DNA of 64,000 nucleotides from Alphaproteobacteria bacterium. Lineage in GTDB: Bacteria; Pseudomonadota; Alphaproteobacteria; DSM-16000; Inquilinaceae. The notes below the pieces were generated by a model. The model had not been told where the DNA came from, did no database searches, and was given only the letters and a program-made list of their open reading frames with translations. Numbering within the stretch: position 1 is the first letter of the stretch; each line of letters opens with the position of its first letter. Below, one piece after another: positions 1-64,000 of this stretch. The DNA is taken from assembly GCA_028277405.1 (NCBI GenBank), contig JANQGH010000050.1:1-64000 (forward strand). The letters run 5' to 3'. The position numbers and the translations under genes are program-made.

Positions 1-843
1 CCTTTGTCGGGGACGGAGGCGGATGCCTCCTCGCTAGCAACCGCCATCGCGCTGGGCACGCGGTTTGGGGCGCATGTCAAAGCCATTCACACCAAGTCAG
101 ATCCCACCGATTCCGCGCCTTTGATCGGCGAGGGCATGTCGGGCATCGTCATGGAGCAGGTCATGCGCGCCTCCCAGACGGAGATCGACAAGCGCGAGAG
201 CGCGGCGAAGATCACCTTCGACAAGGCCCAGGCGACATCCGGCCTGCGACTGGCCGCCGCGCCGACGGGCGAGGCCGGCGGCTCGATGTCGTACCTGGAG
301 ATCGAGGGCAGGGAGGACCAACTTGTCGCCGAATATGGCCGGCTGAGCGATCTGATCGTGCTGCCCAATCAGGCGGTCGGCGACGGCAGCGTGCAAGCGG
401 CGGTGACCTTGGAGGCGGCGCTGATGAGCAGCGGCCGGCCGGTCTTGATATCGTCTCCCGAAGGCGGCTCCACCGGCGCTTCCGTGGCGATCGCCTGGAA
501 TGGCGGTCGCGAGGTCGCGCACACGGTGCAGGCGGCGATGCCCATACTCACGCAGGCGGATCAGGTGCACATCTTGACCGTCGGAACGGAGAAGACCGAC
601 GTCACCCGGGGCGATGGTCTCGTGGACTATCTCGCCTGGCACGACATTCCCGCCCAGCTCTCCAAACTTCAGCCGCAGCGGGGCTCAACCGGTGACGCGC
701 TGATGACCGCCGCCGGCGAACGCGGTTGCGACATGATCGTCATGGGCGGCTACGGCCACAGCCGGATGCGCGAGCTGATTTTCGGCGGCGTCACCCGGCA
801 CGCGCTGAACCACGCCCAGATCGCGGTCTTGATGGCACACTAG
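1..843 (+). CDS. Universal stress protein, two-domain (5' end cut by window)
   Basis: Partial gene: the reading frame is open to the left edge, and the first residues (LSGTEAD) match the region just after the usual N-terminal ILVP strand of Usp domains, so only a few residues are missing. Two Usp folds can be followed. The second, from about residue 150, has a nucleotide-binding loop of the G-x2-G-x9-G-(S/T) type near the C-terminus (MGGYGHSRMRELIFGGVT). Such proteins bind ATP or similar ligands in the cytoplasm and help stress survival; the specific role is unknown. It lies 17 bp upstream of a flavin oxidase on the same strand, so co-transcription is likely. Confidence 0.85.
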   Translation, partial: PLSGTEADASSLATAIALGTRFGAHVKAIHTKSDPTDSAPLIGEGMSGIVMEQVMRASQTEIDKRESAAKITFDKAQATSGLRLAAAPTGEAGGSMSYLEIEGREDQLVAEYGRLSDLIVLPNQAVGDGSVQAAVTLEAALMSSGRPVLISSPEGGSTGASVAIAWNGGREVAHTVQAAMPILTQADQVHILTVGTEKTDVTRGDGLVDYLAWHDIPAQLSKLQPQRGSTGDALMTAAGERGCDMIVMGGYGHSRMRELIFGGVTRHALNHAQIAVLMAH

Positions 844-860
844 GCAAGGGCCCGACGCCG

Positions 861-2309
861 ATGCCGGATACCAGCTTGCCAACCGGTCATGCCGCCGCGT
901 TAGCGGCGATCCGCGAGGCCCTGGGGCCTGCCGGTATCGTCGATGCGCCGGAGGAGATGGCGCCTTACTGCCGGTCCTGGCGTGACGACATCCATGGCCG
1001 CGTTCCGCTTGTGGCCAGGCCAGCCTCGACGGATGAGGTGGCGCGGGTGGTGGCCCTGTGCGCCGAGGCGGGCATCGCCATCGTGCCGCAGGGCGGCAAT
1101 ACCGGCCTGACCGGCGCCGGCCAGCCGCACGACGACGCCAGCGAAATCATCCTGTCGCTGGGCCGGATGAACCGCATCCGCGATGTCGATCCGCTGAACG
1201 ACACCATGACGGTCGAGGCCGGCTGTGTCCTGCAGACGATCCAAGAGGCGGCACTGAAGGCCGACCGGCTGTTCCCGCTCAGCCTGGCGGCCGAAGGTTC
1301 ATGTCAGATCGGCGGCAATCTCTCCACCAATGCCGGCGGCATCCACGTCGTCCGCTACGGCAGTGCGAAGGGCCTGGTGCTCGGGCTTGAGGTCGTGCTG
1401 GCCGATGGGCGGGTCTGGCACGGCCTGAAAGGCCTGCGTAAGGACAATGCCGGCTACGACCTGAAGCAGTTGTTTCTCGGCACCGAGGGCACGCTGGGCG
1501 TGATCACGGCGGCCGTGTTGAAGCTCTATCCGCGCCCGACCGACCGCGCCACCGCGTTTCTGGCCGTCGAGGATCCCGCCGCCGCATTGACCATGCTGGC
1601 CCGGGCCAAGGCGGCGTTCGGCGAGGCCGTCACGGCCTTCGAGCTGATCCAGCGCCGGGGCGTGGAACTCGCGGCCGCCAAGCTCGACGGCGTTTCCGAC
1701 CCGCTGAAAGACCCGCATCCCTGGTACGTGCTGATGGAGCTGACCGGTCAGTCAGCGCCGGGCACGCTCAATCAGGGGCTGGAGGCCTATCTCGCCGACG
1801 CCTTCGAGGCCGGTGTGGTCGCCGACGCCACGATCGCCATGTCCGACGCCCATGCCGACCGGCTGTGGCACATGCGCGAGGGCTTGGCGGAGGCCCAAAA
1901 CACGGACGGCGTCAGCATCAAGCACGACGTTTCCGTGCCCGTTTCCTCGATCCCGGAATTCCTGGCCCGCGCCAACGGGACGCTGCTTGAGGCCTATCCG
2001 ACCATTCGATTGCTGGCCTTCGGCCATGTCGGCGACGGCAACCTGCACTACAACCCGGCCCAGCCGCTGGATTGGGAGGCGGACGCCTATCGCGCCGAAC
2101 GGCCGCGGATCAACCGCATCGTGCATGACATCGTGGTCGATCTCGGCGGATCGATCAGTGCCGAACACGGCATCGGCATCCTGCGCAAGGCCGAACTGGC
2201 GCACTATGCCGACCCGGTTGCCCTCGACCTGATGGCCAAGGTCAAGCACGCCCTTGACCCGCATGACCTGCTGAACCCCGGCAAGGTCTTCGATCTATCG
2301 GCGCCCTGA
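861..2309 (+). CDS. FAD-binding oxidase, GlcD / D-2-hydroxyacid dehydrogenase family
   Basis: 482-residue flavoprotein. The N-terminal PCMH-type FAD domain shows PQGGNTGLTGAGQP, GGNLSTNAGG and LGTEGTLGVIT. The C-terminal FAD-oxidase_C domain shows HVGDGNLHYN, SAEHGIG and LLNPGKVF. This is the architecture of GlcD, D-lactate dehydrogenase and D-2-hydroxyglutarate dehydrogenase, which oxidise 2-hydroxyacids to 2-oxoacids. No glcE or glcF lies beside it, which argues for a stand-alone D-2-hydroxyacid dehydrogenase rather than the three-subunit glycolate oxidase. ATG at 861 was chosen because the frame upstream runs through the preceding gene. It sits between a Usp gene and an MHS transporter that could import its substrate; the exact substrate is not determined. 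Confidence 0.9.
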   Translation: MPDTSLPTGHAAALAAIREALGPAGIVDAPEEMAPYCRSWRDDIHGRVPLVARPASTDEVARVVALCAEAGIAIVPQGGNTGLTGAGQPHDDASEIILSLGRMNRIRDVDPLNDTMTVEAGCVLQTIQEAALKADRLFPLSLAAEGSCQIGGNLSTNAGGIHVVRYGSAKGLVLGLEVVLADGRVWHGLKGLRKDNAGYDLKQLFLGTEGTLGVITAAVLKLYPRPTDRATAFLAVEDPAAALTMLARAKAAFGEAVTAFELIQRRGVELAAAKLDGVSDPLKDPHPWYVLMELTGQSAPGTLNQGLEAYLADAFEAGVVADATIAMSDAHADRLWHMREGLAEAQNTDGVSIKHDVSVPVSSIPEFLARANGTLLEAYPTIRLLAFGHVGDGNLHYNPAQPLDWEADAYRAERPRINRIVHDIVVDLGGSISAEHGIGILRKAELAHYADPVALDLMAKVKHALDPHDLLNPGKVFDLSAP

Positions 2310-2341
2310 CAGATCAATCTGGCGATCGGCCGCAGGCGGGG

Positions 2342-3631
2342 TTGCCGGCCCGCAAGGTCCTGGTGCCGGGCATCGTCGGCAACGTGCTGGAATGGTACGA
2401 CTTCGCCCTCTATGGCTATCTGGCGCCGGTCATCGCCCAGCTTTTCTTCCCCAGCGACGACGTGCTGACCGGTCTGATCCAAACCTACGCCGTGTTCGCC
2501 ATCGGCTTTCTGGCGCGTCCGATCGGCGGCGTCATCTTCGGCCATCTGGGCGATCGGTTCGGCCGCCGTACGATGTTGAGCTGGTCGATCGGGGTGATGG
2601 CCATCCCGACCTTCCTGCTCGGCACGTTGCCGACCTACGACGATGTCGGCGTCTGGGCGCCCATTCTGCTTGTCGCGCTGCGTATCTTGCAGGGCATTTC
2701 GTCTGGCGGCGAATACGCCGGCTCGGTGACCTTTCTGGTCGAACATGCGCCGGTGGGCCGGCGCGGCCTGTTTGGCAGCCTTGCGCAATCTTCCGCGATG
2801 ATCGGCTCGTTGCTGGGCGCGGGCGCCGGCTGGCTGATTTCGGATCTTCTGCCCACGGACGTGTTGCAGGATTGGGGCTGGCGGCTGCCGTTCCTCGGCG
2901 GCGTCCTGGTCGGCATCTTCGGCCTTTGGATCCGGTTTCGGATGGCCGACTCACCGGTCTTTCGCGCGCTGGAGCGGCAAGGGGCGCTGGAACGGCGCCC
3001 GCTGGTGGCGGCATTCAAGAACCAGAAGCGGGCCATGGTGCTTTGCCTCATGCTCAACTGGGGGGCATCGGCCGGCTATTTCGTGATCTTCACCTGGTTC
3101 GCCGGATACATGCGGGATGTCATCGGCCTGCCGTTGCGCGTGTCACTTGGCATCGGTACGGCCGGTCTGGTGACTGGTTTGCTGTTCACGGTCCTGGCCG
3201 GCTATCTGTCGGACCGGATTGGTCATCGGCGATTGCTCGGCTGGGCGATCGTCGCCTGCGCGGTCGGCGCGTTGCCTCTGCTGCTCTTATCGACGGTGGG
3301 CAGTTTCGGCGCCGTGCTCAGCGCTCAGTTGGGGCTGGCCATATTGCTGGCAGGGCTGCTTGGGACCCTGCCGGCCGTCTTTGTCGCCCTGTTCTCATCC
3401 GTGACGCTCTGCTCGGCCTTTTCGATCTCCTACAATGCCGGCGTCGCGATCTTCGGCGGAACGGCGCCATTGATCGCCACGGCCTTGATCCAACTGACCG
3501 GCTGGTCGGCGTCACCGGGCCTCTATCTGATCGCCGCCATGCTGATTGCGCTCACCGCCCTGACACTGCTGGCACCGGCCGGCATTGCTCGACCCGAAAC
3601 CTCAGTGTCCGGTTCGAAGCGTCACGATTGA
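2342..3631 (+). CDS. MFS transporter, metabolite:H+ symporter (MHS) family
   Basis: 429-residue inner-membrane protein with about 12 membrane segments. The start of TM1 reads GNVLEWYDFALYGYLAP and the loop after TM2 reads GHLGDRFGRR, both signatures of the MHS branch (ProP, KgtP, ShiA-like) of the major facilitator superfamily. These proteins import organic acids, betaines or related metabolites with protons. The start is TTG at 2342 behind a GGCGGGG stretch; the frame is open further upstream, so the start is uncertain. It lies 32 bp after the 2-hydroxyacid oxidase and probably shares its transcript, which suggests, without proof, a hydroxyacid substrate. Confidence 0.88.
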   Translation: MPARKVLVPGIVGNVLEWYDFALYGYLAPVIAQLFFPSDDVLTGLIQTYAVFAIGFLARPIGGVIFGHLGDRFGRRTMLSWSIGVMAIPTFLLGTLPTYDDVGVWAPILLVALRILQGISSGGEYAGSVTFLVEHAPVGRRGLFGSLAQSSAMIGSLLGAGAGWLISDLLPTDVLQDWGWRLPFLGGVLVGIFGLWIRFRMADSPVFRALERQGALERRPLVAAFKNQKRAMVLCLMLNWGASAGYFVIFTWFAGYMRDVIGLPLRVSLGIGTAGLVTGLLFTVLAGYLSDRIGHRRLLGWAIVACAVGALPLLLLSTVGSFGAVLSAQLGLAILLAGLLGTLPAVFVALFSSVTLCSAFSISYNAGVAIFGGTAPLIATALIQLTGWSASPGLYLIAAMLIALTALTLLAPAGIARPETSVSGSKRHD

Positions 3632-3650
3632 TGGGACGATCGGCCGGCAT

Positions 3651-4943
3651 TCACGACCCTGGCGCGGCCTGAGCGCGCTTATCGCCACGGAACTCGGCCG
3701 ATGGGCGCACCGTCAAGATCACGCAAAACGAAATCAGGCCCGCCGCGATCACGTACCAGGCCGGCGCGGTCCGGCTGCCCGTGACCTCGATCAGCCAGGT
3801 TGCGATCAACGGGGCCGTGCCGCCGAACAGCGCCACGCTGGCATTCATCACCACCGCCACGCCGGTGTAGCGAATATGGGCTGGCACCATGTCGGTCAAC
3901 GCGACCGGTGCGGCGCCATTCGGCATCGCCATGTTGATCGCAAACAACACCAGCAGCGCCCAGGTTAGGCCCAGCGCGCCGGCCTCGGCGGCCAGGAAGA
4001 TCGGCACGATAAGCACCGCGAAGCCAATCGCGGTCACCGCCAGCACGCGCTTGTAGCCGACCTTGTCGGCAAGCCAGCCTCCGACCGGCAGGAACACAAG
4101 CAGCACTGCGAGCGAAACGGTGCTGGCGAGCTGCGGGTCAATGCTGGCACCGCTGTTGAAATGCGGCACATAGGCGGGCAGCCAGACGAAGACCGTATAG
4201 AACGAAACCGTCCCCACCACGATCATGCCGACCATCTTCAGGGCATCGACCGGCGCCTCGCGAAACAGCCGCATCAAGGGGTGGGTGACCAGTTGCCCAC
4301 GCTCGCGGGCCTTCAGAAAGTCGGGCGTCTCGTGCAGGTTGCGGCGCAGCCAAAGGCCGACGAAGCCGAGCACCAACCCGCCGGCGAACGGTAACCGCCA
4401 CGCCCATGCGTGCATCTGATCAGGCGTGAACAGCGACTTCGCCAGCAGCACGATGGCCGACCCGATCAGAATGCCGAAGACCGTGCCCGTATAGGCAAGG
4501 CTGCCAAAAAGACCGCGGCGGCCGGGCGGCGCGGTTTCCACGAGATAACAGATGGCACCGCCTTGTTCGCCGCCGACCGACAGGCCCTGCGCGATGCGCA
4601 GCAAGATCAAGAGAGCGGCCGCCCAAACCCCCATATCGGCATGGGTCGGCACCACCGCCATCAAGGTCGTCGGCACCATCATCGCCATGATCGACACGCG
4701 CAGAGCCCTTTTTCGGCCCAGCCGGTCGCCGATCCAGCCAAAGAGGGCGCCGCCCAGCGGCCGCATGAAATAGCCGACGGCGAAAACGCCATAGGTCTGG
4801 ATCAGGCCGGCGATGCGATCGTCGGACGGGAAGAACGCCTGGCTCAGATACGGCGCCAGATAGGCGAAGATGACGAAGTCGTACCATTCCAGCGTATTAC
4901 CGGCATTCGACGCCAAAACGGACCTGGTTCGTGCCGACGCCAT
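3651..4943 (-). CDS. MFS transporter, metabolite:H+ symporter (MHS) family
   Basis: 430-residue 12-TM transporter of the same MHS branch as its convergent neighbour. It shares the TM1 motif GNTLEWYDF, the FFPSDD motif and GWIGDRLGRK after TM2. The two genes point at each other with stop codons 19 bp apart, so they are diverged paralogues rather than a recent tandem duplication. The XRE regulator lies 90 bp upstream on the same strand and is the likely local controller. The substrate is unknown; a carboxylate or similar metabolite is typical for the family. Confidence 0.88.
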   Translation of the reverse strand: MASARTRSVLASNAGNTLEWYDFVIFAYLAPYLSQAFFPSDDRIAGLIQTYGVFAVGYFMRPLGGALFGWIGDRLGRKRALRVSIMAMMVPTTLMAVVPTHADMGVWAAALLILLRIAQGLSVGGEQGGAICYLVETAPPGRRGLFGSLAYTGTVFGILIGSAIVLLAKSLFTPDQMHAWAWRLPFAGGLVLGFVGLWLRRNLHETPDFLKARERGQLVTHPLMRLFREAPVDALKMVGMIVVGTVSFYTVFVWLPAYVPHFNSGASIDPQLASTVSLAVLLVFLPVGGWLADKVGYKRVLAVTAIGFAVLIVPIFLAAEAGALGLTWALLVLFAINMAMPNGAAPVALTDMVPAHIRYTGVAVVMNASVALFGGTAPLIATWLIEVTGSRTAPAWYVIAAGLISFCVILTVRPSAEFRGDKRAQAAPGS

Positions 4944-5033
4944 GGTTACGGTCGTTCCCGATCGTACCCGGGGGCTTGCCTAGAGGGTCGTTTGCCTGCG
5001 GTCATCGATACTCACCCTCAGTCGTTCGCAACG

Positions 5034-5891
5034 TTAGATCCGCCGTGATAGTGCGTCGAGCCAGGACGCGACATCGCTGCTGGTCACCGTCGCGGCGCGC
5101 ACCAGCGCGTCGAAATGCTGGATCAGCGCAATCACGCGGTCGCCCTGCGGGAAGACAAGATAGCGCTGGCCAAGATAGATGATCGCCCGGGTGTGGCCAA
5201 AGACGGTCAAGGGGGCGGAGTAGAGCGCGCAGCCGTCATAGAGATGCAGGCGCACGCCCGGGTAAAGCTCGTCGCAATAGCGCGCCAGGGCCTCGATCTG
5301 GCGCCGGCGGACCCTTCGATCCAGACCGCGCCAGATGCCGCCGCCTTCGGCGAACTCGTGCAAGGTCTGCACGGCCATGGCGATCTCGAACTCGCTTTCC
5401 GGCCGGCGCAGCAGGGACAGCTTCTCCGTCGCGTCGGCAATCGCCTGGTCGGGGTTCTTCAAGGCGATGCCGCGGAACTCGAACTTCATGACCGCATCGG
5501 TCTTCATCGCCGATGGCAGGGTCGACGGCACATAGCGGATTTTCTGGCCCAGCACCTCCAAGTGCCAGTCGATGATGTCCTGGTCGGCCGGCAACAGCTT
5601 GGCCGGCGCGACCCGAACGGCCTGTTCCAGGATCGTCGAGGCGTGGCCGGGCTGGCTGGAGATGCCCAACAGCCAGTCGCAGCTGACGCCAAGCACGGTG
5701 GACAGTCGGGCCAGCGTCTCGCCATTGGGCAGTGTCGTCCCCGCCGTCCGCAGCAATTGCGACAAGGCGGACCGATCGATCGAGGCGGCCGCCGCGACCG
5801 CCGATCGGGACTGGCCGGAAAGGGCAATCGCCTCGGACAGCCTGTCCCGAAACAGCCGGGCGCGCTCCCTCTTGTCCATGAGATTGCTCAT
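5034..5891 (-). CDS. XRE-family HTH transcriptional regulator
   Basis: 285 residues. Residues of about 10-75 form a helix-turn-helix of the Cro/C1 type (AIALSGQSRSAVAAAASIDRSALSQLLR, interrupted here only by text limits: see AAAASIDRSALSQLL), followed by the typical LARLSTVLGVSCDWLLG. The remaining 200 residues form a conserved C-terminal region (YDGCALYSAPLTVFG, AIIYLGQRYLVF) likely to sense a ligand. ATG 5891 is preferred over GTG 5894. No Shine-Dalgarno is visible, and a perfect 6-bp dyad (5895-5912) touches the start codon, so leaderless translation or autorepression is plausible. It probably regulates the MHS transporter 90 bp downstream. Confidence 0.85.
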   Translation of the reverse strand: MSNLMDKRERARLFRDRLSEAIALSGQSRSAVAAAASIDRSALSQLLRTAGTTLPNGETLARLSTVLGVSCDWLLGISSQPGHASTILEQAVRVAPAKLLPADQDIIDWHLEVLGQKIRYVPSTLPSAMKTDAVMKFEFRGIALKNPDQAIADATEKLSLLRRPESEFEIAMAVQTLHEFAEGGGIWRGLDRRVRRRQIEALARYCDELYPGVRLHLYDGCALYSAPLTVFGHTRAIIYLGQRYLVFPQGDRVIALIQHFDALVRAATVTSSDVASWLDALSRRI

Positions 5892-5894
5892 CAC

Positions 5895-5912
5895 TGTTGA
5901 ATTCTATCAACA
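5895..5912. promoter_or_regulatory. Inverted repeat TGTTGA-N6-TCAACA, likely XRE operator
   Basis: Perfect 6-bp arms with a 6-bp centre, lying directly against the start codon of the XRE regulator and in the 136-bp divergent region shared with the DUF2061 gene. Position and symmetry fit an autoregulatory operator; no binding data are implied. Confidence 0.45.
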
Positions 5913-6030
5913 AAGTGGACAACACGCTACTGAACAAGACAGTGTTCACGACACCCTCGTCGTCATCGCCAAGCCGATCGTCTAACGTCGCCCAGCTTGG
6001 GGCGAACAGGGCGGCAAAGGGCCGGTTTGG

Positions 6031-6240
6031 ATGGTTGAGACGCGGACACGCACAATGGCCAAGGCGGTGACTTGGCAATTGCTCGGTCTCGCCACCACCA
6101 CCTTGATCGGCTGGCTGATTACCGGTTCAGCCGCCGCGTCCGCCGGTCTGGCCGCAAGTTCCGCCGCCGTCGGGTTTGCCTGCTACGTGCTGCACGAGCG
6201 GCTGTGGCACGTCGTGCCCTGGGGTATCCGGCGACGGTGA
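6031..6240 (+). CDS. DUF2061 small membrane protein
   Basis: 69 residues. The sequence RTMAKAVTWQLLGLATT and the closing HERLWHVVPWG are hallmarks of DUF2061, a family of short inner-membrane proteins with two membrane segments and unknown function. A shorter start at 6055 (MAKAVTWQ) is also possible. It is transcribed divergently from the XRE regulator and could be controlled from the same intergenic region. Confidence 0.8.
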   Translation: MVETRTRTMAKAVTWQLLGLATTTLIGWLITGSAAASAGLAASSAAVGFACYVLHERLWHVVPWGIRRR

Positions 6241-6276
6241 AAGAGCTTTGCTGCCGCTGGGGAAGTCAGGCTGGGT

Positions 6277-6957
6277 TCACGATGAGCCCAGGCCCTTTTG
6301 CGTGATGTTGAAGCTGACGCATATACGGTCCGCCGCTTCGCCCTTGGCGCCCGTCACGTTGGTCTCAACCCGATGGTACAGCCAGGACGGAAACAGCACC
6401 GCCCGGCCGGGGATCGGTTCGAAACTGACCTCGCGCCAATTCTGGGGGCCTTGCTCCTGGTTCGGGTCGAGGCGGGCAGGGATCATCAAACTGGCCGTTC
6501 TGGGGTCGACAAATACGATGCGGCCCGCTTCCTTGGGCGCTTGCACGTAATAGACCCCGCTCCAAAGGCTGCCTCCGTGGATATGGCTTCGGTTCGCGCT
6601 GCCGGGCGGATTGATGATCGCCCACATGATGTCGATGCCCAGCCGAAGAGAAGGGTCGTAGAGAAGCTGGCGCGAGATATCTGATGTGATCTCGTCGATC
6701 CCTTTCGTCAGAGCGGCGAATGCCGGCTCGCCAACTAAGTCCGTCCTGCTGTGCCAACCGCCGAGCGACACGACGTTCGATCGCTCGATGCCCTTGTCGT
6801 CCTTGGCCCGTTCAGCGCGAATCGCTTTGATCAGATCGCGGTTCAGAGCCGCGCTTCCGGGCAGGTCGCAATAGAAGACGGGCGTTGGGAAGTAGTTTTC
6901 GTGATAGACTTTTGGCGTGGTCGTCGAGTGCTCTGCCGGCCCAGATTGATCGTTCAT
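6277..6957 (-). CDS. TIGR02466-like putative 2OG-Fe(II) oxygenase
   Basis: 226 residues. The opening YFPTPVFYCDLPG, the central SHIHGGSLWSGVYYVQ and the later LFPSWLYHRVETN with RICVSFNIT match the TIGR02466 family, which is related to 2-oxoglutarate/Fe(II)-dependent dioxygenases. The two histidines in HIHGG and LYHRV and the arginine in DRICVS are candidate iron and 2-oxoglutarate ligands. The start at ATG 6957 (MNDQSGPAEHS) is chosen because the frame upstream would run into the acetyltransferase gene. The substrate is unknown. It is the last gene of a minus-strand series with an AAC(3)-like acetyltransferase and a LysE exporter. Confidence 0.8.
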   Translation of the reverse strand: MNDQSGPAEHSTTTPKVYHENYFPTPVFYCDLPGSAALNRDLIKAIRAERAKDDKGIERSNVVSLGGWHSRTDLVGEPAFAALTKGIDEITSDISRQLLYDPSLRLGIDIMWAIINPPGSANRSHIHGGSLWSGVYYVQAPKEAGRIVFVDPRTASLMIPARLDPNQEQGPQNWREVSFEPIPGRAVLFPSWLYHRVETNVTGAKGEAADRICVSFNITQKGLGSS

Positions 6958-7099
6958 TGCTGCGAGGTCTTCATAGCGGTGGATGTCCTTTTTTGCGACA
7001 TTCTGCCACGCAGCAGCGACCGCGTGCAGCACATTCTCGCCGGCCGCGGTCCGGCAATGCGCCCGTCTTGCCGCGGCCGCTATCGGAAACGGTGTCGGC

Positions 7100-7894
7100 T
7101 CAACGGTCCATGCTTCGTCTCGCCGCGTCACATTCTTCGCAGCCAGCGTCCGCCGGGTGCAGGAACGCCAACGGGTCTCCGGCCAAGTGATTGCACGCAA
7201 TCCCGACGATATCGCGGGAACGGGCCAGCCGGGTATGGGCATGGCCGACAATGCCCTCCGCCAACAAGTGCTCGGCGCGCAGCCAATCGTCGACCAGGGC
7301 AAACCGCTCGCAGCAATGGTCGTTTTCCAGATAGTCGATGCGTACCTTGGCGCCGTCCTTCAGCACCGTGCAGTGATGGGGCACGGCATAGGGCACACCG
7401 GCGAGCACTTCGGCGAGATGTAGTGTCGTGTTCGCGTCCTGGCCGGCGCCCAGTAACAGCACTTGCCCGTCCAGTTCATGCACCCGACCGACTGGGCTTT
7501 CCGGCCGATGCGGCGGTAAGGGCAGGGGGTCTGCCGTAATCCTGGCGGCGTTCGGGCCAGCCGCCGCGAAGGCGAAGAACTGATCGCTGCGCTGAACGCC
7601 GGGCAGGCGCCAAAACGTGTCGGCGACAACGCCCAGGCTGGGCGCCGCCGCTGTCGTCAGCGGGTCGAACGGTTCGTCGTCCTCATCGGCCCAGGACGGC
7701 ATGACCAGCGTTCCGTCGGGCCCGATGGCATCGCGCAGGGCAGCGATCAGGCCCGTCGGTCCGCCTTCCACGGGCCGTGTCGCGCGAAACGATGTGTGGA
7801 CGAGCAACACACCGCCCGGTCGCACGCCCAAGGCGCCCAACTGGCCGACGATTTCTGCTGTCGTCAGCGGCCGTCGTTCCTCGTCATCCGCCAT
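7100..7894 (-). CDS. Aminoglycoside N(3)-acetyltransferase (AAC(3)) family protein
   Basis: 264 residues covering the whole antibiotic N-acetyltransferase (AAC(3)) fold. Visible family blocks are GVLLVHTSFRA near residue 30, DGTLVMPSW near residue 60, the VGRVHELDGQVLLLGAG block and the NTTLHLAE segment that contributes a catalytic histidine. The known members transfer acetyl from acetyl-CoA to the 3-amino group of 2-deoxystreptamine antibiotics. Chromosomal relatives often act on other amines, so resistance is an inference. A cysteine-rich C-terminus (GCEECD) is present. It lies 23 bp downstream of a LysE exporter, suggesting an operon. Confidence 0.85.
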   Translation of the reverse strand: MADDEERRPLTTAEIVGQLGALGVRPGGVLLVHTSFRATRPVEGGPTGLIAALRDAIGPDGTLVMPSWADEDDEPFDPLTTAAAPSLGVVADTFWRLPGVQRSDQFFAFAAAGPNAARITADPLPLPPHRPESPVGRVHELDGQVLLLGAGQDANTTLHLAEVLAGVPYAVPHHCTVLKDGAKVRIDYLENDHCCERFALVDDWLRAEHLLAEGIVGHAHTRLARSRDIVGIACNHLAGDPLAFLHPADAGCEECDAARRSMDR

Positions 7895-7917
7895 CGTTGT
7901 TTCGGGTGTCGGCGGCG

Positions 7918-8532
7918 TCAGTTGCGGGTGGCGACCGTAAGCGCCGCGCTGGCCATCAGCGCGCCGGTGCCGCGATTGACCAGCTTCATGGCGCGTCGGC
8001 TGCGAAACGCCCGTCGCGCTCGTGCCGCCAGCAGCACATAGGCGCCCAGCACCACGGCATAGACAAAGGCCACGACAAGCGCGAGTTCGAAGAAGCCCAG
8101 CCAGTCGAGCGCCGGCAGCGAGATAATCGTCGGCAGCAGCGACAGATAGAACAGCATGGTCTTAGGATTGCCCAGCGTCAGCGCGACGCCACCGGCGAAC
8201 AGGCGGATCGCGTCGCCTGTCGGCGGGGCGGCAGAGGATGGCGGACCTGCGGGCGCCGTCCACAGCTTCCAGGCCAGATACAGCAGATACGCCACGCCCA
8301 GATACTTGATGGCGACAAACACCGGGTGGAACGTCTCGGCGACGGCCGCCAGCCCAAACACGGCGCAGGCGAGCCAGATCACGTCGCCCAGCAGCAGGCC
8401 AAGGCAAAAGGCCGGCGCGCCCGCCGTCCCCCTGCCCATGACGCGGGCAATAAGCGCCGCGATCGCCGGGCCCGGCGAGGCGCAGGCGATGGCAAACACG
8501 CCGGCGAAAAGAAGCAGCGATGCGGCATCCAT
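7918..8532 (-). CDS. LysE/RhtB family exporter
   Basis: 204 residues with about six membrane segments. The N-terminus carries the family motif ASPGPA after the first helix, followed by GLLLGDVIWLACAVFG and KYLGVAYLLYLAWK, all typical of LysE/RhtB translocators that export amino acids or small amino compounds. The gene is first of a minus-strand series with the AAC(3)-like acetyltransferase (23-bp gap) and the 2OG-Fe(II)-like protein, which suggests export of a modified amine. The substrate is not determinable from sequence. Confidence 0.88.
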   Translation of the reverse strand: MDAASLLLFAGVFAIACASPGPAIAALIARVMGRGTAGAPAFCLGLLLGDVIWLACAVFGLAAVAETFHPVFVAIKYLGVAYLLYLAWKLWTAPAGPPSSAAPPTGDAIRLFAGGVALTLGNPKTMLFYLSLLPTIISLPALDWLGFFELALVVAFVYAVVLGAYVLLAARARRAFRSRRAMKLVNRGTGALMASAALTVATRN

Positions 8533-8815
8533 TGTACGCGGTTCCTAAGGGTAGAGGCGGCGATTGAGTTCGATTCCTAGCCGTGATCGGCACTGTTGGA
8601 CAACCAGCTTCGCGACTGTCGGCCGAATACCGGCATTGCGGATCCAAGGGTGGCGATGGGTGGTTCGGCCGGCTGTCGTTGCAGAACCCCATGACACGAG
8701 CCATCTCTGCATGTAATAAGTGAGTATAATATGATGATGCAGATTTGAGTGTTATTCAGGGCGATGGAGGCCCTGCGGGTACGCGTCAAAAGTGTGAAAC
8801 AAGAGGCAGGAAGCC
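8533..8815. other. Divergent intergenic region with a TATAAT box
   Basis: 283 bp between the LysE exporter and the alpha-oxoamine synthase. It contains a perfect TATAAT at 8725-8730 on the plus strand, about 85 bp before the GTG start, but no convincing -35 box at the right spacing, so activator dependence is possible. The stretch is clearly more AT-rich than its surroundings. No gene is seen in it. Confidence 0.4.
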
Positions 8816-10090
8816 GTGCAAACGCCAGCAGTTCTCGAAACACCGCGCGAGGCCGCCGACAGGGCCTTTCAGGACCGCATCGTCGACAACGCCATGATGC
8901 AACGGGTGCATGAAGCGCGGGAGCGCGGGCTCTACCCGTACTATGCCGAGCAGGTGCCGGTCGGTTCGAACCATGTGGAAATCGACGGCCGGCGCTTGCT
9001 GCAGCTTGGCTCCTCGAACTATCTGGGCTTGGCGGCGGACAGGCGGGTTTGGGAACGGGTCGTCAGCGCCGTTGCCGAGAACGGCACGTCTTGCACCTCA
9101 AGTCGCCTGCTGACCGGAACGCGGCCCCTGCATCACCGGTTGGAGCGGCGGCTGGCGGCGTTTCTTGGCAAGCCGGCCGCCCTGGTCTTTCCGACCGGCT
9201 ATCTGGCCAACATCGGCACGATTCCGGCCCTGGTCGGCCGCCACGACGCGGTCTTCTACGACGCCGATGCGCATGCCTGCGTCTATGACGGCGTGGTGTT
9301 GTCCGGTGCCACGGCGCACCGCTTTCGCCACAACGATGTCGACCATCTGGACGAGCTGCTGGCGAAGAGCGCGGCGCCGCGCAAGCTGATCGTGATCGAC
9401 AGCCTGTACTCGCTGAATGGCGACCTGGCGCCGTTGGCCGAGATGGTCGATGTCGGCGACCGGCACGGGGCCTGGATGTTCCTGGATGACGCCCATGGCA
9501 TCGGTGTGCTCGGCCCCGGCGGGCGGGGGCTGTCGGCGGCCTGCGACGTCACGGACCGGGTGCCGGTCATCATGGGCGTGTTCAGCAAATCCTTCGCCTC
9601 CACGGGCGGCTTCATCGCAGGCAGCGCGGACTTGATCGACCATCTGCGCTTTAACGCCCGGTCCTATCTGTTCAGCAACGCCATCGCACCCGCCCAAGCG
9701 GCCGCGGCGCTGGCGTCGCTGGAGATCCTGGAAGCGGAGCCCGACCTGCCGCGCCGCGCGCTGGACCTGGCCGAACGGGCACGGGGGCGGCTGCGCGCCA
9801 TGGGCTGGCGCTGCGGCGGCGATGGCAGCCAGATGGTGCCGATCGTGATCGGCGACGTCATGTTGGCGTTTCGTGTTACCCACGCGTTGCGCGACCGCGG
9901 CGTCAATGTCAGTCCGGCGGTCTGGCCCGGCGTGCCGAAGGGCAAGGACCTGCTGCGCATCGGCTTTCCACCAAGCCTTTCGGAAACGGAGTTCGAGCAG
10001 GCGCTTCTAGCGTTCGCCAAGGTGGCCGAAGCGATCCCTGAGGCGCGGCTGGCCGACGAAAGCCGGCCCAAACTGCGCGTTGCCGGCTAA
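8816..10090 (+). CDS. Alpha-oxoamine synthase, serine palmitoyltransferase-like
   Basis: 424-residue PLP enzyme of the alpha-oxoamine synthase family (serine palmitoyltransferase, AONS, KBL). Family blocks include RGLYPYYAEQVP and LGSSNYLGLAADRR near the N-terminus, RLLTGTRPLHHRLE, FPTGYLANIG, LDDAHGIGVLG, and the PLP-lysine motif VFSKSFASTGGF with Lys258. The ERGLYPYY opening resembles bacterial serine palmitoyltransferases more than BioF. The enzyme would condense an amino acid with an acyl thioester. GTG 8816 follows a Shine-Dalgarno-like AGGAAG. The next gene, a short-chain dehydrogenase, starts inside its 3' end; a 3-keto product followed by reduction fits sphingoid-base chemistry, but no ceramide synthase gene is nearby. 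Confidence 0.85.
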   Translation: MQTPAVLETPREAADRAFQDRIVDNAMMQRVHEARERGLYPYYAEQVPVGSNHVEIDGRRLLQLGSSNYLGLAADRRVWERVVSAVAENGTSCTSSRLLTGTRPLHHRLERRLAAFLGKPAALVFPTGYLANIGTIPALVGRHDAVFYDADAHACVYDGVVLSGATAHRFRHNDVDHLDELLAKSAAPRKLIVIDSLYSLNGDLAPLAEMVDVGDRHGAWMFLDDAHGIGVLGPGGRGLSAACDVTDRVPVIMGVFSKSFASTGGFIAGSADLIDHLRFNARSYLFSNAIAPAQAAAALASLEILEAEPDLPRRALDLAERARGRLRAMGWRCGGDGSQMVPIVIGDVMLAFRVTHALRDRGVNVSPAVWPGVPKGKDLLRIGFPPSLSETEFEQALLAFAKVAEAIPEARLADESRPKLRVAG

Positions 10091-10880
10091 CCGTCGGCGG
10101 CCGCCCGGCCGTGCCATCATCGTTGGCGCCGCTGGCCAACTGGGCGCCGCGCTGGCCGACGAACTGGCGGCGTCCGGCTGTGACCTTGGCCTTTGCGGCC
10201 TTGACGGTCCAGCCCTGGCGGCCCTTGCCGATCGACTTTGCGGCCGGCACGCCGTCGACATCCAGCATGAAGAGGTTGACGTTACGAGGCCGGCCACCCT
10301 CGCGGCCTTCTTTTCGGCCTACGGCACTTCTCGGCCCGTCGACTGGGTGGTCATCAGTGCTGGGATCGGCGGTGCGCGAGCCCACGGCGGCGTCATGGAA
10401 GACGTGGCCACGGCCGAACGCATGGTGGCCGTAAACCTCGCAGGCGCCCTGACCGCTTTGCGCCTGGCGCTCGACCTGTTCGACGGCTCGCGGCCAGGCC
10501 GGATCGTGGTGATCGCGTCCCTGGCCGCCTATATCGGCAGCCCGGAGTCTCCGGTCTATGCCGCGACGAAGGCGGGCCTGCGCACCGCGTGCCTGTCGTT
10601 GCGCCCCGCCCTGGCCGCGCGCGATGTCGGCGTGACGATCGCCAATCCAGGCTACCTGGCCGACAAGGTTGCGGATGGGGCTGCAAGCTGGCGGCCCTTT
10701 GCCATGCCCGCCGACGAGGCCGCGCGCCGGATCGTGAAGGCCGCGAGACGCAGCCGGGCCGAAATCGCCTTTCCCTGGCAAATGGCGCTGCTGGTGCGGC
10801 TGCTCGCGAGCCTGCCGGTTCGCCTGCGCGAACGGCTTTACGCCCGCATCTCGGGCGATCCGGTGGCGCGCGACGCTTGA
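10080..10880 (+). CDS. Short-chain dehydrogenase/reductase (SDR)
   Basis: 266 residues, classical SDR. The nucleotide-binding loop is GAAGQLGAALADEL, the NAG-equivalent is SAGIGG, the catalytic Ser lies in VIASLAAYIG and the catalytic pair is YAATK. The TTG start at 10080 lies 11 bp inside the 3' end of the alpha-oxoamine synthase, so translation is probably coupled. In eukaryotic sphingolipid synthesis the 3-keto product of serine palmitoyltransferase is reduced by an SDR; this pair could do an equivalent step, which is inference. The C-terminal hydrophobic stretch (QMALLVRLLASLPVRLRERL) may associate with the membrane. Confidence 0.85.
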   Translation: MPANRRRPPGRAIIVGAAGQLGAALADELAASGCDLGLCGLDGPALAALADRLCGRHAVDIQHEEVDVTRPATLAAFFSAYGTSRPVDWVVISAGIGGARAHGGVMEDVATAERMVAVNLAGALTALRLALDLFDGSRPGRIVVIASLAAYIGSPESPVYAATKAGLRTACLSLRPALAARDVGVTIANPGYLADKVADGAASWRPFAMPADEAARRIVKAARRSRAEIAFPWQMALLVRLLASLPVRLRERLYARISGDPVARDA

Positions 10881-10915
10881 TTCCTAGCAAATCGTCGCGA
10901 TGGAACTTCGCGGCG

Positions 10916-11800
10916 TCAAGCCATCGACACCGGTCGGTGGACGGCCACCCCGGCCATCACCAGCGCGATGCCCACAAGATCCCACAGGGTGGGGATCTGT
11001 CCCAGAACGATGGCGGCCACAATGGTCGCGGTCGCCGGAAGCAGGGCGAGCATCAGGGCGAACGACGCGCGCGGCAGTCTCGACATCGCCAACTGGTCGC
11101 AGACATAGGGGATGACCGACGAGCACAGCCCGACGCCGATACCGGCCAGCACCAACAGCGGCATGCCGAAGGCCTGGATTGCTTGGACGAGGCCGATCGG
11201 CACGAGGATGAGCCCGGCAATGGCCATCGCCGCGCCCAGCCGTTCAATGCCGCCGGCAGCACCCGCCTGCGCCACGCGATGGCCCAGCGCGATGTAGCCG
11301 ACAAAAAGGGCGGCGTTCAGGGCCGACCAGAACAGCCCCCACGGATCGCCGGACCACGAAACGTCGATCAGCACGAAAACGCCGACCGCGACCAGAACCA
11401 ACGCCAGCAGATTGCGCCGCGTGCGCAGGCCGAAAAGGGCCAGGCCGACCGTGCCGACGAACTCCATCGCCGCCACAAGGCTCATCGGCAGGCGATCAAG
11501 CGCCAGGTAGAACGCCGTGTTCATCACGGCCAGGCAGAGGCCGAGACCGACCAGCAGCAACCGTGTCCTGGCGTCCGCGAGGCGCAGCGTGCGCCATGGC
11601 TTGGTGATGGGGGCAAAGATCAGGGCGGCCGAAGCGATGCGAAACCAGGCCACGCCCAGCACGCCGATCGCCGGGAACAGCAGCACGGCGAAGGACGGTC
11701 CCAGATAGTGAAAGACGGCACTGACCCCAAACCAGGCATGGGGCGGCACGGTGGCGACGGCGCGGTTGAACTGAGCGGTGGAGTAGGGGAACTTTGACAT
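10916..11800 (-). CDS. EamA family exporter, RhtA-like
   Basis: 294 residues and about ten membrane segments arranged as two EamA repeats. The segment FHYLGPSFAVLLFPAIG and the phrase AMEFVGTVGLALFG are typical of the RhtA branch, which exports threonine, homoserine and other amino acids. It is divergent from an Lrp/AsnC regulator gene, the classic arrangement for an amino-acid exporter controlled by its local Lrp-like protein. Start ATG 11800. Confidence 0.85.
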   Translation of the reverse strand: MSKFPYSTAQFNRAVATVPPHAWFGVSAVFHYLGPSFAVLLFPAIGVLGVAWFRIASAALIFAPITKPWRTLRLADARTRLLLVGLGLCLAVMNTAFYLALDRLPMSLVAAMEFVGTVGLALFGLRTRRNLLALVLVAVGVFVLIDVSWSGDPWGLFWSALNAALFVGYIALGHRVAQAGAAGGIERLGAAMAIAGLILVPIGLVQAIQAFGMPLLVLAGIGVGLCSSVIPYVCDQLAMSRLPRASFALMLALLPATATIVAAIVLGQIPTLWDLVGIALVMAGVAVHRPVSMA

Positions 11801-11888
11801 AGCGACAGACTCGAAGTCTCTGCTGCGAAACGCTATGCTAAATGGAAGGTTAAGTCGCAGATTTGCAGGTGATTATAAGGTGGTTTCC

Positions 11889-12365
11889 GTGAAAGACCTC
11901 CGATATGGGATCGCAGCGCTCGATTCCATTGATCTGGCGTTGCTCCAGGCGCTGTCGTCCGAGGCCAGGCTGAGCATCGCCGCACTTGCGCGGCGCGTCG
12001 GCCTGTCCGCGCCCAGCGTGTCGGAACGGCTGAAGCGGCTTGAGGAGTCCGGCGCCATCGAGGGCTACGCCGCCCAAATCAATCCGCGGGCGCTCGGTTA
12101 CCAGCTTGCGGCCTGGCTGCGTATCCGGCCCATCCCCGGCCAGCTGCCCAAGGTGGCGGAGATTGTAAGATCGCTGCCGCAGATCGTCTCCTGCGACCGC
12201 ATCACTGGCGAGGACTGCTTTATCGCGCGGGCCCTGGTGCGGTCGGTGCAGGATCTGGAATCTCTGATCGACAAGATCATTCCCTACGCCACGACCAACA
12301 CCTCGATCATCCAGTCCTCGCCGGTCGAGCCCCGCTTGCCGCCCTTCGTGACGGCCGGAAAATGA
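11889..12365 (+). CDS. Lrp/AsnC family transcriptional regulator
   Basis: 158 residues from GTG 11889. The N-terminal winged HTH reads DSIDLALLQALSSEARLS, then LARRVGLSAPSVSERLKRLE; the C-terminal half is a RAM/AsnC ligand-binding domain containing SCDRITGEDCFIARALV. GTG 11889 was chosen because AAGGTGG lies five bases upstream; an ATG at 11835 in the same frame is the longer alternative. The gene is divergent from the RhtA-like exporter, its probable target, and the family usually responds to an amino acid. Confidence 0.87.
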   Translation: MKDLRYGIAALDSIDLALLQALSSEARLSIAALARRVGLSAPSVSERLKRLEESGAIEGYAAQINPRALGYQLAAWLRIRPIPGQLPKVAEIVRSLPQIVSCDRITGEDCFIARALVRSVQDLESLIDKIIPYATTNTSIIQSSPVEPRLPPFVTAGK

Positions 12366-12430
12366 CCTCGCGCTGAATCAACGCCCGATTTTTGGCGGCG
12401 CCGGATCATCGCGTGCGCTAGACAGAGATC

Positions 12431-13510
12431 ATGCTGTTCGATCTGCCGAACGACGACGTCCTCTACGATGCGCTGGTCCGGCGCGACCCCGCCTATGACG
12501 GGTTCGCCTTCGTTGCCGTGAAAAGCACCGGCATCTTCTGTCGATTGGTCTGTCCGGCACGAAATCCGAAGCGCGAGAACAGTGTCTTTTACGACTCCGT
12601 CGCGGCCTGCCTGTCGGCCGGGTACCGCCCGTGCAAGCGATGCCGGCCCCTGGCGCCCGCCGGCGAGGCCGATCCGCTGGTCAAGACCCTGACCGAGGCG
12701 CTGGAGTGCGAACCGGCCCGGCGCTGGCGCGAGACGGATCTGGTCGGCCTCGGCCTTGATCCGTCCACCGTACGCCGGGCCTTCAAACGCCATTTCGGAA
12801 TCACCTTTCTGGATATGGCGCGCCTCAGGCGCCTGGGCAGCGCGTCGAAGACCCTGTCATCGGGCGAACCTGTCATCCAGGCGCAGTTGGAGGCCGGCTT
12901 CGAGTCCGCCAGCGGCTTCCGGGCCGCCTTCGGGCGCCTGCTGGGCCAGCCGCCGGCCGGTTTGCGCGGCCGCAGCCTGCTGACGGCCGACTGGATCGAG
13001 ACGCCGATCGGACCGATGGTCGCGATCGCCGACCGGCACGCGCTGCACCTGCTGGAGTTTTTTGAACGCAAGGCGCTGCCGGCGGAGTTGAAGCGCCTGC
13101 AGGAGACAACGCGGTCGGGCATCGCCATCGGGCCGTCGCCGCTGATCGATCAGTTGAGGACCGAGCTTACCCAGTACTTCGATGGGCGCTTGGCGGCGTT
13201 CTCGGTTCCGCTTGCCCGGCAGGGGTCGGACTTCACGCGGCAGGTCTGGGACAGGCTGCGGGCGCTGCCGGTGGGCGAGACGCGCAGCTATTCCGAGATC
13301 GCTGCCGACATCGGCCGGCCGTCGGCGGTCAGGGCCGTGGCGCGGGCCAACGGGGCCAACCCGATCGCCATCGTCGTGCCCTGCCATCGTATCATCGGCG
13401 CCAATGGCGACCTGGCCGGCTATGGTGGCGGGCTGTGGCGAAAGCGCTGGTTGCTGGAACATGAGCGCCGCGCGGCGGCACACCGAGACGACATGAAAAT
13501 CGCGGGGTAG
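12431..13510 (+). CDS. ada: Ada-type methylphosphotriester/O6-methylguanine repair activator
   Basis: 359 residues with the full Ada layout. The N-terminal zinc domain has TGIFCRLVC and RPCKRC, giving Cys37, Cys41, Cys68 and Cys71; the first of these is the equivalent of the residue that accepts methyl groups from DNA phosphotriesters. An AraC-type HTH follows at about residues 95-180. A C-terminal O6-alkylguanine methyltransferase domain carries the PCHR active-site motif (IVVPCHRIIG). The protein repairs alkylated DNA and, once methylated, activates the adaptive response. No alkB or alkA homologue is adjacent; the next gene, four bases downstream, is a PEP-mutase-family enzyme. Confidence 0.93.
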   Translation: MLFDLPNDDVLYDALVRRDPAYDGFAFVAVKSTGIFCRLVCPARNPKRENSVFYDSVAACLSAGYRPCKRCRPLAPAGEADPLVKTLTEALECEPARRWRETDLVGLGLDPSTVRRAFKRHFGITFLDMARLRRLGSASKTLSSGEPVIQAQLEAGFESASGFRAAFGRLLGQPPAGLRGRSLLTADWIETPIGPMVAIADRHALHLLEFFERKALPAELKRLQETTRSGIAIGPSPLIDQLRTELTQYFDGRLAAFSVPLARQGSDFTRQVWDRLRALPVGETRSYSEIAADIGRPSAVRAVARANGANPIAIVVPCHRIIGANGDLAGYGGGLWRKRWLLEHERRAAAHRDDMKIAG

Positions 13511-13514
13511 CAGC

Positions 13515-14291
13515 ATGGATCAATCGGAAAAGGCCCGTCAGTTTCACGCCCTGCATGTCAAGGGCACCCCGCTGGTGCTCTACAACATCTGGGACGCAGG
13601 CAGCGCTGTCGCCGTCGTGAAGGCCGGTGCGCCGGCGGTCGCGACCGGAAGCTGGTCGGTCGCCGCGGCCCAGGGGTTTCAGGATGGCGAGGCGGTTCCG
13701 CTGGACGTGGTGGAACAGGTCGCCGGGCATATCGCCGGCGCGGTCGAGGTGCCGGTCAGCATCGATTTCGAGGGCGGTTATGCCGAGGCGCCGGACGCGG
13801 TTGCCCAAAACATCGCGCGGATTGTCGGCGCCGGCGCCATCGGCATCAATTTCGAGGATCAAGTCGTCGGCGGCGATGGCCTTTACGGTATTGAGGCGCA
13901 ATGCGCCCGCATTGCCGCGATCCGCAGCCGGGCGGAGACGCTTGGCATTCCGCTGTTCATCAACGCGCGGACGGATCTGTTCCTGAAGCAGCCTGACAGG
14001 TCACGACACGCCGAAATCCTGGACGAGGCCAAACAGCGTGCCGCCGCCTATCAGGACGCCGGAGCCAGCGGCTTCTTTGCGCCCGCGCTGGTCGACGAGA
14101 CGCTGATCGCCGATCTGTGCGCCGCGGCAGCACTGCCCGTGAACATCATGATGATGGGCGGTGTCCCGACCATCGAGCGGCTGGCCGAGCTAGGCGTGGC
14201 CCGGGTCAGCCACGGTCCGGGGCCCTATCGGCGGGCCATGGCGACGTTGACGGATGAGGCTGGAAAGGTCTACGCCGCGGCAAGCGCGTAG
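13515..14291 (+). CDS. Isocitrate lyase / PEP mutase family protein
   Basis: 258 residues, a TIM-barrel enzyme of the ICL/PEPM superfamily. Recognisable parts are VLYNIWDAGSAV near residue 22, ATGSWSVAAAQG, the SIDFEGGYA metal-site strand, GINFEDQVVGG and FINARTDLF. It lacks the K-(K/R)-C-G-H signature of true isocitrate lyases, so it is more likely a carbon-carbon or carbon-phosphorus bond enzyme of the oxaloacetate-acetylhydrolase or phosphonopyruvate type; the actual reaction is unknown. It starts four bases after the ada stop codon, implying one transcript. Its 3' end overlaps the convergent acyltransferase gene by 22 bp. Confidence 0.85.
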   Translation: MDQSEKARQFHALHVKGTPLVLYNIWDAGSAVAVVKAGAPAVATGSWSVAAAQGFQDGEAVPLDVVEQVAGHIAGAVEVPVSIDFEGGYAEAPDAVAQNIARIVGAGAIGINFEDQVVGGDGLYGIEAQCARIAAIRSRAETLGIPLFINARTDLFLKQPDRSRHAEILDEAKQRAAAYQDAGASGFFAPALVDETLIADLCAAAALPVNIMMMGGVPTIERLAELGVARVSHGPGPYRRAMATLTDEAGKVYAAASA

Positions 14292-15118
14292 GTCGTTTCG
14301 CGCATTAGACTGGCCACGTCGCCGTCGGCCGTCTCGCTTGCCAGTCCAACCGCATCGATAGGTTGGCCAAAGACGGCCTCTATGCGGCGCTTCTTCATGT
14401 TGCGCACCTCATGGGCCGCGGCGGCGTGATAGAGCAGCGGGCTCAGTCTTCGACAGGCGCGCCTCAATCGGGACATCTGGGCGTCGATAAAGACGGGCAC
14501 GATCACGGCGCCGGTTTCGGCGGCGAGCTTGAAGGTGGCCTTTTGCCAGGGGCCATCGACATAGGTGCCCGATGGGGTGCACGCGCCGTCCGGCCCGGCC
14601 GGAAAGGCGACCACGGCGCCGCCTTCATTCAGGTGCCGACGGGCCGTCGCGAAGCTGCGGGCCATGTTTCGCGCGCATTTCGGGCTGAAGCGACCGGACG
14701 GTGACGGCAGGTCGATCGGGATTGTCCGATCCGCCACACTCGGCAATTGCGCCAGCGGACGGAACGTAATGAACAGCGCGTCACTGCGGATATGGCGGTC
14801 GATCAGATGACCGAGAACGGCGGCGTCCGGGATGCCCGTGGGATGGTTGGCGACGAAGACGACGGCTCGGTCGCGAGGGATCTGCGGCAAGGTCTCGCCG
14901 ATGGCTTCGGCCTCGGCATCCACCAACCGCAGATAGGCCCCCCAAATCGATTCCCCGGGCTTCATTTCCGCATGCGCCCTGCGGCTCAGCCGCGCGTAGA
15001 ACCACGCGCCGAACAACGCCTCCAGCGAACGAAAAAAGTGCCGAAACGCCCAAGGATCGTCCGGCATGGCGAATGACACCCGATAATCCCGCAGACTGAC
15101 TTGATTTGATACAGCCAC
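14270..15118 (-). CDS. PlsC-like 1-acyl-glycerol-phosphate acyltransferase family protein
   Basis: 282 residues from GTG 15118. The acyltransferase motif is seen as VANHPTGIPDA, a variant of the NHxxxxD box, followed by FPAGPDG (FPEG-like block) and VPVFIDAQMSRL. This fits membrane-associated acyltransferases of the PlsC or hemolysin type acting in phospholipid or ornithine-lipid synthesis. GTG 15118 is preferred because GGGGAGG lies five bases upstream; ATG 15163 would add 15 residues. The 3' end overlaps the convergent PEP-mutase-family gene. The acyl acceptor is not known. Confidence 0.8.
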   Translation of the reverse strand: MAVSNQVSLRDYRVSFAMPDDPWAFRHFFRSLEALFGAWFYARLSRRAHAEMKPGESIWGAYLRLVDAEAEAIGETLPQIPRDRAVVFVANHPTGIPDAAVLGHLIDRHIRSDALFITFRPLAQLPSVADRTIPIDLPSPSGRFSPKCARNMARSFATARRHLNEGGAVVAFPAGPDGACTPSGTYVDGPWQKATFKLAAETGAVIVPVFIDAQMSRLRRACRRLSPLLYHAAAAHEVRNMKKRRIEAVFGQPIDAVGLASETADGDVASLMRETTYALAAA

Positions 15119-15358
15119 CAGAACCTCCCCTGTCTGACCAACTGGCAGAATAAGGGAGGTCAAATCATGTTATCAATTTTAAAGTGTGATCAGGCGCATG
15201 GTTTCAGCCAGTTTGCCCTTTTGGGTGGTTGGGAGATCGCTCAGTAGCCGTATGCGTTGTTAGGAGTATAGGGCTCCTGGCTATTCGGTGCCGTGGAACC
15301 CCGACGATCGATCTGGGCGTGAAGCTGCAAGACGGTCATACGGACCGTCCGGCGAACG

Positions 15359-15700
15359 TCATTCGGACAGTTGATCGAACGCCTCCAGCGCCTCGGCGCC
15401 ATAGACGGAGGACGGGCCGCCGCCCATCTCAACCGCTACGCCGATCACGTCCAGCACCTCGTCGCGCGTCGCGCCATACTTGATGACCGCGCGCACATGA
15501 AAAGACAGGCAGCCCTCGCAGCGGATCGCAATGGCGATCGCCAGGGCGACCAGCTCCTTCGTCTTCTTGTCCAAGGTGCCGTCCTTGCCCGCCTCGCGCA
15601 CCAGGCCGCGAAAGGCGCGCATGGTGTCCGGCGCGGCCTTGAACAGGGCGGCGCTGCGGGCGTCGACGTCTTTGGAAAACTGGACCCAGTCCTTGCTCAT
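15359..15700 (-). CDS. Carboxymuconolactone decarboxylase / AhpD-like protein
   Basis: 113 residues of the CMD/AhpD fold. It has the redox-type motif CEGCLSFH within the conserved helix AIAIRCEGCLSFHVRAVIK, with the two cysteines and the downstream histidine in the arrangement of alkylhydroperoxidase AhpD. Proteins of this size either decarboxylate gamma-carboxymuconolactone or act as thiol peroxidases; the CxxC...H set favours a peroxidase-like redox role. It stands alone, so the partner is not evident. Confidence 0.88.
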   Translation of the reverse strand: MSKDWVQFSKDVDARSAALFKAAPDTMRAFRGLVREAGKDGTLDKKTKELVALAIAIAIRCEGCLSFHVRAVIKYGATRDEVLDVIGVAVEMGGGPSSVYGAEALEAFDQLSE

Positions 15701-15867
15701 TGATCGTTGTCCTTCATCGGCGGTCTGTCACGTGCCGCAGAGTCGACAACCCGACCGTTGACGACATTGATAGAAGTCAAACGGGGCCAGCCTTCCTGCC
15801 GCGCAGATTGCGCTACCTGGCGGCCCGAGGAGCGAGGAGGGGCAGAGCGCGCGTCCGGCCGCGACGC

Positions 15868-16089
15868 CTATTCGGCCGGCTTGCGCGCCAGATCATACCG
15901 GTCGCGCAGCCAGGCGGCGATCCGCTCGGCGATCTGTCGCGCCTCGTCCTCCGACTTTACGCGCGGGTTGGTGCGGCGCCGGTGACCACCGCCGACACCG
16001 CGCATAACCAGCTCGATGCCGAATTGCAGATCGTCATGGCCCGCGCTTTCGTGGCGCGGCGGGTTGGCAAAGGTCTCGTGACTGCTCAT
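15868..16089 (-). CDS. Small hypothetical protein
   Basis: 73 residues, charged and soluble, with a C-terminal amphipathic helix (EDEARQIAERIAAWLRDRYDL) preceded by a basic stretch (GGGHRRRTNPR). No family is recognised. ATG 16089 has no strong Shine-Dalgarno. It is called because it is an intact frame in a 549-bp stretch otherwise free of genes and has a coherent protein-like composition; it could be a chance frame. Confidence 0.45.
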   Translation of the reverse strand: MSSHETFANPPRHESAGHDDLQFGIELVMRGVGGGHRRRTNPRVKSEDEARQIAERIAAWLRDRYDLARKPAE

Positions 16090-16249
16090 GCGCGATCATA
16101 GGCATATATTCTTAGGATGAGTCAAGCTGCGCCAATGGTTAAGGCCGCCATCAATGCAGGGTTGATGGGGGCGGCCTTGATCACGATCGTCGGATCGCCG
16201 CAACCTGACAGCTTGCAAACGCCGTAAGCCTGAAGATCTGGAGTGGGCA

Positions 16250-17356
16250 TTGTCTGACGACGTACCGAAGAGTCTCGACGCGGTCGACGCGGATTGGGTG
16301 GCGGGTGTTCTGCGTGCCCATGGGCACGAAACGTCGGCGATCACCGGCATGCGCATCGAGCCGCTAAGGGCGGAGAACAGCAGCGTGGCCCGGCTCCACC
16401 TTGCTGGCGCAACGGACCACTCGCCCGTGCCGCCGACCCTGTTTTTGAAGCTCTGCCCGTCTGGGCACGGTTTTCTTGGCGCGTCGGAACGGGCCTACTA
16501 CACGCGCGACTACGACGGGCTGTCCGAGGCGCCGATCGTATCCTGCTATGCTGCGGTCGGTCGGCGCGATATTGCGATGGCGGACAGTATCGGCGAGGGC
16601 TATGCGCTCCTGCTGGCCGATCTGGGCACGGATTTCGTCGACAACAAGCTGATCGAGCCGACCGACGCGCACGCGGCGTCCCTCGGCCGCGCGATCGGCA
16701 GGCTTCACGCCCATCGGTGGGGGCCGGACGCCGATCCGGAAGGCCCGCACGATCTGGATGCCGATTTCGATCGCTGTCTCGCGCACGTCTCGTCCGGGCT
16801 TGCCCCGGTTTTGGATGCTCTCGGCGATACGATCGATGCCGCCAGCCGCAAGCGGCTGCTGCTTGTGTTTGAGGAGGATGTCGCGCGCTTGTACGCCCGC
16901 GCGATGCAGGGGGCAGGCCTGACGCTGGTCCATGGCGACCCAAACCCGACCAATGTCCTCACACCCCGCGAGCCCGACGATGGGGGCAACCGGCAGCCGC
17001 TGTTCCTGATCGATCGTCAGCCCTTCGACTGGTCGCTGCGCCTGTGGCTCGGCGCCTCCGACCTCGTGCTGGCAAGCGTGCCCTACTGGTCCGTTGACGC
17101 GCGGCGCGCTCACGAAGGCGCGTTGCTGCGGGGTTATCATGCCGCGCTTCTCGCCGAGGGGGTGACCGACCATTCCTGGGACGCCCTCGTCGACGACTGG
17201 CGCGCCTGCCTCGTCCACGCGGTGCTCGTCGCCGTCGAGTGGGGCGCCGATCCCGCCACGCTGGACAGCATGCGCTGGCTTTGGGAGGCCCAGCTCACTC
17301 GCGCCCTGACGGCCCTGGACGATTGGGAACGGGGCGGCCCGCCAACACGGCTCTAG
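16250..17356 (+). CDS. Aminoglycoside phosphotransferase-fold kinase
   Basis: 368 residues, protein-kinase-like APH / EcKinase fold. The catalytic loop is LVHGDPNPTNVL near residue 226 and the metal-binding segment equivalent to the DFG motif is FLIDRQPFDW. The N-lobe shows LFLKLCPSG with the ATP-contacting lysine. Members phosphorylate small hydroxylated molecules; no antibiotic substrate can be claimed. The start is TTG 16250. Downstream lies the remnant of an MFS transporter in the opposite direction, so the gene appears to be alone on its strand. Confidence 0.82.
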   Translation: MSDDVPKSLDAVDADWVAGVLRAHGHETSAITGMRIEPLRAENSSVARLHLAGATDHSPVPPTLFLKLCPSGHGFLGASERAYYTRDYDGLSEAPIVSCYAAVGRRDIAMADSIGEGYALLLADLGTDFVDNKLIEPTDAHAASLGRAIGRLHAHRWGPDADPEGPHDLDADFDRCLAHVSSGLAPVLDALGDTIDAASRKRLLLVFEEDVARLYARAMQGAGLTLVHGDPNPTNVLTPREPDDGGNRQPLFLIDRQPFDWSLRLWLGASDLVLASVPYWSVDARRAHEGALLRGYHAALLAEGVTDHSWDALVDDWRACLVHAVLVAVEWGADPATLDSMRWLWEAQLTRALTALDDWERGGPPTRL

Positions 17357-17762
17357 CCCGATCTGAGTTGAAGGTGCGCAATGTCCCTGTCCGGCCGATG
17401 CCAGATCAGCAGGCCCGCGACCGATGACAGCGCCAGAAGCGCAATCAGCCAGAAGGCCGAGAAAAAGGTGCCGGTGGCTTGCAGGGCAAGCCCGGTCACC
17501 ACGGGGGCCAGAAAGCCGGCCAGCGCCAGGCCGCTGTTCATGATGCCCATGCAGGTGCCGGCGCTTTTGGGAACCACGTCGGTGATCACGGCGTACAAGA
17601 CCGGGTTGGCGCCAAGCGCCGCGGAAATGGCGACCGTCAGGCAGGCGACGGTGACGGTGATATCATGGACATAGGCAAGCGGCAGAATGGCGACCGCGAC
17701 GATCAGATGGGACACGGCCATGGGCACGCTGCGGGCGATCCGGGTGCGGGCGGCGGGGAGGG
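17353..17762 (-). pseudogene. 3' remnant of an MFS transporter
   Basis: On the minus strand this frame encodes the last four to five membrane helices of a major facilitator (AVSHLIVAVAILPLAYV, ISAALGANPVLYAVITDVVP, GIMNSGLALAGFLAPVVTG). No first half exists: upstream the frame passes a 23-bp sequence and enters the BrnA 3' region. The same 23 bp recur at 18622-18644, where the frame reads GLAPTLPAARTR, a plausible continuation of an MFS loop before TM7. A transporter gene appears to have been broken here and its 5' part lost or scrambled. Confidence 0.65.
17740..17762. repeat. 23-bp direct repeat, copy A
   Basis: Exact 23-bp match to 18622-18644, begins CCGGGTGCGGG and ends GGGAGGG. The copies are 882 bp apart and bracket the brnT/brnA pair. 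The bases on both outer sides differ. Copy A is inside the truncated MFS gene. Confidence 0.8.
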
Positions 17763-17801
17763 CTGCAGAGGAGAGTGTTGACCAGAATTGACGCGTCTCG
17801 A

Positions 17802-18158
17802 TCAGGATGCGTGCTTCCACCGGTCCATCGCATCCCGTAGCGCATCGTTGATCCGGCTTTGCCAGCCCTTACCCGTACCCCGAAAGTGCTCAACGATGTC
17901 GGGGTCGAGGCGCAGGGTGATCTGCTTCTTGGGCCGCTCCTTTCGCGGACGGCCGATCTTGGGCGGGTTGGCGACCAGGTCGGGCATGACCTCGCGCGCT
18001 GGCCGCATGGCGGCGAAATCCTCGTCGGTCAGGGGCGGGTTGTCCGGGTCGCTCAGCGCCGCCTCGGTGATGCGGCGGTCTTCCTCGTCGCTGATCTTGG
18101 CGATTTCCGCGCGTGCCCACTTGCTGAGCGGGCGCTGTTCAGGCTTGGTTTTGGTCAT
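17802..18158 (-). CDS. brnA: BrnA-family antitoxin
   Basis: 118 residues. The C-terminal half has the ribbon-helix-helix of BrnA antitoxins: RPKKQITLRLDPDIVEHF followed by GKGWQSRINDALRDAM. The N-terminal half is charged, as usual for the part that binds the toxin. ATG 18158 (MTKTKPEQRPLSKW) lies 20 bp inside the 3' end of the upstream BrnT frame, the standard toxin-first overlapping layout. BrnA neutralises the BrnT ribonuclease and represses the operon. The pair lies between two direct repeats in a broken transporter gene, suggesting acquisition. Confidence 0.88.
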   Translation of the reverse strand: MTKTKPEQRPLSKWARAEIAKISDEEDRRITEAALSDPDNPPLTDEDFAAMRPAREVMPDLVANPPKIGRPRKERPKKQITLRLDPDIVEHFRGTGKGWQSRINDALRDAMDRWKHAS

Positions 18159-18405
18159 AGGTTCGAATCTCTCTGACATTAGCTTTTCGCAAGCTGATCA
18201 CGCGGACATCGTCGCCCCGGATTGTGTAGGTCAGAACATGAAGCCGGCTGCCGATCTTGCCGATTGCCAGGTAGCGATCCTCACCGTAGTCGGTTCGCCT
18301 GTCTGCTACAATTAGCGCCGTTTTCCAGTCGAAACTGGTCGCGCTTTGAAAGGCGACACCATGCTTGGTGAGGTTGGTGGCAGCCTTTTCCTCGTCCCAA
18401 ATCAG
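18139..18405 (-). CDS. brnT: BrnT-family toxin with non-canonical start
   Basis: 88 residues from CTG 18405. The frame has BrnT hallmarks: IWDEEKAATNLTKHGVAF at the N-terminus, DYGEDRYLAIGKIGSRLHVL in the middle and RVISLRKANVREIRTYD at the end. BrnT is a RelE-fold ribonuclease that inhibits translation. The frame opens after a TAG at 18421-18423 and has no ATG, GTG or TTG before the conserved WDEEKA motif; only CTG (18405) or ATT (18402) could start a full-length protein, and no clear Shine-Dalgarno is seen. Either a rare start is used or the 5' end has decayed. The stop overlaps brnA. Confidence 0.8.
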   Translation of the reverse strand: MIWDEEKAATNLTKHGVAFQSATSFDWKTALIVADRRTDYGEDRYLAIGKIGSRLHVLTYTIRGDDVRVISLRKANVREIRTYDQNQA

Positions 18406-18972
18406 CGTCTGTTTATGTAACTACAAAAACCTGGTGATCAAGATCTGATGGAGTTTGGCGTATTGACTGCGCTGCGACGACGGAAAACAGCATAGTCAAG
18501 GTTGTCGGCGGCATGGCCTGTCGCCCTGCAACGCCGACTTCCAAGACCAAACACCGAGTTGGGCAGGACCATCAAGACTATAGACCGCCGCGACCTTCGT
18601 CGGCGTGGTGCTGCTGTCGTCCCGGGTGCGGGCGGCGGGGAGGGTCGGCGCCAAGCCGGACGCATGACGCGGGAAGCGTCCGGATGCGACCGTGTGACGA
18701 CGCGGCCGGCCCTGGCGATGGCGCGCGCCTGACGGCCCTGCCCCTGGGTCCGCCGAAGTCCGAGGTTGACGCACCGGTGCGATAGGGTCAAAAAGTTCGA
18801 ATTCTGGCAGTCGCCATCAAGACCGCTTCTTGGCCTTTCATAAAGGCGCTGGGCCGTTCCGGCCGCGATCGGTGACGGGTTTCCGGCCGTCGCACCGGCG
18901 ACCGGGCGCAACCCGTCGACGATCGGTTCGATCTGGGAAGTCGGCCTTTCCATCCGGAGCCGCAAGTCGACC
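18406..18972. other. Gene-poor 567-bp stretch with repeat and decayed sequence
   Basis: No convincing gene on either strand. It contains the upstream region of brnT, the second copy of the 23-bp repeat (18622-18644) and, on the minus strand to the right of that repeat, a short sequence (GLAPTLPAARTR) that could continue the broken MFS transporter. Beyond about 18665 the translation no longer looks like a transporter in any frame. The last 100 bp form the leader of the GT25 glycosyltransferase gene. Confidence 0.5.
18622..18644. repeat. 23-bp direct repeat, copy B
   Basis: Exact match to 17740-17762 in the same orientation. Together the two copies enclose the brnT/brnA toxin-antitoxin pair. 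Confidence 0.8.
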
Positions 18973-19692
18973 ATGGACGTCCTCGTCATCAATCTCGCGC
19001 GCAGTGCCGACCGCAGGGCGTTTATGGAGGCAGATCTTCGCCGGCTCGCGGTCGGCCATGAGTTCTTTCCGGCGATCGATGGCGCGACCGTCGACCGCGC
19101 GTCCTTTCCGCACTATAGCCGGGCAAGATGCCTGCGCCGGTTTGGCACTTGGCTCACCGACGGTGAATTCGGCTGTTTTGCCAGCCACTACCGCGCCTGG
19201 CAGGAGTGCGTGCGCCGCGGGGTGCCGATCGCTGTCTTGGAAGACGATGTGGAACTCTCGCCCGATTTTCCGCATGTCCTGTCCCTGGCCGGCCAGCGCA
19301 TCGATGCCTGCCGGCTGATCCGCCTCGCGGGGCTGTTCCCGCGGCCTTACCGGACGATCGAGAGAATCGACGGCTCTCACCGGCTGGTCCGCTTCTTGCG
19401 CGGCCCGGCCGGCACCCAATGCTATGCCCTTTCCCCCAATGCCGCCGGCGCGCTTGTGGCCCGGGCACGGCATTGGGTCGAGCCGGTCGACCTCTACATC
19501 GACCGGTTCTGGCTCCATGGCGTCGAAAGCAACGGCATACTTCCCTTTGCCGCCAAAGAGGTCGCTCAGCCGCCGTTCCGCGATGCGATCGGCGACCGCG
19601 ACAGCACGCGCTCGCTGTTCGGCAAGGCCCGCCGCGAGCTGTTTCGCATGACCGATGGCGTTCGCCGGACCCTCTATAACCTGACGCGTTGA
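18973..19692 (+). CDS. Glycosyltransferase family 25 protein
   Basis: 239 residues of the GT25 (LPS beta-galactosyltransferase-like) family. Evidence: VLVINLARSADRRAFM at the start, FFPAIDGATVD, GEFGCFASHYRAWQ (the conserved GCxxSH block) and the metal-binding LEDDVELSPDF. Such enzymes add sugars to lipopolysaccharide or glycoproteins. No other surface-polysaccharide genes are near, so it is an isolated transferase. Its end faces nadK across 286 bp that contain a strong hairpin. Confidence 0.88.
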   Translation: MDVLVINLARSADRRAFMEADLRRLAVGHEFFPAIDGATVDRASFPHYSRARCLRRFGTWLTDGEFGCFASHYRAWQECVRRGVPIAVLEDDVELSPDFPHVLSLAGQRIDACRLIRLAGLFPRPYRTIERIDGSHRLVRFLRGPAGTQCYALSPNAAGALVARARHWVEPVDLYIDRFWLHGVESNGILPFAAKEVAQPPFRDAIGDRDSTRSLFGKARRELFRMTDGVRRTLYNLTR

Positions 19693-19882
19693 CCCCGCGA
19701 AGTCGCCGCCGATCCGGATAACCCTATGCCGACCAAACCGTTGACGGGCCTTTAACGGGCGCCGGGCCATGGTGGCGGCGGTACGGCGATGGATGGAGTC
19801 GCCGTTCCGAGAGTTTTCGATGTCGGTACCGCGCCGATACGCTGGAACCCGAACCAGCATCCCGAGCTAGGCCGGTATCGCC

Positions 19883-19917
19883 GCCCTGCCCCTGGTAGGG
19901 GGTACCAGCGGCAGGGC
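19883..19917. terminator. Hairpin between convergent genes (GT25 and nadK)
   Basis: 15-bp arms with one mismatch around a GGGGG loop (arms start GCCCTGCC and end GGCAGGGC). There is no U-tract on either side, so it would be a bidirectional or Rho-assisted stop rather than a classic intrinsic terminator. The rest of 19693-19978 shows no gene. Confidence 0.55.
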
Positions 19918-19978
19918 TTGCTATCCCATCTCGGCGGCGAACGGCCTCCCGCCGTCGGGGTGGGATGGCTGCCCGCTC

Positions 19979-20794
19979 TCAGGTTTCGAACTGCTCCTTC
20001 AAAATCCGCTCTTCGAGATTCTGTTCCGGATCGAACAGCAGGGTCAGGACCGTGCTGCGGTGCTCGCTGACCTCGACGCGGGCCACGTCGCGCACCTCGG
20101 TGTAGTCGGCGACGGCGCTGACCGGCCGCTTTTGTGCCTCCAACACGTCGAAGCTGACGGTCGCCGTGTGCGGCACCAGGGCGCCCCGCCAGCGCCGCGG
20201 GCGAAAGGCGCTGATCGGCGTCAAGGCCAGCACGCCGGCGGCAAGCGGGATGATCGGGCCATGGGCCGACAGATTGTAGGCCGTACTGCCGGCCGGCGTG
20301 CAGACCAAGACACCGTCGCAGATCAGTTCCGACAGCCGCTCCACCCCGTCGATCGAAATGCGTAGCTTGGCGGTCTGGCGGGTTTCGCGCAGCAGCGACA
20401 CCTCGTTGAACGCCCGCGCCATGTCCTGGGCGCCGTTCACGTCGGTGGTGCGCATCTGCAAGGGGTGCAGCTTGAACTGCTGCGCCCTGGCCAGCCGCTC
20501 GGGCAAGCCGTCTTCCTCGAACGGGTTCAGAAGGAAGCCGACGGAGCCGCAATTCATGCCATAGATCGGCAGGTTGCGGTCCATGAAGCGGTGCAGCGTT
20601 TCCAGCATGTGGCCGTCGCCGCCAAGCGCGACGACGATGTCGGCATCGTCCGGCGCGGTCTCGCCGTAGCGGTCGATCAGCTGCGACCTGGCCGCCCGGG
20701 CAACATCCGTGTCCGCGGCCACGAAGGCGACGCGATCCGATGGGGTCGCGGCCGACACCCGTTTGGCCGCCTTCGGATTGGCTAGGTCGTCCAT
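19979..20794 (-). CDS. nadK: NAD kinase
   Basis: 271 residues. The family signature GGDG appears in [15 protein letters not shown] near residue 58; [12 protein letters not shown] and the conserved [16 protein letters not shown] block follow. NadK phosphorylates NAD to NADP in the cytoplasm with ATP or inorganic polyphosphate. The 20-residue N-terminal extension ([20 protein letters not shown]) before the first strand may be over-called, but ATG 20794 is the only good start. It stands alone and converges with the GT25 gene. Confidence 0.95.
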
Positions 20795-20941
20795 GAGGCA
20801 GGACCTTATACGAGTTTCCGGCGGTGAGATACGCGATGTTGACTTCGGCCAGCCGTCTCAAAGCTTGCGCGCGTCTGGGCGTGCTTTGTGCCACTATGGC
20901 CGCGACGAACCCTTGCGCTTGCCCCCAAGAGGAGATGAGAC

Positions 20942-21478
20942 GTGCGCGTTGCCAAACATCTTGTGTTGATCCTGCTGGCCTCGCTGGCGCTTGGCGGTCT
21001 GTCGAGCGTTGCCCAAGACCAGACTTCCGAGCAGCCCTTCGAAGACCAGGAAGCCAGCGACCGGCACGAACTCTACTACTACCCGGAGGTGACCAGTCGG
21101 GAGACCTATGTCGCGCGCGCCCCATCCTTGCCGGACAGCGACAGGCAGCGGCGCCTGGGCTTCGTCATCGGCTTTACCCAACAGCAATATGAGCAGTCGT
21201 ACTTCCCGCCGGTCGCGGTCTTCGCCAAGGGCACGGATGCGGAGAAGATGCTGATCGTCGCCACCACGGACGGGGTGATCGGTTCGCTGTACCAGGCCCG
21301 CGCCTATCTGGCGCAGTTGACGTCGATCGCCCGCGTCTCGCCGGTCTTCGTCGACAACCGGGTAGAGGATTTCTACACCTTTCTGGACCTATTGGTGCTG
21401 ATGGGTTTTGAGCAGCTGACGATCAGCGACGGCCAAACCTATACCCACCAGATCATCTTCGAGCCGCGGCAGAACTGA
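20942..21478 (+). CDS. Hypothetical secreted protein next to moaA
   Basis: 178 residues starting at GTG 20942 behind a GAGGAG Shine-Dalgarno. Residues 1-25 form a signal peptide (HLVLILLASLALGGLSSVAQ). The mature part has RLGFVIGFTQQQYEQSYFPP and LIVATTDGVIGSLYQARAYL. Its fold and function are not recognised; similar short periplasmic proteins occur in Rhodospirillales and have sometimes been mislabelled as MobA because of their position near molybdenum cofactor genes, which is recollection rather than a search. It is periplasmic by its signal peptide. Confidence 0.75.
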   Translation: MRVAKHLVLILLASLALGGLSSVAQDQTSEQPFEDQEASDRHELYYYPEVTSRETYVARAPSLPDSDRQRRLGFVIGFTQQQYEQSYFPPVAVFAKGTDAEKMLIVATTDGVIGSLYQARAYLAQLTSIARVSPVFVDNRVEDFYTFLDLLVLMGFEQLTISDGQTYTHQIIFEPRQN

Positions 21479-21503
21479 CGGGGCTGCTGCTGACGTCGGC
21501 CGA

Positions 21504-22292
21504 TCAGAAGGCCCAGAGATTGTCCAGCATCGTGCCGTCGGCCAGGAAACGATTGTCGGGGCCTTCGAAGCCGGGCTGTGTCATGGCGGTCAAGACGACG
21601 AGGGCGGTCTGTCCGGTGCCATAGGGCGACACAATGACCGAATGCAGGCGATAGCCTAGCGGGCAGCCACGGCTGGCCGGGATCGTATCGCTGTTGCTGA
21701 GCGTGATCTGGTCTTCTTGCGTGCTCAGCGTCAGGGCGTAGAGCATCGGCTCGTGGTAATCGAAGACGCAGGCCTCGACCGCGCCGTCGTAAGCGCGCTG
21801 GCTCAGGCCGATCTGCAACGCGGGCTCACTTGGTCGCACCGGCGACAGGGGCCGGACCGTAAAGTCCAGTTGGTCGGCCGGTGCCGTGTCGTACAGCGTT
21901 CGGGTCGCCAGGGTGATGCCCGGCCGATCGCCGCCGATACCGTATTGCGCCAGGACGCTTGCGCCGTCATCCAAAACCTGATCGAGGGCGATTGTCGCCG
22001 CATCGTCCAGCGATCCGTCCTGCTCCATCCGGTGCACGGTGGCCTCGTCCATCAACACGCGCACCGGCGAGCCGTCGGCCCAGCTATTGTCGCTGTTGTC
22101 GATCACGAACAGGTCGGCATAGCCGGCGCCCAGCCCGTCGGTCTGGCCGTATTGAACGAACGCGAAATAGCGGTCGTCGTCCGAGAACCCGATCAGGTGC
22201 AAACTGGCCGCATCACCGGCGCTTGCGGGTCGGGCGAACACGGCCAAGGCGAACAGCAGCGCGACGGCCGCCATGCCGCGAAAGCCGGTCAT
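21504..22292 (-). CDS. DUF2259 secreted protein
   Basis: 262 residues with a signal peptide (MAAVALLFALAVFARPASAG) followed by the DUF2259 opening LHLIGFSDDDRYFAFVQYG and YADLFVIDNSDNSW. The family is a predicted periplasmic protein of unknown function with beta-propeller-like openings. ATG 22292 is preferred; GTG 22301 overlaps the moaA stop codon (GTGA). The near-zero spacing places it in the moaA transcript. Confidence 0.8.
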   Translation of the reverse strand: MTGFRGMAAVALLFALAVFARPASAGDAASLHLIGFSDDDRYFAFVQYGQTDGLGAGYADLFVIDNSDNSWADGSPVRVLMDEATVHRMEQDGSLDDAATIALDQVLDDGASVLAQYGIGGDRPGITLATRTLYDTAPADQLDFTVRPLSPVRPSEPALQIGLSQRAYDGAVEACVFDYHEPMLYALTLSTQEDQITLSNSDTIPASRGCPLGYRLHSVIVSPYGTGQTALVVLTAMTQPGFEGPDNRFLADGTMLDNLWAF

Positions 22293-22297
22293 CGATC

Positions 22298-23332
22298 TCA
22301 CCCCCCCGTCACGCTCATATGCCGGCCCACCGCCGGCTGGCGACGGCGGCGATCGATGACGAAATCGTGGCCCTTGGGCTTGCGGCCGATGGCCTCGGCG
22401 ATGGCGGCGTCAAGCGGGCGATCATCGTCCGGAGAGGCGCGCAGCGGCGCGCGCAGGTCTGCCGCGTCCTCCTGGCCCAGGCACATATACAACGTGCCGG
22501 TGCAGGTCAGCCGAACGCGGTTGCAGCTTTCGCAGAAATTATGGGTCATCGGCGTGATGAAGCCGATGCGCCGGCCGGTCTCCGCCACGCGGACATAGCG
22601 CGCGGGGCCGCCGGTCGAATAGTCCAGATCCGTCAAGGTCCAGCGCTTTTCGATATCGGCGCGCAGCACCGACAAGGGCAGATACTGGTCGACCCGCGTC
22701 TCGCCGCCGATATCGCCCATCGGCATGACCTCGATGAAGGTCAGGTCGTAGCCCTCACGCCCGCACCAGGCGATCAGCCGGTCGGTCTCGTCGTCATTCA
22801 CACCGCGCAGCGCGACGGCATTGATCTTGATCGCCAGCCCCGCCGACTTGGCCGCCGCCAGCCCGTCCATCACCTTGTCGAACTTGCCCCAGCGGGTCAG
22901 TTCCACGAATTTGTCCGGGTCCAGCGTGTCCAGCGAAACATTGATCCGCTTGACGCCGTATTCGGCGAGCTTGTCGGCAAAACGGGCAAGCTGGCTGCCA
23001 TTCGTGGTCAGCGTCAGCTCATCCAGCGCGCCGGTCTTCAGATGGCGCGACAGGCTTTCGATCAGCCACATGATGTTCCGCCGGACCAACGGCTCGCCGC
23101 CGGTCAGCCGCAGCTTGCGGACGCCTTGCCGAACGAAGGCCGAGCACAGCCGGTCCAACTCCTCCAAGGTCAGCAGCTCGGCCTTGGGTAGAAACGTCAT
23201 GTTCTCCGCCATGCAATAGACACAGCGGAAGTCGCAGCGGTCGGTGACGGACACGCGCAGATAGGTGATTGCCCGGCCGAACGGGTCGATCAGGGGCGCC
23301 TCTTGGGCCGAGACAGCCAGCATCCCGCCCAT
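22298..23332 (-). CDS. moaA: GTP 3',8-cyclase MoaA
   Basis: 344-residue radical-SAM enzyme of molybdenum cofactor synthesis; it makes the 3',8-cyclic GTP that becomes cyclic pyranopterin. The radical-SAM cluster motif is RCDFRCVYC (C-x3-C-x2-C), the SAM site reads [10 protein letters not shown] and the C-terminal second [4Fe-4S] site reads [14 protein letters not shown]. The chain ends in Gly-Gly, which is required for activity in the family. ATG 23332 or 23323 may be the start. It is followed without gap by the DUF2259 gene. fdhD and mobA lie just beyond on the other strand, consistent with supply of cofactor to formate dehydrogenase. Confidence 0.96.
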
Positions 23333-23498
23333 CGGTTATTCTCGCGTTTGACGGTGTTTCATCGGTCTAAGATAGGCTTTCCAAAGCCGTTCGTCGCCCC
23401 TGAAGTCTTTGCGGGTATTCGAAGATCTCCGAACACAGCGCTTGAATGGGCCGATCGCGCGCACGACACTGATTTAAGCATCGGAACGAGAGTTGGGC

Positions 23499-24419
23499 AT
23501 GCCGGATAGCGCGGACACGCTGAAAACGGGCGACAGCTGGCTGGTACGGCCGGCGCCGGACGATCCCCATCTGACGCGCCGCCTCGCCGGCCAGGATCAT
23601 GAAGGCGCCAGCGTGGACATCGCCGTCGTCGAGGAACGGCCGTTGACCCTGTTCCTGAACGGTCAGGAGATCGTCACCGTGATGACGATCGGCGACCGGC
23701 CGGAAGATTTGGCGGTCGGCTATTTGTTGAACCAGAACATGCTGCGCGACGATGACGAGATCCTGGGCGTGGAGTATGACGACGACATCGAGGTGGTCGT
23801 GGTCCGAACCGCCCGCCAGACCGATTTCGAGGAAAAGCTGCGCAAGAAGACGACCACGTCGGGCTGCGCCCAGGGCACCGTGTTCGGCGACATCATGGAG
23901 AGCTTCGACGAAACCGTGCTGCCGGCCGACGCGCGACTGCAAACGAGCTGGATCTACGCCCTCAGCAAGGCCATCAACCTGACGCCCAGCCTCTACCTGG
24001 CCGCCGGCGCCATCCATGGCTGCGTGCTGTGCCATCGGGACAAGCCGTTGATCTACATGGAGGATGTCGGTCGTCACAATGCCGTCGACAAGATCCGCGG
24101 CTATCTGCACGTGAACGGAATTGGCACGGCGGACAAGATCCTCTACACCACGGGCCGACTGACCAGCGAGATGGTGATCAAGACCGTGCAAATGGGCATT
24201 CCGATCCTCATCTCGCGTTCCGGCTTCACCGCCTGGGGCGTCGAACTGGCCCGGCGCGCGGGGCTGACCTTGATCGGGCGGGCGAAGGGCAAACGGTTCG
24301 TCGCGCTTTCCGGCCTCGATCGCCTCGTCTACGACGCCGACCCCAACCAGGTGCCGGAGGAAGACCGGCGCCACCGCCGCAAGTCGGTGGAAGACCAGGA
24401 CGCAGAGGCGCGGACATGA
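23499..24419 (+). CDS. fdhD: Formate dehydrogenase accessory sulfurtransferase FdhD
   Basis: 306 residues. The family core is clear: [37 protein letters not shown] and [17 protein letters not shown]. FdhD passes sulfur from IscS to the bis-MGD cofactor so that formate dehydrogenase becomes active. In the mobile loop there is one cysteine (TTTSGCAQG) where E. coli FdhD has a C-x2-C pair. ATG 23499 was chosen over TTG 23493. The stop overlaps the mobA start (ATGA), so the two genes are translationally coupled. The formate dehydrogenase genes lie 9 kb to the right. Confidence 0.95.
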
Positions 24420-25033
24420 TTGAGCGTGATTACATCGCGGGTGTCGTGCTTGCCGGCGGCCTGGCCCGGCGCATGGGCGGTGGCGACAAGGGGCTGCGTC
24501 TGCTTGGCGGACGGCCCGTGCTCGATCACGTCATTGCCAGGGTCAAGCCGCAGGTGACGGATCTGGCGATCAACGCCAATGGCGACGCCGGCCGCTTTGC
24601 CGATTGGCGCTTGCCGGTGGTGCCGGACCCGATCGCCGACAATCCTGGGCCGCTGGCCGGCGTTTTGGCCGGGCTGGACTGGGCGGCCGTCGCCGTACCT
24701 GGCGTGACCCATGTCGCGTCCTTCCCGTGCGACGCCCCGTTCGTGCCCCTCGACCTGGTTGCGCGACTGGCGGAGGTGCTGGTCGAGCAGGGCGCCGACA
24801 TGGCCTGCGCCCGGTCCGACGGTCGCAACCATCCGGTGGTTGGCCTGTGGCCGATTGCGTTGCGGGGTGCGCTGCGCGCTGCCCTGGTCGACGAAGGCGT
24901 GCGCAAGGTCGATATCTGGACCGCGCGCTATCGTCTGGCGACCGCCAACTTCGACGCCACACCGGCCGATCCCTTCTTCAACGCCAACAAGCCCGACGAT
25001 CTTGCCGCGGCCGAACGCCTCTTGACCGGCTAG
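24416..25033 (+). CDS. mobA: Molybdenum cofactor guanylyltransferase MobA
   Basis: 205 residues. The nucleotidyltransferase signature is [19 protein letters not shown] at the N-terminus; [28 protein letters not shown] and NPADPF-like [10 protein letters not shown] complete the MobA pattern. It attaches GMP to molybdopterin to form MGD, the form used by formate dehydrogenases. ATG 24416 overlaps the fdhD stop codon by four bases. Confidence 0.94.
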
Positions 25034-25079
25034 GGGCCGGCCGCCACCATCGCGCCCGGCAACTGGAAAGGCAGGGACG

Positions 25080-25334
25080 ATGACCTCAGACCAACCCATC
25101 CGTGCCGGCGATGAACCGATCGCCGTCGATCTGGAAAAAGGCCAGACGGTCTGGTGGTGCGCCTGCGGGCGCAGCCAGAACCAGCCCTATTGCGACGGCA
25201 GCCACAAGGTGACCTCGATAACCCCGGTCGAATACACGGCCCGGCGCACCGGCACCGTCTACCTGTGCGCTTGCAAGGGCACCGGCAACCAGCCGCTGTG
25301 TGACGGCACCCACAACCAAACGCCCGACGGGTGA
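25080..25334 (+). CDS. CDGSH iron-sulfur domain protein (double domain)
   Basis: 84 residues with two CDGSH-type zinc-finger/iron-sulfur motifs: WCACGRSQNQPYCDGSH and LCACKGTGNQPLCDGTH. Each supplies three cysteines and one histidine for a [2Fe-2S] cluster. Bacterial double-CDGSH proteins act in iron-sulfur or redox balance; the specific role is unknown. It follows mobA by 46 bp on the same strand, and AAGGCAGGGACG upstream of the ATG provides a ribosome site. Confidence 0.92.
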   Translation: MTSDQPIRAGDEPIAVDLEKGQTVWWCACGRSQNQPYCDGSHKVTSITPVEYTARRTGTVYLCACKGTGNQPLCDGTHNQTPDG

Positions 25335-25352
25335 CTGATTTGGAGAGACGCC

Positions 25353-26420
25353 CTAAACCCTGACGCGGTTGCCGGACTCGCGTTCGAAGAAATAGAGGTG
25401 CGCCGGGTCGATCGCGATGGCGATTTGTGCGCCCATTTCCGCCTCGAAATCCTTGTCCATCTTGACCGTCACCGTATGCGGCGCGGCGGAGCTGTCATGG
25501 AGTTCGCAGGTGACCAGCGTGTGGTCGCCGATCAGTTCGTTGGAGTAGATCTCCGCCGGGATCAGCCCGTTGCCGGCGGCGACGACCGAACAGTCCTCGG
25601 GCCGAAACCCGATCACGGCCGGGCCGACCGACAGATCCTTGCCGAGAGTGTGGGCGAAGCCTGGGCCGGTGAACTCCCCGTTCGAGAGATTGCCGTCGAC
25701 CATGTTCATCGGGGGCGAGCCGATAAAGCTGGCGACGAACAGGTTGGCCGGGTCGCGATAGATCGTCTTTGGCTGGTCGAACTGCATCAGCCGGCCGTGG
25801 TTCAGAATGGCCACCCGGTGGGCCAGGGTCATCGCCTCGACCTGGTCGTGGGTGACGTAGATCGTCGTCGTGCCCAGCGTGTTTTGCATGTGCTTCAGCT
25901 CTGCTCGCATATGCACGCGCAGCTTGGCGTCCAGGTTCGACAGGGGCTCGTCCATCAGGAACACGGCCGGGCGCCGGATGATGGCGCGGGCCAGCGCCAC
26001 GCGCTGGCGCTGGCCGCCGGACAGCTCGCGCGGATAGCGGGTGAGGTAGTCCTCAAGCTGAACCTGGGCCGCGACCTCGCGCACGGTCTTGTCCCGCTCC
26101 GGCGGCGGCACTTTGCGCAGCTTCAGGGGATAGCCGATGTTTTCCGCCACGGTCTTGTGCGGGTAGAGCGCGTAGGACTGAAACACCATGGCCGCGTCGC
26201 GGTATTTCGGCAGGATGTCGGTGACGTCGCGGTCGCCGATATGAACCCGGCCGGAGGTCACTTCCTCCAGCCCCGCAATCATACGCAGCGCCGTGGTCTT
26301 GCCGCAGCCGGACGGGCCCAGCAGCACCAGAAACTCGCCTTCCTCCACGACCATGGAAAGGTCGTGCAGGACCTGAACGGGCCCGAACGACTTGCTTAGC
26401 TTGTCGAGCGTGACTTGCAT
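25353..26420 (-). CDS. Sugar ABC transporter ATP-binding protein (MalK/UgpC type)
   Basis: 355 residues. Walker A is GPSGCGKTTAL, the signature motif LSGGQRQRVALARAI, Walker B VFLMDEPLSNLDAK and the H-loop YVTHDQVEAM. A C-terminal TOBE/regulatory domain from about residue 240 (IGFRPEDCSV) marks it as a CUT1-family sugar importer ATPase. ATG 26420 lies just downstream of the second permease gene. It ends a four-gene operon: binding protein, permease, permease, ATPase. Confidence 0.93.
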   Translation of the reverse strand: MQVTLDKLSKSFGPVQVLHDLSMVVEEGEFLVLLGPSGCGKTTALRMIAGLEEVTSGRVHIGDRDVTDILPKYRDAAMVFQSYALYPHKTVAENIGYPLKLRKVPPPERDKTVREVAAQVQLEDYLTRYPRELSGGQRQRVALARAIIRRPAVFLMDEPLSNLDAKLRVHMRAELKHMQNTLGTTTIYVTHDQVEAMTLAHRVAILNHGRLMQFDQPKTIYRDPANLFVASFIGSPPMNMVDGNLSNGEFTGPGFAHTLGKDLSVGPAVIGFRPEDCSVVAAGNGLIPAEIYSNELIGDHTLVTCELHDSSAAPHTVTVKMDKDFEAEMGAQIAIAIDPAHLYFFERESGNRVRV

Positions 26421-26425
26421 GCGCC

Positions 26426-27490
26426 TTACCCCTTCACCGCACCGACGAGCAGGCCCTTGGCGATGAAGCGCTGCAGGGCGAGGGCGATCAGAACAACGGG
26501 AATGATCATCAGCAGGATCAGGACGGACATGGACCACCATTGGGGGCCCCGCGTCGCGTTTTGCGCCGCCACGAGCAATGGCATGGTCTGCGCGTCGACC
26601 GAGGACAGGAACAGGGCCAGCAGATACTCGTTCCAGGCCAGCACCAGGACCAGCAGGCTGGTCGCCGCGATGCCCGGCTTGGCCAACGGCAGCACGATGT
26701 CGAAAAAGATCTGGAACTTGGTCGCCCCGTCCATCTCCGCGCTTTCGTCCAGATCGCGCGGGATCGACAGGAAGAAGTCGTGCATCAGCCAGACAACGAT
26801 CGGCAGGTTCACCGTCGCGTAGGTGATGATCATGGCGATATGGGTGTCCAACAGGCCGATGCGCTGGAACATCACATAGACCGGCACCGCCACGATCACC
26901 GGCGGCAGGATGCGCTGCGAGATCATCCAGAACAGAATGTCGCCATTGCCGAGCCTGGCCCTGAACCGCCGCGCGACGGTCCGGGCCAGCAGCGCGAAGA
27001 TGGCCAGCCCGACGATCAGCGACAGCCACCAGGGAACGCCGGCGACAACGGTCAGCACGATCACGGCGATGATGCCGACCACGAAGGACAGAATGCTGGC
27101 AAAGCGCGGCTTGTAGGTGATGCGGGCCAGGGCGTAGGCGGCCATAGAGCCTGCGAGCACGGCCAGGATCGTGCTGATCGCGGCGATGATCACGGAGTTG
27201 ACATAGGGCCGGAACGTATCGCCGCCGACCTCGACCAGCAGATAGTCCCAGGCATGCAGGGACGGTTCGTAGTCGACAAAGGGCAGGTAGCGCGGCCCCT
27301 CATTCACATCGATCGGCAGCTTGAACGAGGTGACCAGCAGCCAGTAGAGCGGGAACAGCACCACGATGGTCCAGAACAGGAGGCCGGCATAGACCAGCAC
27401 CGAGGTGCCGGGCGCCATGATGCCCAGGCGCTTCGGCTCGAACAGCTTGGCGTAGAGGCCCTTTGGCTGGTTGGGCGCGGCGGCGGTCAT
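26426..27490 (-). CDS. Sugar ABC transporter permease, MalG type, with membrane insertion
   Basis: 354 residues; the usual length in the family is about 280. The C-terminal EAA loop reads EMDGATKFQIFFDIVLPLAKPG and the start of the core YVNSVIIAAISTILAVLAGS. Between the second core helix (ending ALARITYKPRF) and the next conserved piece (FWMISQRILPPVIVAVP) lie about 50 extra residues (roughly 128-180) with two hydrophobic segments. ATG 27490 overlaps the stop of the first permease (ATGA). Confidence 0.9.
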   Translation of the reverse strand: MTAAAPNQPKGLYAKLFEPKRLGIMAPGTSVLVYAGLLFWTIVVLFPLYWLLVTSFKLPIDVNEGPRYLPFVDYEPSLHAWDYLLVEVGGDTFRPYVNSVIIAAISTILAVLAGSMAAYALARITYKPRFASILSFVVGIIAVIVLTVVAGVPWWLSLIVGLAIFALLARTVARRFRARLGNGDILFWMISQRILPPVIVAVPVYVMFQRIGLLDTHIAMIITYATVNLPIVVWLMHDFFLSIPRDLDESAEMDGATKFQIFFDIVLPLAKPGIAATSLLVLVLAWNEYLLALFLSSVDAQTMPLLVAAQNATRGPQWWSMSVLILLMIIPVVLIALALQRFIAKGLLVGAVKG

Positions 27491-28650
27491 GTGAAGCGCG
27501 CCTTTTGCCGTTGCACGACGAGATTGAAGAAGGACACGCAAATCACCACGGCGACGAATAACAGCATGTAGCCGATGGCGGCCGAACCGCCGAGATCCTG
27601 GGTGCGCCAGGCGAAAAAGGCGTGCAGCGTCATCGACTCCGTGGCAATGCCGGGCCCGCCATTGGTCAGCACGTTGGGCAAGTCGATGATCTTGAAGGCC
27701 TCGATCACGCGGATCAGCATCACGGTGGCGGCCACCGGTACGATCGTGGGCCAGGTGACGTCGCGGAAGACTTGCCACGGGCCGGCACCGTCAAGCTGGG
27801 CCGCTTCGATCTGATCGCGCGGCTGGCTTTCCAGCGCCGCCAGCATGACGATGAAGATGAAGGCGATCCATTGCCAGCTGTCGCCGATGACCACGACCAT
27901 GCGGGCGGCCCAGGCATCGTTGGCCCAGGCGACGTCGGCGAAACCGAAGAGTGACCAGATGGGTTCCAGCGGCCCCTTGGACATGTCCGCCAGCATGCGG
28001 AACATGTAGGCGATGCCGACCGGGGTCACCATCAGGGGCATGAAGAAGACGACGCGGAAGAAGCTGCGGCCCCGGATCGGCTTGGCGCACAGCAAGGCCA
28101 GGCCCAGCGCGATGGCAAACTGGATCGAGCATCCGACGGTGATGTAGAACAATGTCACCATCAGCGACCCGAAGGCGCCGCCGTCCGACAGCGTGACGGT
28201 GGCCAGGACGATGATGCCAAAGGCGACAGTGGCGGTAATCAACCGTCCGATCGTGCCCACGACGCGGGCGCGGCCGCTGATCCAGTAGCGGACCAGCCAC
28301 CAGATGATGAGCGCCGCGCCGCCAAGCATGACGATCCAGCCGAACCATCCGACGGCGCCGAACGTGCCGAGGAAATGGTACTGCTCGCTGCCGAACAGCA
28401 GCCGGTCGAAATTGCGAAAGCCCGCCCAGCGCAGCTCAAAGCCGCCGGGCGCCAGGCGAAAGCGGGTGAGCGACAGATAGGCTGAAACGATCAGCGGAAA
28501 GATCGAGAACGCCAGGATCACGATCACCGCCGGCAGGATGAAGACCTTCGACGAGTGGCGGTCCAGCCACGCGGACACGCCGCGACCGGCGCCCAACGCC
28601 TGCGGCGCCGTCGCAGACGTGTCCATCGCGCTCACCCTGTCGGAGGACAT
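27487..28650 (-). CDS. Sugar ABC transporter permease, MalF type, with membrane insertion
   Basis: 387 residues against about 300 in the family. The EAA loop is AAQLDGAGPWQVFRDVTWP and the conserved pieces LPAVIVILAFSIFPLIVSAY and RVVFFMPLMVTPVGIA frame the core. Some 60 extra residues (about 95-158) carrying two extra hydrophobic segments sit between the first and second core helices. The partner permease has a similar insertion, so the two probably co-evolved. ATG 28650 is used; ATG 28626 has a better upstream GGTGAG. Confidence 0.9.
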   Translation of the reverse strand: MSSDRVSAMDTSATAPQALGAGRGVSAWLDRHSSKVFILPAVIVILAFSIFPLIVSAYLSLTRFRLAPGGFELRWAGFRNFDRLLFGSEQYHFLGTFGAVGWFGWIVMLGGAALIIWWLVRYWISGRARVVGTIGRLITATVAFGIIVLATVTLSDGGAFGSLMVTLFYITVGCSIQFAIALGLALLCAKPIRGRSFFRVVFFMPLMVTPVGIAYMFRMLADMSKGPLEPIWSLFGFADVAWANDAWAARMVVVIGDSWQWIAFIFIVMLAALESQPRDQIEAAQLDGAGPWQVFRDVTWPTIVPVAATVMLIRVIEAFKIIDLPNVLTNGGPGIATESMTLHAFFAWRTQDLGGSAAIGYMLLFVAVVICVSFFNLVVQRQKARFT

Positions 28651-28712
28651 GGAAACTCAGGCAGGAGACGCGCCCCACTCGGCAGAGCAGGGCGCGTCGT
28701 TACCCCGGTTGC

Positions 28713-30218
28713 CTAGCCCCCGATACCAAGCGCCGAATGATAGGCGCCGAGCTGTTCCAGCCGGTTGAGATCTTCCGTGATCTCCTCCCACCCGTCATGG
28801 ATGGCCGTGATGGTCTGATCGATATCGATCTCGCCGGCCAGCAGGCGCGCCAGGGCGGTATCCAGAACGATCTGCTGATAGCGCTGGTTCTGTGGAATCC
28901 GCATGTCCAGCAGCATGTTCGGGCTCGACAGGCTGTGGCCGATGGCGCCGAGATAGTTTTCGGCCGCCGCTTCGCTCATGCCGGCCGCGACCCAGTTGTC
29001 GATGTTGTTGAACTGGGAGAACCGGTAGGGATTGAACCCGGTGATGCCGATGGTGACGTCCTGGTTCGATTGCTCCGGCTGGCTCATGTACGAGAAAAAG
29101 GCGTATGCCGCTTCCTGAACCATCGGCTCGGCGGCCGCGTTGATGCCGCCGGACCAGCCGCCGAAAGCGGCGTAGGGGGCGTGGTTGACCCCGTCGATCG
29201 CGTGCGGACAGATCTCCGGCGTGCAGGCGACCAGCTCACCGGTCTCGCGATCCAGCACCTCGGTCGATCCGGGCGCGATCGTGGCGCCGACCAGGTCGAT
29301 GACGTTGGACGTGTCCGGATCGATCGCCAGCGTGCCGATATCGCCCCAGTCGACCGTCAAGGCGCAGCGGCCGGCGGTGAACAGGCCGCGCGTATCGCCG
29401 ACATCCAGGTTGATCTCATCGGGTGGGCCATACTGCGTGGTGTCGACATAGACCTCCAGCGCCCGGCGGAAGGCAGCATTGTCGACCAGCGGGGTCATGT
29501 CCTCGGCACTGAAAAACGCGCCTTGGCCGGTGCCCTGGGTCTGGATGTATCCGCCCGCGATGGTGTAGATCGCCCAATAGGCCTGGGCATTGCGCTTCTT
29601 GGAAATGCAAGAACCGTAGTCGGCCTCGCCGTCGCCGTTCATGTCCATGCCGTGGGCGGCTTCGGCGATCGCCAGATAGTCGTCCCAGGTGGCCGGCGGG
29701 TCCATGCCCAGCTCGTCCAGCACGTCGGTGCGGTAATAGACCATCTGGAAATCGCCATCCAACGTCAGCATGTAGGTGCGGCCGTTGAAGGTCTGCGAAA
29801 ACTCGCGGAAGAAGGGCGCGATGTCGTCTTCCTGCAGGGCGTCGTCCGCATTGACCCAATCGGTCACGTCGACCAGAAAGCCCGGCTGAACGTAGTCGAT
29901 CGCCCATTGCGGTGCGAACACGGCGGCGTCGACGCTGTTGGTGCCGGTCGCCCAGTCGGTCAGCAGGCGGGTGTAAAGGTCGGAAAACGGCACGGTAATC
30001 ACGTTGATTTCCGCCCCGGTGGCCGCGGCGAAGTCGGGCGCGCGCCGTTGCAGCGGCTCGGCGATCTGCGGGCCGGTGAACGTGATCACATTGACGGTAA
30101 CGCCGTCATACTGGGCCGACGCCGACCCGCTGGCCAGCAGTGCCGCCATGGCCACGCCGGCTCCCAGCGCGGACAGGCCGAGGCGCACACGTGCTTGTGT
30201 CTTGATGGTCTTGGTCAT
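28713..30218 (-). CDS. Sugar ABC transporter substrate-binding protein
   Basis: 501 residues with a signal peptide (GLSALGAGVAMAALLASGSA, cleavage after ASAQ). The mature part is a family-1 extracellular solute-binding protein: YYRTDVLDELGMDPPATWDDY, AYAAFGGWSGGINAAAE-type segment, and LVACTPEIC with paired cysteines that may form a disulfide. It is about 80 residues longer than most sugar-binding proteins. It is first in the importer operon, with a 7-bp-arm palindrome about 75 bp upstream. The adjacent L-fuconate dehydratase suggests a fucose-like or sugar-acid ligand, which is inference. Confidence 0.9.
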   Translation of the reverse strand: MTKTIKTQARVRLGLSALGAGVAMAALLASGSASAQYDGVTVNVITFTGPQIAEPLQRRAPDFAAATGAEINVITVPFSDLYTRLLTDWATGTNSVDAAVFAPQWAIDYVQPGFLVDVTDWVNADDALQEDDIAPFFREFSQTFNGRTYMLTLDGDFQMVYYRTDVLDELGMDPPATWDDYLAIAEAAHGMDMNGDGEADYGSCISKKRNAQAYWAIYTIAGGYIQTQGTGQGAFFSAEDMTPLVDNAAFRRALEVYVDTTQYGPPDEINLDVGDTRGLFTAGRCALTVDWGDIGTLAIDPDTSNVIDLVGATIAPGSTEVLDRETGELVACTPEICPHAIDGVNHAPYAAFGGWSGGINAAAEPMVQEAAYAFFSYMSQPEQSNQDVTIGITGFNPYRFSQFNNIDNWVAAGMSEAAAENYLGAIGHSLSSPNMLLDMRIPQNQRYQQIVLDTALARLLAGEIDIDQTITAIHDGWEEITEDLNRLEQLGAYHSALGIGG

Positions 30219-30292
30219 GCGGTTCCTCCCTTAAGGACACATCATTGTTGGTGCCGGTGACGGCAACTCTTGTTCTGACGCCCGCGTCGCAC

Positions 30293-30308
30293 CCGGATCG
30301 AGATCCGG
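30293..30308. promoter_or_regulatory. Palindrome CCGGATC-GA-GATCCGG upstream of ABC operon
   Basis: Perfect 7-bp arms with a 2-bp centre, about 75 bp before the start of the substrate-binding protein gene. It is a candidate operator; no dedicated regulator gene is adjacent. The rest of 30219-30446 shows no gene. Confidence 0.4.
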
Positions 30309-30446
30309 ACATTGCGGGCCGCTTGGTCCCCCATGCGCCATGCTTGCAAGAAGCGGGATCGTTCGTCAATTTCCGTGCGACGTACTCCTGCATTTTTGGC
30401 GCACGGTCTTCACTGGTGAAGGCAGGCTCGCCTGTTTCGCGCAGAC

Positions 30447-31748
30447 TCAGCCGCGCCAGACCGCACCGTTCGGGAATTCGTGGTCGGCGAGGCTCGCCTC
30501 CTTCATCGTGATGCTATAGCCGGGCTGGTCCGGTGGCTGGTAGGCAGCATCCTTGATCCGGCAAGGATCGATGAAATGCTCGTGCAGATGGTCGACATAT
30601 TCTACGACGCGGCCGTCCTTCGATCCGGAGAGGGCGACATGGTCGATCATGGCCAGGTGCTGGACATATTCGCACAGGCCGACGCCGCCGGCATGGGGGC
30701 AGACCGGGACGCCGAACTTCGCCGCCATCAGCATCACCGCCAGCACCTCGTTCACGCCGCCCAGCCGGCAGGCGTCGATCTGGCAGAAGTCGATCGCCTC
30801 GGCCTGGAAGAGCTGCTTGAAGGTGATGCGGTTCTGGCACATCTCGCCGGTGGCGACACCAACGCCGTCCGCCTTCAGCGCGCGACGAATGGCGGCATGG
30901 CCCAGCACGTCGTCGGGCGACACCGGCTCCTCGATCCATAGCGGCCGCCACGGCGCCAGCGCCTTCACCCAATCGATCGCCTGGCCGACCTCCCAGACCT
31001 GGTTGGCGTCGATCATCAAGAACCGGTCGTCGCCGATCTCCTGCCGCACGATCGCGGCGCGGCGTTTGTCATCCTCCAGGTCGCGCCCGACCTTGATCTT
31101 CACGTGGCGGAAGCCGGCCGCGATCGCCTCACGGCACAGCCGGCGCACCTTGCCGTCGGGATAGCCCAGCCAGCCGGCGGAGGTGGTGTAGGCCGGGTAT
31201 CCGTTCTGCTCCAACTCCCCGATCCGCTCGTTCTTGCCGGCCTCCTGTGCCCGCAGCAGGTCGAGAGCCTCGTCCGGCGTCAGCGCATCCGTGATATGCC
31301 GGAAATCGATCAACCCGACGATCTCTTCCGGCGTCATATCGCAGACCAGGCGCCAGACGGGCTTGCCAACCTGCTTGGCCCACAGGTCCCAGACGGCGTT
31401 CACGACCGCGGCCGTCGCGAGATGGGTCACGCCCTTCTCCGGGCCCAGCCAGCGCAGTTTGCTGTCGCCGGTCAGCCGGCGCCAAAAACCGGCCATATCG
31501 GCCGTAATTTCCTCCAGGCTCAGACCTTCGATCAAGGGCGCCAGGGCCTCGACGGCCGCCACGCAAAGCTGGTTGCCATTGCCGAGCGTGAAAGTCAGCC
31601 CATGTCCTGTGAGTGCCGGATCGTCGGTCGCGACCGTGACATAGGCGGCCGAATAGTCCGGGTCAGGGTTCATGGCGTCCGATCCGTCCAGCGTTCGCGA
31701 GGTCGGAAACCGTATGTCGCGGGCGGTGATGGATGTCAGGGTGGTCAC
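30447..31748 (-). CDS. L-fuconate dehydratase (enolase superfamily)
   Basis: 433 residues. N-terminal ITARDIRFPTSRTLDGSDAM and NPDPDYSAAYV are specific for L-fuconate dehydratases (FucD/ENOSF1 type). Catalytic elements of the mandelate-racemase subgroup are visible: HVKIKVG (KxK), MIDANQVWEV, WIEEPVSPDD, GEMCQNR and the CPHAGGVGL histidine. It dehydrates L-fuconate to 2-keto-3-deoxy-L-fuconate. GTG 31748 is favoured because CGAGG lies just upstream; ATG 31787 would add 13 residues with no ribosome site. It lies 228 bp from the ABC importer on the same strand, suggesting uptake and degradation of deoxy sugars. Confidence 0.92.
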   Translation of the reverse strand: MTTLTSITARDIRFPTSRTLDGSDAMNPDPDYSAAYVTVATDDPALTGHGLTFTLGNGNQLCVAAVEALAPLIEGLSLEEITADMAGFWRRLTGDSKLRWLGPEKGVTHLATAAVVNAVWDLWAKQVGKPVWRLVCDMTPEEIVGLIDFRHITDALTPDEALDLLRAQEAGKNERIGELEQNGYPAYTTSAGWLGYPDGKVRRLCREAIAAGFRHVKIKVGRDLEDDKRRAAIVRQEIGDDRFLMIDANQVWEVGQAIDWVKALAPWRPLWIEEPVSPDDVLGHAAIRRALKADGVGVATGEMCQNRITFKQLFQAEAIDFCQIDACRLGGVNEVLAVMLMAAKFGVPVCPHAGGVGLCEYVQHLAMIDHVALSGSKDGRVVEYVDHLHEHFIDPCRIKDAAYQPPDQPGYSITMKEASLADHEFPNGAVWRG

Positions 31749-31808
31749 GCCAGCCTCGCGCTGTTTGGAATAATCGGTGCCGGCCATGATGAGAGAAGAA
31801 GGGGTGTC

Positions 31809-32801
31809 GTGACAGTCTTTTCCTGGTCCCGAGCCGGGCTGCTGGCCCTCGTTTCGGTCGCGATGGCTGCCTGCGCTGCGCCAGAGAAGAGTGTGGTCGT
31901 CAGCGCGCCGGCGCCGGTCGAGCGCTTCGCGGAGGGGCTGGTGTGGCAGCTTGATCACCCGGACCTGCCGACCGCCTATCTTGTCGGTACCCAGCATATC
32001 GACGGCCCGGGCGTGACACCGGTCGTTCAAACGGCCCGCTTGCTCTTGTCGGAGGTCGACGTGGTGGCTCTCGAGGTCGACGAGAACCCGCCGGACGACA
32101 TCGCGCCGCTTGTCTGGCAGCATTTCACCGACACATCGCCGCCGTTTTTGGATCAGGAACTCGATCCGCGCCTGTGGAACTTCCTGGCCTATCAAAGTGA
32201 CGCAATCGGCGTGCCCGCGTCCCGATTGAGACTGCTGTCGCCGACGGGGGCCGCCTTTATCTTCGGCAACGAGTTCGCACCGTCGGGGCCACGACCCTCG
32301 GACTACGGCGTCGACGCGCAGATTGCCGATCTCGCGCAGCAGCGCCAGTTGCCGGTTATCGGACTGGAATCGCACGAAGAGTCCCTGCAAAGCCTGTTTC
32401 GCGTCGGCGACTGGGCCGATCGCTGGATCGATCCCGACGCCATTGTAGGAAATGCCCTGCTACAGACGGTGCTTGTGGGCAAGGTTGGCGCGTGGCGGCC
32501 CAGGCGTCTGAACCCGACGGCGTCGGCCGCCTATGCCAGCGAAGATATCAGCTACTTTGCGAGGGTCTCGTTTGACGATACCCGCACCATGACCCCGGCG
32601 GCCCGCGATCTGCAACGGGTGACCCGCGACTATCTGCTTGTCGACCGCAACTACCGCTTTATCGACCGCATGCTCGAACGGCTGCCGGACGGCCCCATGC
32701 TGGTCGCCGTTGGCGCCGCCCACTTGCCGGGTCCGGAAGGCATGCTCGAACTGCTGGCCGCCAGGGGTTTCGAGGCCACACGCGTTCCGCTGGCGCGCTG
32801 A
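31809..32801 (+). CDS. TraB/GumN family lipoprotein
   Basis: 330 residues starting at GTG 31809. Residues 1-22 form a lipoprotein signal ending in VAMAAC, with Cys22 as the lipidation site. The mature region has the TraB/GumN pattern: TAYLVGTQHIDGPG near the start, GLESHEESL in the middle, and the closing DGPMLVAVGAAHLPGPEGML. Relatives include the pheromone-shutdown protein TraB and the Tiki metalloproteases; a GxxH-E-H set of possible metal ligands is present. The role is unknown. It is divergent from the L-fuconate dehydratase gene. Confidence 0.82.
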   Translation: MTVFSWSRAGLLALVSVAMAACAAPEKSVVVSAPAPVERFAEGLVWQLDHPDLPTAYLVGTQHIDGPGVTPVVQTARLLLSEVDVVALEVDENPPDDIAPLVWQHFTDTSPPFLDQELDPRLWNFLAYQSDAIGVPASRLRLLSPTGAAFIFGNEFAPSGPRPSDYGVDAQIADLAQQRQLPVIGLESHEESLQSLFRVGDWADRWIDPDAIVGNALLQTVLVGKVGAWRPRRLNPTASAAYASEDISYFARVSFDDTRTMTPAARDLQRVTRDYLLVDRNYRFIDRMLERLPDGPMLVAVGAAHLPGPEGMLELLAARGFEATRVPLAR

Positions 32802-32815
32802 TCGGCCACGCGTTG

Positions 32816-33451
32816 TTAAGGTCCGGCACCCGGGTGTTGATCGACTAGACCCAGCCGAGGGACCTGCGTGCCTGGCGCCAGCAATGCCCCAGGGGCGATC
32901 ACCGCGTTGGCGCCGACCTTGGCGCCGTTGCCCACGAGCGCCCCGAACTTGCTGACGCCCGTGTCGACGGTCTCGCCTTGCCAGCGGATCCGGATCTGCT
33001 TGTCCGCCAGTTCATTGCGATGGTTAGCGATGATGGCGCCGGCCTCGATGTTCACATCCGTGCCCAGAAGCGAATCTCCCACGAAATTCAAATGGGCCAG
33101 CTTCGCGCCCTGAAACAGGAAGCTGGACTTCAGTTCGCAGCATGGTCCGACCACGCAGCCCTGATCGACAAAGGCCCCGCCCCGGAGATAGGCGTTGGCG
33201 CCGATGAACGCATGCGGGCCAATGATCGCGGGCCCTTTCAGCATGGCGCCCGCCTCAACGATCGCGGTGCGATGAACGGCAACGTCAACGTTCAGTTCGT
33301 AACCGGCGGATAGAGATTTTAGGGCCGCGTGGACAAGCTCTTCCGCCCGCGCCGTCGCTTCCCAAGGTACAGGCGTTGCCTTGCCGAACGGCGATGCCGA
33401 CCATTCCGGGACGAAACGCTCGATCCGCACTTGGCCCTGGCCCGGCTGCAT
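32816..33451 (-). CDS. Left-handed beta-helix (hexapeptide) transferase
   Basis: 211 residues. From about residue 55 onward a hexapeptide-repeat beta helix is seen (AIVEAGAMLKGPAIIGPHAF, then IGANAYLRGGAFVDQGCVVG), and it resumes near the end with GNGAKVGANAVIAPGALLAP. The pattern matches the C-terminal acyltransferase half of GlmU/LpxA-type proteins. No nucleotidyltransferase half is present. The acceptor is likely a sugar nucleotide or sugar phosphate, which is inference from the fold. It lies 32 bp downstream of the formate dehydrogenase alpha gene, perhaps as read-through. Confidence 0.75.
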   Translation of the reverse strand: MQPGQGQVRIERFVPEWSASPFGKATPVPWEATARAEELVHAALKSLSAGYELNVDVAVHRTAIVEAGAMLKGPAIIGPHAFIGANAYLRGGAFVDQGCVVGPCCELKSSFLFQGAKLAHLNFVGDSLLGTDVNIEAGAIIANHRNELADKQIRIRWQGETVDTGVSKFGALVGNGAKVGANAVIAPGALLAPGTQVPRLGLVDQHPGAGP

Positions 33452-33483
33452 GATGCTGTGATCGTCGTGTTGTTTCGACGTGG

Positions 33484-36252
33484 CTATTCCGCCGCCACGG
33501 GCTCCACCGCCGCCACGCGTGCGGCGCAGAACTTGAACTCGGGGATCTTGCCGAACGGGTCGAGTTGCGGGTTGGTCAGGATGTTCGCGGCCGCCTCGAC
33601 GAAGGCGAAGGGGATGAAGATCATGCCCGGCGAAACCTCCCGGTCGGCGCGCGCCATCAGCTCTATGACGCCCCGCCTGGTCTCAACGCGCACCGTGCCG
33701 CCGGGCGCCACACCCAGCCGGTCCAGCTCGCGCGGGTGCAGGTGGCAGACCGCACCCGGTTCCAGCCTGTCCAGCACGCCCGCCCGGCGCGTCATGGCGC
33801 CGGTGTGCCAATGCTCCAAAAGGCGGCCGGTGGTCAGGATCATCGGGTAGTCGTCGTCGGGCACTTCTGCGGGTGGCAACAGCTCCGCGGGCACGAACAG
33901 CCCGCGTCCGGACGCGGTCGGAAAACCGTCGCCGAAGATCACCTCGTGGCCCGGCTCGTCCTCGCGCTCGACCGGGTAGGTGACCGCGTCCTCGCGCTCC
34001 AGCCGGTCCCAGGTGATGCCCTTGATCGACGGCATCATCTGACGCTTCTCGGCGAACACGTCGCCCGGATGGGTGTAGGCCCAGTCCAGCCCCAGCCGAC
34101 GGGCGATCTCCTGGATAATCCACCAATCCTGGCGCGTATCGCCGGGCAAGGGCAGGGCCGCGCGGCCGAGCTGCACCCGGCGGTCGGTATTGGTGAAGGT
34201 ACCGTCCTTTTCGGGAAACGCGCTGGCCGGCAAGACGACATCGGCATAGGCCGCCGTCTCGGTCAGGAACAGATCCTGCACGACCAGATGGTCCAGCCGT
34301 GACAGCGCCGTGCGGGCATGGTTGAGATCCGGGTCCGACATGGCCGGGTTCTCGCCCATGATGTACATGCCCTTGATCGCGCCGTCATAGGCCGCGTTGG
34401 TGATCTCCACGACCGTCAGGCCGGACTTCTGTGGCAGCTTGGTGTCCCAGAACTCCTCGAACAGGGCGCGGATCTCGGTGTCCTCCACCCCCTGATAGTC
34501 CGGAAAGACCATCGGGATCAGCCCGGCGTCCGACGCGCCCTGCACGTTGTTTTGCCCGCGCAGCGGATGCAGCCCGGTGCCCGGCCGGCCGACATGGCCG
34601 GTCATCAGCGCCAGCGCGATCAGGCAGCGCGAATTGTCGGTGCCGTGGACATGCTGAGAGATGCCCATGCCCCAGAAGATCATCGCCGTCTTGGCCGTGG
34701 CAAAGGTTCGGGCGATGGTGCGGATTGTTGCCGCGTCGATGCCGCAGATCGGCGCCATCTCCTCGGGCGAGAAACCTTCGGCGTTGGCCTTCAGCGCTTC
34801 GTAATTCTCGGTAAAGCCGGCGACATACTGGGCATCGACCAGGTCTTCCTCGATGATCGTATGGATCATCGCGTTCAACAGAGCCACGTCGGTGCCCGGC
34901 CGGAATTGCAGCCGGTGGGTGGCATGACGGCTCAAGGTCTGGCCGCGTGGGTCGGCGACGATCAGGGTCGCGCCGTTCTTGGCCGCGTTCTTAATGTAGG
35001 TGGCGGCGACCGGATGGTTGACCGTCGGGTTGGCGCCGATCACGAAGATGACCTCGGCGTTGGCACATTCAGCCACCGGGGCCGTGACGGCGCCCGAGCC
35101 GATCGTCTCCATCAGGGCCGCGACGGAGGAGGCGTGGCACAGCCGGGTGCAATGGTCGACATTGTTGGTGCCAAAGCCCGTGCGCACCAGCTTTTGGAAC
35201 AGATAGGCCTCTTCGTTCGACCCCTTGGCCGACCCGAAACCTGCCAGCGCCTCGGGCCCAACCTCGTCGCGGATGCGCTTCAGACCGCCGGCCGCCCGCT
35301 CCAGCGCCTCGTCCCAGGTCGCCTCGCGGAAATGGGTCCAAGGGTTGGCGGGGTCGACCACCGTGTCCGGTGCCTTCGGTGCGTCATCCCGGCGGATCAG
35401 CGGTGTCATCAACCGGTGCGGATGAGACACGTAGTCGAAGCCGAAACGGCCCTTCACGCACAGCCGATTGTGATTGGCCGGCCCGTCCCGACCGTCGACC
35501 GACAGGATGCGGTCGTCCTTGATGTTGAACGTCAACTGACAGCCGACCCCGCAATAAGGGCACAGCGAGGCGACCTGCCGGTCCGGCTCCGCCGCCTTGC
35601 GGCCGGCATCGTCGAGGATCGAGGCCGGCAGCAGGGCGCCGGTTGGGCAGGCCTGCACGCACTCGCCGCAGCCGACGCAGGTGCTGTCGCCCATCGGGTC
35701 ATCGAAATCGAAAACGATCTTCGACGCCACACCGCGCGCGGCCATGCCGATCACGTCATTGACCTGCACCTCGCGGCAGGCCCGGACGCAGAGGTTGCAG
35801 TGGATGCAGGCGTCAAGCTGGACGGCCATCGCCGGATGGCTGCGGTCCGGCGCCGGCTCGGTCGGCTGCGGCGGCAGGCGGCTGTCGCTCAGGCCGATCC
35901 GATCGGCCCATTGCCAAAAATCGCTGTCCGGGTCGTGCGTGGTCTCCCGCGCCGGCTGATCCGCCAACAGCAATTCAAAGACCATCGCGCGGGACTTGTG
36001 GGCCCGATCGCTGGCGGTGTGGACCACCATGCCCGGCTCCGGCTTGCGGATGCATGACGCGGCGAGGACGCGCGCGCCCTCGATCTCCACCATGCAGGCA
36101 CGGCAGTTGCCGTCGGGGCGATAGCCCGGCGCGTCCTTGTGACAGAGATGCGGGATCTCGATCCCCTGCCGCTGGGCCACCTGCCAGATGGTTTCGCCGT
36201 CCTCTGCGGTAACCGGCCGCCCATCAAGAGTAAACTCCACGCCATCGGCCAT
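33484..36252 (-). CDS. fdhA: Formate dehydrogenase alpha (catalytic) subunit
   Basis: 922 residues. An N-terminal [2Fe-2S] domain has Cys37, Cys50, Cys53 and Cys67. Two [4Fe-4S] ferredoxin motifs follow (Cys149, 152, 155, 159 and Cys192, 195, 198, 202), then the molybdopterin oxidoreductase domain with a cluster at Cys231, 234, 238 and 265. The active-site metal ligand is Cys372 followed by His373 (RLCHASS), a cysteine rather than selenocysteine enzyme. The C-terminal MGD domain ends near NPQLDPFGKIPEFK. It matches the soluble NAD-linked Fdh1A/FdsA type, which oxidises formate to CO2. The beta subunit is 3.9 kb away. Confidence 0.95.
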   Translation of the reverse strand: MADGVEFTLDGRPVTAEDGETIWQVAQRQGIEIPHLCHKDAPGYRPDGNCRACMVEIEGARVLAASCIRKPEPGMVVHTASDRAHKSRAMVFELLLADQPARETTHDPDSDFWQWADRIGLSDSRLPPQPTEPAPDRSHPAMAVQLDACIHCNLCVRACREVQVNDVIGMAARGVASKIVFDFDDPMGDSTCVGCGECVQACPTGALLPASILDDAGRKAAEPDRQVASLCPYCGVGCQLTFNIKDDRILSVDGRDGPANHNRLCVKGRFGFDYVSHPHRLMTPLIRRDDAPKAPDTVVDPANPWTHFREATWDEALERAAGGLKRIRDEVGPEALAGFGSAKGSNEEAYLFQKLVRTGFGTNNVDHCTRLCHASSVAALMETIGSGAVTAPVAECANAEVIFVIGANPTVNHPVAATYIKNAAKNGATLIVADPRGQTLSRHATHRLQFRPGTDVALLNAMIHTIIEEDLVDAQYVAGFTENYEALKANAEGFSPEEMAPICGIDAATIRTIARTFATAKTAMIFWGMGISQHVHGTDNSRCLIALALMTGHVGRPGTGLHPLRGQNNVQGASDAGLIPMVFPDYQGVEDTEIRALFEEFWDTKLPQKSGLTVVEITNAAYDGAIKGMYIMGENPAMSDPDLNHARTALSRLDHLVVQDLFLTETAAYADVVLPASAFPEKDGTFTNTDRRVQLGRAALPLPGDTRQDWWIIQEIARRLGLDWAYTHPGDVFAEKRQMMPSIKGITWDRLEREDAVTYPVEREDEPGHEVIFGDGFPTASGRGLFVPAELLPPAEVPDDDYPMILTTGRLLEHWHTGAMTRRAGVLDRLEPGAVCHLHPRELDRLGVAPGGTVRVETRRGVIELMARADREVSPGMIFIPFAFVEAAANILTNPQLDPFGKIPEFKFCAARVAAVEPVAAE

Positions 36253-36338
36253 CAGGAATTCTCACAGTTTGGTGACTGGCGTTGCAGGCATCGCCCGCGA
36301 CGATACATCGAAACCATCGTAGCAAAGATGGGCCCTTA

Positions 36339-37379
36339 ATGGCGCGACTCTTAGCACTGACCACCGCGACGCCGCCCCACCGCGTCAAACAGTCCGAAGC
36401 CAAGGCCATCGCGCGCGAGCTTTATGGCCGTCAACGCCCCGACATCGACCGCTATCTGCCGGTGTTTGACAATGCCGGCATCGACAGCCGCGCGCTGGCG
36501 ATGCCGATCGAATGGTACCTGGAACCGCACGGCTGGCGCGACCGCAATGAAATCTACGCGCGCAGTGCGATCGATCTGTTGGCGCAAACCGCCGTCGCGG
36601 CCCTGGACCAGGCCGGTCTGCGCGCGGACGAGGTGGACGCGCTGGTGGTGGTGTCGTCGACGGGCGTCTCCACGCCGTCGCTCGACGCCGTTCTGATGGA
36701 TCGCTTGCCCTTCCGGCGCGATGTCCTGCGGCTGCCGATCTTCGGCCTGGGCTGCGCCGGCGGCGTTTCCGGCCTGGCGCGCGCCGCCATGATGGCCCGC
36801 GCGATGCCAGGCTCAAACGTCCTGCTGCTCGCCGTGGAACTGTGCAGCCTGGCCTTCAGGCTGGACGACGCCAGCAAGGCCGGCATTGTCGCCGCCGCCC
36901 TGTTCGCCGACGGTGCGGCCGCCGCCATCGTGCGCCATGACGAGGCGGAGGACGGGCCCGGCCTGGTCGCCTGGGGCGAGCATTGCTGGCCGTCGACGCT
37001 GGATATCATGGGCTGGCGGGTCGAGGATGACGGGCTCGGCGTGATCTTCGCGCGCTCCATCCCCCATCTGGTCCGCCAACGCTTCGTCGACGCGCTGGAC
37101 GGCTTCCTGGCGCGGCAATCGTTGGGGCGCGAGGGGCTGGACGGTTATGTCTGCCATCCGGGCGGTGCCAAGGTCCTGGCTGCCCTGGAGGACGAGTTGC
37201 AGGTTGCCGCACCGGGCCTTGTGGCCGAGCGCGCGGTGCTGGCGGCCCATGGCAACATGTCGGCCGTGACCGTGCTGTTCGTTCTGGCCCGGCGGCTGGA
37301 ACAGGGCATTGCTGGCCGGCACGCGCTGACCTCGCTGGGCCCCGGTTTCACGGCGGCCTTCGTGCTGGCGGACTTCTGA
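36339..37379 (+). CDS. Type III polyketide synthase (chalcone/alkylpyrone synthase-like)
   Basis: 346 residues with the thiolase-fold triad Cys139 (FGLGCAGGVSG), His273 (YVCHPGGAKVL) and Asn306 (AAHGNMSAVT). The block LLAVELCSLAF fits the family. Type III synthases extend an acyl-CoA starter with malonyl-CoA and cyclise the product, here probably into alkylpyrones or resorcinols by analogy with BpsA of Bacillus. ATG 36339 is chosen because an earlier frame is short and untypical. The ICMT-like methyltransferase gene follows after three bases, the bpsA-bpsB arrangement. The pair is read opposite to the surrounding formate dehydrogenase genes. Confidence 0.92.
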   Translation: MARLLALTTATPPHRVKQSEAKAIARELYGRQRPDIDRYLPVFDNAGIDSRALAMPIEWYLEPHGWRDRNEIYARSAIDLLAQTAVAALDQAGLRADEVDALVVVSSTGVSTPSLDAVLMDRLPFRRDVLRLPIFGLGCAGGVSGLARAAMMARAMPGSNVLLLAVELCSLAFRLDDASKAGIVAAALFADGAAAAIVRHDEAEDGPGLVAWGEHCWPSTLDIMGWRVEDDGLGVIFARSIPHLVRQRFVDALDGFLARQSLGREGLDGYVCHPGGAKVLAALEDELQVAAPGLVAERAVLAAHGNMSAVTVLFVLARRLEQGIAGRHALTSLGPGFTAAFVLADF

Positions 37380-37382
37380 CCG

Positions 37383-37907
37383 ATGCCCATCTTCCCCATC
37401 CTGCTCCTGCTCGTCGCTCTGCAGCGGGTCGGTGAGCTCATCTACGCCAGACACAACGAACGAAACCTTCGCCAGCGCGGCGGCGTGGAGGTCGGTGCCG
37501 CCCACTATCCGCTGTTCATCCTGCTGCACGGATCGTGGCTGATCGTCTTGGCCCTGGCCGTACCATGGGATGCACCGGTCAACTGGCCGCTGATCGCGGC
37601 TTTCCTGCTTCTGCAGGCCGGCCGCGTCTGGGTCATCGCCAGCCTCGGCCCTTACTGGACGACCCGCATCATCACCGTGCCCGGCGCCCCGCTGGTCCGA
37701 TCGGGCCCCTATCGCTGGCTGAAACATCCCAACTATCTGGTGGTGGCGCTGGAGATCCCGTTGCTTCCCCTGGTGGCCGGCCAGGTCTGGCTGGCGGTTG
37801 GCTTCGGCATCGCCAATCTGGCCTTGCTGGCCTGGCGCATTCGGGTCGAAAACGACGCGTTGGCGGAGAGGGGTTCAAGCCCGGCCGGAGCGTGGAACCG
37901 TGGCTGA
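37383..37907 (+). CDS. Isoprenylcysteine carboxyl methyltransferase (ICMT) family protein
   Basis: 174 residues and about five membrane segments. The SAM-binding part reads SGPYRWLKHPNYLVVALE, the conserved RHPxY/HPNY motif of ICMT proteins, and ends with RIRVENDAL. In BpsB-like partners of type III polyketide synthases this enzyme methylates the alkylpyrone product in the membrane. It starts three bases after the synthase stop, so the two are translated together. Its 3' end overlaps the convergent acyltransferase-3 gene by 33 bp. Confidence 0.88.
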   Translation: MPIFPILLLLVALQRVGELIYARHNERNLRQRGGVEVGAAHYPLFILLHGSWLIVLALAVPWDAPVNWPLIAAFLLLQAGRVWVIASLGPYWTTRIITVPGAPLVRSGPYRWLKHPNYLVVALEIPLLPLVAGQVWLAVGFGIANLALLAWRIRVENDALAERGSSPAGAWNRG

Positions 37908-39017
37908 CCGGTCGGGCAAGTGTGCGCCTGATAGCGAGCGCCTGCGTCCCGTTGGCACCAACGCTAAGAGGGCGATGCCGTAGGGTAGGGCAACCAGCAC
38001 CAGCGCCGCGACGGCCAGCATGGCCCAGGGCGCGCCCGCCAGGATCCACGCCGTCCCGACCATCAAGAGCACTGGCCAGTGGAATGCGAAAATCCACAGC
38101 GAGTTGCGGCCGAACCAGGCCAGTCCCGGCATCGCCGAAGACCTTGCCAGGGTTAGGTAGCCGGTCGCGATCAATGCGGCAGCCAGCGCCTGCCACAGCG
38201 ACATCAGCCAGCTAGGCGGCGACCAGGTCAGCCAGTTGCTCGGCATCACGCGCGCCTCCGGCAGCAGAGCCAGCGCCAGGCCAGCCACCAGCGCAACGGC
38301 TGCAGCCGCGCTCGGCACCCGTCCAAGCCACGGTCGTGCCAGATATCCCGCGACCATCGCCGCCATAATGCCCTGATCCGCGATTGCGATGGACGCGGTC
38401 GCCGCAACCGCCAATACGATCGCGGGCCAAGGGCCAGGCAGCGTGCGTGCGAACGCCAGCGCCAGCCAGCCGAGAATGAACCAGGGCACGCACCACAGCG
38501 GCGGCCAGGCACCGGAAACGTGGTCGATGTGGTCGGCGACGAGGCTGGCATACTCGATGCCCAGCGCCAGGCGGCCAAGGTCAATCCAACCCGGGTTGGC
38601 GAGCCAGTAGCGTTCGGCCGGGTTGGCGAAAGGCAGCGCGGAGGCGAGGCGCGCCATCCGATCGCCTTCGACGGCGTCAACGGAAAAAAGCGCAAACGTC
38701 AGGATCGCGCCAATCAGCGAGACGATCGCAAGGCGCACACCGCGGCGCCCAATCCTGGCCCCGCTACGGCGCGGAACCGTCAGGCCGCTCAAGAAGGCAA
38801 AGACGACGACCGCCTGGACGTTGGCGACGAACAGGGCGGCGAGATTCGCTTCGCCGCAGCCCATGAAATGCGGGCCAAGAGCATCACACCTCAGATAGGC
38901 CACGCGTGGCGCAAACAGCATCACCGCGTGGCTCGCGACCACCGAGATGATGCACAAGCCCCTGAGATCGTCGATGACGCCAATCCGCCCGGCGGGTCTG
39001 CGTTTGTCATCCATCAT
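37875..39017 (-). CDS. Acyltransferase family 3 (AT3) membrane protein
   Basis: 380 residues with about ten membrane helices. The opening RIGVIDDLRGLCIISVVASHA is the AT3 signature region (the R and H that serve in acyl transfer), and FAFHWPVLLMVG lies near the C-terminus. AT3 proteins O-acylate sugars or peptides on the cell envelope. ATG 39017 (MMDDKRRPAG) is preferred; GTG 39053 would add 12 residues. The substrate is unknown. It sits with two secreted paralogues between the two formate dehydrogenase genes. Confidence 0.78.
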   Translation of the reverse strand: MMDDKRRPAGRIGVIDDLRGLCIISVVASHAVMLFAPRVAYLRCDALGPHFMGCGEANLAALFVANVQAVVVFAFLSGLTVPRRSGARIGRRGVRLAIVSLIGAILTFALFSVDAVEGDRMARLASALPFANPAERYWLANPGWIDLGRLALGIEYASLVADHIDHVSGAWPPLWCVPWFILGWLALAFARTLPGPWPAIVLAVAATASIAIADQGIMAAMVAGYLARPWLGRVPSAAAAVALVAGLALALLPEARVMPSNWLTWSPPSWLMSLWQALAAALIATGYLTLARSSAMPGLAWFGRNSLWIFAFHWPVLLMVGTAWILAGAPWAMLAVAALVLVALPYGIALLALVPTGRRRSLSGAHLPDRSATVPRSGRA

Positions 39018-39079
39018 GGTCTGGGCGGCGGGATGCGCACTTTCGTCCAGCACGCACTACGCCCGCGTCTCAACGGCGG

Positions 39080-39538
39080 TTAGTCCACATCGTGGACCGA
39101 CAGGTCCAACGTCCCGTCTGTCCCGATGGTGATGTGTAGCGCGGTTTCCTCGATTGCCTCGATCGTTCCAGCAATTTCTTCCTCCATCACGACTTGAGAC
39201 AGGATGGCGCCATCGTCATCGACGATCGATACGAACACGACGTTCTCGACCGCGTCGCCATTGGCCGGATCGTAGAACCAGAACAGTCCCTCCGCGGCGA
39301 GAGCCTCCGTCGCACCCTCGGGTATTGTCGCGCCGCGGACTGGCGATAGCGCCGTGTTGGGCTGGACGGTTTGCCACTGAAGCGCGACGGGGGTGTCGGA
39401 GAGGTTGGTGACGAAGACTGGCGGATCCACTGATGCGGCCTCCGCAGCAGCGGCCGCGGCCACATTGATCAGGCTGCCAGTCGTCAGCAAGGCGACCATT
39501 AGTGCGGCTATCGGAAACCGTTGGGTCGGACGGGGCAT
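39080..39538 (-). CDS. Hypothetical secreted protein, paralogue of next gene
   Basis: 152 residues with a signal peptide (PIAALMVALLTTGSLINVAA, cleaved in the alanine run near residue 32). The mature part is beta-rich: VFVTNLSDTPVALQWQT, LFWFYDPANGDAVENVVFVS and SQVVMEEEIAGTIEAIEET. It shares most of this with the product of 39614-40066 in the same order, so the two arose by tandem duplication. No known family is recognised. The start context GAGAGCC-ATG is identical to that of the paralogue. Probably exported to the periplasm. Confidence 0.7.
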   Translation of the reverse strand: MPRPTQRFPIAALMVALLTTGSLINVAAAAAAEAASVDPPVFVTNLSDTPVALQWQTVQPNTALSPVRGATIPEGATEALAAEGLFWFYDPANGDAVENVVFVSIVDDDGAILSQVVMEEEIAGTIEAIEETALHITIGTDGTLDLSVHDVD

Positions 39539-39613
39539 GGCTCTCGTCTCCTTATGGTCAGTCGGTTAGTCACTGGCAAACGCTCCTGAACCACGACCTC
39601 GTGATGCGCTCGG

Positions 39614-40066
39614 TTATTCCGCATCGCGGACCGACAGGGTCAATGTTCCGTCCGCCTCGATGGTAATGTGAAGCGCGGTTTCCTCCACCGTCGCCAGCGT
39701 TCCGGCGATCTCCTCCTCCATCACGACTTGTGACAGAAACGCGCCGTCGGCGTCGATGATCGAGACAAACACGACGTTCTCGACCGGGCCTTCAGCGGCA
39801 GGGTCGTAAAACCAGAACAGACCCTCGTCGGCGAGCGCGTTGGTCGCATCAGCCGGAACCAATGAGCCTCGGACCGGCGCGAGTGCCGTATTCGGAACCA
39901 GTGTTTGCCATTGAAGCGCGACGGGTGCGTCTGTCAGGTTGGTGACATAGACCGGTGGATCGGGACCGAGTTTGATCGCACCACTTGCGAGCGTGATCGG
40001 CATGGTGGCGAAAAGCGCAGCCAGCGAGAGTTCGGCGAGCCAGGCTTGTCGTATCTGCAGGGGCAT
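39614..40066 (-). CDS. Hypothetical secreted protein, paralogue of previous gene
   Basis: 150 residues from ATG 40066, chosen because the sequence around it (GAGAGCC-ATG-CCCC) matches the paralogue start. A signal peptide ends near residue 30 (FATMPITLASGA). The mature domain repeats the same pattern: VYVTNLTDAPVALQWQT, LFWFYDPAAEGPVENVVFVS and SQVVMEEEIAGTLATVEET. The conserved acidic run MEEEIAGT and two aromatic residues in LFWFYDP stand out. Function unknown. Confidence 0.7.
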   Translation of the reverse strand: MPLQIRQAWLAELSLAALFATMPITLASGAIKLGPDPPVYVTNLTDAPVALQWQTLVPNTALAPVRGSLVPADATNALADEGLFWFYDPAAEGPVENVVFVSIIDADGAFLSQVVMEEEIAGTLATVEETALHITIEADGTLTLSVRDAE

Positions 40067-40144
40067 GGCTCTCGCACTCAAATCGTTGGCAATGAGCAAT
40101 GCTGATGCATCAATCGGGCTTGCATGGTCTTGCAGAAGAGATGC

Positions 40145-41839
40145 TCAGCCCTCGGAAAAGTACCTGAACACACACATCAGCGGATTGGGTGCCGCTTGGC
40201 CCAGGCCGCAGATCGAGGCGTCGCGCATCGCGTCGGACAGCTCGGTCAAAAGCGGTTCGTCCCAGTCGTCACGCTGCATCAGCATCAGCGCCTTTTCCGT
40301 GCCCAACCGGCACGGCGTGCACTGGCCGCAGCTTTCGTCGGCGAAGAAGCGCATCAGGTTGCGCGCGATGTCCCGCACGTCGTCCTGGTCGGAAAAGACG
40401 ATGACGGCGGCGGAGCCGATCAGGCAGCCATGCGCCTCCAAGGTGCCGAAATCGAGCGGAATGTCGTCCATCGAGGCCGGAAGAATGCCGCCGGACGCGC
40501 CGCCGGGCAGGTAGCCGGCGAACCGGTGCCCGGGCGCCATGCCGCCGCAATACTCGTCGATCAGCGCGCGCACCGGGATGCCCGCCGGCGCCAGCTTCAC
40601 GCCCGGGTCCGCGACGCGTCCTGACACGGAAAAGCTGCGCGGCCCCTTGGCGCCGTTCATCCCCTGGCTGGCGAACCAGTCGGCGCCCTTCTCGACCACG
40701 TCCCGCACCCAGAAGAGCGTTTCGACATTGTGCGACAGGGTCGGCCGGCCGAACAGACCGACCTCCGAAACATAAGGCGGGCGATGGCGGGGCAGGCCGC
40801 GCTTGCCCTCGATGCTGGCCATCATCGCGGACTCCTCGCCGCAGATATAGGCCCCCGCGCCGCGTCTCAGGTAAACCGACGCGCCGCCGGTCAGACCGGC
40901 GTCTTCCAGTGCCGCCAGTTCTCGGGTCAGGATGGTCAAACCCGCCGGGTACTCGTCGCGGACATAGACATAGATCTCGTCCACATCCACCGCCCAGGCG
41001 GCGATCAGCATGCCCTCCAGAAACCGATGCGGGTCGCTTTCCAGAAAGAAGCGATCCTTGAAGGTGCCCGGCTCGCCCTCGTCGGCGTTGACAGCCATCA
41101 GGCGCGGTTTCGACGTCTTCGCGACCGCCCTCCATTTCAGCGCCGTCGGAAAACCTGCGCCGCCGAAGCCGCGCAAGCCCGCCTCGTCGATAATCGCGAT
41201 AATCTCATCCGGCGAGCGCCGCCCCTCGCGACACGCGTGCAGCAGGTCATAGCCGCCCGCCGCTTGGTAGGCGGTGAAGTCCATATAGTCCGGGATCTCC
41301 GGCGAGACATGCCCGCGCGCCACGGCGTCGGCGATCTTGGCCTCGCTGGCATGGTCGAGATGCCGATGGCCGACCTCGGCGACGGGCGCGGTTGCGCAGC
41401 GGCCCATGCAGGGCGCGCGCACGACCCGGACATCCTGCCCCAGCGTGTCGGTTAGCCGGTTGGCCAGCGTCTCGCCGCCCATCATCGCGCAGGTCACGCT
41501 GTCGCAAACCCGAACCGTCAGCGGGGCGGGGGTCTCGCCATCCGCCAGCACGTCGAAATGGGCGTAGAAGGTGGCGACCTCGTAGACCTCGGTCAGCGAC
41601 AGGGCGCTGGCCTCCGCCAAGGCGGCCAGGTGCCGGTGGAAAAGGGCGCCGTACGTGTCTTGCAGCCGATGCAGGTTCTCGATCAGCAGATCCGGCCGCA
41701 GCCTGGCCTCTGGGCCGTCGATGGCCAAGACGGCACGCATCTCCGCCAGCGCCCGATCGTTGACTTGTCTGCCCTTCGGAAAGGGTCTGGCGCGGCGTCC
41801 ACGCCGGGCGAAGGGTACGTTTTGTGAAGGGTCGGTCAT
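40145..41839 (-). CDS. fdhB: NAD-linked formate dehydrogenase beta subunit (NuoE-NuoF fusion)
   Basis: 564 residues. The N-terminal NuoE-like part has [2Fe-2S] cysteines in VCDSVTCAMMGG and RAPCMGRCATAP. The NuoF-like part has the FMN/NAD site GLRGFGGAGFPTALKW, NADEGEPGTFKDRFF and YICGEESAMMASIEGKRGLP, and a C-terminal [4Fe-4S] site CGQCTPCRLGTEKA with a later SICGLG. This is the NADH-forming diaphorase subunit of a soluble formate dehydrogenase of the Methylobacterium Fdh1 type. Its catalytic partner lies at 33484-36252, with five unrelated genes in between. ATG 41839 follows a purine-rich site. Confidence 0.94.
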   Translation of the reverse strand: MTDPSQNVPFARRGRRARPFPKGRQVNDRALAEMRAVLAIDGPEARLRPDLLIENLHRLQDTYGALFHRHLAALAEASALSLTEVYEVATFYAHFDVLADGETPAPLTVRVCDSVTCAMMGGETLANRLTDTLGQDVRVVRAPCMGRCATAPVAEVGHRHLDHASEAKIADAVARGHVSPEIPDYMDFTAYQAAGGYDLLHACREGRRSPDEIIAIIDEAGLRGFGGAGFPTALKWRAVAKTSKPRLMAVNADEGEPGTFKDRFFLESDPHRFLEGMLIAAWAVDVDEIYVYVRDEYPAGLTILTRELAALEDAGLTGGASVYLRRGAGAYICGEESAMMASIEGKRGLPRHRPPYVSEVGLFGRPTLSHNVETLFWVRDVVEKGADWFASQGMNGAKGPRSFSVSGRVADPGVKLAPAGIPVRALIDEYCGGMAPGHRFAGYLPGGASGGILPASMDDIPLDFGTLEAHGCLIGSAAVIVFSDQDDVRDIARNLMRFFADESCGQCTPCRLGTEKALMLMQRDDWDEPLLTELSDAMRDASICGLGQAAPNPLMCVFRYFSEG

Positions 41840-41851
41840 CGTCGATGGTCT

Positions 41852-42025
41852 TCAGGTCGCCCCGACGACTTCCAGCGCGACGCGATCGGCGTTGATGACC
41901 ACCTTGCCGCGGTGTTCGAAGTTGACGGTTATGGTTGAGCCGATGGCCGATTGAATCTGGCCGATGCCCCAATCCTCGGCTTGCGGATGTCGTACCAGCG
42001 TGCCGGGAACCAGGCTTTCGATCAT
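41852..42025 (-). CDS. DUF3553 small protein
   Basis: 57 residues. LVPGTLVRHPQAEDWGIGQI and NFEHRGKVVI match DUF3553, a short family common in Alphaproteobacteria, which resembles the small SH3-like domains found at the end of UvrD-type helicases. ATG 42025 is supported by AAAGGA eight bases upstream. It may share the transcript of the formate dehydrogenase beta gene, 12 bp downstream. Function unknown. Confidence 0.75.
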   Translation of the reverse strand: MIESLVPGTLVRHPQAEDWGIGQIQSAIGSTITVNFEHRGKVVINADRVALEVVGAT

Positions 42026-42302
42026 GAATGCATCCTTTGCTCTTGGCGGCCGCGACGACCGCTGGCGGAACATTCTGATCGTAGGTCGCGGCCAACAGGA
42101 TCGCCAGCCTTCCATTGCCTCCGGCCAATTGGCGTCGACGAGGTCCGAGAAACCCTCATGTCACAAAATCCGCATATTTCCAAAGGGTTAAATCAAAATT
42201 TTGGCGTAAGAAGAATGGTTGTCGCAGCTTTCGCGTATGGATATAGTCGCGCCGCTCCGGCACGGGGGCGGGAATCGTTAAGTGAAGTTGGGAGTGCGCA
42301 CA
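42026..42302. other. Intergenic region upstream of dksA
   Basis: 277 bp with no gene recognised. An AT-rich portion (about 42160-42240) precedes dksA and should hold its promoter, but no clean -35/-10 pair was seen. Confidence 0.4.
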
Positions 42303-42734
42303 ATGGGTGTTCAGATGTCTGAACCACTCGTTCCTCCGGATTACCGGCCGACGGACGATGAGCCGTTCATGAGCCCGATGATGAAGTCGTACTTCCGCGC
42401 CAAGCTGTTGCGCTGGCGGGCGGAGCTGCTGGCGGAATCGACGGAAACCATCGCCAGCCTGCAAGAGGGTGGCCTGCAGAAACCCGACCTGACCGACCGG
42501 GCCTCCGACGAAGCCGACCGCGCCTTGGAACTGCGCACCCGCGATCGCGAACGCAAGCTGATCTCCAAGATCGACGCGGCGCTGGGCCGGCTGGAGCGCG
42601 ACGAGTACGGCTATTGCGAAGACACCGGCGAGCCGATTTCTATCCGCCGGCTCGATGCCCGCCCGATCGCCACCTTGAGCCTGGAAGCGCAGGAGCGGCA
42701 CGAGCGCATGGAGCGGACCCACCGCGACGATTGA
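42303..42734 (+). CDS. dksA: RNA polymerase-binding transcription factor DksA
   Basis: 143 residues. A coiled-coil (about residues 30-95) carries the acidic tip DRASDEADRALEL, which reaches the polymerase secondary channel and works with ppGpp. The zinc-finger region reads YGYCEDTGEPISIRRLDARP and keeps only one of the four classic cysteines, as in many alphaproteobacterial DksA proteins, so zinc may not be bound. ATG 42303 was preferred to the upstream GTG 42282. DksA adjusts rRNA and amino-acid promoters in the stringent response. Confidence 0.93.
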   Translation: MGVQMSEPLVPPDYRPTDDEPFMSPMMKSYFRAKLLRWRAELLAESTETIASLQEGGLQKPDLTDRASDEADRALELRTRDRERKLISKIDAALGRLERDEYGYCEDTGEPISIRRLDARPIATLSLEAQERHERMERTHRDD

Positions 42735-42804
42735 TCCCGGCCGCCAAACCGCCCAATTGTCGATCCAAGGTTCGGATGACCGATAAGCGATAGCGGGGTT
42801 TGGC

Positions 42805-43614
42805 TTGTCCGTTTGGCGGGGTAATGGGCGTGCGAAAACGGCGGTGAACTGGCTTGCTGCACTTTCATTTCTGGCCCTGGCCGGGTCAGCGCTCGCTCAA
42901 GACGGGCCGGTGCGGCTGATCGACGACCAGGCTTCATTGCCATGGCCGCTCTTCGGTGAAGGGATCCCGGGCGAGCCCGACGCCGGCGCGCATGAACCGC
43001 GCCCGCTGGCGAGCCCGGTGGCGCCGGTCGAAAGCGCCGGGATTGAACGCCGCGCCGTCTTCGACGTCGGCCGGCCGATCGGCCTGGCGGTCTTCATGCG
43101 CGACGATGCGCTCTGGCTCGTCTTCGCCGCCGAGGGTGCTCTTGACGCCATCGACCTGGCTCGACAGGGCGAGCTTGGCCTCGGCACGGCGCTGATCGCC
43201 GACGCGCGGGGCGGGGTTGCCCTCCGGTTCGACAATCCGCGCGGGCGCACACCCGCGGTCGGGCTCGATGGCGCGGCCTGGACCATCGTGCTGGCGGAGG
43301 AGACTACCGCCGAACCGCGGCCCCTGACCGTGCGCCCCGAACCGGACCACGCGCAGGGCGCCCGACTGTTTATCGACGCGGGCGACGCAACCCGGCCGGT
43401 CGCCTTTGTCGACACCACGGTCGGCGACATATTGGTCGCCATGCCGCTGGCGTCTGCCGGCTGGGGCATCGGCGACGGCCGGCGCTATGCAGAATTCGAT
43501 CTCATGCCCTCGCTTCTGGGCATCGTAGTGCGGCCATCTATCGAGGATCTGCGCCTGCGCGGTGTCGATGGTGGTGTCGCGATCACGGCGGAATCGGGCC
43601 TGCAGCTCTCCTAA
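42805..43614 (+). CDS. Hypothetical secreted protein upstream of recA
   Basis: 269 residues (an internal start near 42841 would give a tidier signal peptide). The hydrophobic stretch WLAALSFLALAGSALAQ is a signal sequence. The mature part is beta-rich with ALWLVFAAEGALDAIDL and RRYAEFDLMPSLLGIVVRPS. From memory it resembles the N-terminal region of much longer periplasmic tetratricopeptide proteins in Rhodospirillales, which continue beyond the point where this one stops (GLQLS). It may be a short family member or a truncated one; no TPR region is found downstream before recA. Confidence 0.6.
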   Translation: MSVWRGNGRAKTAVNWLAALSFLALAGSALAQDGPVRLIDDQASLPWPLFGEGIPGEPDAGAHEPRPLASPVAPVESAGIERRAVFDVGRPIGLAVFMRDDALWLVFAAEGALDAIDLARQGELGLGTALIADARGGVALRFDNPRGRTPAVGLDGAAWTIVLAEETTAEPRPLTVRPEPDHAQGARLFIDAGDATRPVAFVDTTVGDILVAMPLASAGWGIGDGRRYAEFDLMPSLLGIVVRPSIEDLRLRGVDGGVAITAESGLQLS

Positions 43615-43668
43615 TCGCCGCTTCCTTTCAGGCGTTGTGACCTCGGCTTTGGCCATCAAAAATTGCTC

Positions 43669-43697
43669 TTGTCAAATGAGAACAAAACAAGTACATA
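43669..43697 (+). promoter_or_regulatory. recA promoter
   Basis: TTGTCA (43669-43674), 17-bp spacer, TACATA (43692-43697), about 50 bp before the recA start. It overlaps the SOS box at 43680-43694, so repression by LexA would block polymerase binding directly. Confidence 0.65.
43680..43694. promoter_or_regulatory. SOS box (GAAC-N7-GTAC), candidate LexA site of recA
   Basis: The sequence GAACAAAACAAGTAC fits the alphaproteobacterial LexA box GAAC-N7-GAAC (complement GTTC-N7-GTTC) with one mismatch, and lies in the spacer and start of the -10 of the recA promoter. Confidence 0.6.
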
Positions 43698-43748
43698 GTT
43701 CCGCATTGATCATCGCCGCCCGCTATGGGACACAAGGGAGGACCATTG

Positions 43749-44849
43749 ATGTCGACCGCAAATCTCCGCCTCGTTGAAAGGCCCTCCATGGATAAGCAAA
43801 AGGCGCTGGATGCCGCGCTAGGACAGATCGAACGGGCGTTCGGCAAGGGCTCGATCATGAAGCTGGGCAGCGACGCCCAGAATGTCGAGGTCGAGGCGAT
43901 TTCGACCGGTTCGCTCAGCCTGGACATCGCGCTTGGCATCGGTGGCTTGCCCAAGGGCCGCATTGTCGAAATCTATGGGCCGGAAAGCTCGGGCAAGACC
44001 ACGCTGGCTCTTCATGTGGTCGCCGAGGCGCAGAAGGTCGGCGGCACGTGCGCCTTTGTCGATGCGGAACACGCGCTGGACCCGACCTATGCCCGCAAGC
44101 TGGGCGTCGATATCGACGAGCTCTTGATCTCCCAGCCGGATGCCGGCGAACAGGCGCTGGAGATCGCCGACACGCTGGTCCGCTCCGGCGCGATCGACGT
44201 GCTGGTGATCGATTCCGTCGCCGCGCTTGTGCCCCGGGCGGAACTGGAAGGCGAGATGGGCGACAGCCATGTCGGCCTGCAGGCGCGGTTGATGAGCCAG
44301 GCCTTGCGCAAGCTGACCTCGTCGATCTCGCGCTCCAACTGTCTGGTCATTTTCATCAACCAGATCCGGCTGAAGATCGGCGTGATGTTCGGCAGCCCGG
44401 AAACCACGTCCGGCGGCAACGCGCTGAAATTCTACGCCTCGGTCCGGCTGGACATCAGGCGCATCGGCGCGGTCAAGGACCGGGACGAGGTGGTCGGCAA
44501 CCAGACCAAGGTCAAGGTGGTCAAGAACAAGATGGCGCCGCCGTTCAAGACCGTCGAGTTTGACATCATGTATGGCGAAGGCGTTTCCAAGACCGGCGAA
44601 CTGCTCGATCTCGGCGTTCAGGCCGGCGTGGTCGAAAAGGCTGGCTCCTGGTTCTCCTACAGCGGCACGCGCATCGGCCAGGGCCGGGAAAACGCCAAGA
44701 ATTTCCTCCGGGAAAACGTCGACGTGGCGACCGAGATCGAAACCAAGATCCGCGCCAATGCCGGCCTGGTCTCCGAAAAGATGCTGCAAGGCGAGGTTGC
44801 CGGCGCACGCGACGATGACGCCGAGGCCGATGGCAAACTGCCGGTGTGA
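43749..44849 (+). CDS. recA: Recombinase RecA
   Basis: 366 residues. Walker A is [13 protein letters not shown], Walker [19 protein letters not shown], loop L1 [15 protein letters not shown] and loop L2 [18 protein letters not shown]. RecA polymerises on single-stranded DNA, performs strand exchange and triggers LexA self-cleavage. ATG 43749 has GGGAGG about eight bases upstream. It has its own SOS-controlled promoter and a hairpin terminator downstream; alaS follows after 354 bp. Confidence 0.98.
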
Positions 44850-45203
44850 GCCGTCCTTCGGTGGCCGGCGCGTGCGACGGGTGACGGCGCTCATTTAGGC
44901 TCCCGCCTGCCAACGCCCGGTGTGGTGATGATTATGGTCGAGGCCCGTGCCGCTTGCGTCGGCGCGGGCCTTTGATCGTATCGCACGGAGCGGGTGTCCG
45001 GGCCCGGCACCACATGGGCATGCTGGACAGTGACCTTATGGCCGGGCTAAAAGCGCGCTCCGGCGGGTGATGCAGTGCGCTCGTGACGGTCCGAAAAGGG
45101 GATGGCCGGTTGTGAACGCCCCGGCCGAACGCATTCCTCTGGTCGGGTCGCACGGGGGCAGGCTGTCGCCATGCCGCCATCCGAGAACGCACGCGAAACA
45201 GAC
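44850..45203. other. recA-alaS intergenic region
   Basis: 354 bp without a gene. The first part holds the recA hairpin terminator (44941-44973). The remainder is GC-rich leader of alaS; no promoter boxes could be assigned with confidence. Confidence 0.5.
44941..44973 (+). terminator. Hairpin terminator after recA
   Basis: 12-bp arms with one G-T pairing (AGGCCCGTGCCG and CGGCGCGGGCCT) around a 7-bp loop, followed by TTT. A short U-tract makes it a weak intrinsic terminator. Confidence 0.6.
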
Positions 45204-47843
45204 ATGCCAAGCGCAAACGATATTCGCCAGACCTTTCTGGACTATTTCGCCCGCAACGATCACGAGGTCGTGGCGTCGGGTCCGCTCGTGCCGCGCAACG
45301 ATCCGACCTTGCTGTTCACCAATGCCGGCATGGTGCAGTTCAAGAACCTGTTCACGGGCGCGGAACAGAGGCCCTACCAGCGCGCCGTCACGTCACAGAA
45401 GGTCGTGCGCGCCGGCGGCAAGCACAACGACCTGGAAAATGTCGGTTACAACGGGCGCCATCACACATTCTTCGAGATGTTGGGCAACTTCTCGTTCGGC
45501 GACTATTTCAAGGACGTTGCCATCGAGCATGCTTGGACCCTGGTCACCAAGGATTTCGGCCTGCCCGCCGATCGGCTGTCGGTGACGGTGTATGTCGACG
45601 ATGATGAGGCGTTCGATCTGTGGCGCAAGATCGCCGGCTTGCCCGCCGATCGCATCATCCGCATCCCCGGTTCCGACAATTTCTGGGCCATGGGTGACAT
45701 GGGCCCCTGCGGGCCGTGTTCGGAGATTTTCTACGACCACGGGCCGACAGTGCAGGGTGGCCCGCCGGGCAGCCCGGACGAGGATGGCGACCGGTTCACC
45801 GAGATCTGGAATCTCGTCTTCATGCAGTTCGAGCAGCTTGGCCCCGACGAGCGGATCGCGCTGCCCAAGCCGTCGATCGATACCGGCATGGGGCTTGAAC
45901 GCATGGCGGCCGTCCTACAGGGCAAGCACGACAACTACGACATCGATCTGATGCGTGCCCTGATCGAGGCCTCGGCCGACGTTACGGACGGCGCGCCGGA
46001 TGGCCCCCATGCCGTGTCCCATCGGGTCATTTCCGATCATCTGCGCGCCACTGCGTTCCTGATTGCCGACGGCGTTCTGCCGTCCAACGAAGGACGGGGC
46101 TATGTGCTACGCCGGATCATGCGTCGGGCCATGCGCCATGCCCATATCATCGGCGCGCGCGAGCCCGTGATCTGGCGGCTTGTGCCGGCTCTGGTGCGCG
46201 AGATGGGCGGTCATTTTGGCGAGCTGGTCCGCGCAGAGGCCCTGATCACCGAGACGCTGAAGCTGGAGGAAAGCCGGTTCAAGCAAACCTTGGATCGCGG
46301 CCTGCGCCTGCTGAACGACGAGTCCGCGCGTATTGCCGATGGCGGCGCGTTGCCCGGCGAGGTCGCCTTCAAGCTCTATGACACCTACGGGTTTCCCCTC
46401 GACCTGACCCAGGACGTCCTGCGCGGCGAAGGCAAGACCGTCGACACGGATGGCTTCGACCAGGCGATGGAACGCCAGCGTACGGAGGCGCGCAAGAGCT
46501 GGGCCGGCTCCGGCGAGGCGGCGACGGACCAGCTCTGGTTCGACCTGCGCGAGCGGGTCGGCGCCACGGAGTTCCTCGGCTACGAGGCCGGGTCGGCGGA
46601 GGGCTCGGTGATGGCCCTCATCGTCGACGGCGCGGAGGTTCGATCGGTCGAGGCCGGGTCGGAGCTGATGCTGATCGCCAACCAGACGCCGTTCTATGCG
46701 GAGTCCGGCGGCCAGGTCGGCGACCAGGGCGCCCTGTTCACGCCCACCGGGGCCGAATTCGTGGTCACCGACACGCAAAAGCGCGCCGGCGATCTGTGGG
46801 TTCATAGTGGGCGGCTGGCCAAGGGCACGCTAACGGTCGGCGACGTGGTGGACATGCGGGTCGATCTGGTGCGCCGCTCGAAGATCAGCGCCAATCACTC
46901 CGCCACCCATCTGCTGCACGAGGCGCTGCGCCGCCGTCTGGGCGAGCATGTGACCCAGAAGGGCTCGCTGGTCGCGCCCGACCGGCTGCGCTTCGACATC
47001 AGCCAGCCGCGGCCCTTGACCGCCGATGACGTCGCCGAGGTGCAAACCGAGGTCAATGCGCGGGTGCGCGACAACGATCCGGTCGAAACAAGGCTGATGA
47101 CCCCGGACGACGCGATCGCCGCCGGGGCCATGGCCCTGTTCGGCGAGAAGTACGGTGAGACCGTGCGCGTCGTGACCATGGGCCAGGACGGCAACCGGGC
47201 CTATTCGATGGAGCTGTGCGGCGGCATCCATGTCGACCGCACCGGCGATATCGGCACCTTCGCCATCATCGGCGAGTCGGCGGTCGCCGCCGGCGTGCGC
47301 CGGATCGAGGCGCTGACCGGCCAGGCGGCGGTCGACCATCTGGCCGGGCAGGAAGCGCTGCTGCAATCGGCCGCGGCCGCGCTGAAGACCGCGCCTGCCG
47401 ATCTGCCGGCCCGGATCGCTTCCATGGTCGAGGACCGGCGCCGGTTGGAACGCGAAATCAGCGATCTGCGACGGCGCCTGGCCAGCGGCGAGCAGTCCGG
47501 CGGCGATGCCAAGACCATCGACGGCATTTCGGTCGCCTCGCGGCTGATCGAGGACGTGCCGGCCAAGGAGCTGAAGCCGATGGCGGATGCGCTGAAGCAG
47601 CAGCTTGGCTCCGGCGTCGTTGCCCTGGTCGCCGTGAATGACGGCAAGGGCTCGGTGGTTGTCGGCGTAACCCCGGATCTGACCGCGCGGCTGAACGCCG
47701 TCGATCTGGTGCGTGCCGCCGCCTCGGCCATGGGCGGCAAGGGCGGGGGCGGGCGCCCCGACATGGCCCAGGCCGGCGGCCCGGACGGCTCGCGTGCGGC
47801 GGCCGCGTTGGAGGCGGTGGAGGCGGCCATCGGCGCAGCCTGA
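45204..47843 (+). CDS. alaS: Alanine-tRNA ligase
   Basis: 879 residues. The class II catalytic part shows [15 protein letters not shown] and [19 protein letters not shown]; the editing domain has [13 protein letters not shown] (HxxxH) and the later [13 protein letters not shown] (CxxxH) zinc ligands. The C-terminal C-Ala domain ends [16 protein letters not shown]. It charges tRNA-Ala and edits mis-charged serine and glycine. ATG 45204 ([11 protein letters not shown]) gives the standard N-terminus; the frame is open upstream to 45102. recA-alaS neighbours are common in Proteobacteria. Confidence 0.98.
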
Positions 47844-47915
47844 CCCGCCACACGGCCGGCTGCCAGCCGAGCGGTGGCCCCTGGTTAGCCGGTGTCGCAT
47901 CGCGGCCCGGCCCGA

Positions 47916-47924
47916 TTATCCACA
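47916..47924 (+). promoter_or_regulatory. DnaA box TTATCCACA upstream of gcrA
   Basis: Exact consensus DnaA 9-mer, 137 bp before the gcrA start. In Caulobacter, DnaA activates gcrA transcription; the same wiring is suggested here. Confidence 0.6.
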
Positions 47925-47967
47925 GCTATTAGAAGAAGACCGCGCCTAAATCGCTGGGCTTATGCAC

Positions 47968-48008
47968 CGATATATGGTAACGAATACTCCTGGTGCTACA
48001 ATATATCG
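47968..48008. repeat. Inverted half-sites CGATATAT / ATATATCG in the gcrA promoter region
   Basis: Arms at 47968-47975 and 48001-48008, 25 bp apart, in the AT-rich stretch before gcrA. A TACAAT (47997-48002) lies at the right arm and could be a -10 box. The same half-site forms the palindrome in front of padR at 58576-58600. Confidence 0.4.
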
Positions 48009-48060
48009 ATAGTTTGCCATATATTGTGGTTGTGAAGAGATTGAGATCGGGAGAATGGTG

Positions 48061-48570
48061 ATGAGTTGGACGGAAGAGCGGGTCACGTTGCTGACGCAGC
48101 TTTGGGGCAATGGCAAGAGCGCCAGCGAGATCGCCGAAATCATTGGCGATGTCACCCGAAACGCGGTCATCGGCAAGGCCCATCGCCTGGGTCTTTCAGG
48201 TCGTCCCTCTCCGATCAAGAAGGTCGCCCCCAGCCGCGTCGCGGTTCACAAGGTGGAACGCCGCCCGGTGGCGCCTAAGCAGCGCGAGGCCAAGGCCGTC
48301 CGGCAAGAGGCCGCGCCAACCTCGAAACTGGCCGCGGTGGTCATGCATCCCAAGGCCAAGATCGACGATGCCCCCGCCGGCGGCGCCACCATCCTGGACC
48401 TGACGGAACGGATGTGCCGCTGGCCGATGGGCGACCCGCGCGACCCAAGCTTCCGCTTTTGCGGCCGCACCCGTGCGCCAGGCCTGCCATACTGCGCCGA
48501 ACATTGCGCGGTGGCCTACCAGCCGCCGAAACCGCGCCGCGAAGAGGAGCGCGCCAAGCGCAGCGCCTGA
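48061..48570 (+). CDS. gcrA: GcrA family cell-cycle regulator
   Basis: 169 residues. MSWTEERVTLLTQLWGNGKS at the start, with EIIGDVTRNAVIGKAHRLGL, is the GcrA DNA-binding helix-turn-helix. A linker follows, then the sigma70-binding C-terminal region CRWPMGDP with FRFCGRTRAPGLPYCAEHC. In Caulobacter GcrA rides with sigma70 at promoters carrying CcrM-methylated GANTC. ATG 48061 is chosen; ATG 48055 is six bases earlier. A DnaA box lies upstream and a strong intrinsic terminator follows. Confidence 0.95.
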   Translation: MSWTEERVTLLTQLWGNGKSASEIAEIIGDVTRNAVIGKAHRLGLSGRPSPIKKVAPSRVAVHKVERRPVAPKQREAKAVRQEAAPTSKLAAVVMHPKAKIDDAPAGGATILDLTERMCRWPMGDPRDPSFRFCGRTRAPGLPYCAEHCAVAYQPPKPRREEERAKRSA

Positions 48571-48586
48571 TCGCTCCCGATATGAG

Positions 48587-48618
48587 AAAGGCCCCGCCAA
48601 TTCAGCGGGGCCTTTTTT
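48587..48618. terminator. Intrinsic terminator between gcrA and icd
   Basis: 11-bp arms (AAAGGCCCCGC and GCGGGGCCTTT) with a 7-bp loop and a T6 tract on the plus strand. Flanked on the other side by an A-run, so it also can serve the convergent icd gene. Confidence 0.9.
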
Positions 48619-48644
48619 GTGACCGATCCAGTTAGATCCCTGAG

Positions 48645-49865
48645 TCAGACTTTGGCCATCGCGGCGTTCAGGCCCTCGTCCAGCTTGTCCAGGAACTGGC
48701 CGGTGGTCAGCCAGGTTTGCTCCGGCCCGATCAGGATGGCCAAATCCTTGGTCATGAAGCCGGCCTCCACCGTCTCGATGCAGACCCGCTCCAGCGTCTC
48801 GGCGAAGGCGACCACATCGGGCGTATCGTCGAACTTGCCGCGATACCTCAGGCCACTGGTCCAGGCGAAGATCGATGCGATCGGGTTGGTCGAGGTGTCC
48901 TTGCCCTGCTGATGCTGGCGATAGTGGCGGGTCACCGTGCCGTGAGCCGCTTCGGCCTCGACCACATCACCCTCGGGCGTCATCAAGACCGACGTCATCA
49001 GCCCCAACGACCCGAAGCCCTGGGCCACCGTGTCCGACTGCACGTCGCCATCATAGTTCTTGCAGGCCCACAGATAGCCGCCCTCCCATTTCAGCGAGGC
49101 GGCGACCATGTCGTCGATCAGCCGGTGCTCGTAGGTCAGGCCGGCCTTGCCGAACCGGTCGGCGAACTCGTCGTCGAAGACCTGCTGAAACAGGTCCTTG
49201 AAGCGGCCGTCATAGGCCTTCAGGATCGTGTTCTTGGTCGACAGATAGACGGGGTAGCCGCGCATCAGGCCGTAATTGAAACAGCTTTGCGCGAAGCCGC
49301 GGATGGAGTCGTCCAGATTGTACATGCCCATGGCGATGCCGCTGCCCGGAAACTCGAACACCTCGCGGGTTTCCGCGGGCCCGCCGTCGGCCGGCTGGAA
49401 CACCATCGTCAAGGTGCCCGGGCCCGGCACCTTGAAGTCGGTCGCCCGATACTGATCGCCATAGGCGTGGCGGGCGACGACGATCGGCTTGGTCCAGCCG
49501 GGCACGTAGCGCGGCACGTTCTTGCAGATGATCGGTTCGCGAAAAATCGTGCCGCCGACGATGTTGCGGATAGTGCCGTTGGGCGACCGCCACATCTTCT
49601 TCAGGCCGAACTCCTCGACCCGCGCCTCGTCGGGCGTGATGGTGGCGCACTTCACGCCGACCCGGTACTGCTTGATCGCCTCCGCCGCGTCGATCGTGAT
49701 CTGATCATCCGTCTCGTCCCGCTTTTCGATGCCGAGATCGTAGTATTTCAGGTCGATGTCGAGATGGGGCAGGATCAGCTTGTCTTTGATGAACTGCCAG
49801 ATGATGCGCGTCATCTCATCGCCGTCGAGTTCGACGACGGGGTTTTTGACCTTGATCTTCGCCAT
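48645..49865 (-). CDS. icd: NADP-dependent isocitrate dehydrogenase
   Basis: 406 residues, the eukaryote-like homodimeric type found in Alphaproteobacteria. Key blocks are [17 protein letters not shown] at the start, the isocitrate-binding [20 protein letters not shown], the metal site [20 protein letters not shown] and the NADP-binding [16 protein letters not shown]. It oxidises isocitrate to 2-oxoglutarate in the TCA cycle. ATG 49865 lies 146 bp from the end of the upstream LOG-family gene. It converges on gcrA across a shared terminator. Confidence 0.97.
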
Positions 49866-50011
49866 GAAAGTGCGCCTTTGGGGTTTACGTCTTGCGGGGT
49901 GGGTCGGATGAAACTGGCCGATGGGGGCCGTCGGCGCCGGGGTTATATCAGAGCCGTCCGGCCGGAACCAGTGGAGGCCGGCGGGGTCGCGAACTTGTCA
50001 GATGCGTGCGC

Positions 50012-50596
50012 CTAAAGCCACTTCGTTTGCGGCGGCACGGTCGGCTCCGGCGCTTGGCTCAAGGCCTCGAAAATCTCGTCGATCGTGTTCACGACCCGGT
50101 AAAGGCCGCGATGCTCCGGCCGGCAAAAGCCGCGATCGATCAGATGATCGATCAGGTCCAGCAAGGGGGTCCAATAGCCGGCGCTATTGACGATGACGAT
50201 CGGCTTGTCGTGCAGCGCCAATTGCCGCCAGGTGACGATCTCGAACGTCTCGTCCAGGGTGCCGAGCCCGCCCGGTAGCACGACGAACCCGTCGGACCGC
50301 TCCGCCATCATTTTTTTGCGGGTATGCATGCTGTCGACGATGTGCAGCTCCGTCAGCCCCGTATGCTCGACCTCCAGGTTCTGGATGTGCTCCGGAATAA
50401 TGCCGACGACCTTGCCGCCTGCCTCCAGACAGGCGTCGGCGCAAAGGCCCATGAGGCCGACCCGTCCGCCGCCGTACACCAGCGTGATGTCTCGCTTCCC
50501 GAGCGCTATGCCCAAGGTCGTGGCGGCGTCGCGATACCGCTCGTCAACGCGGCTTGACGAGCCGCAATAGACGCACAGCGAGCCGATATTCTGCAT
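50012..50596 (-). CDS. LOG family protein (TIGR00730, cytokinin riboside phosphate hydrolase-like)
   Basis: 194 residues, Rossmann fold. LCVYCGSSSRVDERY at the start, YGGGRVGLMG, and the active-site pair HTRKKMMAERSDGFVVLPGG with GTLDETFE (PGGxGTxxE) identify the LOG family. Members cleave the ribose phosphate from adenine-type nucleotides; the plant and actinobacterial ones make cytokinins, while the role in free-living bacteria is a nucleotide-salvage type function. ATG 50596 was chosen; the frame is open upstream to 50707. Confidence 0.93.
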   Translation of the reverse strand: MQNIGSLCVYCGSSSRVDERYRDAATTLGIALGKRDITLVYGGGRVGLMGLCADACLEAGGKVVGIIPEHIQNLEVEHTGLTELHIVDSMHTRKKMMAERSDGFVVLPGGLGTLDETFEIVTWRQLALHDKPIVIVNSAGYWTPLLDLIDHLIDRGFCRPEHRGLYRVVNTIDEIFEALSQAPEPTVPPQTKWL

Positions 50597-50795
50597 GGAT
50601 TGAAAACCTCTCTGACACGGGCGGGCGGCAAGGGCCAGCTTTCCGACCGCCCTAGCACGCGGGCATGGTACCGGCAAGTTGGCAGAAGCGTCTGCCGGCG
50701 GGCACACGCAAACTTGTCTCGTTCTTGCGCCGGGCTGTCGCCAAGTCTACGGTGCGGCCGATCGGGCATGTCATTGAAAAGTCACAGAGGATGTT

Positions 50796-52835
50796 TTGAG
50801 GGCTTGGCTTTTTGTCGGCGGTGGTGTGGTGATCGTCGCGGCGATCGCAGTCGCCTTTTGGGTCGGCGACGAGCCGGCGCCTGATCCCACCGCGCAGGAC
50901 GCGGTCTCTGAGGCCCCTGCGGTCTCCGACGCGCCGGAGGCACTTGCCGAGCAAGACACAGCCGACATGGCGCCGGAAGAGGACGCGGCCGAACCCGAGA
51001 CCGTGGCAGACGGTGCCGGTGACGAGTCGGCCGAGGGCACGGCGCCCCCTGCGGAAGTCGATCAGACGGCCGACGCGGCCAGCCATGAGGATCAACCCGC
51101 GGAAGCGGCGGCGCAGCAGGCTGCGGGCGACCAGCTAGCGGAGACCGAGACGCCGACCGCCCAGCCCGAGGGCGACGTCGCGTCCGCCGAAACGGTTCCC
51201 GAGCAGTCCGCGCAGCCCGTCGAACAACCACCCGGCGAAGCCCTGCCCGGCGCGGCGGAGACGGATGGCGGACCGTCGGTGGTCGAGAGTTCCGAAGGCC
51301 ACCCGGACGAGGCGGGCGAGACCGAGACTGTCGCCGACGAGGCCCTTCCCGAGCCGGCTGCACCGGTGGCGGAGGGGGCCGTAGGCCGGTCGGACGAGGC
51401 TGTCGAGACGGAGACCGTTGTGGAGGAGGTCGTGGTCGTGGAGGAAGCTCCTCCCGCGACGGTCGCGCCGGCAGCCGAGCCCCAGCCGGATGCAACGGAT
51501 GCCACGGCCGCGACAGATGTCGCCGATCAGGACACCGCCGCCTCCGAAGAAACCGGCGAAGTATCCGAGGTCGCCGAAGCGCCCGAAAGCGGCGACGAGA
51601 GCGCTGCCGAGCGGCCGGCCGACGCACCAGCGGTCGCCTCCGACGAAACGGCGAGCGCGCCCGTCGCGAGCCCCTCCGCCGATGCCAGCGAAACCGCCGA
51701 GGCGACCGAGCAAGTGGCGGCGTTGCCACCAGTTGAACCGTCTCCGGCCGAGCAGCCGGCGTCGGATGGCGGTGACGGCGCCGCGGCGGCCGACCAGCCG
51801 GCCCCTCTGCCCGCGGGTGACACGGTCGAGCTTGATATCGGCCCGGAGCCGCCCAGCTTCGACGCCGTTCGCGTCAACGAGAACGGCATGATCATCGTCG
51901 CCGGCCGTGCGGAGCCCGGCGCCACGGTGATCATCACCGACAATGGTGAGCCGATCGGTACGGTCGAGGCGGACGCTCTGGGTGAATTTGTCTTCATCGG
52001 TCGGCAACCGCTGTCGCCCGGTGATCACGAGATCGGTCTTCAGGCCTTCATGGCGGACGAGCCGGAGACCGTGACGCCATCGTCGCGGATCGTGCTGTTG
52101 GTGGTGCCCGAGCCCGGTCTGACCGTCGCCGACACAGCGCCGGCAGAGGACACGACGGGCGAAGGCGACACCGGTGCGCTCGCCGTTCTCGTCGACCGGG
52201 ACGAGGTGGCGCCGACCGAGGTCTTGCAAGCACCGCAGGCGCCTGCGGTCGAAACCGCCGAGGCGCAGGCAGGGACGGAGGCCGAACCGACGGCCGAGCG
52301 TCCCAGTGCCGTCGATTCTGTGCCGGCAAACGAGCAGACACCCGACACAGAGGCCCCGGTCGTCAGCATCGACGTCGTCGATTATGACGACAACGGTCGG
52401 CTGATCATCGCCGGGCGCGCGGTGGCCGGCGCCGTCATCATCATCTATCTCGACAATCGACCGATTGGCCAGACGGTCGCGGCGGCCGATGGCCGTTTTT
52501 GGCTGCGGCCTGACGAGCCGGTGGCGCCCGGCCTCTACACCCTGCGCGCCGACCAGGTGGACGATGACGGTTCGGTCGTCGCGCGGGCCGAGACGCCGTT
52601 TCAGCGCACCACGCCGTTGGCGGACATCCCCGACAACCGTCAGATTATCGTCCAGCCGGGCAACAATCTCTGGCGCCTGGCGCGTCGCATCTATGGCCAG
52701 GGGCTGCAATACACGGTGATCTATCAGGCCAACCGCGATCAGATCCGCAACCCGGACCTTATCTATCCAGGACAGGTGTTTGAGTTGCCCGCGCCGCCGC
52801 AACAGCTGCCGGCCGGCGTGCCCAGCCGCATCTGA
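50796..52835 (+). CDS. Acidic Ig-like / LysM envelope protein
   Basis: 679 residues from TTG 50796 (CAGAGGA upstream). One N-terminal membrane anchor (WLFVGGGVVIVAAIAVAF), then about 310 residues of Ala/Glu/Pro-rich, strongly acidic low complexity. Two copies of an Ig-like domain follow: VNENGMIIVAGRAEPGATVI (about 365-450) and DYDDNGRLIIAGRAVAGAVI (about 525-605). The C-terminus is a LysM domain (QPGNNLWRLARRIYGQGLQY, ending YPGQVFEL). The long disordered spacer would span the periplasm between the inner membrane and peptidoglycan. The same frame is followed by a CDP-alcohol phosphatidyltransferase gene 46 bp downstream. Confidence 0.85.
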   Translation: MRAWLFVGGGVVIVAAIAVAFWVGDEPAPDPTAQDAVSEAPAVSDAPEALAEQDTADMAPEEDAAEPETVADGAGDESAEGTAPPAEVDQTADAASHEDQPAEAAAQQAAGDQLAETETPTAQPEGDVASAETVPEQSAQPVEQPPGEALPGAAETDGGPSVVESSEGHPDEAGETETVADEALPEPAAPVAEGAVGRSDEAVETETVVEEVVVVEEAPPATVAPAAEPQPDATDATAATDVADQDTAASEETGEVSEVAEAPESGDESAAERPADAPAVASDETASAPVASPSADASETAEATEQVAALPPVEPSPAEQPASDGGDGAAAADQPAPLPAGDTVELDIGPEPPSFDAVRVNENGMIIVAGRAEPGATVIITDNGEPIGTVEADALGEFVFIGRQPLSPGDHEIGLQAFMADEPETVTPSSRIVLLVVPEPGLTVADTAPAEDTTGEGDTGALAVLVDRDEVAPTEVLQAPQAPAVETAEAQAGTEAEPTAERPSAVDSVPANEQTPDTEAPVVSIDVVDYDDNGRLIIAGRAVAGAVIIIYLDNRPIGQTVAAADGRFWLRPDEPVAPGLYTLRADQVDDDGSVVARAETPFQRTTPLADIPDNRQIIVQPGNNLWRLARRIYGQGLQYTVIYQANRDQIRNPDLIYPGQVFELPAPPQQLPAGVPSRI

Positions 52836-52881
52836 TGATGCCAAAACCGCGATGACGCGGGTGGCGGACTGACGGGCAGGC

Positions 52882-53487
52882 ATGTTCGATCCGCTTCTGC
52901 GCCGCATGACCGATCCGGTCGTCGACCCGATCGGCGGCTGGCTGAACCGACGGGGTCTGTCGGCGGACACGGTGACGATCGTCGGCTTCGGGGTCGGCAT
53001 CGCCGCCTGCGCGGCGCTCGCCTGGCAGGCTTACATCGCGGCCCTGGTTCTGATCGCGCTGAACCGGATCATCGATGGCGTGGATGGCGCCATCGCCCGT
53101 CACCACGGGGCCACGGACTTCGGCGGCTTCCTCGACATCGTTTGCGATTTCATCGTCTATGCCGGCTTCGTCTTCGGCTTCGCCGTCGGGCGGCCGGACA
53201 TGGCGCTGCCGGCGGCGTTGCTGATCTTCAGCTTCATGGGCACCGGGTCGTCGTTCCTGGCCTTCGCCATTCTGGCGGCCAAGCGCGGCATCACGACCGA
53301 GGCACGGGGCAGCAAGGTTATCTACTATGTCGGCGGGCTGGCCGAGGGCGGCGAGACGATCGCGGTCCTGTTCGCGATCTGCCTGTTTCCCAACCAGTTT
53401 GATTGGATCGCCTACATCTATTCCGTGGTCTGCTGGCTGACCACGGCGGGCCGCGTGGCCCAGGCCAGGCTCACCTTCGGCCGCTGA
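52882..53487 (+). CDS. CDP-alcohol phosphatidyltransferase family protein
   Basis: 201 residues and about five to six membrane helices. The family motif D-x2-D-G-x-x-A-R-x8-G-x3-D-x3-D is complete (IDGVDGAIARHHGATDFGGF, LDIVCD). Enzymes of this family transfer a phosphatidyl group from CDP-diacylglycerol to an alcohol such as glycerol phosphate, inositol or serine. The acceptor cannot be told from the sequence. It follows the LysM protein gene by 46 bp and may share its transcript. Confidence 0.9.
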   Translation: MFDPLLRRMTDPVVDPIGGWLNRRGLSADTVTIVGFGVGIAACAALAWQAYIAALVLIALNRIIDGVDGAIARHHGATDFGGFLDIVCDFIVYAGFVFGFAVGRPDMALPAALLIFSFMGTGSSFLAFAILAAKRGITTEARGSKVIYYVGGLAEGGETIAVLFAICLFPNQFDWIAYIYSVVCWLTTAGRVAQARLTFGR

Positions 53488-53495
53488 AAAGAAAA

Positions 53496-53517
53496 GGGGC
53501 GGCCGATTGGCCGCCCC
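53496..53517 (-). terminator. Intrinsic terminator after the RND operon
   Basis: Perfect 9-bp G+C arms (GGGGCGGCC and GGCCGCCCC) with a 4-bp loop. On the minus strand it is followed by TTTTCTTTT, so it ends the RND efflux transcript; it lies 7 bp beyond the stop of the RND gene. Confidence 0.85.
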
Positions 53518-53523
53518 GATCCG

Positions 53524-56500
53524 CTACTCGGCCGGCGTCGGATGGGCGCTTGACCCGCCCGGCCGGTCGATATTCGTATCGCGCCAGTTATAGGCGGGCT
53601 CCGATGCGGCCTCCGGCACCGGCAAGCCGGCCCGCCGCGCCCGGCCGCGTGCGCGCCAGGCATCCCAGTTCGCCTTCAGCATCAACGCGGACGGTGTGAC
53701 CAGCAGGGTCAGCAACGTGGCAAAGCCGAGACCGAAGGCCACGGCGGTCGCCAACTGCACCCACCATTGGGTGGACGGCGCCCCGGTCGCGACCACCGGC
53801 CAGGGGTCGGCCGCGAAGAAGTCGATATTGACCTGGAACACCATGGGCATGAGGCCCAGCATGGTGGTGACCGTCGTCAACAACACCGGCCGAAGACGCT
53901 GGGCCCCCGTGCGCAAGATGGCGTCCATCGGGCTCTTTGACTGCTTCTTCAGCTTATCGTAGGTGTCGATCAGCACGATGTTGTTGTTCACCACGATCCC
54001 GGCGAGCGCGATAATGCCGATGCCGGTCATCACGATGCCGAAGGCCTGGCCCGTGATCATCAAGCCCAGCAGAACGCCCACCGTCGACATGATGACGGCC
54101 GACAGGATCAGGACGGCACTGTAGAAGCTGTTGAACTGGGTGATCAGAATGATCGCCATCAGGAACAGGGCGACGATGAACGCCTGGGTCAGAAAGGCTT
54201 CGGCTTCCTGTTGTTCTTCGTCCTCGCCGCCGAAACGCACGGTGACCGACGGGTCCAGTCCGGCATCGGTGGCCAGCCATTCGCGGATCTGGCGAACCAG
54301 ATCGTCCGGGAAATAGCCGGGTCCCGCATTGGCCGATACACTCATCGTGCGCTCGCCCTCGATGCGGTTCAGCGTGCTGACCAGCGGTTCCGCGGTGCGG
54401 GTGACGAAGTTGCTGATCGGGATGGCGCCCTCGCTGGTCACGACGCGGATGTTGTCGAGCTGTTCCAGCGAGCGCCAGTTTTCCGGATAGCGCACCAGTA
54501 TGTCGACCTCTTCGTCCGTGTCGTCCGGCCGGTACGATCCGATTTCCAGGCCACGCGTGACCAGCTTGATCGAGTCGCCGATGGCGGTGACGTCCAGCCC
54601 GAACTTGGCGGCCTGGGCGCGATCGACGTCCAACTCCCACTCGATGCCGGGAATAGGACGCGAATCCTCGACGTCCGTCAGGCCTTCCAGCGAATCCATG
54701 AACTCGCGCACCCGGGCGGTTGCATCCGGCAGCCTTTCCGGGAAGCGCGACGACAGCTCCAACTCAATATCCTTGGCGATCGGCGGGCCAGAAGACGGCA
54801 GACGCGTTTCGACACTGACACCGGCCAGATCGCCGGTCAGCGAGCGGATGTCCTCGATGATTTCGGAGGCAGGGCGCCGTTCGTCCCACTCGGCGAATTC
54901 CACCGTGATTTGGCCGACTACGTCCTCGGCCACGTCTTCTCCGCCGCCGCCGACCCCGCTTCCGGTCAATGTGTAGACTGAATCGAACTCGTCGCGCAGC
55001 GTCAGGATTCGGTCCTCGACCTCCTGAACCAAAGCATCTTGCTCATAGATTGATAAGTTGCCGCGGGCGTGTACCAGAATGCTCGCCTGTTCGGGTTCGA
55101 CATCGGGGAAAAACTCGATCCCCGTGCCAAAACTGACGAAGGTTATCCATGTGCCGATCAGGGTCGCGCCGGCCAACAACACGATTTTGCCGGGATGCCT
55201 CAGTGCAACGCGCAGGACGCTCAGGTAAGCGCCCGTGCCGCCGCGCAGTTGGCGCAGATCACCCTGTTCGCCGGCTGCCAGCAGTTTAGCCTTCTCGCTG
55301 CTAACCTTCTGGGCCTTGCCGAAAGTCGCGCCAAGGGTTGGGATGAAAATCAGGGCCATGGCCAGCGATGCCGTCAGCGTGGCGATCAGCGTGATCGGCA
55401 GATATCCCATGAACTCGCCGACGATGCCGGGCCAGAACAAGAGCGGCATGAACGCCGCCAGCGTGGTCGCCGTCGATGCCGTGATGGGCCAGGCCATGCG
55501 CTTTGCGGCGATTGCATAGGCTTCCCTGCGCGGCAGGCCTTCCGACAGCTTGCGGTCGGCCAACTCGGTCACGACGATGGCGCCGTCGACCAGCAGACCG
55601 ACGGCCAGGATCAACGAGAACAGCACAACGATGTTGACGGTCAGCCCCATGATCGACAGCACCAGGATGCCGGTCAGGAAGGCGCCGGGAATGGCGATGC
55701 CGACCAGTCCGGCGGTGCGCAGGCCCAAGGCGCCGACGACCACGATCATGACCAGCAGAATGGCGCTCAGCACGTTGTTCTGTAGATCGGCCAGCATGGT
55801 CTCGATCTGCTCGCTCTGGTCCTGGCTGTAGCCGACCTCGACCTGGTCGGGCCAATACTGCCGCTCCCCGGCAACGACCTCCTGGATCGCCTCGATGGTG
55901 TCGATGACGTTCTCGCCGGTGCGCTTGACCACTTCGATGGTCACCGCCGGGTTGCCGTTGACGCGGGCGAATTGGGTCGGGTCTTCGAAGGTTCGGCCGA
56001 TCGTCGCGATGTCCTGGAACTCGACGACGGCGTCACCAAAGGCGGCCAGCGGCAAGGTCAGGATGTCGTCCACATCCTCAAACAGGCCCGGCACGTTGAT
56101 GGCAAAGCTGCCGACGCCCGTGTCGAGGTCGCCGGCGGCCACCAGCCGGTTGGACCGGCTGACGAAGTTGACGATGTCGTTGGCGTTCAGGCCGTAGCTT
56201 TCGATCTCGCGCGGATCGACGATGATCTCGACAATCTCCTGCCGGTCGCCGCCGATGTTCGCCTCCAGCACGGAAGGCAGAGACTCCAGGCGGTCCTGCA
56301 GGTCGCGCGCCAGGCCCACCAGCGTGCGTTCCGGGATGTCGCCGGACAGAGTAACGACAATCACCGGGAACAGGCTGAAATTGACCTCGTTGACCGTGGG
56401 GTCGTCCGCTTCTGCCGGCAACTCGGGTTCCGCCCGATCCACCGCCTCGCGCACATCAAGCAACGCCTGGTCGGAATCGAAGCCTGCCTCGAACTCCAAA

Positions 56501-56778
56501 ATGACGTTGCCGCCACCGCGATAGGCGTTCGAAGAGATCTCCGTCACGCCCTCGATCGATTGCACCTCCGCCTCCATGGGGCGGACCAGCAGCCGTTCGG
56601 CGTCTTCCGGCGACACCCCCGCGAGGGTCATCGAAACATAGATCGTCGGGATACTGATGTCCGGGTTCGATTCCTTCGGAATCGTGACGTAGGAAAAAGT
56701 CCCGGCAATCAGCAGCAGTGCAAGGACAAGGATAACCGTGCGTGACCGGTTGATGGCCGCATCGATGATCGCGTTCAT
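53524..56778 (-). CDS. RND efflux transporter permease (AcrB/MexF family)
   Basis: 1084 residues with the 12-TM RND layout. SYVTIPKESNPDISIPTIYV and GVSPEDAERLLVRPMEAEV near the N-terminus, the TM4 motif LILAVGLLVDGAIVVTELAD, and the two large periplasmic loops are visible. It takes substrates from the periplasm or inner leaflet and exports them by proton antiport. It overlaps the membrane-fusion gene by one base. No outer-membrane factor gene is linked, so it must use one encoded elsewhere. The TM4 aspartate in the GLLVDGAIV motif is the proton-relay residue. Confidence 0.93.
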   Translation of the reverse strand: MNAIIDAAINRSRTVILVLALLLIAGTFSYVTIPKESNPDISIPTIYVSMTLAGVSPEDAERLLVRPMEAEVQSIEGVTEISSNAYRGGGNVILEFEAGFDSDQALLDVREAVDRAEPELPAEADDPTVNEVNFSLFPVIVVTLSGDIPERTLVGLARDLQDRLESLPSVLEANIGGDRQEIVEIIVDPREIESYGLNANDIVNFVSRSNRLVAAGDLDTGVGSFAINVPGLFEDVDDILTLPLAAFGDAVVEFQDIATIGRTFEDPTQFARVNGNPAVTIEVVKRTGENVIDTIEAIQEVVAGERQYWPDQVEVGYSQDQSEQIETMLADLQNNVLSAILLVMIVVVGALGLRTAGLVGIAIPGAFLTGILVLSIMGLTVNIVVLFSLILAVGLLVDGAIVVTELADRKLSEGLPRREAYAIAAKRMAWPITASTATTLAAFMPLLFWPGIVGEFMGYLPITLIATLTASLAMALIFIPTLGATFGKAQKVSSEKAKLLAAGEQGDLRQLRGGTGAYLSVLRVALRHPGKIVLLAGATLIGTWITFVSFGTGIEFFPDVEPEQASILVHARGNLSIYEQDALVQEVEDRILTLRDEFDSVYTLTGSGVGGGGEDVAEDVVGQITVEFAEWDERRPASEIIEDIRSLTGDLAGVSVETRLPSSGPPIAKDIELELSSRFPERLPDATARVREFMDSLEGLTDVEDSRPIPGIEWELDVDRAQAAKFGLDVTAIGDSIKLVTRGLEIGSYRPDDTDEEVDILVRYPENWRSLEQLDNIRVVTSEGAIPISNFVTRTAEPLVSTLNRIEGERTMSVSANAGPGYFPDDLVRQIREWLATDAGLDPSVTVRFGGEDEEQQEAEAFLTQAFIVALFLMAIILITQFNSFYSAVLILSAVIMSTVGVLLGLMITGQAFGIVMTGIGIIALAGIVVNNNIVLIDTYDKLKKQSKSPMDAILRTGAQRLRPVLLTTVTTMLGLMPMVFQVNIDFFAADPWPVVATGAPSTQWWVQLATAVAFGLGFATLLTLLVTPSALMLKANWDAWRARGRARRAGLPVPEAASEPAYNWRDTNIDRPGGSSAHPTPAE

Positions 56779-57950
56779 CAGTTGCTGCCCCCGACAGCGT
56801 CGGCGGCATCATCCATGCTTGCGGCTTGCGCGGCCAAGTTCGTTGCCTCGGTGGCATCCGGACGGTTGGGCACGCCATCAACCAGCGTGGTCTCGACCCG
56901 AACGCCCGGCTGCACGAAACCCTGGCCGACCACGATAATGTCAAGGCTGTCCGGCAGATCGGTCACCCACATCTCGTCGCTGGTGGTTCCGACGATGGTG
57001 ATCGGCAGAAACTCAACCAAATCGTCGTCGGTCACCGTCATGACGCCGACGCGGCCATCATCCGCCAGGTTCAGAACGGACGAGCTGATCCGATGGGCGA
57101 TGATCTGCTGGGTCGGAACGCGCAACTCCGCGGTCAGGCCCTGAATGATGGCGCCGTCCGGGTTGGGGATCTCGACCTCCAGCCGGAAGGTCCGCGTCGC
57201 CTCCGACGCCGCGGCCGAGATGAAGGAAACAACCCCCGGCACCGTGCGCCCGTCGATCAGGCCGACCTCGGCGACGGCGCCCAGCTCGATCTGGCCCAGA
57301 TGCCGCTCCGACACCTGGCCGGCGACGCGAATCGGGTCCAGGTCCAGGATCGTCGCGATCTGATCGCCGGCGCGCACATAGGTGCCGACCTCGACATAGC
57401 GATCCTCGATATAGCCGTCGAACGGGGCGACGATCTCAAGCCTGTTCATGTCGACTTGCGCCAGCTCCACCAAGGCCATGGCGCTGTCGAGGCTCGCGCG
57501 GGCCTGGGCGAGCGTGGTGTCCGAGGCATGCCCTTGTTCGTTCAGCCGTTCGGCTGCGATGAACTCGATCTCGCGCTGGCTGTACAGCGCCTCGGCCTCG
57601 GCCAGTCGGGCGTGGCGATCCTCCGGCGCGATCCTGACGATCAGGTCGCCCCCGGCGATCTCGCTGCCGCGTTCGACCAGCACCTCGCTCACCGGGCCAT
57701 CGGTCTCCGCGCTCAGCATCACCTCTCGGTCGGCGACGGTACGGCCCTGCAGCGTCAGGCTGTTGGTCATGGGTTGTGCGACGCTTTGCATGATCCGCAC
57801 GCTCGGGATCGGGCGCTCCGGTTGGGCCGCCTCGGCCTCCGCCTCGACGGTCGCCGCGTCCGTGGTGTCATTGCCGATGAAATAGCCGCCGGCAATCCAG
57901 GCGGCGGCAATGACGCCGATCACCAATGCAATAATCCATGACGTTCGCAT
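56778..57950 (-). CDS. RND efflux membrane-fusion (periplasmic adaptor) protein
   Basis: 390 residues. An N-terminal anchor (WIIALVIGVIAAAWIAGGYF) is followed by the lipoyl/coiled-coil and barrel domains: MSAETDGPVSEVLVERGSE-like biotinyl region around residues 75-100, a coiled-coil to about 170, then VAPFDGYIEDRYVEVGTYV. It bridges the RND pump to an outer-membrane channel. Start ATG 57950. It is first of the operon behind padR, with 58 bp between them. Confidence 0.9.
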   Translation of the reverse strand: MRTSWIIALVIGVIAAAWIAGGYFIGNDTTDAATVEAEAEAAQPERPIPSVRIMQSVAQPMTNSLTLQGRTVADREVMLSAETDGPVSEVLVERGSEIAGGDLIVRIAPEDRHARLAEAEALYSQREIEFIAAERLNEQGHASDTTLAQARASLDSAMALVELAQVDMNRLEIVAPFDGYIEDRYVEVGTYVRAGDQIATILDLDPIRVAGQVSERHLGQIELGAVAEVGLIDGRTVPGVVSFISAAASEATRTFRLEVEIPNPDGAIIQGLTAELRVPTQQIIAHRISSSVLNLADDGRVGVMTVTDDDLVEFLPITIVGTTSDEMWVTDLPDSLDIIVVGQGFVQPGVRVETTLVDGVPNRPDATEATNLAAQAASMDDAADAVGGSN

Positions 57951-58008
57951 GGGTTTTACCTCGCATCAGTCGGGCCGTTTCAACGGGGGGTCGGCCCGAA
58001 CGCTGTTT

Positions 58009-58539
58009 CTATTCGGCGACTGCCGGCTGCAATACGCCGCCCAGCAACTCGTGCTGGTACGTCTCGAAATAGGCCAGGGCAGCCTCGTGCATGTGCCGTC
58101 CGTAATTGCATACGAACCGCTGCCCCGGATTGGATGGGCACATGCCGGACAATTTCTCCAAGGCGCTGCGATGCGTTTCGATGCGCTGCTGGATCAGACG
58201 GTCCAACTGGCGCGGTTCCAACAGGTCCGCGAAAAACATCACGAACAGGAAGTCCGACCGCATCTTGTCCTCGGCCGGCGGGCGGTTGATGGCGTCGAAC
58301 AGCGCCTGACGACCCTGCGGCGTGATCCGATAGACCTTCTTGTCCGGCCGGCTGTCCTGGGCGAGCTGCTGACCGACGATCAGCCCCTCTTCCGTCAGCT
58401 TCCTAAGCGCCGGGTAGATCGACCCGTAACCGGCGTCTTGAAAGTGGGAAAAGGGTCCTTCCTCGAACTGCTTTCGGATCTCGTATCCTGAGCAGTCCGT
58501 ACGGCTCAACACACCAAGACAAAGAACTTTGACATCCAT
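58009..58539 (-). CDS. PadR family transcriptional regulator
   Basis: 176 residues. A PadR winged helix is present at the N-terminus: LCLGVLSRTDCSGYEIRKQF, then GSIYPALRKLTEEGLI and DKKVYRITPQGRQAL. The C-terminal Vir-type helices follow (PRQLDRLIQQRIETHRSALE). PadR proteins are dimeric repressors relieved by phenolic or hydrophobic compounds. ATG 58539 has GGAGGTG eight bases upstream. It probably represses itself and the RND operon through the perfect palindrome at 58576-58600. Confidence 0.88.
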   Translation of the reverse strand: MDVKVLCLGVLSRTDCSGYEIRKQFEEGPFSHFQDAGYGSIYPALRKLTEEGLIVGQQLAQDSRPDKKVYRITPQGRQALFDAINRPPAEDKMRSDFLFVMFFADLLEPRQLDRLIQQRIETHRSALEKLSGMCPSNPGQRFVCNYGRHMHEAALAYFETYQHELLGGVLQPAVAE

Positions 58540-58575
58540 GGGCGGCACCTCCAGCGCCGCCATATTGTCGCGTGC

Positions 58576-58600
58576 CGATATATTGTCAATGAATATATCG
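58576..58600. promoter_or_regulatory. PadR operator CGATATATT-N7-AATATATCG
   Basis: Perfect 9-bp inverted repeat with a 7-bp centre, 37 bp upstream of padR. On the minus strand TTGACA lies within it; on the plus strand TTGTCA (58583-58588) with an 18-bp spacer and GATAAT (58607-58612) runs to the right. It therefore overlaps -35 elements of both divergent promoters. Confidence 0.7.
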
Positions 58601-58612
58601 AGCCGAGATAAT
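58583..58612 (+). promoter_or_regulatory. Plus-strand promoter TTGTCA-N18-GATAAT
   Basis: Candidate promoter overlapping the PadR palindrome; its transcript would lead through the orphan terminator toward hrpB. Confidence 0.45.
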
Positions 58613-58862
58613 GCCACGTCTGCCATCTCTGTGCCGCGTCGTTTTCAAAAGTCCGGAAAAATCGGGGGGTTTAATTCGAACGTCGACCTATCGACACGGC
58701 AGGGTGTTGGCAGTGAGCGTCATCACAGCAGCGTGAATCCGCGCGAGCGGCATGTGATGAAAAAACTAACCGCAGGTGACCGGCGTCACAGCGCCGCGTC
58801 AGCGCGGATGTTTTACTGTGGTCACTCTGAAGTACCCGTTCTTGACCTTCTCCGTCACCTTG

Positions 58863-58890
58863 AACCCGCCGTCTCGGCGGGTTTCTTTTT
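58863..58890 (+). terminator. Orphan intrinsic terminator before hrpB
   Basis: Perfect 9-bp stem (AACCCGCCG and CGGCGGGTT) with a 3-base loop and a T-rich tail (TCTTTTTT). It is oriented to stop plus-strand transcripts, yet no plus-strand gene precedes it between 58600 and here. Confidence 0.8.
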
Positions 58891-58933
58891 TCCTGGTCTT
58901 TCCGGCGCGTTGTGTGGATCGGCGAAGTCGACC

Positions 58934-61444
58934 ATGGTGCGCGCCATGCCCGACCGCACCCCTTTGCCCATCGACGCGCTGTTGCCGCAAATTGCCGCAG
59001 CCTTGCGCGACCATGGCCAGGCGATCCTGCAAGCGCCGCCCGGGGCGGGCAAGACCACCCGCGTGGCGCCGTCCTTGCACGATGCCGACTGGCTGGCCGA
59101 CGCCAAGATCGTGATGCTGGAGCCGCGCCGGCTTGCCGCCCGGGCCGCCGCCCATCGCATGGCCGAAGAGCGGGGCGAACGGGTCGGCGAGACGATCGGC
59201 TACCGCGTCCGCATGGAAACCAAGGTGGGGCCCGCGACCCGCGTCGAGGTCGTCACCGAAGGCGTCTTGACCCGAATGCTGCAGGCCGACCCGGCCTTGT
59301 CCGACATTGGCCTCGTGATCTTCGACGAGTTTCACGAGCGCAACCTTCAGGCCGATTTGGGGCTGGCGCTGTGCCGACAGGCGCGCCAGTTGCTGCGCCC
59401 CGACCTGCGCTTACTCGTGATGTCGGCGACCCTGGACGGTGCTGGCTTGGCGTCACTGCTGGATGGCGCACCGGTCCTGACCAGCGAGGGCCGCACCCAT
59501 CCCGTCGAGACCGTTTGGCTCGACCGGCCGGCAAAGGGCGCCATTGAGGGCGCCGTGTCGGACACGATCATGGCAGCGATGGCACGGGCGGACGGCGGCT
59601 GCCTCGTCTTCCTGCCAGGCCGCGCCGAGATCGCCAGGGTCGCGCGCGACCTGCGCCAGGTCGGGCTGGCGCCGGACGTTGACCTGCTGGAGCTTTACGG
59701 CGACTTGGTGCTGAAGGACCAGGCGCGCGTCATCGCACCGGCGCCGGCGGGAAGGCGCAAGCTGGTTCTGTCGACGTCCATCGCCGAAACCAGCCTGACG
59801 CTCGACGGCATCACCAGCGTGGTCGATTCCGGCCTGGCGCGGCGGCTGATGCATGATCCGCAGAGCGGCATGGATCGCCTGGTGACGGGCAGGGTCAGCC
59901 GAGCCGAGGCCGACCAGCGGCGCGGCCGCGCGGGCCGCACCGGGCCGGGCCTGTGCTTTCGCCTGTGGCCGAAGGCGGAGGAGGGCGGCCTGGAGCCGCA
60001 GGCCAAGCCCGAGATCTTGCGGGCGGACTTGACCGCGCTGGCGCTGGAACTCGCGGTTTGGGGCGCAACGCCGGCCGAACTCGACTGGATCGACCCGCCG
60101 CCGGCGGGCGCCTATGCCGCCGCCCGTGACCTGCTCGTGCTGCTTGGCGCGCTGACGGACGACGGGTCCGTCACGGGCCATGGGCAAACGATGGCGGCGC
60201 TGCCCGTCCATCCCCGCCTGGCGCACATGGTCGTGACGGCGCGGGCGCGCGGCTGGGGGGCGACCGCTTGCAGTCTTGCGGTCCTGCTGGCCGAGCGCGA
60301 TCCCATGAAGGGCGAGACCGACCTGACCGCCAGGCTGGCGCAGATGGCCTCGCCCTCGGGGCCGTGGTCGCCGCTGGCAAATCTGGCCAGACGCCTCGCA
60401 AGAACTGCCCGTATTGATCCAAAGGGAACCGTCGAGCCCCGACTGGCCGGTGCGCTGACGGCGTTGGCCTACCCTGATCGCATCGGCCAAAGGCGTCCGG
60501 GCGGGGCAGCCCGCTATCTGCTGAGCGGCGGACGCGGCGCCACGCTGGCCCGAGACGATCCGCTGGCGGCACATCCCTATCTCGCGGTCGCCGATCTGGA
60601 CGGCGCCGCCGAGGCGCGCATCTATCGCGCCGCACCGTTGGCTCGGGAAGACATTGACGATCTTTTCGCTGGGCGGCTGAGGACCGTCGACTTGGTCACT
60701 TGGGACCGACGGTCGGAACGGGTGATCGCGCGTCGCGAACTGAAGCTGGACGCGCTTGTTTTGGAGTCCGACCCTCTGAAGGATCCGTCCGACGAGCGCC
60801 TCGCGGCGGCCCTGATGGCGGCGGTTCGGGACAAGGGGCTTTCGCTCGTGCCCTGGACACCGGCCTCGACCCAGTTGCGCCAACGGGTCCGGTTCCTGGC
60901 CCTTTTGCAGCCAGACGAGTGGCCCGATTGGTCTGATGAAGCGCTTCTGGCAACGCTGGACGAGTGGCTGGCGCTGCACTGCCTCGGTATGCGCCGGGTC
61001 GATGATCTGGCCAAGCTGGACCTCTCGGGAATCCTGAACACATCGCTAGGCTGGGATCGTCGCACAGCGCTCGACAGAATGGCGCCGGCAACCATATCGA
61101 TCCCCAGCGGCCGCGACGCCAGGATCGACTATAGCGATCCGTCCAAGCCGACTCTGGCGGTCAAGCTGCAGGAGATGTTCGGCGCAAGCTCACTGCCGCG
61201 TCTTGGCGACGGCCGGATGCCGCTGATCGTACACCTCTTGTCACCCGCCGGCCGGCCCCTGGCCATCACCGATGATTTGGCGCGGTTCTGGGCGACCGGT
61301 TACGAGGCGGTGCGCAAAGACGCGCGCGGCCGCTACCCCAAGCACCCATGGCCGGAAGACCCCACCACAGCGCCGGCAACGGCCGCGACAACGCAAAGAT
61401 CTGGGCGACGATCTGCGGCGGGCCGCAAGGCGACAGGCGGCTAG
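58934..61444 (+). CDS. hrpB: ATP-dependent helicase HrpB
   Basis: 836 residues from ATG 58934 (ATG 58946 is close behind). DEAH-type helicase: Walker [15 protein letters not shown], motif II as FDEFHERN (DEFH, usual for HrpB), motif III MSATLDG, and motif [14 protein letters not shown]. The HrpB-specific C-terminal region ([27 protein letters not shown]) is intact. It is an RNA/DNA helicase of unclear physiological role in bacteria. The start follows an orphan terminator, so expression may need anti-termination or a nearer promoter. A basic tail ([15 protein letters not shown]) ends the chain. Confidence 0.93.
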
Positions 61445-64000
61445 CTACACCCGGTCGTGGCGCCGCAGGTGTCGCATTTCAGGCAGGTGCCGTTGCGCAC
61501 CAGCGTCATGTTGTGACATTCGGGGCAGGGGTCGCCCTCATACCCTTTGGCGCGCGCCTGGGCAGCCATGTCGAGGGTGGACGGTGCCGCGCCCTCCGCA
61601 TAGGCGGCGGCCAGCACGGCGACGGTCGTGTCCGTGCCCGTGGCCGACATGGACGCCCCGGCCGTCTCCAGCAGATCGCGATCCTGCTTCGCCCGGCCAC
61701 CGTCTACAACCTTCAGATTGCCGCGCACGAATCCCTTGGAGACGATGTGCGGCGTCGCCGGCCGTTCCGGCGGCAAGTTGCCTTCGGTATCGCCCTCGCC
61801 AAGCGCGTCCGGCCGCAGGTCCGAGGGTTCCGCATGGGCCAGATCGTTGCGGCCCAGATAGGAAATCGCCAGTTCGCGGAAGATATAGTCCAGGATCGAG
61901 GTGGCCATGCGGATGGTGTCGTTGCCGGTCACCGGCCCGGCGGGCTCGAAGCGGGTGAAGGTGAAGGCCTCGACGAACTCCTCCAGCGGCACGCCATATT
62001 GCAGGCCGATCGAAACGGCGATGGCGAAATTGTTCATCAGCGAGCGGAAGGCGGCGCCTTCCTTGTGCAAGTCGAGGAACAGCTCGCCGAGGCTGCCATC
62101 GTCATATTCGCCGGTGCGCAGATATACCTTGTGGCCGCCGATGATGGCCTTCTGGGTATAGCCCTTGCGCCGGTCCGGCAGCCGTGCGCGGGTCGCGTGC
62201 CGCCGTTCGATCACCCGTTCGACGATCTTCTCAACCACCCGTTCGGCCACCAAGGGCGCCTTGACGGCGGCCGGTGCGGCCGCGATCGCCTCGGCAATCT
62301 CCTCGACATCCTCGTCATCGTCCACCAGGGCGGCCGACAGGGGCTGGCTCAGCTTCGACCCGTCGCGGTAGAGCGCGTTCGCCTTCAGGCCCAGGCGCCA
62401 GCTCAACAGGTAGGCGTCCTTGCAATCCTCGACCGTGGCGCCGTTGGGCATGTTGATGGTCTTGGAGATCGCGCCGGAGATGAAGGGCTGAGCGGCCGCC
62501 ATCATGCGGATGTGGGCTTCGGCGCTGAGATAGCGGGTGCCGTGCCGGCCGCACGGGTTGGCGCAATCGAACACCGGCAGGTGTTCCGGTTTCAGATGCG
62601 GCGCGCCCTCCAGGGTCATGGCGCCACAGGCATAGGTGTTGGCTGCGTCGACCGCGTCCTTCGAAAAGCCGAGATGGGCCAAGAGGTCGAAGGTCACGTC
62701 ATCCAGCGTCGCGGCCGGAATGCCCAGCGTGCCCGTGCAGAACTCCGCGCCCAGGGTCCATTTGTTGAACACGAACCGGATGTCGAAGGCCGAGCCTAGC
62801 TGCTGCTCGACCGCCTGGATCTGCGCATCGCCAAGGCCCTTTTCCTTCAACGCCGTATGGTTCAGCGACGGCGACCCGGCCAGCGTGCCGTGCCCGACCG
62901 CATAGCGCACGATGTCCTCGATCTGGTCCGGGTCGTAGCCGAGCTTGTTCAGCGCGGTCGGCACCACCCGGTTGATGATCTTAAAATAGCCGCCGCCGGC
63001 CAGCTTTTTGAACTTCACCAGCGCGAAATCGGGCTCGATGCCGGTCGTGTCGCAGTCCATGACCAGGCCGATCGTGCCGGTCGGCGCAATCACCGTCGCC
63101 TGCGCGTTGCGATAGCCATGGGCCTCGCCCAGCGACAGCGCCTTGTCCCAGGCCGCCTTGGCCGCCTCGATCAGGGCCGGATCGGGGCAATCCGCGGCGT
63201 GCAAGGGCACGGGTACAACGTTCAAGCCCTCATAGCCGTCGGCTTCGCCATGGGCGGCCCGCCGGTGGTTGCGGACCACCCGCAGCATCGCCTCTTCGTT
63301 GGCGTCATATCCGGGAAACTTGCCGAGTTCCTCCGCCATTTCGGCCGAGGTGGCGTAGGAAACGCCGGTCATGATCGCGGTGATGGCGCCGGTGAGCGCA
63401 CGTCCCTCGTCGCTGTCATAGGCGATGCCGCCGGCCATCAGCAAGCCGCCGATATTGGCGAAACCCAGCCCCAGGGTGCGATAGTCGAAGGACCGTTTGG
63501 CGATTTCCTCTGACGGGAACTGGGCCATCAGCACGGAGATCTCCAGTGCGATGGTCCACAGCCGGCAGGCATGCTCGAAAGCTTGCGCCTCAAAACCGCC
63601 ATCGGCGTCGCGGAACGCCATCAGGTTCAGCGACGCCAGATTGCACGCCGTGTCGTCCAGGAACATGTACTCCGAACACGGGTTCGAGGCGTCGATGCGG
63701 CCGCTGTTGGGGCAGGTGTGCCAGTCGTTGATCGTGGTGTCATATTGCAGGCCGGGGTCGGCGCTGGCCCAGGCGGCATAGCCGATCTTTTCCCACAGAT
63801 CGGCCGCCTTCACCGTTTTGGCCGGCGCGCCGTCGGTCCGGCGGGTGAGGGTCCATTCCCCGTCGGCCAGAACCTGTTCCAGGAACCCGTCGGTGATCCT
63901 GACCGAGTTGTTGGAGTTCTGGCCGGAGACGGTCAGATAGGCGTCGGAATCCCAATCCGTGTCGTAGGTCTTGAAGTCGATATCGACATAGCCCTGGCGG
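61441..64000 (-). CDS. nrdJ: Vitamin B12-dependent (class II) ribonucleotide reductase NrdJ, 5' end outside window
   Basis: Partial gene; the frame is open to the right edge, so at least 850 residues are seen. [20 protein letters not shown] contains the conserved redox-active region of class II enzymes, [20 protein letters not shown] and [20 protein letters not shown] are family blocks, and the C-terminal zinc-like tail [15 protein letters not shown] with [11 protein letters not shown] is the swinging thiol/zinc end of long NrdJ proteins. The enzyme makes deoxyribonucleotides with adenosylcobalamin, without oxygen dependence. Its stop overlaps the 3' end of hrpB (4 bp, convergent). Confidence 0.95.

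Follow-up and report, generated by a model that had tools for sequence, protein, structure and literature searches.

A brnT/brnA toxin–antitoxin pair between exact 23-bp direct repeats beside a truncated MFS transporter gene

A brnT/brnA module with an altered toxin start codon

In the BrnT/BrnA type II toxin–antitoxin (TA) system of Brucella abortus (PDB 3U97), the toxin gene comes first and is overlapped by the antitoxin gene. The RNase activity of BrnT requires the Lys and His residues of a KHG motif, as well as a Phe and a Glu (PMC10714953). The same gene arrangement is found in the window considered here, that is, the whole 64-kb stretch of alphaproteobacterial DNA that was analyzed, in which an 859-bp segment bounded by two direct repeats carries, on its minus strand, brnT followed by an overlapping brnA (Table 1). 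The BrnT and BrnA Pfam profiles are each covered over their full length, with the KHG motif retained, which bears out the first-pass annotation of the genes as a brnT/brnA pair. The open frame of brnT spans positions 18139-18420 and overlaps that of brnA at 18139-18179. In phmmer comparisons with solved toxin chains, BrnT matched 7VD7 (E = 2e-7) and 3U97 (E = 1e-4). Unlike in the described system, about 45 residues lying outside the Pfam model precede the antitoxin domain of BrnA, and an ACG replaces the ATG of brnT. On the evidence of these profile matches, the locus is a chromosomal brnTA type II module of an already known kind, in which BrnT is the predicted ribonuclease and BrnA its predicted neutralizer.

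Table 1. Features of the repeat-bounded segment and its left flank, in window coordinates
Feature	Coordinates	Strand	Evidence
MFS transporter, 3' third	17356..17742	-	PF07690, E 6.1e-10, profile 48-178/347
Direct repeat, copy A	17740..17762	+	Exact match; no third genomic copy; beyond chance
brnA, predicted antitoxin, 125 aa	17802..18179	-	PF14384, E 3.5e-27, 1-68/68
brnT, predicted ribonuclease toxin	18139..18407	-	PF04365, E 1.5e-25, 1-77/77, over cut-off
Non-coding stretch of lower GC upstream of brnT	18408..18621	.	No clear gene; ~200 bp
Direct repeat, copy B	18622..18644	+	Exact match; inside a stop-terminated open stretch of 28 codons

The stretch upstream of brnT has a GC content of 57% (positions 18421-18621), compared with 65.5% in the whole window. 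A promoter scan found nothing, and a short near-palindrome adjoining the brnT start, TGTAGTTACA, might be an operator.

The frame of brnT opens after a TAG codon with LHKQTLIWDEEK; from this upstream stop to the domain, ATG, GTG and TTG are all absent, a feature that the first-pass annotation had not pointed out. Paralogs in the same genome begin with ATGCTCACATGGGAC (contig C87) and ATGTTCACATGGGAC (contig C26) where the present locus has ACGCTGATTTGGGAC, and the N-terminus, MLTWDE or MFTWDE in the paralogs, reads TLIWDE here. Because the paralogs have ATG at the same place, the brnT start codon is taken to have changed from ATG to ACG; the toxin is still intact in frame, but its translation is probably weak or absent as a result. 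Judged by eye against the residues named in PMC10714953, the BrnT translation contains the motifs KHG, FDW and REIRTYD. Initiation at the ACG itself or at the next CTG is possible, as is a sequencing error behind the ACG. Toxin output may thus be low or nil while BrnA is still made. In any case, the missing usual start bears on the activity of this brnT copy and not on its descent.

The direct repeats and the truncated transporter gene

The repeat is a 23-mer, CCGGGTGCGGGCGGCGGGGAGGG, the two copies of which are identical, start 882 bp apart and constitute the longest exact repeat of the window; position, spacing and identity are all as first annotated. Since the 23-mer is a low-complexity sequence rich in G, a fortuitous match in GC-rich sequence had to be considered. 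In 20 second-order Markov versions of the window, the longest exact repeat within 2 kb was 17 bp, and none of 100 dinucleotide shuffles yielded a match to the 23-mer at three or fewer mismatches. A chance origin is hardly conceivable on these figures and is refuted at the level of the Markov windows and shuffles. At the same tolerance (≤3 mismatches), the 6.2-Mb genome contains no third copy, and the 23-mer is absent from the viral contigs searched. Weak similarity between the two copies extends a further 12 bp leftward (35 bp, 89%). In principle, recombination between the two repeats could delete the module.

Left of copy A lies what the first-pass annotation had called a broken minus-strand MFS transporter gene, and this description holds: the last third of such a gene is present, as approximately 130 codons without a stop or frameshift, whereas the first two thirds (~300 residues) are missing. 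The remnant is 46% identical to residues 304-423 of the intact L045 and L046 transporters (from two genomes of the class, G370 and G293), which it thus resembles over their last 120 residues while lacking the first ~300. Its alignment to these intact relatives stops at position 17742, which is the outer limit of copy A, and the match to the relatives' MFS profile begins at the same limit, at profile position 228 of 356. Since the MFS homology and the repeat share this boundary exactly, there is a real junction at the repeat. As the fragment has no stops, the break cannot be very old. When residues 1-304 of a relative were used as the query, the genome yielded 16 matches, none of them the missing 5' part; all are distant transporters, at most 31% identical, in whole-length frames of 405-560 aa. 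The frame of the remnant (17353-17820, minus strand) continues without a stop through the repeat and reaches a GTG within the terminal part of brnA; coupling with brnA could allow translation of this 155-aa fragment.

On the other side of the segment, a transporter loop had been predicted right of copy B, and this prediction fails. When the relatives' profile was run against all six frames of 17300-19100, only the left piece was recovered. The peak 17-aa hydropathy right of copy B is -0.18, against a value of 1.99 reached by the corresponding stretch of an intact relative, the hydrophobic helix expected upstream of GLAPT is missing, and these five residues are the only part of the predicted loop that falls outside the repeat. 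The in-frame joining of the flanks is textually right, in that 882 is a multiple of 3, the frames are in phase across the repeats and the joined sequence reads ...HASGLAPTLPAARTRIARSVPMAVSH. The 28-codon open stretch around copy B (18584-18669, plus strand) bears a weak resemblance to the C-terminal end of a LivM-type permease, and the copy B region has 35-bp matches of 91% in two genomes of the family. We rejected the presence of such a gene end here as too weakly supported, the protein score being reached by 1 of 500 shuffles.

An empty site was sought in relatives. None was found among 60 relatives, 385 class genomes, none of them of the same genus, and the genome_contigs collection, where the closest MFS homologs are 44-45% identical. 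In the 385 class genomes, nothing matched the neighboring gene (16250-17356) at E ≤ 1e-30. Phage records contain no similar DNA, and the plasmid matches to the region are short matches to brnA only.

Repeat-bounded brnT loci in the same genome

The genome contains five brnT loci, three of which (the present one and those on contigs C26 and C87) are bounded by direct repeats; these three are also the most alike in BrnA, with 64% and 53% identity to the locus studied. On contig C26 (L057:3982-5124), brnTA is located between two 122-bp copies of the 3' end of an AMP-ligase gene. These copies are 92% identical and 7 of their 10 differences fall at third codon positions, a pattern such as might be left after integration of homologous foreign DNA at the end of a gene. 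On contig C87 (L056:9393-11912), a type I-E CRISPR repeat occurs five times; brnTA lies between the first and second copies, and a helix-turn-helix gene resembling an antitoxin lies between the second and third. The gene beside this antitoxin-like gene reads by eye as a RelE-type toxin, although no Pfam match was obtained, and its start is cut at repeat 3; the last three repeat copies are separated by ordinary 32-bp spacers. The main CRISPR array (45 repeats) and the cas genes are located on contig C16.

The three loci might have been recent copies of one another, but the tree of BrnT proteins leaves them ungrouped and they are only ~60% identical. Moreover, homology among the loci stops at the coding region, leaving no mobile-element ends in common; together with the lack of grouping in the tree, this means that no single element has recently been copied to the three sites. 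In one genome of the family, the two halves of a brnT match in separate frames (L089 and L092, G016:C266:29646-29898), and this copy is an apparent pseudogene.

In other genomes, none of the 34 brnTA loci with usable flanks is repeat-bounded, and in control windows of the same genome the count is 3 of 317. The Fisher p value is 0.001 with the locus that prompted the comparison and 0.009 without it. It should be noted that this count is post hoc and small, comprising three loci with three repeats of different kinds. None of the three PIN-domain loci of the genome, a rough TA control, is bounded by repeats. We treat the pattern as a lead. One brnTA subfamily may have come repeatedly to lie between unrelated direct repeats, either captured by repeat-mediated recombination or stopping the loss of repeat-bounded DNA, but we regard this as quite improbable.

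Origin of the junction and comparison with known systems

We consider it about an even chance that the locus is a decayed rearrangement junction carrying brnTA, produced by short-homology or illegitimate recombination and not by the target duplication of a transposon. A DNA segment with brnTA would have been joined by this route to the 3' remnant of the MFS gene, the 23-bp repeat would be the footprint of the joining event, and the 5' two thirds of the MFS gene would have been lost in the same event or later; we infer this order of events. The ends of the cassette have no terminal inverted repeats, and, with frames judged by eye, the 859-bp segment contains no recombinase-like frame besides brnTA.

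The main rival, which we consider possible but doubtful, is the one proposed at first, namely, that brnTA entered an intact MFS gene, duplicating a 23-bp target, and that a later deletion removed the 5' part to the right of copy B. An exact repeat around a TA pair beside a broken gene would follow equally from a clean insertion and a later deletion, and the breakpoint at copy A, the exactness of the repeat and the phase of the frames across the repeats all fit this history. The proposal thus stands insofar as the gene is broken with its junction at copy A; it does not stand on the other side, where MFS sequence is absent right of copy B, which requires a second, separate deletion ending near that copy. 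Target duplications made by transposons are usually shorter than 23 bp, and the ends of an element are not seen. Alternatively, the 23 bp could be the core of an attachment site (attL/attR) left by a larger integrated element that has lost its integrase; the cores used by tyrosine integrases are usually repeats of about 20 bp. Besides the near-usual size of the core, this would agree with the position of another brnTA of the genome behind a duplicated gene 3' end, a mark of such integration. We nevertheless find an attachment site unlikely: no integrase is seen, no phage record resembles the region, the viral contigs hold no copy of the 23-mer, and copy A lies inside a gene rather than at a tRNA or gene end. 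A further explanation is that brnTA works as an addiction module, such that a deletable, repeat-bounded stretch survives as TA loss is punished. The frequency of repeat-bounded brnT loci in this genome, set against that in relatives and control windows, speaks for it. The abnormal start codon of brnT at the studied locus, the post hoc count of three with repeats of different kinds and the unbounded PIN-domain loci speak against it, and we judge it very improbable.

Collectively, the locus combines a real repeat, a real junction and a TA module of known kind with a seemingly crippled toxin gene, and is most likely the scar of an old rearrangement, a clean insertion being unproven. By itself this means little, small TA pairs being common in decayed gene neighborhoods. 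Should the repeat-bounded pattern hold in close strains, it would offer a testable case of chromosomal TA pairs that are captured by, or protect, deletable DNA. Compared with att-bounded TA islands, the segment described here is under 0.9 kb, has no integrase and is located beside a broken gene rather than at a tRNA or gene end; what it shares with them is that direct repeats flank, on both sides, a segment carrying a TA pair.
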